A DNA stretch of 29,307 nucleotides. Source: a virus. This document shows, one piece after another, positions 1 to 29,307 of this stretch. The first letter of the stretch is position 1. The number at the start of each line of letters is the position of its first letter. The notes under the pieces are model-generated. The model did not search any database. It was given only the letters and a program-made list of their open reading frames with translations, and was not told the DNA's origin. The stretch covers positions 6,563 through 35,869 of IMG/VR virus record IMGVR_UViG_3300000232_000003; one strand, 5' to 3'. The position numbers and the translations under genes were made by a program.

Positions 1-351
1 CGCACACCGGAAAACGTAATAGAAATCGATTGGGAAGAATATTGGAAGTTAATATTGTTAAACGAAGACGGCAGTATAGACGAATCGAAGCTGAAGGAAG
101 TACTATCTAATTACAGAAGATTAGTTTGTGAAGCAATGAAGGTATACTGCGAAATTACACGTGGAGTAATAGAAGATATTGGGGCAAGTGCAAAGGAAAT
201 ATTGGCGATAGCTAATAGAGAGTTGAATAGTATTGTAGATGCAGCCAAGAAAGATGCTGTAGACCAGACCAAGAAGGATGTTCTAAAAGAGATTAGAGAA
301 AGACTTCAGAGGCAGAAGCAAGGCGGTGATTATAATTTTAATCAGAGGTAG
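1..351 (+). CDS. Hypothetical phage protein, 5' end outside window
   Basis: The frame is open from the first base, so the start codon lies upstream of the window and 116 codons are visible. A TTG at 55 could be read as a start but has no Shine-Dalgarno, and the upstream residues (ENVIEIDWEEYWKLI, acidic and aromatic) read as real protein. The rest is almost entirely charged helix with heptad-like spacing, suggesting a coiled coil, and ends in a basic tail. I recognise it only as the kind of small helical protein found upstream of terminase genes in Firmicutes phages; no function is assigned. Its end overlaps the next gene by 26 bases, which suggests translational coupling. Confidence 0.6.
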   Translation, partial: RTPENVIEIDWEEYWKLILLNEDGSIDESKLKEVLSNYRRLVCEAMKVYCEITRGVIEDIGASAKEILAIANRELNSIVDAAKKDAVDQTKKDVLKEIRERLQRQKQGGDYNFNQR

Positions 352-958
352 ACATAATAGAAACGAATCTAAAGAACATTATGAATTAAAACAGATTGCC
401 AAGTATATACTGTATAGTAAGGGTTATAATTGTATAGCCACAGAAGTTCAATTCAGTAAGTATTCTAGATATTTAGGCGATTTTAAGACATTCAATCATC
501 ATGCAGTAGAAAAGAATATTATAGATGTAGTTGGCGTTAGAGGCAACCTGATGAATTCAAGAAACAACACGATGGACGACTACAAAGTGATGGGTATAGA
601 ATCGAAAGCCTCGCTTGGTGATTTTCAGAATGGATTCTGTTGCCAGTGCGAATATACATACGTTATAGCGCCAAAGGGTATCATCCCCCTGGACAAAGTT
701 CCAGATAAGATAGGCCTTATAGAGGTAGATTTAGAGAATTATACAATCAAGTCTACATCTAAAGGATTCGAATTTACTGGAGTAGAAACTGTAAAGCAAT
801 GTACAAGCCGCAAGAAAGATATGTATGGCAATAGAATAGAGGCATTTAGAATAGATGTGTTCAATGTTTTAAGACGAATAGCTTATAGGTCTACAGTAAA
901 TGAAGTTTTCAAGAAGCCAGAGATTGTAGTTGGTGGATTGAAGATTAGAAAGGATTAA
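326..958 (+). CDS. PD-(D/E)XK-type nuclease candidate (MmcB-like)
   Basis: A 210-residue protein with the residue pattern of the restriction-endonuclease fold: a helix with acidic residues (E40 in ATEVQF), then NIIDVVGV with D67, then GIESKAS giving E92-x-K94, followed by hydrophobic strands (YTYVIAP, KIGLIEVDL) of the core sheet. This fits MmcB/VRR-type small nucleases, which in phages often lie near terminase genes. The inferred role is DNA cleavage or processing linked to replication, repair or packaging; the substrate cannot be told. The GTG start at 326 sits inside the previous gene with only a weak AAGGCGG upstream, so the exact start is uncertain. A run FCCQCEY (about 104-110) could bind metal or be structural. 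Confidence 0.55.
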   Translation: MIIILIRGRHNRNESKEHYELKQIAKYILYSKGYNCIATEVQFSKYSRYLGDFKTFNHHAVEKNIIDVVGVRGNLMNSRNNTMDDYKVMGIESKASLGDFQNGFCCQCEYTYVIAPKGIIPLDKVPDKIGLIEVDLENYTIKSTSKGFEFTGVETVKQCTSRKKDMYGNRIEAFRIDVFNVLRRIAYRSTVNEVFKKPEIVVGGLKIRKD

Positions 959-960
959 TT

Positions 961-1170
961 ATGGATGATTCTAAAAGATTAACTAAATTCGCGAATAACA
1001 AAACCTGTTGTGTAGATTTTATGAAGACAGAATGTAGAATGAAACAAGGTAACTGCTGTAAATGTTCTACAAACGAAAAGGTTTGGGATAAATTGAGATA
1101 TTTTGAAGAATTACAAGAACAGAATAAGTTGATTATCACCGATATACCTGTAGATAAGATTTGGAGGTAG
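961..1170 (+). CDS. Small Cys-rich hypothetical protein
   Basis: A 69-residue protein starting at an ATG three bases after the preceding stop, with GAAAGGA about eight bases upstream. It has six cysteines in the first half (TCCVDF, TECRM, GNCCKCS), a density and spacing consistent with a small zinc-binding or disulphide-poor metal-binding fold. The C-terminal half is a charged helix. The spacing and strong upstream ribosome site argue that it is real. I do not recognise a family. Its last codons contain the Shine-Dalgarno of the next gene, so the two are probably translated together. Confidence 0.55.
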   Translation: MDDSKRLTKFANNKTCCVDFMKTECRMKQGNCCKCSTNEKVWDKLRYFEELQEQNKLIITDIPVDKIWR

Positions 1171-1172
1171 AT

Positions 1173-1925
1173 ATGTCTAAAATAGAAGTTACCATGGTAT
1201 GTGAAGAATGCGGCAAAGACGGTGAAATAGATAAGAAACAATCTAATAAGAATTGGAATGTATATAAAACAGAATGCACAGGTTGTGGTGGCAAGATAGT
1301 ACCGAAAGTAACGGAATCTAAAAAGATAAAGAAAGTTTCAGGAGGCGAAACAGATATGGCTCAATGCAAGGCTAAATGCAAAGGAACGCAGGAGCAGTGT
1401 AGAAGGCGTGCGGTGGAAGGTTATAACGTTTGTACAGTACATGGGGCAGGTACTAGAAAAAGAGTTGAACAGGGCCTTAGAAAGCCGCCAGGTGCTCCCA
1501 TCACTACCGGTGGAAACAGTAAGCACATGAAGAAAGAAATATATGACAAAATAGAGGAGTATAAAAAAGACCCTGACCTTGAGAAGTTAGATTTTGAATT
1601 AGCGTATCTAAAAACTTTGCCTCAGAGGATAGAAAACAGCGGGGCAGAGGAAACAGATAAGATAGTATTGCTTGAAAAGGTATTAACCTCTACTTTTAAG
1701 AACATGTCTGAAAGGGAGAAGGTTATTGAGGCAAGAAGATACAGCATAGGCGTAGAGAAATTGCAATTATTGATAAAATGCATGTTTACAAGCGTTAAGA
1801 AGCATGTAAGCGACCCTAATGTTTTAATTGCTATAGCCCAAGATTTAAGAAATATTGCAGGAAATACTGACAATATGGGTAAAGACGGAGCAAATATACC
1901 TATGATAGGTGTAGAAAGGGAATAA
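1173..1925 (+). CDS. Zinc-finger protein, candidate small terminase subunit
   Basis: A 250-residue protein. The start is the ATG at 1173, six bases past GGAGGT; an in-frame TTG at 1161 overlaps that ribosome site and is rejected. Residues 10-38 form a zinc ribbon (C10-x2-C13, C35-x2-C38). Residues 65-93 form a second Cys/His cluster, with C69, C76, C87 and the TVHGAGT segment (H90). That pattern is seen in phage proteins encoded just before the large terminase. The rest is helical and ends in a short disordered tail. Position and DNA-binding-type motifs suggest the small terminase subunit or a packaging-linked DNA-binding protein; this is inference. A second Shine-Dalgarno and ATG lie in frame at 1340-1358, between the two zinc modules. 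Confidence 0.55.
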   Translation: MSKIEVTMVCEECGKDGEIDKKQSNKNWNVYKTECTGCGGKIVPKVTESKKIKKVSGGETDMAQCKAKCKGTQEQCRRRAVEGYNVCTVHGAGTRKRVEQGLRKPPGAPITTGGNSKHMKKEIYDKIEEYKKDPDLEKLDFELAYLKTLPQRIENSGAEETDKIVLLEKVLTSTFKNMSEREKVIEARRYSIGVEKLQLLIKCMFTSVKKHVSDPNVLIAIAQDLRNIAGNTDNMGKDGANIPMIGVERE

Positions 1926-1927
1926 TT

Positions 1928-2122
1928 ATGTCAGAATCGGCTATAAAACCATTAGATATTGAAGAATATGCTGAAAGAGTATTAGGCATATACAATATTC
2001 TCAAATCAGTACCAAGAGATGAAAACAATTGCCTATTGTTAACGTCAGAATTTGCTAATTTGATTGCTGATACGATGTTTATAGGTATGTATCCGAACTT
2101 CAAGATCGATAAAGTGAACTAA
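1928..2122 (+). CDS. Small hypothetical protein
   Basis: A 64-residue acidic protein starting two bases after the preceding stop, with AAAGGGA upstream of its ATG. It is predicted mainly helical (DIEEYAERVLGIYNILKSV) with a hydrophobic C-terminal segment (FANLIADTMFIGMYP) too short and polar to call a membrane anchor. No family is recognised. Tight spacing and a usable ribosome site support it as a gene. Confidence 0.5.
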   Translation: MSESAIKPLDIEEYAERVLGIYNILKSVPRDENNCLLLTSEFANLIADTMFIGMYPNFKIDKVN

Positions 2123-2164
2123 AAGTTCAATTCTCAATGAATTATAATGTAAAGGAGGGTGGCA

Positions 2165-2188
2165 ATGATACAAAAATATGAATTGTAA
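2165..2188 (+). CDS. Seven-codon leader-like ORF
   Basis: A very strong AAAGGAGGGT (2151-2160) is followed six bases later by ATG and only seven codons (MIQKYEL) before TAA. The stop codon lies within the TAAAGG that would act as ribosome site of the next gene at 2201. This is the arrangement of a short leader that couples translation to the downstream gene, or the remnant of a longer gene. There is no protein evidence; the call rests only on the ribosome site. Confidence 0.3.
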   Translation: MIQKYEL

Positions 2189-2200
2189 AGGATGGTGTCT

Positions 2201-2566
2201 ATGCTTAATAAAGACGATTTTTCTATTGTTAAGGATGAGTTTGGTTGGAAGCTTATAAACCAGCATAAACTCAAAGAAGGACTAAAAGATATAGACAAGA
2301 ACGATATGTTTGCATATAAAAGAGTATGGAGAAGTGCACATACTCATCTCAAAAGTCGTAGAATGGCATGTATTATGATGGACAATCTAATAAAAAATAA
2401 ACTTCCTAAGACTGGGAGTATAAGATTGTTGAAATCTCACATAAGGATTGCCGAAGATGAGAAACTCATCAGTGAAATACAGCAACTAATATTAACTAAA
2501 CAAAAGAAATGTAGGCAAGAATACCTTAACGAAAGAAGGGAGCAGTCGTACTACAATGTACGGTGA
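2201..2566 (+). CDS. Hypothetical protein
   Basis: A 121-residue basic protein. The ATG at 2201 is chosen over the one at 2192 because AAAGG (2187-2191) lies nine bases before 2201 but abuts 2192. The sequence is mostly helical and rich in Lys and Arg (HTHLKSRRMACIMMDNLIKNK), which could suit nucleic-acid binding, but no known motif is visible. It sits in the pre-terminase cluster of small genes. No function assigned. Confidence 0.55.
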   Translation: MLNKDDFSIVKDEFGWKLINQHKLKEGLKDIDKNDMFAYKRVWRSAHTHLKSRRMACIMMDNLIKNKLPKTGSIRLLKSHIRIAEDEKLISEIQQLILTKQKKCRQEYLNERREQSYYNVR

Positions 2567-2571
2567 ATAAT

Positions 2572-2790
2572 ATGAATAAAGGCGACTATATTGATTTTAA
2601 CATTGCAGCAATTACCGAACTAAACAAAGCAGTAGAGTTTGTAGACAGTGCAAAAAGAAAGATAGTTAACGGTGATATGGCTGTAGCAGAAAATGAATTG
2701 AAATTCGCAAAAAGCAGTATAGCCGCCGTTGAAACTTATGTAAAATCTTATTTGGAGGGCGAATACGATGAAGGTAAAAATCGGCAATAA
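2572..2790 (+). CDS. Small helical hypothetical protein
   Basis: A 72-residue protein starting at ATG 2572; an in-frame GTG at 2563 overlaps the previous stop and has no ribosome site, so either start is possible. Two amphipathic helices (AAITELNKAVEFVDSAKRKI and ENELKFAKSSIAAVETYVKS) suggest a small helical hairpin or coiled coil. Family unknown. Its end overlaps the next gene by 23 bases and carries that gene's ribosome site. Confidence 0.5.
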   Translation: MNKGDYIDFNIAAITELNKAVEFVDSAKRKIVNGDMAVAENELKFAKSSIAAVETYVKSYLEGEYDEGKNRQ

Positions 2791-3043
2791 GATTTATGAT
2801 AGTTCTGACGAACCTCTTATGATAGTATTGAATGCAGAAGAGAAACTGCTAATAAGCAACATGGCTCCAGAGGCAAATACGTTTTGCACGGGACCATCAA
2901 CATCCGGCGTATATGAGTTAACTGAGTTCATGAGGACCTCGCCTCCAAAGCCAATACCTCCGCCTACAAGAAGAATGTATGAAAGCGGTAGATTAGAAGG
3001 CGAACCAACTTGGTGGCAGAAGTTAATTAAATTGTTGTTTTAA
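2768..3043 (+). CDS. Conserved-type small phage protein
   Basis: A 91-residue protein with GGAGG eight bases before the ATG. The N-terminus (KVKIGNKIYDSSDEPLMIVL) resembles a small hypothetical protein that recurs in Firmicutes phage genomes with the form KIGNK-Y-S-DEP-M-IL. A proline-rich stretch (TSPPKPIPPPTR, about 58-68) and an aromatic, basic C-terminus (TWWQKLIKLLF) follow; the last could be an amphipathic membrane- or partner-binding tail. No function is known to me. Confidence 0.6.
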   Translation: MKVKIGNKIYDSSDEPLMIVLNAEEKLLISNMAPEANTFCTGPSTSGVYELTEFMRTSPPKPIPPPTRRMYESGRLEGEPTWWQKLIKLLF

Positions 3044-3176
3044 AATAGGAGCTTAGGATAAAAACCATACCTTGCCAGACCCTGGTAGAATTACAAACGG
3101 CGGGTAGGTAATATAAATTTATGGACCCGAAATAATCAAAATCTAAGAGGGTCTATGGTATTTGGAGGTGTATTCG
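3044..3176 (+). other. Non-coding stretch with competing inverted repeats
   Basis: No ORF with a ribosome site is present. ATGGACCC (3121-3128) can pair with GGGTCTAT (3149-3156). AGACCC (3077-3082) could instead pair perfectly with GGGTCT (3149-3154), and CCAG/CTGG can form a small hairpin at 3075-3085. TACCT (3069-3073) and AGGTA (3106-3110) could also close a larger stem. The position, between pre-terminase genes and the large terminase, is where packaging (cos/pac) sites or a translation switch for the next gene could lie. It could also be neutral sequence. Confidence 0.35.
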
Positions 3177-3416
3177 GTGAAATTAAGGCAAGATAAGTTT
3201 AAGACTCCGCAAGATTTATGCAATTGGGTTAACGATAATGCATTATCGATAACTGTTGTAGGTGTTTGTAATAACGAATTCATGGAGTATGTTTTGTTTT
3301 ATACTGCAGAAGGAGAAGTTATTAGGGAAAATAAACCAGAATTTGATGCTGAAGAAATATGGCAAAATAGAATGAATAGAAGAGGTGGTATAGATGGCTC
3401 CAAAAAAGAAGATTAA
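3177..3416 (+). CDS. Small hypothetical protein before terminase
   Basis: A 79-residue protein. GTG at 3177 is chosen because GGAGGT (3164-3169) precedes it by seven bases; an in-frame TTG at 3162 lies on top of that ribosome site. The protein begins with a helix (TPQDLCNWVNDNA), followed by a beta-hairpin-like stretch (SITVVGVCNNEFMEYVLFYT) and a charged, probably disordered end. No family is recognised. It overlaps the large terminase gene by 23 bases, so the two are probably translationally coupled. Confidence 0.55.
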   Translation: MKLRQDKFKTPQDLCNWVNDNALSITVVGVCNNEFMEYVLFYTAEGEVIRENKPEFDAEEIWQNRMNRRGGIDGSKKED

Positions 3417-5274
3417 AAAACAAGGAATAGTCGACGAATCTTCAATATTTGGCCTTATACCAGGGATGTTTGGTGATATTGATGAACTTATGAAGGACAA
3501 AGACCCTAAAGAAGTTTCATTCGAATCAGCTTTAGGCCAAATGGCAGACTATTTTGAGTCAGAAACAAATAGACAATTGGATGAAGGAGGGTCGTTTGAT
3601 GAGATATGGGAGTTTGAACCCGTAGATACATTAACATTTTGTACTAGTCCAGAATATTTGAATCTTGGCAATGAGATTTATCCAGTAGTATTACAGGATT
3701 TAGCAGATACGTTCCCTGGTGACCCGAAGCAGATGAAGCCAAAGCATGAAGAGATTATATTTGATGAAGCCATAGGTTCTGGTAAGTCTTTTAAGCTGTC
3801 TATTTTGGCGACTTATATGGCATATAAGTTACTGTGTCTTAGAAATCCACAGAAGTTCTTTAAATTGGCTCCAGGTTCTAAAATAGCTATAATGAACATG
3901 TCAGTTTCAGCAAGCCAAGCTAAGAGAGTTGTGTTCGGTGAAATAAAAAACAAAACAGACTATAGTCCGTGGTTCCAGAAACATTATCCACCGAATCCTA
4001 GAATACGTTCTGAACTTCAGTTTGACCCGTCGCCTGAAAATATTAAAAAGGCAGAAAGAAGAATATATAAAAACATATATATTATACCAGGTTCTTCATC
4101 AGGTATGGCACCATTAGGATATAACCTATTTTGCGGTATTATAGATGAAGCAACTCTATGGAGAGATACTGAAAACAAGGATTATGTAGAAGATGTTTAT
4201 AATATCATAAGACGAAGGGTAACTTCTCGTTTTATGGACAATGGTTTGATAGTTCTTGGTGGTTCTCCAATGTATAGCACAGACTTCCTTGAAAGAAGAA
4301 TTAAAGATGTTAAGGATGGGGATATAACCAACGTAATGGTTCGTAGAAGAAGCCATTGGGATGCTAAATATCCAGACTATAAAGGCCCAATGTTCTATTT
4401 TCATTTGGAAGATTCGAAGGTATTTAAAACTGAGGAAGATATGCTTAATGACAGGGATAAAGTAGCCAAGAGGGCTGGCAATAACTGGAAGATGGCATTA
4501 GAGTTATACGATAAACAAATAAATAAGATACCAATGATGTATTATGAAGACTTCTATAAGAATCCTGAAGGTTCTAAGAGGGACCTTGGAGGGTGGCCAT
4601 CTGATGCTATAAGTTCGTTCATAGAAAACCAATCTATCATCGATGAAAGTGTTAATTTTGATAGAGCAGACCCTGTCAGAGCGCCTTTCTTATTCAAAAA
4701 ATGGTTTGGACCGAGAAAAACCAATGCATGGCATGCTTTACACATCGACCTTGCAATATCCGGTGATGCTTGCGGTATTTGTATGGCTCACGATGAGGGA
4801 TTTACTGAAGAAGGAGGCGTCAAAGTATGGATTGACTTCTTGATGAGAATTCAAGGTACTAAAGAGGAGCCAATTCAAATTGAAAGCATACGTGAGATGA
4901 TTTATAGGCTATCAAAGATGGGTTTTCCTATTGGACTAATCACGATGGACGGCTTCCAGAGTGTTGACAATATGCAAATATTGAGGAAGAAGGGTTATAA
5001 TACTGAATACCTGTCGCTTGACAGATCGCTAGTTCCATATGAAGAGTGGAAAGCGGCTTTAAACGAACATAGAGTTGAGACTTATAATCATGATTGGAGA
5101 AATAAGGAAGCTAAGAAGCTTGAAAAGATTAAAAATAAGAAAATAGACCATCCTAGAGGCGGTTCTAAGGACTGCACTGATGCAGAAGCTGGTGCAGTTT
5201 ATGACTGCGTTCAATTAGCTTCATGGGACCCACCAACTAGCGATGACGACACAAGTGAAGTATATAATTTTTAA
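3394..5274 (+). CDS. Terminase large subunit (ATPase-nuclease)
   Basis: The 626-residue DNA-packaging motor. Walker A is EAIGSGKS (G128-S132) and Walker B is CGIIDEA (D251, E252), followed by a coupling-type segment LIVLGGSPM (about 285-293). The C-terminal RNase H-like nuclease has D452 (HIDLAISGD), D519 (LITMDGFQS) and D593/D596 (SKDCTDAEA), the expected three acidic positions. It docks on the portal, translocates DNA with ATP and cuts concatemers. The ATG is preceded by GAGGTGG. The first ten residues are Lys-rich. Length is normal for long terminases of Firmicutes myoviruses. Confidence 0.95.
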   Translation: MAPKKKIKKQGIVDESSIFGLIPGMFGDIDELMKDKDPKEVSFESALGQMADYFESETNRQLDEGGSFDEIWEFEPVDTLTFCTSPEYLNLGNEIYPVVLQDLADTFPGDPKQMKPKHEEIIFDEAIGSGKSFKLSILATYMAYKLLCLRNPQKFFKLAPGSKIAIMNMSVSASQAKRVVFGEIKNKTDYSPWFQKHYPPNPRIRSELQFDPSPENIKKAERRIYKNIYIIPGSSSGMAPLGYNLFCGIIDEATLWRDTENKDYVEDVYNIIRRRVTSRFMDNGLIVLGGSPMYSTDFLERRIKDVKDGDITNVMVRRRSHWDAKYPDYKGPMFYFHLEDSKVFKTEEDMLNDRDKVAKRAGNNWKMALELYDKQINKIPMMYYEDFYKNPEGSKRDLGGWPSDAISSFIENQSIIDESVNFDRADPVRAPFLFKKWFGPRKTNAWHALHIDLAISGDACGICMAHDEGFTEEGGVKVWIDFLMRIQGTKEEPIQIESIREMIYRLSKMGFPIGLITMDGFQSVDNMQILRKKGYNTEYLSLDRSLVPYEEWKAALNEHRVETYNHDWRNKEAKKLEKIKNKKIDHPRGGSKDCTDAEAGAVYDCVQLASWDPPTSDDDTSEVYNF

Positions 5275-5286
5275 GGAGGGAAATAA

Positions 5287-7005
5287 ATGGCTGAGAAAAT
5301 CAGAAAAAATGCCCAAACAGATGGCAATATGGGTTCTCAGATAATTAAAAATTCATCTGACGATGCAGTTTCTGATTTGCCTACAGAAGATTTGCTTAAA
5401 AATGTTGTATTTAAGCAAAGACAGCAAGCAGGCAATAAGATACAGAAACCTATGGCAGGTAGCGACAGTAAGCAACTTGAAGATGAATTTTCCCAGGAAT
5501 ATGGTGAAAACATCATAGTTCCACCATATAACCCGCTTCTTTGGGCCACCTTGATGGAAGTTAACACGAGACTTGGTAAGTTGATAAGGACTTATGCAAG
5601 AAATACAGTAGGTTTAGGTTGGGAGATTGTATCTAAAAAACCTATAACTAAAAAAGTTAAAAAGGCTGAGAGAGAGGCTATTGAAGAGGAAAAAGAAAGA
5701 CTTGAAGAATTTTTCAAGAATATAAATCCGTTACTACCGTTCGAAGAAGTTTGTTTTAGGGCAAAGATTGACGAAGAAGCAATGGGTAACGGTTATGTCG
5801 AAGTTACAAGAGATTTAAACGGAAAACCTCTTCACGCATACCACGTATCTGGCCATACCGTTAGAGTCCTAAGCAATAGAAAAGGATTCGTACAGATAAG
5901 AAATGGTTCAAAAGTGTTTTTCAAAATATTCAATGGCGATTTTGATATGAATTGTGAAACTGGAGAGGTTGGCAATAAGGGTAGTTTAGAATATAATTTG
6001 CGTGCTACTGAAATAATTCCGTTTCAGATATATACGCCAAGGGATTCGTATTATGGAATACCAAGATATGTAAGTACTGCTGACGCTATAGCAGGAAATA
6101 AGCTTTCTGCACGTAGAAACTTGGCATTCTTTAAAAACGATGCTACTCCAAGATTAGCAATTACTGTTGCAAACGGCCAATTGACAACTGGTTCTATACA
6201 AGATATAAAGGATTTTGTAAACAGTGAAGGTAAAGGCGTAGATAATGCTCATAGGGTTATGATTCTTCAAGCAAAAGCTAAACAGATGGGTGATATGACT
6301 CAGCAAAATGTTAAAATAGATGTAACACCTCTTACTGTTGGCCAGACAGATGATGCTTCATTTATTAAATATAGGGATGCAAATGATGAAGAAATTAGAG
6401 AAGCTTTTGGTATTGGTGAAGTATTCCTTGGTTCTAAAGGTTCTGTTAATAGAGCTACAGCTTCAGTAATAAGAGAAATCACAAATAATCAGGAGTTTAT
6501 ACCAGATGCAAAAGTTAAAGAATTCATGATTAATCAGACAATCTGTAAAGACCTTGGTGCTAAGTTATGTGAATTCAAATTCAAAAGACCTTCAGCACTT
6601 GGTGAGCTTGATATGGCAGACATATTCGCAAGATACTTGCAGGGTGGAGGTATTACCCCAAATGATATTAGACATCAGCTCGGTAAAGAAGAATATAAAG
6701 AAGATTGGGCAGACAAACCAATACAAATCGGCTTAGTTGAATTTCAAATGGGTCTTCTTGGAGCAAAAGGGGCAGCTGCAGGCGGCGATAATACCAAGAC
6801 TGAGTCTAACGAAGAAGATGACGATGAAGGTAATAATAATAAGGAAGGCGATAAAAATACTTCTAAAAAGGGTTCTAATAACTCTAATAATGCTTTAAAC
6901 AATGCTGAAGTTGAAATGGTTACAGCAAAATTACTAAATACTATAAACGGAATGATAGAGAAAAGTTTATCAACTGCAATAATCGATCTTGACGCAGTAG
7001 AATAA
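5287..7005 (+). CDS. Portal protein (PBSX-type)
   Basis: The 572-residue portal forms the dodecameric DNA channel at one head vertex and binds terminase and connector. The start has AAGGAGGG eight bases upstream. Family-like segments include IVPPYNPLLWATLMEVNTRL, TYARNTVGLGWEI, YIPRDSYYGIPRY-like FQIYTPRDSYYGIPRYVS, and EIREAFGIGEVFLG with a following RATASV, which match the portal core and tunnel region of PBSX/XkdE-like portals. The last ~75 residues are a Gly/Asn/Asp/Glu low-complexity linker (about 498-540) ending in a short helix, an unusual extension that may contact scaffold or protease. It directly follows terminase, as in most such phages. Confidence 0.9.
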   Translation: MAEKIRKNAQTDGNMGSQIIKNSSDDAVSDLPTEDLLKNVVFKQRQQAGNKIQKPMAGSDSKQLEDEFSQEYGENIIVPPYNPLLWATLMEVNTRLGKLIRTYARNTVGLGWEIVSKKPITKKVKKAEREAIEEEKERLEEFFKNINPLLPFEEVCFRAKIDEEAMGNGYVEVTRDLNGKPLHAYHVSGHTVRVLSNRKGFVQIRNGSKVFFKIFNGDFDMNCETGEVGNKGSLEYNLRATEIIPFQIYTPRDSYYGIPRYVSTADAIAGNKLSARRNLAFFKNDATPRLAITVANGQLTTGSIQDIKDFVNSEGKGVDNAHRVMILQAKAKQMGDMTQQNVKIDVTPLTVGQTDDASFIKYRDANDEEIREAFGIGEVFLGSKGSVNRATASVIREITNNQEFIPDAKVKEFMINQTICKDLGAKLCEFKFKRPSALGELDMADIFARYLQGGGITPNDIRHQLGKEEYKEDWADKPIQIGLVEFQMGLLGAKGAAAGGDNTKTESNEEDDDEGNNNKEGDKNTSKKGSNNSNNALNNAEVEMVTAKLLNTINGMIEKSLSTAIIDLDAVE

Positions 7006-7050
7006 AATAAAATACTATTTAAGTATATATTAATGAGAGAGGTGAATCGT

Positions 7051-7239
7051 ATGAGTAATAGAACATATAACCCAAATTCGCACCCAATTGAGACAGATAC
7101 TGAATATACCGGTTTAACTGCCAACACGGTAGCATGGTTAGATAGTCACAGGACATTGCTAAATGGTTGTAGTTATAGAGAATTGGATGGCGAGTATAGA
7201 GTTTATGAAATTAAAGACGGAGTATGGCATTTGCAATAA
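7051..7239 (+). CDS. Small hypothetical protein
   Basis: A 62-residue protein. ATG 7051 is chosen because GAGAGGTGA ends seven bases before it; an upstream in-frame ATG at 7033 overlaps that site. The sequence contains SHPIETDTEYTGLTANTVAW and a beta-rich C-terminus (GEYRVYEIKDGVWHL). It could be a small virion or DNA-mimic-like protein, but nothing identifies it. It lies between portal and the esterase-like gene and may have entered with the latter. Confidence 0.5.
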   Translation: MSNRTYNPNSHPIETDTEYTGLTANTVAWLDSHRTLLNGCSYRELDGEYRVYEIKDGVWHLQ

Positions 7240-7276
7240 GTAATTTAATTAAATATAATAGAAAGGAAGTGATTTT

Positions 7277-9280
7277 TTGAAAAGAGATATTGTTTCTAAA
7301 AGAAAAATTAAAGAAATTAACTCTCGTCTAGATAATACTATAAATAATGTAGAAGACATTGACACTTGTATTATAAAAGGCAATAGAGGGTTTGTACATT
7401 TCATGACTAAAATAGCTCAATGGAATAAAAACTCCACAAATAAACCAGGAGTATCATCTGCATTCCCTTCACAATTGAATTATGGAGTATTTGGAGATTC
7501 TACTGGAGCTTTAGCATGGGACAATATTCCAAGTGCACATTCTAATAACGTTTTCCCTTTTGAAGGAGTTATGGCTAAATTGGGAAAAGCAAGTGCAAGA
7601 TGTACAGGACAACCACCTCTTACAGTAACTGGTGATTGTTGGGAAGCAGATGGCACGGCTGGTAAGCTTTTTGACTATTCTGTGCATCCGGCTGGATTAT
7701 ATAGACATCTTGGAAATGGTGCCACATTAAGGTCGTCATCTACGCAATACGGTACAGAAACATGTTTATATTATATTAAAGAACCAGGAGCTGGAGTATT
7801 TACTTTTGCATTAAGAGATAATGCTGATGCAGTACCCATATCAGTAAATGGTGTAGAAGCTACAATATCAGATATTAGTTGTGATAATGCTCTAGGTGCT
7901 GGTAAAGCAGGATTTTGTTATATGACAATACTTGGAGTTGGGGCTACTGCAGGTAAGTTTCAACTTGGTTTTGGAAATAATTGGACTGCAGATTTATTAT
8001 ATAATGATTCAGCTGCAAATGTTCAAGCTGCACTTGAGGCACTGCCAAGTGTTGGTGTCGGAAATGTTGGAGTAACAAAATCTGGAACAACATGGACTAT
8101 ATTAATAAAATCAAACAACTTTGGCTGGCAAACAATAAAATGGAGAAATGGTTCTACTGTTTTAACAGGATATCTTACATTTGGACTAGCAGGTCAGCGT
8201 CATATTAAAATGACAGTCACTAGTGGTACTGTAAGAACCTGGAACCCATATAATATAAACAGACACGTAAATGGTGTAGCTAGCTATAATTTGGCTAGAG
8301 GCGGTTTAAGACTAGGTGACACTATACAATGGAATCAAGATATCGCCAATAGCATCTTAGGAGATATGAAACTAGATTTTTGTTCTTTTGCTTGGACGTC
8401 AGGTCAAGCAGCACAACGTACACTTACACAAGTTCCGTTTACTGCTACTCCGTATACAGTGACAGATTTAAGAACTTATTTTAATTCATTTATTTTAAAA
8501 CTTGAAACAGCATCTCCAAATACAGATTGGGTATATCAAAGCTTTCCACCAAGTTCATCTAATCCAGACGATTCAATAATAAATGAAGCAAATCCAGCTG
8601 CAAAAGAAATAGTAGAAGCAGCAGGTCATGTATGGATCGATACAGATGCTGCACTAATTACAAAGGTTAATGGTGAAGTCAAAAAAGGTTGGAGCTTGTT
8701 AACTTACTTAGATGGCTATTCTCAGCCAGGAGATTTTGTAACCGGGGCTGCTCAAAATCAATGGTGCGGTGACGGAATACATCTTGGAGGTTCATATCAT
8801 TCATTTGTTGGTTCATTAATAAGTAAACAAATTGGATTATATGACTTTATGGGTATTCTTAACTGGAATCGCTTAAATACCGATTACGGTATAATAGCTG
8901 GTCAAGGTTTGGATTTCTCTAATGGCCCTGGTGCGCAGAACGCATTTAGATTAATGGCAGACCAAACATTTTCATCAGACGCAGTATTACAATTATTAAA
9001 TTCAAACAGGTGTGTAGTAATTAAAGATAGTGCTGGAAATGTATGTGTGCAATTAGGTACAATCAATGACCACAGTAACGGATTAGGAAGCTATTTTGCA
9101 TATCCATTACATTTTGGGACTTATAATGGTCCTCAAATTAAAGGAGGTTCTGGTTCTCCAGAAGGCGTAGTAACAGCAGAACAAGGTTCTATATTTTTAC
9201 GCAAAGATGGTGCTGGTAATACATCAATTTATATAAAAGAATCTGGTGGTATTAGTAATACTGGTTGGGTACCAAAATAA
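7277..9280 (+). CDS. SGNH/GDSL esterase-like virion protein
   Basis: A 667-residue protein with a TTG start preceded by AAAGGAAGTGA. After a helical N-terminus (1-50), YGVFGDSTGAL gives the GDS nucleophile motif (S75), and GDGIHLGGSYH gives the D-x-x-H pair (D499, H502) expected of SGNH hydrolases, which deacylate or deacetylate glycans and lipids. A clear GxND block was not found, so activity is uncertain. Residues about 215-300 (NDSAANVQAALEALPSVG) form a beta domain common in phage structural proteins, inserted within the hydrolase. The C-terminus (GSPEGVVTAEQGSIFLR to TGWVPK) is a fibre-type module. Location between portal and protease suggests a head-associated fibre or a transferred cargo gene rather than a tail spike. 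Confidence 0.7.
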   Translation: MKRDIVSKRKIKEINSRLDNTINNVEDIDTCIIKGNRGFVHFMTKIAQWNKNSTNKPGVSSAFPSQLNYGVFGDSTGALAWDNIPSAHSNNVFPFEGVMAKLGKASARCTGQPPLTVTGDCWEADGTAGKLFDYSVHPAGLYRHLGNGATLRSSSTQYGTETCLYYIKEPGAGVFTFALRDNADAVPISVNGVEATISDISCDNALGAGKAGFCYMTILGVGATAGKFQLGFGNNWTADLLYNDSAANVQAALEALPSVGVGNVGVTKSGTTWTILIKSNNFGWQTIKWRNGSTVLTGYLTFGLAGQRHIKMTVTSGTVRTWNPYNINRHVNGVASYNLARGGLRLGDTIQWNQDIANSILGDMKLDFCSFAWTSGQAAQRTLTQVPFTATPYTVTDLRTYFNSFILKLETASPNTDWVYQSFPPSSSNPDDSIINEANPAAKEIVEAAGHVWIDTDAALITKVNGEVKKGWSLLTYLDGYSQPGDFVTGAAQNQWCGDGIHLGGSYHSFVGSLISKQIGLYDFMGILNWNRLNTDYGIIAGQGLDFSNGPGAQNAFRLMADQTFSSDAVLQLLNSNRCVVIKDSAGNVCVQLGTINDHSNGLGSYFAYPLHFGTYNGPQIKGGSGSPEGVVTAEQGSIFLRKDGAGNTSIYIKESGGISNTGWVPK

Positions 9281-9303
9281 TATTAATGAAAGGAGGAAGT
9301 AAG

Positions 9304-11379
9304 ATGGCAAGTATAGAAGTAAATAAGTCGTTTCAGTTTGGAGCAATAGTTGTTAATGCTTGGAAAAATGAAGAAAGTGGTAAGCATTATATAAAAGCTA
9401 TTGCGACAGATACTGAAGAAGACTCTCACGGAGAGAGAATTTCTGAAAATGGTATTATCGGTATGGCAAAATGCGTCAATAGCAAATCACCTCACATAGT
9501 AGGACTTCTTCCAAATCATTGGAATGCCTTTGAAATAGGTATTTGTGAAAATGCATCTGTTATTGATAGTCCGGAAATACATGGAGCTAAAGCTCTTGAA
9601 GTTGAGATTGAACTCAATATGGACTATCCAGAATCAAGGTCTCTTTATATGGAGTGTAATGAAAAGAAAAGTAAAAAACAATTGTCGATTGGAGGTTACT
9701 TAAATCCAGAAAATGAGACTCCATATTATTGGGAGCCAAAAGTTTATGTAGACGGAGGCGGCAATGTAGTTCAGGATTGGACATTAGTTCTTGATGATGT
9801 TATTCTTGAACATATAGCAGTAACAAGACAAAATAAAGCTGCTAATGGAAGAACAGGATTCGTTGGTACCATTGCAAAATCTCTTGGCATTGAAAAACCT
9901 GAAATACCAAAAAACAATGCAAAAGGAGGTTTAGTAATGGCCAAAAATCAGGAAAATAAAAAGTTCTGGGAAGTAAAGAATGTTGCTGAGAAAAAGGGAG
10001 AACTTCTAATTTATGGCGACATAGTCAACTACAGATGGTATGAGGAAGATGTATCAGCTAATAGTTTGATTAAAGATTTAAAAGCTCTTGGCGACATCAC
10101 TCAGCTCGATATTAGGATTAATTCTGGTGGAGGTAGTGTCTTTGCTGCTGCAGCTATTGTAAGTTATCTTAAGAGTCATAAAGCTTATAAGAATGTCTAT
10201 ATCGATGGTCTTGCGGCTTCTGCAGCTTCTGTTATTGCAATGGCCGGTGATACTATTTATATGCCATCGCATGCTATGATGATGATTCATAACCCATCTA
10301 CAATAGCATGGGGGGATTCAAGAGAAATGAGAAAGACAGCAGACGTTCTTGATAAAATCAGGGATTCCATTGTTAATGCATATCAAGTCAAATCTAAAAA
10401 AGATACACAGGTTATAGTTGATTTTATGGATGCAGAGACATGGTGGACTGGAAAGGAAGCAGTAGAACAGGGGTTTGCAGATGTGGTTCTTGATAATGTA
10501 GAAATAACCGCCTACTATAAAAATGATATTTTAAATGTAAACGGTATAAACTTCGATACTTCAAAGTTTATTAACAAATCAAGAATGGAAGATACCATCA
10601 ATAAAGTGGTGTCTGTTGAAATTCTCAAAAATAAGGATGCAAAGGAGGGGATTATTCATATGTCTAATGGTAATAAGAAACAAGCTGATGGTTTGAAGGC
10701 GCATTTAACCAATGCTATCAATGCTTTCTTTGGCGAAAAGGCTGAAGACAATAGCCAGAAGATTGAAGACACAAGGAAAGCGGTTGAGAACGCTAAGAAA
10801 TTAGTTAGTTCTTTAAATACTGCCGAATTGCCGGACGATCTAAAGGAGTTTGTCGATAAGCTAAATGCCGCTACAGTTACCGAACCTGCTGTTAAAGTAG
10901 AAGGTGAAGAAGCAGCTGTAGAAGAAAAAGTTGAAGAAAAGCCTGCTGACGACAAAGCAGAAAAACCTGCTGAAGCTGCAGTAGAAGAGCCTGCTGTTGA
11001 AGATAAAACACCGGCAGCAGAAGCACCAAAAGATACTATAGATGCAGAAGCATTGAAAAATGCTATAGTTGCAGATATTAAAGCATCGCTTAGTGCTGAC
11101 AACAAAAAAGCTTTTGAAGAGATTGCAAAATCTCTAGGCACCGTAATTGGCGATGTGATAAAAACTCAAGTTCAGCCATTAAACGAAAAGATTGCATCAA
11201 TCGAAAAGGCTGCTGGAGTAAGTAAAAGCATTGAAGGGCAGGAAAAACCAAAGGCTACAAACAAATCTACAGCTGCTGCTGAAACTGATAAAGAATCAGG
11301 AGACTTGTGGACTGGTTTCATAACCGATGCACTTCCAAAAGAATTTTATAATAAAAAATATAATGAAACGGAGGAATAA
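9304..11379 (+). CDS. XkdF-like + ClpP-like protease fused to scaffold
   Basis: A 691-residue polyprotein. ATG 9304 is used because AAAGGAGGAAG precedes it. Residues ~1-205 resemble the XkdF/S78 prohead protease fold: DSHGERISENGI, LLPNHWNAF (H72), KQLSIGGYL (S128) and VILEHIAVTRQNKAANG. Residues ~220-430 are a ClpP-related head protease: INSGGGSVFAAAAI, DGLAASAASVIAMAGD (nucleophile S306), MMIHNPS (H329) and MDAETWWTGKEAVEQGFAD (acidic D376/E378). Residues ~453-691 are an acidic Ala/Glu/Pro-rich scaffold with terminal helices. In-frame internal starts at M212 and M453 fall on the domain borders, so 480- and 239-residue products are likely, as for lambda C/Nu3. It precedes the capsid gene by five bases. 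Confidence 0.88.
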   Translation: MASIEVNKSFQFGAIVVNAWKNEESGKHYIKAIATDTEEDSHGERISENGIIGMAKCVNSKSPHIVGLLPNHWNAFEIGICENASVIDSPEIHGAKALEVEIELNMDYPESRSLYMECNEKKSKKQLSIGGYLNPENETPYYWEPKVYVDGGGNVVQDWTLVLDDVILEHIAVTRQNKAANGRTGFVGTIAKSLGIEKPEIPKNNAKGGLVMAKNQENKKFWEVKNVAEKKGELLIYGDIVNYRWYEEDVSANSLIKDLKALGDITQLDIRINSGGGSVFAAAAIVSYLKSHKAYKNVYIDGLAASAASVIAMAGDTIYMPSHAMMMIHNPSTIAWGDSREMRKTADVLDKIRDSIVNAYQVKSKKDTQVIVDFMDAETWWTGKEAVEQGFADVVLDNVEITAYYKNDILNVNGINFDTSKFINKSRMEDTINKVVSVEILKNKDAKEGIIHMSNGNKKQADGLKAHLTNAINAFFGEKAEDNSQKIEDTRKAVENAKKLVSSLNTAELPDDLKEFVDKLNAATVTEPAVKVEGEEAAVEEKVEEKPADDKAEKPAEAAVEEPAVEDKTPAAEAPKDTIDAEALKNAIVADIKASLSADNKKAFEEIAKSLGTVIGDVIKTQVQPLNEKIASIEKAAGVSKSIEGQEKPKATNKSTAAAETDKESGDLWTGFITDALPKEFYNKKYNETEE
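9921..9939 (+). promoter_or_regulatory. Internal ribosome site and ATG for ClpP-scaffold product
   Basis: AAAAGGAGGT lies seven bases before an in-frame ATG (9937, residue M212 of the 9304 gene). The site falls in the Lys/Asn/Pro linker between the XkdF-like and ClpP-like domains. Spacing and strength equal those of the ordinary gene starts here, so independent initiation of a 480-residue ClpP-scaffold protein is likely. Confidence 0.65.
10641..10662 (+). promoter_or_regulatory. Internal ribosome site and ATG for scaffold product
   Basis: AAAGGAGGGG precedes an in-frame ATG (10660, residue M453 of the 9304 gene) by about eleven bases from the AGGAGG core. It marks the end of the ClpP-like domain and the start of the helical acidic scaffold, so a free 239-residue scaffold is expected, as in lambda Nu3. 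Confidence 0.6.
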
Positions 11380-11384
11380 TAACA

Positions 11385-12695
11385 ATGGCTAAAGAAGTAA
11401 ACAGTCAGGAAGAAATCCTAAAAACCATTGAGACTTCTGACTTTGCTAATGGTGGTTTGCTTGACCCTAAGCGTCAGAAGCAGTTTTTAACCTATGTAAG
11501 GGATTACGGCAAAATGATGCCGATGGTAAGATTTGAAAGACTTTCTCAATCACAGATGACTCTTGATAAGTTATATATCGGAGAACCTGTTACTGAGTCT
11601 GTAGAAGAAAACACAAACACTGCAAATCTTGCAAAGGTGGCTACTGGCCAGGTTCACTTACAGACAAAGAAATTGAAATCAAGCTGGAACATCACTACTG
11701 AAACTTTGACTGAGAACATTGAGCAGAAAGGTTTCGAAACAACAATGATGCAGGGTATGACAAAGAGGATCGCAACAGATATCGAATTACTTGCAATCCA
11801 GGGTGACAGAACTGCTTATAACGGAGCAACCGACGTATTCGGAAGATTGTTAAAAAGAGCAAACGGTTGGGATAAACTCACAGAGTCAGCTCATATCCTT
11901 GATGTTGGCGGCGCTACCATTCAGAAGGGAATCTTCGCAGAAATGGTAAGGATGATGCCTCAGCAGTACTTGCAGGACCCTGACCTTAGATGGTTTGTTT
12001 CCAAATCAGTTGCAATTGACTGGATGGATTTACTGTCTGATAGAGGAACAGCAGTTGGTGACAATGCATTGAATGGCAATAGCGTATCTCCTTACGGTAT
12101 TCCTTTGACAGAAGTTCCTTTGCTTCCTGACAATAAGTCAGTAACTTCCTATGCAGGAAAAGCTGCTATCGTTGTTGGAACGCAACCCGATCCTTTTGAA
12201 ATTGTAACCGGAACAAATGACAAGTTGATAATCGTTATTGATGGCGGTTCACCTGTTACTGTTACCCTTCCTGCTGGAACTCATAGAGTTGGAGCAATTG
12301 CTGCAGTAATCAATGCAACTTCTGGCCTTGCTGGAATAGCTGCTGATGATACTCATGGTCGCTTGGCTCTTAAGTCCAGAACTACAGGTTCTACTTCCTC
12401 AATCACTCTTTCTGCAGTAGCAAACGACGCTTACGATGAACTTGGTTTATCTGAAGCAACAGTTACTGGAACAAACAGTGGAGCTTTGACTACAACCAAA
12501 GACGGTTCATTCATCTGGTTGGCAAATCCAAAGAACTTCATTGCTGCAATGAGAGGCACTACAAGAATCTACACTGAGTTTAATAAAGATTATGACCGTG
12601 TTGAAACAGTTATCTACAACGAAGTTGACTTCTCAGTAGAAAACGACGATGCGATCGTAAAAGCTATCAACCTCAGAAAAAGAGAATTGATATAA
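11385..12695 (+). CDS. Major capsid protein, HK97 fold with insertion domain
   Basis: A 436-residue capsid subunit with GGAGGA upstream of ATG. Family signs are the N-terminal helix region (LDPKRQKQFLTYVRDYGKMM), the spine and E-loop region (TGQVHLQTKKLKSSWNITTE), a P-domain helix (ELLAIQGDRTAY) and the A-domain end (FIWLANPKNFIAAMRGTTRI, YDRVETVIYNEVDF). Between PYGIPLTEVPLLPD (~250) and GSFIWLANP (~374) lies an extra ~120-residue beta domain with INATSGLAGIAADDTHGRLA and VTGTNSG, resembling the Ig/IN-type modules of phage surface proteins. It is probably displayed outside the shell. The gene is followed at once by a terminator. Confidence 0.93.
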   Translation: MAKEVNSQEEILKTIETSDFANGGLLDPKRQKQFLTYVRDYGKMMPMVRFERLSQSQMTLDKLYIGEPVTESVEENTNTANLAKVATGQVHLQTKKLKSSWNITTETLTENIEQKGFETTMMQGMTKRIATDIELLAIQGDRTAYNGATDVFGRLLKRANGWDKLTESAHILDVGGATIQKGIFAEMVRMMPQQYLQDPDLRWFVSKSVAIDWMDLLSDRGTAVGDNALNGNSVSPYGIPLTEVPLLPDNKSVTSYAGKAAIVVGTQPDPFEIVTGTNDKLIIVIDGGSPVTVTLPAGTHRVGAIAAVINATSGLAGIAADDTHGRLALKSRTTGSTSSITLSAVANDAYDELGLSEATVTGTNSGALTTTKDGSFIWLANPKNFIAAMRGTTRIYTEFNKDYDRVETVIYNEVDFSVENDDAIVKAINLRKRELI

Positions 12696-12716
12696 GTTAA
12701 ACAATAGGCTGACACA

Positions 12717-12750
12717 AAGCCATTAGTCTTAAGTGGCTAATGGCTTTTTT
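12717..12750 (+). terminator. Intrinsic terminator after capsid gene
   Basis: AAGCCATTAG (12717-12726) pairs perfectly with CTAATGGCTT (12737-12746) around a ten-base loop, and the 3' arm runs into six T residues. It lies 22 bases after the major capsid stop codon. Confidence 0.85.
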
Positions 12751-12787
12751 ATTATTACCAAAAATTTGAAACGGAGGGAATAAAATC

Positions 12788-13345
12788 ATGGCAAAAGTGA
12801 AAAAGTTTATAGGCAAAGGCCTATCAAACATGGAAGCCCTTGAAGGTATTCTTGTGGATATCGCTAAGGACCTTAAAGCTGTTAAAGACGCATTTGATGC
12901 ACATATTCATGTAATTACCGCAGCTATCAAAGCTACAGGCACTGTAAAGGTAGCTACAAATGCGCAAGCAAACGATACTGCAACTGTAGCAGGAGTAGTA
13001 TATAAGTTTGTCGTTGCACCGGCAGCTGCAAATGATGTTAAGATTGGCGCTGATGTTAATGCATCTGCTTTAAATCTTAAGAAAGCAATTAATCTTGAGG
13101 CAAAGACAGATGAATATGGTACTGGAACAGTAATACATCCAACAGTATCAGCAACAGTTGCTACAGACACCGTTACAGTAAGCGCAAAAACGGCTGGAGT
13201 AGCAGGTAATGCACTTGGTTTGGCAGTAAGTAATGCAAGACTTGAAGTTTCTGCAGCTAATTTAGCTTCTGGAGCTGATGGTGTAGTAGTAGCTGCTGTA
13301 ACTACTGCAGAAAAATTTGATGTTCTTACAGTAGAAGATAACTAA
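12788..13345 (+). CDS. Head decoration-type beta-domain protein
   Basis: A 185-residue Ala/Val/Thr-rich protein with GGAGGGA before its ATG. Residues 1-45 are helical (MEALEGILVDIAKDLKAVKD). Residues ~50-165 form a beta domain with the pattern DTATVAGVVYKFVV, ASALNLKKAINLEAKT, DTVTVSAKTAGVAGNALGL and NLASGADGV. This matches a module widespread in phage head-decoration and fibre proteins (G-x-TV-tAktaG-aGN). It directly follows the capsid gene, the usual place for decoration proteins, so binding to the outer shell is inferred. Attachment to a tail part cannot be excluded. Confidence 0.65.
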   Translation: MAKVKKFIGKGLSNMEALEGILVDIAKDLKAVKDAFDAHIHVITAAIKATGTVKVATNAQANDTATVAGVVYKFVVAPAAANDVKIGADVNASALNLKKAINLEAKTDEYGTGTVIHPTVSATVATDTVTVSAKTAGVAGNALGLAVSNARLEVSAANLASGADGVVVAAVTTAEKFDVLTVEDN

Positions 13346-13363
13346 TAGAAAGGAGGCGTTAGT

Positions 13364-13852
13364 GTGGCTTATTTTGATTTAATAAGTGCCCATAGTTATA
13401 AGATGTCAGGATTTTCTGGCACAAGATATTGTTTTTACAAAGGCAAACCTGTTGAAATTGATGCAAGTGATGCTGAAAAATTCAGAATGCACAAAGATAT
13501 ATTCTTTGAATGTGATGAGAATGGACAAGCGCTTACTGCAGCAAGCAACCCAGGTGGTGCTAAAACGTTTGTTACATTTCGACCAAACATTGCGAACAGG
13601 GATGTTAAAATCGAAGAGGATAACAAGCAAGCAATGGAGCAAAGGAAGGCTGGCGTAGACGTAAATGAACTTCTTAAAGAAGTAAATAAAGATGCCAGCG
13701 ATAAGAAGCCTGATGTTGGAGACGGCAAGGCTAAGAAAGAAAAGAAAGTTAAAGTTGCGAAGAATCCTTTGGAATGTGAACTTTGTGGCTATATTGCAAA
13801 GGATACTGAAGACTTAAGGTTACATCTTGATAAACATAGTGAAGAGGATTGA
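13364..13852 (+). CDS. Head protein with C-terminal C2H2 zinc finger
   Basis: A 162-residue protein with a GTG start and AAAGGAGGCG upstream. Residues 10-75 (SGTRYCFYKGKPVEIDASDA, FRMHKDIFFEC) resemble the small YqbF-type head proteins encoded between capsid and connector genes in PBSX-like phages. A long charged linker (85-134, many Lys/Glu/Asp) leads to CELCGYIAKDTEDLRLHLDKH: C138-x2-C141-x12-H154-x3-H158, an exact C2H2 finger with the hydrophobic positions of the classic fold. Such a finger usually binds nucleic acid or protein. A role binding packaged DNA or a partner at the portal vertex is inference. Confidence 0.7.
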   Translation: MAYFDLISAHSYKMSGFSGTRYCFYKGKPVEIDASDAEKFRMHKDIFFECDENGQALTAASNPGGAKTFVTFRPNIANRDVKIEEDNKQAMEQRKAGVDVNELLKEVNKDASDKKPDVGDGKAKKEKKVKVAKNPLECELCGYIAKDTEDLRLHLDKHSEED

Positions 13853-14658
13853 TGATTATGACTATGCTCGCCTATTCGACAATTAAATCTGTAAGAGATA
13901 GTGGTATAACAGAGGCTAAAATGGCCGATGGCGAGGTTTCTAGACTGATATTACAATACTCCAGGATGATAACTAAGCTTATAAAAATCTGGTTTGTTCC
14001 AGTTAGCTTAAAAGAAAGGTTTAATGGAGGAGGCAAGTTAATTAAAACTAATTTGCCTCCTGTTATTAAATTATTGGCCGTTAATATTGTAAATCAGGAC
14101 CATTCTAGAACTTCTCTAGATTCACTCGAATACGAGGCCATAGGTAAATTAATTAGGTTCAATAACACAACAATAGACGGGGTTAGAAATGTTGAACTTG
14201 ATGGAATATTCGGAGAAGTTGAAAATAAAAAGGAAGTATCTGTAACTATTACGACAGATATACTTGAAGATTCTGAATATTTTGATGTTTTAGATGCATC
14301 CGAACTTGAATATAAAGACGTTTTTATTTTTGATAATACAGTTTTAATTGCAAATTCAATAGATTATGAAAACAATCGTATTACTATAGATAAACAATTA
14401 AACATAAAGCCAATTCCAAGCGGTTCTACTACAACTTGTTTTGGTTGTATACCTTTAGATATTGAAAGAGCAGTTAATCTTATGATTAAACACAATAAGA
14501 CGCTGACTAATCAGGTTGGTGGCAGAATAAAATCAGAAAAAACTGATGACTATTCGTATGAACTGTTTCAAAGTGGTTTATACAGTACAGGAGTGCCTGA
14601 GGTCGATAGGATTCTTCAGACATACTTAGAAGATGATATTCAACTATTTTATCTGTAG
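13852..14658 (+). CDS. Head-tail connector protein
   Basis: About 268 residues from ATG 13852, which overlaps the previous stop (ATGA); ATG 13858 is also possible and better spaced from GAGG. The protein begins with helices typical of the gp6/YqbG connector group (AYSTIKSVRDSGITEAKMAD, EVSRLILQYSRMITKLI) and ends with IPLDIERAVNLMIKHN. It is interrupted by a beta-rich middle (~105-195). It would form the ring under the portal. Order (capsid, YqbF-like, this, closure, neck) supports the role. No single diagnostic motif exists. Confidence 0.65.
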   Translation: MIMTMLAYSTIKSVRDSGITEAKMADGEVSRLILQYSRMITKLIKIWFVPVSLKERFNGGGKLIKTNLPPVIKLLAVNIVNQDHSRTSLDSLEYEAIGKLIRFNNTTIDGVRNVELDGIFGEVENKKEVSVTITTDILEDSEYFDVLDASELEYKDVFIFDNTVLIANSIDYENNRITIDKQLNIKPIPSGSTTTCFGCIPLDIERAVNLMIKHNKTLTNQVGGRIKSEKTDDYSYELFQSGLYSTGVPEVDRILQTYLEDDIQLFYL

Positions 14659-14668
14659 AGGTGATTAA

Positions 14669-15118
14669 ATGCCAATAAGAATGAATAAAAATGATATTAC
14701 AGTTTTGATTCTCATAACAGATAAAAATGCTGATGCATTTCCAGATAAAGAGCCTACTGAGTATGATGATGTATTTAGACAGTCCGAAGGTGGTAAGAAG
14801 AGTTATAGTGACCCAATAGTTTTTTCAGAAGTTGCCCAATTTAAGAATAAAAAATTTCAAAGATGGGGATATAAGGATGAAAGCAATGTTGGGTCAGAAA
14901 CAGATGCAAGAATCGTAATAGATGTTGATGACTTTGATGAAATAACTGCCAGTATAGGCTGTGAACTTAAAAAAGGCGATATCATTACATCTATCGCCGG
15001 TAATACTGCAAGACTCATAATTGACGAAGTAAGACCTACTGGATTCTTAAATGGTAGAAATACTTTATACTTCTTAATGCTTAAAGACCATAATGTTCCT
15101 ATGGGTGGTGTTGTATAA
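14669..15118 (+). CDS. Head-closure / stopper-like protein
   Basis: A 149-residue mainly beta protein, with GAGGTGA before ATG. Segments such as GCELKKGDIITSIAGNTARLII and EVRPTGFLNGRNTLYFLML fit the small beta-barrel stopper proteins (YqbH/gp15-16 type) that close the head pore after packaging. The call rests mainly on fold-like pattern and gene order. Its TAA overlaps the next ATG (TAATG), indicating translational coupling. Confidence 0.55.
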   Translation: MPIRMNKNDITVLILITDKNADAFPDKEPTEYDDVFRQSEGGKKSYSDPIVFSEVAQFKNKKFQRWGYKDESNVGSETDARIVIDVDDFDEITASIGCELKKGDIITSIAGNTARLIIDEVRPTGFLNGRNTLYFLMLKDHNVPMGGVV

Positions 15119-15744
15119 TGGCTGGAGTTTATGCTCAATTTACTGGTCAATGGCCAGAATTTAGGGTGATTATTAATAGTATGACACCGCGCATAAGAAT
15201 TGCTATTAAAGCAGCAGCAAGAAAGAATGCAAAGTTAATATTAAGGGAAGTTAAAAAAGGTATAAGAAGTCAAGCTCCAGGAGACAGAGCATTCCCTCCT
15301 TTACATCAAGTTACAATAATGGAAAAAATGGAAATAAGAGGAGTAGGTGGAGTAAAAGCTAAACAGGCGCTGATAAGGCATAGAGATTTAATCAATGCTT
15401 TAACTTATGAAGTAGAAGAAAATGGTTCTTTTAAAGTTGGTTTTCCAGAAGGTGCAACAAATAGGTATGGAATAAACATAAATATGATTGCTGCAGGGAT
15501 GGAAAAAGGTTTTACAATAAATGTTACTCCAAAGTTAAGAGACTATTTTGCAGCAAACGGTAGGCCGTTAAAATCATCAACTACTCATTTGGACATACCT
15601 GCAAGACCATTTTTTGAACCAGTATATAAGAAATTTAGAGATGAAATTGTTTTGAATTATGTAATAGCACTAGATGCAGTGTTTAGGGCTAATCCAAATC
15701 TTGGTGCTATTATTGGTACGGAAGGAGATGGTGGGGATGAGTAA
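15118..15744 (+). CDS. Neck / virion morphogenesis protein (HK97 gp10-like)
   Basis: A 208-residue protein, strongly basic at the N-terminus (RIRIAIKAAARKNAKLILRE, KKGIRSQAPGDRAFPPL) as in gp10/virion-morphogenesis proteins. A middle segment reads FKVGFPEGATNRYGI, and a C-terminal LDIPARPFFEPVYKKF matches the family's typical I-x-x-RPFF ending. It likely sits between head connector and tail terminator. It starts by stop-start overlap with the previous gene and ends eight bases inside the next. Confidence 0.7.
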   Translation: MAGVYAQFTGQWPEFRVIINSMTPRIRIAIKAAARKNAKLILREVKKGIRSQAPGDRAFPPLHQVTIMEKMEIRGVGGVKAKQALIRHRDLINALTYEVEENGSFKVGFPEGATNRYGININMIAAGMEKGFTINVTPKLRDYFAANGRPLKSSTTHLDIPARPFFEPVYKKFRDEIVLNYVIALDAVFRANPNLGAIIGTEGDGGDE

Positions 15745-16291
15745 AATATTAGTTAATGCAGTAAAAGAAATTGCTAAACTGCTTAAAGAAGATGTTTGTA
15801 AAAACGTCTCTTTCCATCCACAGTCAGATTTTGTTGAAATATCAAGTAGTAGAGAATATAAGTTTCCTGCAATCTTAATGCGAGGTCCAAGCATTAAAGA
15901 GGATTTAATATTTAGGTCAGAAGGTGGTTCTGTAGTCAAAGACTTAATTACTGGAGCGTATACAAAAACTCCAATGCCAGTAGTAAGTGATGTTTATTTT
16001 AGCATACTATTGTTAACAGAAGGCGATATAGAAGGGCTTGAAGCAATATCGAATATTATATCGTTTTTTGCAAAAACTACTCAAATAGAAGTTGCTGAGA
16101 GCGATACTGCACCTAAAAAGATATATAATGTTGTACTGATGGACCCAATTACCGAATCTACTACTGCAAATATTTCTGATATTACAAGATACGAAGGCAA
16201 GTTCTGTATCGAAGGTATAGAATTCTCGTCTGGTGATAATACTATAGGCAAGATTGCAATAGAAGTTAATCCTAACGTTAACCAATATTAA
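15737..16291 (+). CDS. Tail-completion / tail-terminator-like protein
   Basis: A 184-residue protein. ATG 15737 has AAGGAG nine bases upstream; an in-frame upstream ATG (15674) lies deep in the previous gene and is rejected. An N-terminal helix (NAVKEIAKLLKEDVCKN) precedes alternating strands (AILMRGPSIKEDLIF, MPVVSDVYFSILLL, GKFCIEGIEFSSGD). That is the pattern of YqbJ/gpU-like tail terminators that cap the tail tube and join it to the neck. Assignment is from fold pattern and position just before the sheath genes. Confidence 0.55.
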   Translation: MSKILVNAVKEIAKLLKEDVCKNVSFHPQSDFVEISSSREYKFPAILMRGPSIKEDLIFRSEGGSVVKDLITGAYTKTPMPVVSDVYFSILLLTEGDIEGLEAISNIISFFAKTTQIEVAESDTAPKKIYNVVLMDPITESTTANISDITRYEGKFCIEGIEFSSGDNTIGKIAIEVNPNVNQY

Positions 16292-16314
16292 ATATAGATG
16301 GGAGGTTATTAACT

Positions 16315-16590
16315 ATGTATGAGATTAAAAACCCTAATAATTTTCCTTTAACAATTAATTTAAAGGGAGATGCGTCAATACATCTTGGTCCTTTTGAGCA
16401 AAACAAAGAGATTAAAGAAGAGGACTTTGGTGCACCGGACCTTCAAACAAAAATTAAAAGGAAATTGGTTACAGTTACTTCTAGACCAGTTGTTAAGGAA
16501 GAAGTGAAAGAAGAAATAAAACAACATTCTTCGAGTCCTGTACCAAACAAAAAAATAAAGAAAGAGGAGGGAATAGCAGATGGCACATAA
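16315..16590 (+). CDS. Small protein preceding sheath
   Basis: A 91-residue protein with GGGAGGTTATT before ATG. The first half is beta-like (KNPNNFPLTINLKGDASIHL, LGPFEQNKEI) and the second a Lys/Glu-rich disordered tail. Small proteins with a similar beta core plus tail occur before sheath genes, but I cannot name the family. It overlaps the sheath start by 11 bases, and its end carries that gene's ribosome site. Confidence 0.55.
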   Translation: MYEIKNPNNFPLTINLKGDASIHLGPFEQNKEIKEEDFGAPDLQTKIKRKLVTVTSRPVVKEEVKEEIKQHSSSPVPNKKIKKEEGIADGT

Positions 16591-18097
16591 AACGCCTAAC
16601 GTTTACATTAACGAAGGCTCTGGTGGTTCTAAGCCTATAGAAGGCGCTTCAACTGGAATAGCCGCTTTTGTCGGTTGTGCTGAAAAAGGACCTGTAGGCG
16701 AAGCAGTCTTGGTAACAGGATTTGCAGAGTTTATAGAAAAATTTGGCAGTTACATCTCAACAGGTTGGCTTGCATACGCAGTTGAAAACTTCTTTATAGA
16801 AGCTGGCGGCGGAGCAAAATGTTATGTTGTAAGAACTGTGCATTATACAGATATAACTGATGCATCTACAAACACAAATGTAGTAGCTTCAGTAACTCTT
16901 GTAGATGCAACACCAACAACGCCTTTAGATTCATTAAAGGCAGAATCAGTAATTGAAGAAAACAGTGACTTAAAGGTTACTATTGCAAACGCAACTTCCG
17001 GCGCTACCAAATTCAAGGTAGAAATATACAAAGGAAGCGGTTCTACTGCAATTGCAACTTTGGATGAGCAAGATATTGACACTATCGACGGAGTGACTCT
17101 TGGTGGAGTTAAATTCACTAAGCTAGGTGCAAACAGACCAGTCAATATTTCAAAAGCAGCTTTAACAGGCGGTTCTACTGGACTTGCAAGTATATCTGAT
17201 AATGATTATATCGGAAGCGCTGCAAGTAACACTGGACTTTATGCTCTTGATTTTGTTGATGAAAACATGAATATCTCAATCCCTGGTGTTACAACAAGGA
17301 CTTCATTGCTCGGTGGAGCAGCTTATGCAGCAAACAGAAAATGTTTCTTCATAGGAGATATGCCTATTTCTCTTGACTATTCAGAAGCAAAAGATTTTAA
17401 ACTTGCTACTGGTGAATATGAAGGAGAAGCAGCATTAGATAATGCTTTCTTGGCAGTTTATTATCCTTGGTATTACATTAAGGACCCTGTAAGTGGTGGT
17501 AAGAAATTAATGGCCCCTTCAGCTGCTCTGTCTGGCATATATGCAAGGGTTGCCGGAACTAGAGGTGTCCATAAGGCACCTGCAGGTACAGAAGATGGTA
17601 AGTTAAGGTCTGCAATTGGTATTGAAAGAGTAATCAACGATACTCAACAGACTGAACTTAATCCAAATGGAATAAATGTTGTCAGATCGTTTTCAGATGC
17701 TGGCATAGTTGCATGGGGAGCAAGGACTACATCATCTGACCCGTTATGGAAGTACATCAATAACAGACTCCACTTTAATTTCATAGGTTCTTCATTGAAG
17801 AAAGGAACTAAATGGGCTGTTTTTGAACCAAATGATTCAATCCTTTGGGGAGCTTTAAAATTGGCAGCTAATTCTTTCCTTAATAAGGAATATAAGAAGG
17901 GTGCTTTCAATGATGGAGGAAGTGGAAAACCTGAGTTGGCATATTATGTAGTTTGCGATAGTGGCAACAACACATTAGCAACAATCGATGCTAGTGAAGT
18001 ACATCTAGATATCGGCGTAGCTGAATCTAAGCCTGGTGAGTTTATTGAAATAGGAATTAATCAATGGGATGGCGGAGCATCAGTCTCAGAGGGTTAA
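16580..18097 (+). CDS. Contractile tail sheath protein
   Basis: The 505-residue sheath subunit that contracts to drive the tube through the envelope. The N-terminus (HKTPNVYINEGSGGSKPIEG, STGIAAFVGCAEKGPVGEAV, NFFIEAGGGAKCYVVR) is diagnostic. A variable outer domain (~95-215) follows. The conserved core has LDNAFLAVYYPWYYI, LMAPSAALSGIYARV, GVHKAPAGTEDG, LNPNGINVVRSFSDAG and VAWGARTTSSDP, and ends in the C-terminal handshake arm (IGVAESKPGEFIEIGINQW). AGAGGAGGG precedes ATG. Next to the tube gene, as in all XkdK-like systems. Confidence 0.96.
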   Translation: MAHKTPNVYINEGSGGSKPIEGASTGIAAFVGCAEKGPVGEAVLVTGFAEFIEKFGSYISTGWLAYAVENFFIEAGGGAKCYVVRTVHYTDITDASTNTNVVASVTLVDATPTTPLDSLKAESVIEENSDLKVTIANATSGATKFKVEIYKGSGSTAIATLDEQDIDTIDGVTLGGVKFTKLGANRPVNISKAALTGGSTGLASISDNDYIGSAASNTGLYALDFVDENMNISIPGVTTRTSLLGGAAYAANRKCFFIGDMPISLDYSEAKDFKLATGEYEGEAALDNAFLAVYYPWYYIKDPVSGGKKLMAPSAALSGIYARVAGTRGVHKAPAGTEDGKLRSAIGIERVINDTQQTELNPNGINVVRSFSDAGIVAWGARTTSSDPLWKYINNRLHFNFIGSSLKKGTKWAVFEPNDSILWGALKLAANSFLNKEYKKGAFNDGGSGKPELAYYVVCDSGNNTLATIDASEVHLDIGVAESKPGEFIEIGINQWDGGASVSEG

Positions 18098-18124
18098 AAT
18101 TTGTTGAAGAGGAGGTAAACCAAA

Positions 18125-18604
18125 ATGGCAGCTGAAGCTTATAAGACTAATTATTACGACAAATATACATTTCTTGTCGTTATTGGCGGTTTCGTTAGAG
18201 CCGGCTTTTCAAAAGCTGATGGACTTGAAGAAAGTGCTGAAACAATTGAATATAACGAAGGTGGTCATCTAAGACCGCATAAAAGCCCAGGTAAAATCAA
18301 ATCAAAAGATTTAACTCTTGAACGCGGAGAGACAGATGCTTTTGATATGTTTGACTGGTGGAAGAAAGTTGCAGATAGAGCAGCAGATTCTGGTGGAGTA
18401 GTTGATACTGACTACAAAAAAGATATCCAGATAATTCAGATCGATCGCGGTGGTACTACAAGGAAAACTTGGAACGTCTATGGATGTTGGCCAAATTCCT
18501 TTGGAGTAGATGACTGGGATGGCGGTTCTTCAGAGAAACACGTTGAAAAGCTTGTTCTTGTTAACGACGGAATTGAACCTATTGCAGGAACATCTAAGAC
18601 GTAA
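18125..18604 (+). CDS. Tail tube protein
   Basis: A 159-residue tube subunit with GAGGAGGTAA before ATG. Typical gp19/XkdM-like features are the N-terminal YDKYTFLVVIGGFVRAGFSK, the GLEESAETIEYNEGGH segment, the PHKSPGKIKSKDLTLERG loop and FDMFDWWKKV, then RKTWNVYGCWPNSFG. Hexamer rings stack inside the sheath, with length set by the tape measure. It is followed at once by a strong terminator. Confidence 0.93.
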   Translation: MAAEAYKTNYYDKYTFLVVIGGFVRAGFSKADGLEESAETIEYNEGGHLRPHKSPGKIKSKDLTLERGETDAFDMFDWWKKVADRAADSGGVVDTDYKKDIQIIQIDRGGTTRKTWNVYGCWPNSFGVDDWDGGSSEKHVEKLVLVNDGIEPIAGTSKT

Positions 18605-18654
18605 GAAATTGAGCATGCCTATCGCTTAGTTTAAAATTTCAAATTTAAAAGTTC

Positions 18655-18690
18655 AATGCCTTCATAATAAAATATGAAGGCATTTTGCTT
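18655..18690 (+). terminator. Intrinsic terminator after tube gene
   Basis: AATGCCTTCATA (18655-18666) and TATGAAGGCATT (18673-18684) form a perfect 12-base stem with a six-base loop, followed by TTGCTTTG. It lies about 50 bases after the tube stop. The T-run is interrupted, so partial termination or RNA protection is also possible. Confidence 0.75.
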
Positions 18691-18722
18691 TGTAGTAAAA
18701 TAAAATAAATGGAGGCGTATTT

Positions 18723-19496
18723 ATGTCAGATTTAGAAAAGAAAAATGATAACATTGACGGTGAAAGCAATGTTATACCAATGGAAAAGAAGCCTGAAGAA
18801 AAGAAATTAACTTCAGAAGTTGTACCTCTACCATCAGGTCATTGGGTTGAATTAAGAGGTATGAAGACACAGGAAATGGACATCTTAGCAAACAAAAAGG
18901 CTATGAGAGATGGAGAAGGTATTAACGACATTGCAAAAAATTGTATTATGTCGGCATCTGAAGGATTTAATTATGATACTGCACTTCAGGGTGACAGATA
19001 TGTAATTACAATCAATATCAGAAGAATCACATACAAAGGACCGTATTCATTTGAAGTAGAATGCCCAATTTGCGGAGACAAACATGAATATAATGTTAAG
19101 CTTCAGGATTTGGAAATTACTCTTCTTAATGGAAGACAAACAAGAGATATAGAGTTTACTTTTCCAGTATGCGGTAAGAAAATCAAATATCACATCCCTA
19201 CCGGTGCTGATGAAGCTGAACTTATGAAAGTAAGAAAGCAATATCCTGACAATATAGTTACACTGTCATTAATGATTGACACTGACTGGGTTGAAGGAAT
19301 GCCATTTAAAGACCTTGAATTCTTCAAGAATCTTGATGCTGAAGATGTTTTGGCATATCAGGAAGACCTTGATGAACATAATTGCGGTGTAGAAACTACA
19401 CTCAATCTGAAATGTCCTGTTGAAAAGGAAGAGTTTGAAACTGAACTTCCTATTACAAAGGATTTTTTCTTACCCAAAAAAGCAAAGAAGCGCTAA
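18723..19496 (+). CDS. Tail assembly chaperone, unshifted product
   Basis: A 257-residue protein encoded between tube and tape measure, the fixed place of tail chaperones (lambda G role). It has GGAGGCG before ATG. After a disordered acidic/basic N-terminus come PSGHWVELRGMKTQEMDILA and a zinc-binding-like core: CPICGDKHEY (~115-124), PVCGKK and KCPVEKEEFE, as in T4 gp26-like or related chaperones of myoviruses. Its end overlaps a second open frame in the -1 register, so this is the short form. It likely coats the tape measure before tube assembly. Confidence 0.8.
   Translation: MSDLEKKNDNIDGESNVIPMEKKPEEKKLTSEVVPLPSGHWVELRGMKTQEMDILANKKAMRDGEGINDIAKNCIMSASEGFNYDTALQGDRYVITINIRRITYKGPYSFEVECPICGDKHEYNVKLQDLEITLLNGRQTRDIEFTFPVCGKKIKYHIPTGADEAELMKVRKQYPDNIVTLSLMIDTDWVEGMPFKDLEFFKNLDAEDVLAYQEDLDEHNCGVETTLNLKCPVEKEEFETELPITKDFFLPKKAKKR
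19463..19469 (+). promoter_or_regulatory. Probable -1 frameshift site T TTT TTC
   Basis: Zero-frame codons GAT TTT TTC give T TTT TTC, an exact X XXY YYZ slippery heptamer, 25 bases before the TAA of the chaperone gene. The -1 frame is open from 19445 to 19645, covering the site. Confidence 0.75.
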
Positions 19497-19648
19497 GAGA
19501 AGAAATCTTCACACTTGCTTATGGAGGGTTGGTAACAATCAATTACAAAGATGTCATGGAGTGGAGTGAAGAAGAGCGAACATGGTATCTTGAAAGACTA
19601 ATTGACGAAAAAGAAAAAGAGAAATCTGCTATGAATAAGAAACCATAA
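19469..19648 (+). CDS. Tail assembly chaperone, -1 frameshift extension
   Basis: If ribosomes slip at 19463-19469, 249 residues of the chaperone continue for 59 codons to TAA 19646, giving a 308-residue long form (lambda GT role). The extension reads REEIFTLAYGGL, YKDVMEWSEEERTWYLERLI, then a Lys/Glu end. This matches the second chaperone domain of myoviruses, with its DV-x-x-M-x-x-x-ER-x-x-Y-x-x-x-L pattern. No in-frame start with ribosome site was found in it (the nearest ATG, 19557, is too late to include the domain), so it is best read as a fusion extension rather than a separate gene. Confidence 0.75.
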   Translation, partial: LTQKSKEALREEIFTLAYGGLVTINYKDVMEWSEEERTWYLERLIDEKEKEKSAMNKKP

Positions 19649-19667
19649 AGGGAATGGGGTGAAATGA

Positions 19668-22600
19668 TTGGGCTTAAATACACTAGGACTTGGAATAATT
19701 CTATCATTAAGAGATGGAGCTTCAATTCCTGCAGCCCGTGCTGCTACATCGCTCGGACAACTTGATAGAGCCGCGCAGAGATTTTCGACAAGTTTTAATT
19801 CTGCAATGGCTACTGCCTTTGAAGGCATGAATATGGTTGCCGCAGGCACATTGATAGCAGCAGCCCCTATTGCATTCGTAAAGTCAACGCTTAAAACTCA
19901 AAAGGCGTTGGCTTACGTTGCTTCTTCAGGAGTTAAAGACTTAAACAGAATGAAAGAAGCTGCTGAAGATTTTACAAACACTTGGGCTGGCACTACGCAA
20001 GAGTCATTTTTAAATAGTTTATATGAAATAAAATCTGGTTTGTATACATTGACTGACGAAATGGTCGCTAAAATGACAACTACTACAGGCGTCTTGGCAA
20101 AAGCTACAAAATCAACTGTAGATGAAATGCAATCTTTATTACCAATCATGTGGGGTATATTAAGACCAGCAAGAGGGGGTATTACAGATGAAGCATTTAT
20201 GAATGAATTAGCCGGCGGTCTAGCATATTCTGTTAAGATATACAGAGCAACCGGTAAATATATGGGCGATGCGTTCTCACAAGCGACTTCTATTGCAACT
20301 CAGCAAGGTATTTCAATGGAAGAACAGTTTGCAGTATTAGGTCAGTTACAACAAACAATGACTGGTTCTGAAGCTGGTACTAAAATGAGAGCCTTAGCTG
20401 TAAACGTACCGAGAGGTGTTGAACTTGCTAAAAAACATGACATCGATATTCAATTGACAGATACCAAAGGTATGATTCTACCTTTGATTGATATAATTAG
20501 CAATGTAAGAAGCAAATATGGTGAAAGATTAAATGCCGATGCAATGGAAGAAGTAAGAAAAGTATTTGGTTCTAGAGAAGCAACCTCAACAATCATTAAC
20601 TTACTTCCATACGTTGACAAAATGAGACAGGACTCTGCAGATATTAGAAAAGCAATGTCAGAAGGTATGCCTGTAGCTATGGAAATGGCAAAGACTGCTG
20701 CAGACCAAATGGGAGATTCTTGGGAGGTATTTGCACAGAGAATAAATAACTTAAAACAATCCATCGGAGAAGCTATAATACCATTCTTTATGCCTATTTT
20801 AAATTTCGTAGGAAACATTGTTATAGGCCTTCAAAAGTTGGCTAAACAGTATCCTGGATTCATTAGACTTATAACTGCATTTGCATCCTTAATATCAATA
20901 ATGTTAATAACTGTTGGAGCTGTATATATTCTTTCAGCTGCATTCCAGATAATAAATGCTGCAATGTTATTAATGAAATCAAGAGTTGCATTGTTAAGGG
21001 CAGAGTTTATGAAGTTTATGATAACGATGTGGCCATTGCTATTAATGGCTGGTCTGTTTTATATAGCTTTTAAAACGAACTTTATGGGTGTTGCTGATAT
21101 ATTTAATAATACACTTAAGTCAATACAGAAGTTCTTTAATAATGTAAAAATGGTATTTGATGGATTAAAAGAACTGATTAGTACATTCGCAGATGATAAA
21201 GGTATGATATCAGAAGAAATGAGACAGAAACTTGTAGATGCTGGTTTGTGGGATATAACAAAGAAAGTATTTATGATATACACAAGACTTAGATATCTAT
21301 GGGATGGTATGAAAGAAGGATTTAAAGACTTTTGGACTACTCTTGTTGCTATATTAAAACCTATAAAAGAGGCATTAGTAGAATATGTATTAAAACCTCT
21401 TGCAGGTTTGTTGGCTAAATTTGGAATTGTATTACCGGTATTGGATAAACTTATTGCACCAAATCAAGAAAATGCAAATACTTGGAAAGAAGTTGGTTAT
21501 TGGATTGGAGTGGTTGCAGGAGCCCTAATGACTTTAGCACTTGCTGCTAAAATAATAGGACCTTTAATTTCTATAGGTAAGTTTATATTCAGTATTGTAA
21601 AGAATATTGCTAGACTTGTAAGAGGAGTTATGACATTCGGTAAAATCTTAATACAAGTTGGTAGATTTATTTGGATGGCGTTTATGTGGGTAGCTGGTGT
21701 AGTAGCTGCTATCTTAGGTATTCCTGTATGGTTAGCGGCTGTTATAATAGCAGCTATAGTTATAATAATCGTTTTGATAGTAGTATTTAGAAAACAAATA
21801 TGGGGATTCTTGGTATGGTTGTGGGGAGCTATCGTTGATATATTCTGGACATGTATAGATGCAATCGTTGGTTTCTTCAAATGGTTATGGAGTGCTATCG
21901 TAACAGGTTGGAACGCAATGATTGGATTCTTTGTATGGTTAGGACAAACTATAGGCGCTGGTTTTATGTGGTTAGTAGACCAAGTAGTAGGATTCTTCGT
22001 ATTCCTGTGGGATTGCATAAAGGCTGGAGCAAATGCTTTCTGGAACTTCTTAAAATGGTTAGGACAGCAGATTGCTGCTGGATTTAAATGGGTAGTAGAC
22101 AAGATATTTGGATTCTTTACATGGGTATGGGATGGCATTAAAGCAGGTGCATCATTATTCTGGGATGGTTTAAAAGCACTTGGTTCTGGAGCTTTCGATG
22201 GTATTAAGACTATATGGAATGGATTAACTAAAGTATTTAGTACTATATGGGATACGATTAAATCTGTTGCATCTGGCTTCTTTGATTGGATTGCTGGAAA
22301 ATTCAAATGGATTACTGATAAAATAGATACAGTCAAAGGTGTTTTTAGTACTGTTGGAGATACTGCTGGCGGAGTAGTAGATTGGGTTGGTAGCAAAATG
22401 CCTTGGAATGCTAAGGGCGGTATATATGGTGGCCCTTCAATCATAGGTGTTGGAGAAGTACCAGGAGTACAAGAAGCAGCAATCCCATTATCCGGACAAC
22501 ACATGATGCCATTTGCAAGGGCCATTGCGGATGTTATGCCTGAACCTGTATTAGATGGGCCAAAAACAGGCGTCAGTGGTAGCACAATCAACACAGTAAT

Positions 22601-22769
22601 AAATAACAATTATAACACACAAAATATTGACCAGACAGAGTCTAACAGAGGTTCGGGCTCAGGTTCTTCTGAACCTAGAAAAGTTATTATTGAAGTACCA
22701 GTAAAGATTAATAATAGAGAAATAGCAAGAGCGACAGCAGAATATTTAGATGAACAGAAAAGAAGGTGA
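19668..22769 (+). CDS. Tape measure protein
   Basis: A 1033-residue protein with a TTG start after GGGGTGA; an out-of-frame ATG at 19664 leads to an early stop. Residues ~60-400 match the tape-measure N-terminal domain (AEDFTNTWAGTTQESFLNSL, GTKMRALAVNVPRG, EVRKVFGSREATSTIINLL). Hydrophobic segments follow (~405-435, 455-475, 625-645, 685-710). A Trp-rich repeat region spans ~712-855, and the C-terminus (KGGIYGGPSIIGVGEVPGVQ, PLSGQHMMPFARAIADVM) is typical. It sets tail length (about 1.5 A per residue, so roughly 150 nm) and is ejected into the cell envelope ahead of DNA. Confidence 0.93.
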   Translation: MGLNTLGLGIILSLRDGASIPAARAATSLGQLDRAAQRFSTSFNSAMATAFEGMNMVAAGTLIAAAPIAFVKSTLKTQKALAYVASSGVKDLNRMKEAAEDFTNTWAGTTQESFLNSLYEIKSGLYTLTDEMVAKMTTTTGVLAKATKSTVDEMQSLLPIMWGILRPARGGITDEAFMNELAGGLAYSVKIYRATGKYMGDAFSQATSIATQQGISMEEQFAVLGQLQQTMTGSEAGTKMRALAVNVPRGVELAKKHDIDIQLTDTKGMILPLIDIISNVRSKYGERLNADAMEEVRKVFGSREATSTIINLLPYVDKMRQDSADIRKAMSEGMPVAMEMAKTAADQMGDSWEVFAQRINNLKQSIGEAIIPFFMPILNFVGNIVIGLQKLAKQYPGFIRLITAFASLISIMLITVGAVYILSAAFQIINAAMLLMKSRVALLRAEFMKFMITMWPLLLMAGLFYIAFKTNFMGVADIFNNTLKSIQKFFNNVKMVFDGLKELISTFADDKGMISEEMRQKLVDAGLWDITKKVFMIYTRLRYLWDGMKEGFKDFWTTLVAILKPIKEALVEYVLKPLAGLLAKFGIVLPVLDKLIAPNQENANTWKEVGYWIGVVAGALMTLALAAKIIGPLISIGKFIFSIVKNIARLVRGVMTFGKILIQVGRFIWMAFMWVAGVVAAILGIPVWLAAVIIAAIVIIIVLIVVFRKQIWGFLVWLWGAIVDIFWTCIDAIVGFFKWLWSAIVTGWNAMIGFFVWLGQTIGAGFMWLVDQVVGFFVFLWDCIKAGANAFWNFLKWLGQQIAAGFKWVVDKIFGFFTWVWDGIKAGASLFWDGLKALGSGAFDGIKTIWNGLTKVFSTIWDTIKSVASGFFDWIAGKFKWITDKIDTVKGVFSTVGDTAGGVVDWVGSKMPWNAKGGIYGGPSIIGVGEVPGVQEAAIPLSGQHMMPFARAIADVMPEPVLDGPKTGVSGSTINTVINNNYNTQNIDQTESNRGSGSGSSEPRKVIIEVPVKINNREIARATAEYLDEQKRR
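21870..22229 (+). repeat. Three 40-codon Trp-rich repeats in tape measure gene
   Basis: Units begin at 21870, 21990 and 22110. Each is an 18-residue part (GFFKWLW, GFFVFLW, GFFTWVW starts) plus a 22-residue part (GFFVWLGQTIGAGF, NFLKWLGQQIAAGF, then a diverged DGLKALGSGAFDG). A partial unit (GFLVWLWGAIVDIFW) starts at 21804. The first two full units are also similar as DNA (GGTTAGGACA blocks), which implies tandem duplication. Confidence 0.75.
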
Positions 22770-22773
22770 TTAA

Positions 22774-23223
22774 ATGAGTGTTCATGAAAGAGTTTTTAAA
22801 GGTGCTATAATTGATATGAATACAGCAGAGATTAAGAAATATCAATACAATCCAGAAGGTTTTTCTGTAAGCAAGTCTATGAATTATGCAGCAATAACTA
22901 TTCCGGGACTTGATAGGCCAATTTATCAATTCGTTTCTGGTGGTGAAGACGTAATTGATTTAAAATTATTTCTAAACGCGCTTAATCACCCTAGAGGTGG
23001 TCAAGGCATATTGTCAGAATATACTTGGTTTAAAGACAGAACGCAAGTAACAAGGTCTGGCAATATGCTTAAAGTACCACCGCCAAAAGTATTATGGGTA
23101 TGGCCGAATATAGGTTCTGCAAAATGTATTATGTCGTCATGCAATATTGAATGGACTGCATTTTTTAAAGATGGTTTTCCAAAACTTGGAGAAATGACTA
23201 TAGAATTGAAAAAATCTTATTAG
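22774..23223 (+). CDS. CIS tube-type baseplate adaptor (XkdP N-domain-like)
   Basis: A 149-residue protein with AAGGTGATTAA before ATG. It matches the N-terminal tube-fold domain of contractile-injection adaptor proteins (Afp7/XkdP type): YQYNPEGFSVSKSMNYAAIT, IPGLDRPIYQFVSGGEDVI, LKLFLNALNH, then VPPPKVLWVWPN and SCNIEWTAFFKDG with a TIEL end. It would join the tail tube to the hub. XkdP-like proteins normally carry a LysM domain after this one; here that part is absent and the next gene encodes a small LysM/gp53-like protein. Confidence 0.75.
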   Translation: MSVHERVFKGAIIDMNTAEIKKYQYNPEGFSVSKSMNYAAITIPGLDRPIYQFVSGGEDVIDLKLFLNALNHPRGGQGILSEYTWFKDRTQVTRSGNMLKVPPPKVLWVWPNIGSAKCIMSSCNIEWTAFFKDGFPKLGEMTIELKKSY

Positions 23224-23236
23224 GAGGTGAATAATA

Positions 23237-23530
23237 ATGTCAGTATTAGTTGGTTCTAGATACGAAGGCGCAAGAGTATATAGTGAAGACAATAAGTATT
23301 ATATAGGTTCAAGGACTATTCTTGAATATAAAGAATATTCTGATAATATTATTCATACCACTATAGAAAACGAAAGACTTGACCAAATAGCATATAGATA
23401 TTGGAAAAATGTAAATTGGTGGTATATAATTTGTGATTGGAATAATATATTCAATCCTACTGAACCGTTAGAAGCAAATAGAATACTTATTTTACCTAGT
23501 TATAATAGGATTATTGGAGGCGAGTTATAA
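23237..23530 (+). CDS. gp53/LysM-like baseplate protein
   Basis: A 97-residue protein with a perfect AGGAGGTGA before ATG. The C-terminal half (IHTTIENERLDQIAYRYWKN, WWYIICDWNNIFNP, LEANRILILPSYN) has the helix-turn LysM-like pattern of T4 gp53-type wedge proteins. It probably glues wedges to the hub or completes the preceding adaptor. Its stop overlaps the next start (TAATG). Confidence 0.7.
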   Translation: MSVLVGSRYEGARVYSEDNKYYIGSRTILEYKEYSDNIIHTTIENERLDQIAYRYWKNVNWWYIICDWNNIFNPTEPLEANRILILPSYNRIIGGEL

Positions 23531-24990
23531 TGATACCACAAGCTTATGACCCGTTCTTTATGTTAAAGATAGATGGAAAAGTGATAAATCCAAACCTATC
23601 AACTAAAATTACAAAATTTGAATTTGAAGAAGTAGATGAAAAAGAAGATATGTTGACTGTAATGGTTGATAATCAAACTTTAGAATTTACTGACGACCCA
23701 GCATTGGATATAGGTGGAGTATTATCGTTCCAGTTTGGTTATTTGCATAGAAGAAGCGCAATGAAACAAGCAAGAATCAAGGATTTGGAAGGTTTTACTG
23801 AAATTAAAGTACAGGCTTATCAAATCAATTCTGGTGTAATACCGCCTCCAAAACCAGATATTACACCAGCGCCTGCAAAGGTTAAGTCTACATCTTCAGT
23901 ACCAAAAAAATATACAGTAGCAAAAGGTGACAGTTTATCTGCTATAGCAAAAAGATTCGGTCTTAGCAGCTGGAATGTTTTATATAATGCAAATAAAAGT
24001 GTAATAGGTAAGAATCCAAACCTTATATTCCCTGGTCAATCGTTAATAATTCCAGGAAAAAAGGAGACTGTTACAGCTGACAAAGACCAAGATGCAAAGT
24101 CAGTAAAAGTATCAAAACCTAATGACAGTTCTAATCCATTAGGTATTAAAACAAGAGTTTGGGCAAAAATGACATATTCTCAAATAGCAACAAGTATAGC
24201 AGAAGAAATGGGATTAGATGCAGATGTTGAAACTACAAAAACAAAATATGACCACATACCTCAGACAAACGAAGATAATATAAATTTCTTAAGAAGATTA
24301 GGTAAGTATATAGGGTTTAAAATAAACATATATGGTAGTAAATTAGTCTTTAGACATGCAGACTTTGCATCACGTTCTCAAAGAACTTTAGTTTATTATG
24401 TAGATGGGGCTGGCGAAGTTGAAAAGTTTAGTCCAAAAATAAAAACAAAAGATAAATCGTCTTCATCTTCTACTGATACTACAGACCCTACAAATAAAGG
24501 TACTGAGAGTAAATCATCATCAAAAACAGATACGACAAAACTTGGTAAATATTCTTACGCAGTAGATGGTATAACTGGAAAAGAGACTAAGATTTTGACT
24601 CCAATAAAAGGAGCTTCTAATGATAAAGTTTCTAATACAAATGATGATGTCACCGGTGCTGATATGGAGGATGGAGAGCAAAAATGGATTGAAGCAGATA
24701 TAGATTGTATAGGTATTCCAGAAGTAAGAGCTGGTGGTATCATAACTATATTAGGCGTTGGTAAGAAATGGTCTGGAAACTGGTATGTAAAAATAGTAAG
24801 ACATATAATTGATAACGGCGGATATAGGACTACATTTGAATGTACAAGAAATGCTGCTGGAGCTCCTGCCAAAATATCAGAAGAAAATACAGGTAAAGTT
24901 AATGATAAGCCTGGTGATAGTAAAAAATCTGGAAAGGTTGTCATTGTTGATGGTATAACAGGAAAAGAAACAATAGGTGAAATGCCATAA
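23530..24990 (+). CDS. Baseplate hub (gp27/XkdQ-like) with inserted LysM
   Basis: A 486-residue hub protein, with GGAGGCGAG before ATG. The N-terminal domain (FFMLKIDGKVINPNLSTKIT, EFEEVDEKEDMLTVMVDN, GVLSFQFGYL) and later WAKMTYSQIATSIAEEMGL, INFLRRLGKYIGFKINIY and RAGGIITILGVGKKWSGNWY are gpD/gp27-type. A complete LysM (126-175: KKYTVAKGDSLSAIAKRFGL to FPGQSLIIP) is flanked by Pro/Lys linkers and inserted into the hub. Ser/Thr/Lys linker ~305-338. The nine-residue motif VDGITGKET occurs twice (345-353, 473-481). The trimer caps the tube and holds the spike; the LysM may bind peptidoglycan. Confidence 0.85.
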   Translation: MIPQAYDPFFMLKIDGKVINPNLSTKITKFEFEEVDEKEDMLTVMVDNQTLEFTDDPALDIGGVLSFQFGYLHRRSAMKQARIKDLEGFTEIKVQAYQINSGVIPPPKPDITPAPAKVKSTSSVPKKYTVAKGDSLSAIAKRFGLSSWNVLYNANKSVIGKNPNLIFPGQSLIIPGKKETVTADKDQDAKSVKVSKPNDSSNPLGIKTRVWAKMTYSQIATSIAEEMGLDADVETTKTKYDHIPQTNEDNINFLRRLGKYIGFKINIYGSKLVFRHADFASRSQRTLVYYVDGAGEVEKFSPKIKTKDKSSSSSTDTTDPTNKGTESKSSSKTDTTKLGKYSYAVDGITGKETKILTPIKGASNDKVSNTNDDVTGADMEDGEQKWIEADIDCIGIPEVRAGGIITILGVGKKWSGNWYVKIVRHIIDNGGYRTTFECTRNAAGAPAKISEENTGKVNDKPGDSKKSGKVVIVDGITGKETIGEMP

Positions 24991-25027
24991 CCTATGCAAC
25001 TAGAACCCTTATAGAATCACCAAACAC

Positions 25028-25060
25028 AGGTACCCCTTATGTTTATATGTACCTATTTTA
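25028..25060 (+). terminator. Weak hairpin, possible terminator
   Basis: AGGTAC (25028-25033) pairs with GTACCT (25049-25054) around a 15-base loop, followed by ATTTTA. The stem is short and the T-run poor. It lies in the 107-base gap between the hub and spike genes, one of the few gaps here, where nothing else is seen. Confidence 0.25.
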
Positions 25061-25097
25061 AGGCAAATCTAATGTCATTCTAATTGGAGATGATGAT

Positions 25098-25733
25098 ATG
25101 AATATTGAAGAAGTATTTCAAGGTAAATTTGAAAAAGATAATAAAGATAAATATTTTGGTAAATTCCGTGCTGTCGTTAAAGTAACTGACGATCCAGAAA
25201 AGCTTGGAAGAATAAAAGTTAAATGTCCAGATATTTATGGAAAATCAATGTCTCCATGGGCTTGGCCATGTCTGCCTTATGGCGGAGTGAATGATAACGG
25301 TATGTTTTTTATACCAGAAAAGGAATCAGGTGTTTGGATTGAGTTTGAACAAGGCTGCCCTACTAATCCAATATGGACTGGTTTCTGGTGGACTAAACCA
25401 AATGGCACTAATGAGGTGCCAACAGAAGCAACTGATAAATATAAAGACGTTAAGATAATAAAGACAAAAGCTGGACATACAATTGAGTTTTGTGACAAAG
25501 ATGGCACAGAATATGTAAAAATAACAAATGGAGTAAACGGTTCTTATGCTGTTTTAGGTGAGATTGTTGAAATATATGAAGGTAATTCTGGTTCTATTAT
25601 AAAACTTGATAATCCTATTGAGATAACAAATGGAGCAACTGGTTCTTTTATAAAAATTGGTCAAAATATTATAATGCATGCCGAAGGTAACGTTATTATA
25701 GAAGTACCAAATGGCCATGTAGACGTGAGGTGA
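25098..25733 (+). CDS. Baseplate spike protein (gp5/gpV-like)
   Basis: A 211-residue spike, with TTGGAGATGATG before ATG. Residues ~22-97 form the OB-fold (FRAVVKVTDDPEKLGRIKVK, SPWAWPCLPYGG, GMFFIPEKESGVWIEFEQGC, IWTGFWW). Next comes GHTIEFCDKDGTEYVKI, and then a triangular beta-helix-like end with repeats of NG-x-x-GS (NGVNGS, EGNSGS, NGATGS) and IIMHAEGNVIIEV. Unlike T4 gp5 there is no lysozyme domain. The trimer extends from the hub and bears the PAAR tip encoded next. Confidence 0.88.
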   Translation: MNIEEVFQGKFEKDNKDKYFGKFRAVVKVTDDPEKLGRIKVKCPDIYGKSMSPWAWPCLPYGGVNDNGMFFIPEKESGVWIEFEQGCPTNPIWTGFWWTKPNGTNEVPTEATDKYKDVKIIKTKAGHTIEFCDKDGTEYVKITNGVNGSYAVLGEIVEIYEGNSGSIIKLDNPIEITNGATGSFIKIGQNIIMHAEGNVIIEVPNGHVDVR

Positions 25734-25737
25734 TAGT

Positions 25738-26082
25738 ATGCCGCAAGTAGCTTTAATAGACAGTTCCATACAGGGTTCTACCACAGGAGAACATCATGGA
25801 CATTATGATGCTTTTGGAAATCCAATACACGGGCCAGGGACATTAAGCGGAACTATTACCTCCGGTTCTGATAAATTAAGAGTTGATGGAGTATTTGTTG
25901 CTATAGAGGGTTCAAGTGTAGATGAAAGCGATAACTGTGGGTCAGGAAGCGGAGCATTAGGCAGTTCTCAGCATAAAATAAAAATAAATGGTATTTCTGT
26001 TCAATGTAATGGAGATGCGACTGTTCCACATAATGGTTCTGCAAATATATCTAGTGGTAGTGCAAAAATAATAACTGTTTAG
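25738..26082 (+). CDS. PAAR-type spike tip protein
   Basis: A 114-residue protein, with GAGGTGAT before ATG, immediately after the spike gene. Residues from GNPIHGPGTLSGTITSGSDK onwards (VDGVFVAIEGSSVDES, INGISVQCNGDATV) show the short-strand, Gly-Ser-rich PAAR fold that forms a metal-pinned cone on the spike. Candidate metal ligands are the GEHHGHY cluster (~18-24), H80 in SSQHK and H98 in TVPHNG. The N-terminal His cluster is an addition I do not associate with standard PAAR proteins. Confidence 0.82.
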   Translation: MPQVALIDSSIQGSTTGEHHGHYDAFGNPIHGPGTLSGTITSGSDKLRVDGVFVAIEGSSVDESDNCGSGSGALGSSQHKIKINGISVQCNGDATVPHNGSANISSGSAKIITV

Positions 26083-26093
26083 GAGGTAATACG

Positions 26094-26486
26094 ATGTCAA
26101 AATTAGGTATATCTTTTCCGTTAACTTCAGATTATAAAGGTTCTGTAGAATATACGCCTAGCATAGTAAGGTCTATAGAAGATTCGTTAAAACAAATTCT
26201 TTTAACTAATAGAGGCGAAAGACCTATGAATCCAAGCTTTGGTTGCGATTTAAGAAAGATTGTTTTTGAAGATGATTTAACGTTTATATCAGAACTCGCA
26301 AAACAATATATATTAGAATCAATTGAAGAATTTGAAAAAAGAATTATGCTTAAGAATGGTGCTAAAGACATCTATATAACAAAAATTGATGAAACAATAA
26401 ATATAAGAATAATATATATGATTAAATACTCTAACTTGCCTTTGCAATCCATAAATATTCTATATAATGTTAATAAAAATGAATAA
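26094..26486 (+). CDS. Baseplate wedge protein (gp25-like)
   Basis: A 130-residue protein with a perfect AGGAGGT before ATG. It has the gp25/W family layout: SFPLTSDYKGSVEY, then IVRSIEDSLKQILLTNRGER, then MNPSFGCDLRKIVFED, and a C-terminal two-strand end (INIRIIYMIKYSNLP). The RGER...P-x-FG segment is the family signature that starts sheath polymerisation on the baseplate. Confidence 0.93.
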   Translation: MSKLGISFPLTSDYKGSVEYTPSIVRSIEDSLKQILLTNRGERPMNPSFGCDLRKIVFEDDLTFISELAKQYILESIEEFEKRIMLKNGAKDIYITKIDETINIRIIYMIKYSNLPLQSINILYNVNKNE

Positions 26487-26506
26487 ACAGTAAAGGAGGC
26501 TGAAAA

Positions 26507-27892
26507 ATGGCTACAGATTATACCTCAAGAGATTTTGAAGCTTTAAAAAGAGATATGATAAATATGCTTGTCATAAAAGTTCCAGAGTTGACTAATAAAA
26601 GCGATTCTGAATTTGCAGTTGCAATGATTGAACTTTTTGCATATGTCGGTGATTTATTATCATATACGCTTGATAGGTATTCTAATGAAGTGTATTTACC
26701 AACAGCAATTCAAAAAGAAAATGTTGCAAAAATTTGTAGTATGCTTGGATATAAACTATATAACTATAATCCGTCAATAGTTGAATTAACATTTTCTATA
26801 AACTCACCGCAATCAAAACGCATCATTATTCCGGCTAAAACGGTTTGTATGACAGAAGGTATTAGCCCTGTTAAGTTTGAGACAGATGAGTTGGCAATAA
26901 TAGAACCAGGTGAGACATCAGTTACCGTTAATGCTACTCAAGGAGAAACAAAAGAAGAAGTATTGGGATATAGTGATGGTTCAGCAAATCAAAGATTTGA
27001 GTTAACATATACTCAGGTTTTAGATGGTATAAAAATTTATGTTGAAGGCGATGACTACGAAGAAATAGACAATTTTATCAATAGTACAAAAGACAGTAAA
27101 AATTTCGTAGTAGAAAAGTTTGGAGATAAAAAAGTAAGAATAATATTTGGTAATGGAGTTAATGGTTATATTCCTGAAGAAAATTATGAAATATCTACAT
27201 CATATAGAATTGGTGGCGGTATAATAGGTAATGTAAGTATGAGTTCAATAAATACTATAAAAGGCCAAATATATGATGAAGACAACAATATAGTAGAGTT
27301 GTTTGTTAATAATGAGGAAGATGCTTCTGGCGGGCTTGATGAAGAACCAATTGCTTCTGCTAAAATAAAAGCACCAGCTCAAATATATACTCTATGGAGA
27401 GCTGTTACTAGAGAAGATTTTATAAAACTAGCAACAACTTTACCGGATGTTCAGCAGGCAGTTGCAACGCTTGAAACAATTCTTGGAAGCACTAGAGTAA
27501 ATCTATATATCAAATTACTTAATATCGATAATATACCTGAAATAAGGCTTGAGCAGCTCTATGAGTTCTTCCTTGAAAGGAAGTTAATAGGTGCAACAGT
27601 ATTGATTCATCCGCCTGTATATAAACAGGCTACAATTAATATTAGTGCCGTTACATTTCCTAACTATTTTAATAGTGAAATAAGACAAAAAATTATCGAT
27701 AATGTTAATGCAGATTATGCGCCAGGTAAACTCGGTTTTGGCCAAGAAATGCTTGACGGTGTTGTAGTTCAAAGTCTTATGGCTTGGAAAGAAATAAAAA
27801 ATGCAGATGTACAAATAACAAACGGTTCTGCACTAGTAAATGAAATAGTTAGAATAGGAAACTTAAACGTGACTGTGACTGGAGGCAAATAA
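26507..27892 (+). CDS. Baseplate wedge protein (gp6/gpJ-like)
   Basis: A 461-residue protein with AAAGGAGGC before ATG. The start (DYTSRDFEALKRDMINML, AVAMIELFAYVGDLLSYTLD, EVYLPTAIQKENVAKICSML) and the middle (VRIIFGNGVNGYIPEE, GGIIGNVSMSSINTI), then IYTLWRAVTREDFIKLATTL and a C-terminal domain (LIGATVLIHPPVYKQATINI) are those of J-like baseplate proteins. It dimerises to form the wedge iris around the hub. Follows gp25 and precedes gpI as usual. Confidence 0.93.
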   Translation: MATDYTSRDFEALKRDMINMLVIKVPELTNKSDSEFAVAMIELFAYVGDLLSYTLDRYSNEVYLPTAIQKENVAKICSMLGYKLYNYNPSIVELTFSINSPQSKRIIIPAKTVCMTEGISPVKFETDELAIIEPGETSVTVNATQGETKEEVLGYSDGSANQRFELTYTQVLDGIKIYVEGDDYEEIDNFINSTKDSKNFVVEKFGDKKVRIIFGNGVNGYIPEENYEISTSYRIGGGIIGNVSMSSINTIKGQIYDEDNNIVELFVNNEEDASGGLDEEPIASAKIKAPAQIYTLWRAVTREDFIKLATTLPDVQQAVATLETILGSTRVNLYIKLLNIDNIPEIRLEQLYEFFLERKLIGATVLIHPPVYKQATINISAVTFPNYFNSEIRQKIIDNVNADYAPGKLGFGQEMLDGVVVQSLMAWKEIKNADVQITNGSALVNEIVRIGNLNVTVTGGK

Positions 27893-27893
27893 T

Positions 27894-29307
27894 ATGGAAG
27901 ATTTTATGTATAATAGTTTGCCTGAAGTCTATAGGATTTTAGATGTAAATCAAAAACTCATTCTTAAAAGATTTTTATCAGTCATTCAAGAAGGAGGGTT
28001 TGAACCAGTCTTAGATTATATAGTTCAGTTTGCAGACTCAAATAATGTTGATGATTTAGATGAAGATGGTTTAAGATTACTAGGAAGAACTTTTGGTTAT
28101 GAATATAACTATATCCTGCCTATTGAAAACCAAAGAAAGCTAATCAAAAATATTGTAGAAATATACAGAAGAAAAGGTACTACATCTTCAGTTATATATG
28201 CAGCAAAAGAGATAACAGGATTTGATACACAGATAACTCACTTGCATAGTAAAATGTTTAGAACTTGGTCTTCTGATAAACATTATGAAATACCAGGATA
28301 TGAGCAACCAAAAACATATTCAGGTATAGGTAATACAAACGCATCATGTTTCCCTGGTACTAAGTTTTCAAAGACAAATGTTCTTATTAAATTAATACCA
28401 TTGTTCGACATAGGCCTCCAATATGAGAGAAGTACTGCATTACAAGAAGTTTTAAAAATGCTTCTTCCAGTATATACAAAAACATTCTTATTACTATCTC
28501 ATACTGAAAAAGATTTAGAGGACAAAACATGTGATTTCTTTGAGCATTTTACTTGGGACAATATTATATTCAGAGAAGATGGCGTTTTAACAAACATAAG
28601 TGACATAGAAAATATTTTAACAAAAATCAAAGAACAGGCTGAATCAAGAACATTAACAAAATTAGAATCATTTGTTGAAGCAATTAAGTTTGCTATTGAC
28701 TCTGATACTAGAGTTAGAAATTTTCTACTTCATAGCGACGTTTTTAAACTTAAATCTGGAGATTTAGATGATTTTAATAAATCGTTTGACTATTCAGAGT
28801 CAATAAGTAAATTTTCAATTGTAGAAACTGAGCCAAAAACAATTTCAAAATCTGAAACAATAACACAAATTATCAAATTAATATTAGAAGATTATACTGT
28901 TGATAATTTAGTTTCAAGAACAGTTGAAGATTCATATCTTAATACAATACCAGAAGCTGTTGAAGAAGATATTGTTACGGAGTCATTGCATGATTGGCAG
29001 CAAAATACAGGAGAAGAAGAATTACCTTTCAGTCTTTTGTCAGCGGATATGGAATCAAGAACGAGAAGTACGGCTGAAGCCGATGTTGCGCTATTTAAGA
29101 CATTACAGTTTTCAGAAGACGGATTAAAACAATCATATCTTCAATTTAGTTCAACTTCAGCAGATAGTTGTTATACTCAAGGAAAGATAAGCGGAGCTGG
29201 AGCCAAAACAATCGAAATGATTATAGCCCCTACAGATGCAAATGACGCTTGGGATAGGATTATACAAAGAGCAAATGATGACGGTTATGGTTTTAGTATT
29301 AGACAAG
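27894..29307 (+). CDS. Tail protein gpI-like, 3' end outside window
   Basis: The frame is open from ATG 27894 (GGAGGC seven bases upstream) to the last base: 471 codons and no stop. The first ~110 residues match P2 gpI/T4 gp7-end-type wedge proteins: FMYNSLPEVYRILDVNQKLI, DEDGLRLLGRTFGYEYNYIL, then IVEIYRRKGTTSSVIYAAKE and ITGF. Canonical gpI proteins are ~200 residues, so a long extension is fused here. It has charged helices (~220-280), repeated SE/ES-S pairs, and near the end a beta-like region (GKISGAGAKTIEMIIAPTDA). It may link the baseplate to the receptor-binding proteins expected downstream. Confidence 0.85.
   Translation, partial: MEDFMYNSLPEVYRILDVNQKLILKRFLSVIQEGGFEPVLDYIVQFADSNNVDDLDEDGLRLLGRTFGYEYNYILPIENQRKLIKNIVEIYRRKGTTSSVIYAAKEITGFDTQITHLHSKMFRTWSSDKHYEIPGYEQPKTYSGIGNTNASCFPGTKFSKTNVLIKLIPLFDIGLQYERSTALQEVLKMLLPVYTKTFLLLSHTEKDLEDKTCDFFEHFTWDNIIFREDGVLTNISDIENILTKIKEQAESRTLTKLESFVEAIKFAIDSDTRVRNFLLHSDVFKLKSGDLDDFNKSFDYSESISKFSIVETEPKTISKSETITQIIKLILEDYTVDNLVSRTVEDSYLNTIPEAVEEDIVTESLHDWQQNTGEEELPFSLLSADMESRTRSTAEADVALFKTLQFSEDGLKQSYLQFSSTSADSCYTQGKISGAGAKTIEMIIAPTDANDAWDRIIQRANDDGYGFSIRQ

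Follow-up and report, generated by a model that had tools for sequence, protein, structure and literature searches.

Accounts of head maturation in tailed phages generally have a single protease in each phage. In lambda, the scaffold start lies inside the protease gene (C/Nu3), and this arrangement is well established. Comparable nesting occurs in Mu and Mu-like phages, where the scaffold also starts within the protease gene (PMC4378225), and in herpesviruses, where UL26 and UL26.5 are in-frame overlapping genes for protease and scaffold (PMC4498786). Among jumbo phages, the head peptidase families are complementary between groups (PMC7824862).

Several described gene types are close to the locus reported here. 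In XkdF-type genes (PF14550, Peptidase_S78_2) of PBSX-like phages and in the S78 genes of Stanwilliamsviridae (PHROG 9427), an N-terminal protease-like domain is followed by scaffold; these genes sit between the portal gene and a capsid gene of the XkdG/PHROG-1623 type. Genes of the NF045542/PHROG 94 kind, such as those of Paenibacillus phage phiERICV and Fusobacterium phage Funu1, encode a catalytic ClpP domain and then scaffold, upstream of the capsid gene. Finally, NF045540 describes a ClpP-like prohead protease fused to the major capsid protein.

The gene analyzed here, from a window of 29,307 nucleotides within a 42.6 kb virus record, resembles each of these types in part. Like both S78 types it lies between portal and capsid genes and has an N-terminal protease-like domain and a C-terminal scaffold; its C-terminal tail resembles the PBSX type and its internal scaffold start the Stanwilliamsviridae type. 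Unlike in those genes, however, the first domain is not recognizable by profile, and a ClpP domain stands between protease and scaffold. With the NF045542/PHROG 94 genes it shares catalytic ClpP, scaffold and position, whereas an S78-like N-terminal domain was found in 0 of the 16 cultured-phage loci of that kind examined. As in lambda, Mu-like phages and herpesviruses, scaffold is encoded in frame inside the protease gene with a C-terminus in common, but this gene has two putative proteases and as many as three nested starts. NF045540 likewise joins a ClpP head protease to another head component, although its partner is the capsid protein rather than a second protease, and the score here is 206 bits, below the cut-off of 475. 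We found no description of an S78/XkdF-ClpP fusion in the titles and abstracts searched, a scope that covered few subscription journals.

The fused gene and its protease-like domains

The features of the locus, in window positions, are:

5287–7005, + strand: portal protein (PF04860, PHROG 12)
9289–9296, + strand: Shine-Dalgarno sequence AAAGGAGG of the first start (ATG at 9304)
9304–11379, + strand: full open frame of 691 aa, with S78-like domain, ClpP-type head protease and scaffold
9304–9900, + strand: N-terminal S78/prohead-protease-like domain, residues 1–199 (from fold models, with no sequence-profile match)
9922–9939, + strand: putative internal start 2, AAAGGAGG (9922–9929) and ATG (9937–9939, M212), where the ClpP domain adjoins
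9958–10578, + strand: ClpP-related head maturation protease domain, residues 219–425 (NF045542, PF00574, PHROG 94)
10641–10662, + strand: putative internal start 3, AAAGGAGG (10641–10648) and ATG (10660–10662, M453), where the scaffold adjoins
10660–11376, + strand: acidic/coiled scaffold-like segment, residues 453–691, fast-evolving (31–51% identity)
11044–11376, + strand: conserved tail at the C-terminus of the scaffold, resembling the C-terminal end of PBSX-type XkdF (tail-profile match)
11385–12695, + strand: major capsid protein (PF05065, PHROG 1623), with relatives among the capsid genes of XkdF-bearing phages

The original prediction placed two protease-like domains of different fold and an acidic scaffold in a single 691-residue frame. 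The codons confirm the length and all four proposed catalytic residues: H72 (CAT, 9517–9519) and S128 (TCG, 9685–9687) in the N-terminal domain, and S306 (TCT, 10219–10221) and H329 (CAT, 10288–10290) in the ClpP domain. The acidic scaffold-like part is present C-terminal to the ClpP domain. The module runs from the terminase large subunit (called from a weak PHROG match) through portal, a 667-aa ORF, the fusion gene and the capsid protein to head-tail parts, sheath and tube, so that the fusion gene stands between the portal and capsid genes. The phage is best explained as contractile-tailed, with the fused gene as its head protease-scaffold gene.

Two further IMG/VR records carry the same architecture as an uninterrupted ORF: IMGVR_UViG_3300042923_001092 (L002; 107.6 kb), at 4001–6067 (688 aa), and IMGVR_UViG_3300020048_000052 (L014; 111 kb), at 3019–5190 on the − strand (about 723 aa). 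Each protein is about 59% identical to that of the window over its whole length. Scans of IMG/VR with the family alignments found no carriers beyond these two and the window record, and the family has three known members, all uncultured. The search of phage databases proposed with the original prediction was thus successful in IMG/VR, but the N-terminal domain was absent by tblastn from 50,697 cultured phages, as it was from 72,556 plasmids; no relative was found when a genome-contig collection was searched with it. One tblastn match (E = 7), in a phage contig from human feces, sits in an unrelated ORF and was rejected.

Chimeras are a general risk with metagenomic contigs, and nothing specific of that kind was found here. 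Because the fusion is intact in two other contigs at about 59% identity, with one unbroken frame common to three diverged contigs, each from its own IMG/VR record, a sequencing or assembly error joining separate genes, which the original prediction had named as its possible undoing, is ruled out for practical purposes. A programmed frameshift was rejected given that the frame is continuous in the three phages. Since this frame persists at about 59% identity, the fusion is old and has been kept.

That residues 219–425 constitute a ClpP-related head maturation protease is, on profile evidence, beyond doubt. The domain scores 208.7 bits against NF045542 (curated cut-off 120) and matches Pfam CLP_protease (PF00574, E = 3e-28) and PHROG 94 (E = 2e-82); each of the three records has a single ClpP match. 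S306 and H329 correspond to the ClpP catalytic pair and are conserved as in NF045542-type proteins, in agreement with their original assignment. NF045542 is a domain model; a gene start at the ClpP domain is usual in the family but not demanded by the model. Here 211 residues precede the domain, and we therefore regard the domain as an NF045542 member and the gene as a variant. The PHROG 94 match apparently spans residues 211–660, but we discounted this span as evidence of a ClpP-type tail, because the region is acidic, with low sequence complexity, and PHROG 94 does not match the scaffold segment when this is searched by itself.

The identity of the N-terminal domain is less direct. Residues 1–199 have no sequence match in Pfam, PHROG, NCBIfam or PDB; PF04586 and PF14550, run against the three family records alone, gave no match, a home-made profile of 80 S78 loci did not score, and hhalign of the domain against S78 was negative. 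AlphaFold2 models from two different query sequences are of low confidence (pLDDT 58.7 and 57.4). In Foldseek searches of BFVD, prohead proteases made up most of the best matches of the first model (E = 1.7e-6 and 5.9e-5); the second gave a weaker result, with a Dps-named top row (E = 4.4e-4) followed by prohead proteases. TM-scores of these matches were low (0.4), and a PDB fold search of the models returned no match. As to motifs, H72 is followed about 50 residues later by S128 in an LSIGG context, consistent with the His-Ser spacing and SIG/GFS context of S78 proteases. The order H72, LSIGG (128), LEHIAV...KAAN parallels H67, FSIGG (121), IELSLV..PAN in the S78 proteases of Streptomyces phages, and the longer motifs QLSIGG (with S128) and VILEHIAVTRxNKAAN are invariant in all three phages.

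From the predicted fold, the spacing of the motifs and a gene order shared with XkdF/XkdG head modules we infer that the domain is S78-like; for want of a sequence-profile match it is termed so here and not filed as a PF14550 member. The original assignment to XkdF/S78 thus has tentative support from structure searches, motifs and gene order but none from any S78/XkdF or PF04586/PF14550 profile. Of the outcome that the prediction named as refuting it, a lack of profile or structure matches for this segment, half came about: profiles gave nothing, but the structure search did bring up prohead proteases. Could the domain be some other head-associated domain in which Ser and His occur by chance? 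The missing profile and PDB matches and the low confidence of the models speak for this. Against it, both fold searches bring mainly prohead proteases near the top, the H, SIGG and E-x-I-A-V...AN motifs follow the S78 order, and the domain occupies the XkdF place in the module, and we regard such a domain as improbable.

Both domains are well conserved. Across the three phages, identity is 66–72% in the N-terminal domain and 70–79% in ClpP, compared with 31–51% in the scaffold, and linkers are mostly lower still. H72, S128, S306 and H329 are invariant in 3/3, which upholds the claim that each domain has plausible catalytic residues. For the N-terminal domain, pN is 0.19–0.22 and pS 0.63–0.75; for ClpP the values are 0.12–0.19 and 0.59–0.65. 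Judged by these rates, both protease domains are under strong purifying selection.

In-frame internal starts and nested products

Besides its first start, the fused gene contains two in-frame units of Shine-Dalgarno sequence and start codon that the original prediction had overlooked, AAAGGAGGT-6 nt-ATG at M212 and AAAGGAGG-11 nt-ATG at M453. Their Shine-Dalgarno strength equals that of the strongest genuine starts among the window's genes. Across the 23 window genes, a Shine-Dalgarno match of at least 7 bases was found before no further internal ATG or GTG in frame, and two or more such sites arose in only 3 of 20,000 codon shuffles. By a weaker statistic, with the protein held fixed, synonymous shuffling kept two AAGGAGG+ATG sites in 313 of 20,000 cases.

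The scaffold start (10641/10660) marks the border between protease and scaffold, as in known nested genes, and occupies the identical alignment place in all three phages despite differing protein sequence (KEGIIHM, KEGGISM, KGGSTKM). Its Shine-Dalgarno sequence is AAAGGAGG with a spacing of 11 in L002, and a weaker AAAGGGGG, with one mismatch, in L014. The ClpP start is also found in L014 (AAAGGAGG, spacing 7) but is absent in L002, and a separate ClpP product is therefore not required across the lineage. The scaffold start is an already known type of signal; the ClpP start is a new element. Judging from these signals, the internal starts probably also yield a ClpP-scaffold protein and free scaffold. 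The original picture of a single 691-residue polypeptide is right as to the continuous frame but probably incomplete, because the two internal starts most likely make shorter products too.

Non-fused S78 protease-scaffold genes offer a comparison. Among 73 of these (21 clusters at 70% identity), 70 have an in-frame AAGGAGG and ATG/GTG at the protease/scaffold border. The other ORFs of at least 200 aa from these loci had none (0 of 161), and codon shuffling produced the signal in 133 of 3650 cases. In the IMG/VR S78 loci L043–L122 the internal start lies near residue 250–280, and this border start probably marks, on sequence grounds, a nested scaffold gene that annotation has missed throughout Stanwilliamsviridae-like phages. 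Since in-frame units of this kind mark the protease/scaffold border, they could serve as a simple finder for scaffold proteins missed by annotation. Some ClpP-scaffold genes also have a putative start near the ClpP/scaffold border, with AAGGAGG or AGGAGG and ATG; we saw this in Faecalibacterium phage Lagaffe (L131, residue 280) and Fusobacterium phage Funu1 (L017, residue 234).

Origin and function of the fusion

The capsid and portal proteins are nearest to those of Streptomyces Stanwilliamsviridae, of Vibrio, Rhizobium and Stenotrophomonas phages and of the PBSX-like PBP180. In these phages an XkdF/S78 protease (PF14550/PF04586) occupies the place of the fusion gene, with the scaffold attached or in the next gene. 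A tail profile of the window family matched the XkdF C-terminus with E = 3.5e-7 (26 bits), against E = 0.0057 for the best of the shuffles, in a test set of mixed candidates, decoys and shuffles, in which L019 and L020, the family's own loci among the decoys, were ignored; it matched none of the ClpP-scaffold proteins in that set. Judged from this short coiled tail, the fusion gene thus seems XkdF-like at both ends, with ClpP as the probable newcomer in an XkdF-type gene.

Overall, we consider it probable that this is a protease-scaffold gene of S78-like type that also encodes a ClpP protease, with nested products comprising the full-length chain, ClpP-scaffold and scaffold alone. A ClpP-type head protease would have been joined in frame between the S78-like domain and the scaffold of an XkdF/XkdG-kind head module, and ribosomes would enter one message at up to three binding sites, all in frame. 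The products would be the whole chain, ClpP-scaffold from M212 (in two of the three phages) and free scaffold from M453. The C-terminal tail common to all of them would bind the capsid protein, and a few full-length and ClpP-scaffold chains would co-assemble with excess free scaffold in the growing procapsid. Because the tail is shared, the proteases could ride into the procapsid on free scaffold, and they would then cut out the scaffold and themselves.

The gene could instead have arisen by stop-codon loss between an adjacent S78-like protease gene and a ClpP-scaffold gene, in which case the internal ClpP ribosome-binding site would be a leftover and the joining would have no special function. 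In the window and L014 the ClpP domain does seem to begin as an ordinary gene would (AAAGGAGG, MAKN), the linker evolves fast, and the ClpP start has been lost in one relative. However, the uninterrupted frame has persisted in three phages at about 59% identity, and the tail of the scaffold is closer to XkdF than to the ClpP-scaffold proteins of the same test set, so that insertion of ClpP into an XkdF-type gene fits better than end-to-end joining. We consider such a merger rather unlikely.

How many of the domains work as proteases is a separate question. The original prediction took one head protease per phage as the norm, and this holds in the cultured-phage ClpP head-protease loci examined, 16/16 of which begin at the ClpP domain with no S78-like partner in the gene; the peptidase families of jumbo phages agree (PMC7824862). 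The same count favors a real fusion in which one fold matures the heads and the S78-like domain (or else ClpP) is retained for a role in structure or targeting. L002 has moreover lost the separate ClpP start, and a fixed stoichiometry may therefore suffice. Set against this are the invariant Ser and His of both domains and the similar purifying selection on them, and a single working protease seems to us possible but somewhat doubtful. From the conservation of both catalytic sites we favor two active enzymes. Of the roles raised in the original prediction, any of two-step maturation, a structural part for one domain and self-processing may apply. The fuller proposal, that two working proteases of unrelated folds are dosed into the procapsid by three nested scaffold-tailed products as a built-in cascade, is one we put forward tentatively. 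If true, a gene with two protease folds on one scaffold could represent either a protease replacement caught midway or a two-step maturation cascade.

Other genes of the head module

The 667-aa ORF between portal and fusion gene (7277–9280) is an unrelated one and, by eye, looks SGNH-hydrolase-like, with a GDS motif. Different small genes take its place in L002 and L014, so that the position looks like a cargo site. An insertion in the capsid protein (11385–12695) is similar to the flagellin hook IN motif, with a match below cut-off (PF07196, E = 0.001). A stretch that looks alike occurs in the adjacent gene at 12788–13345, and a decoration domain is a possible explanation. A further head-region gene (13364–13852) ends in a zinc-finger-like CELCGY...HLDKH (PF16278, E = 3e-4, below cut-off) and is conserved in L002 and L014.
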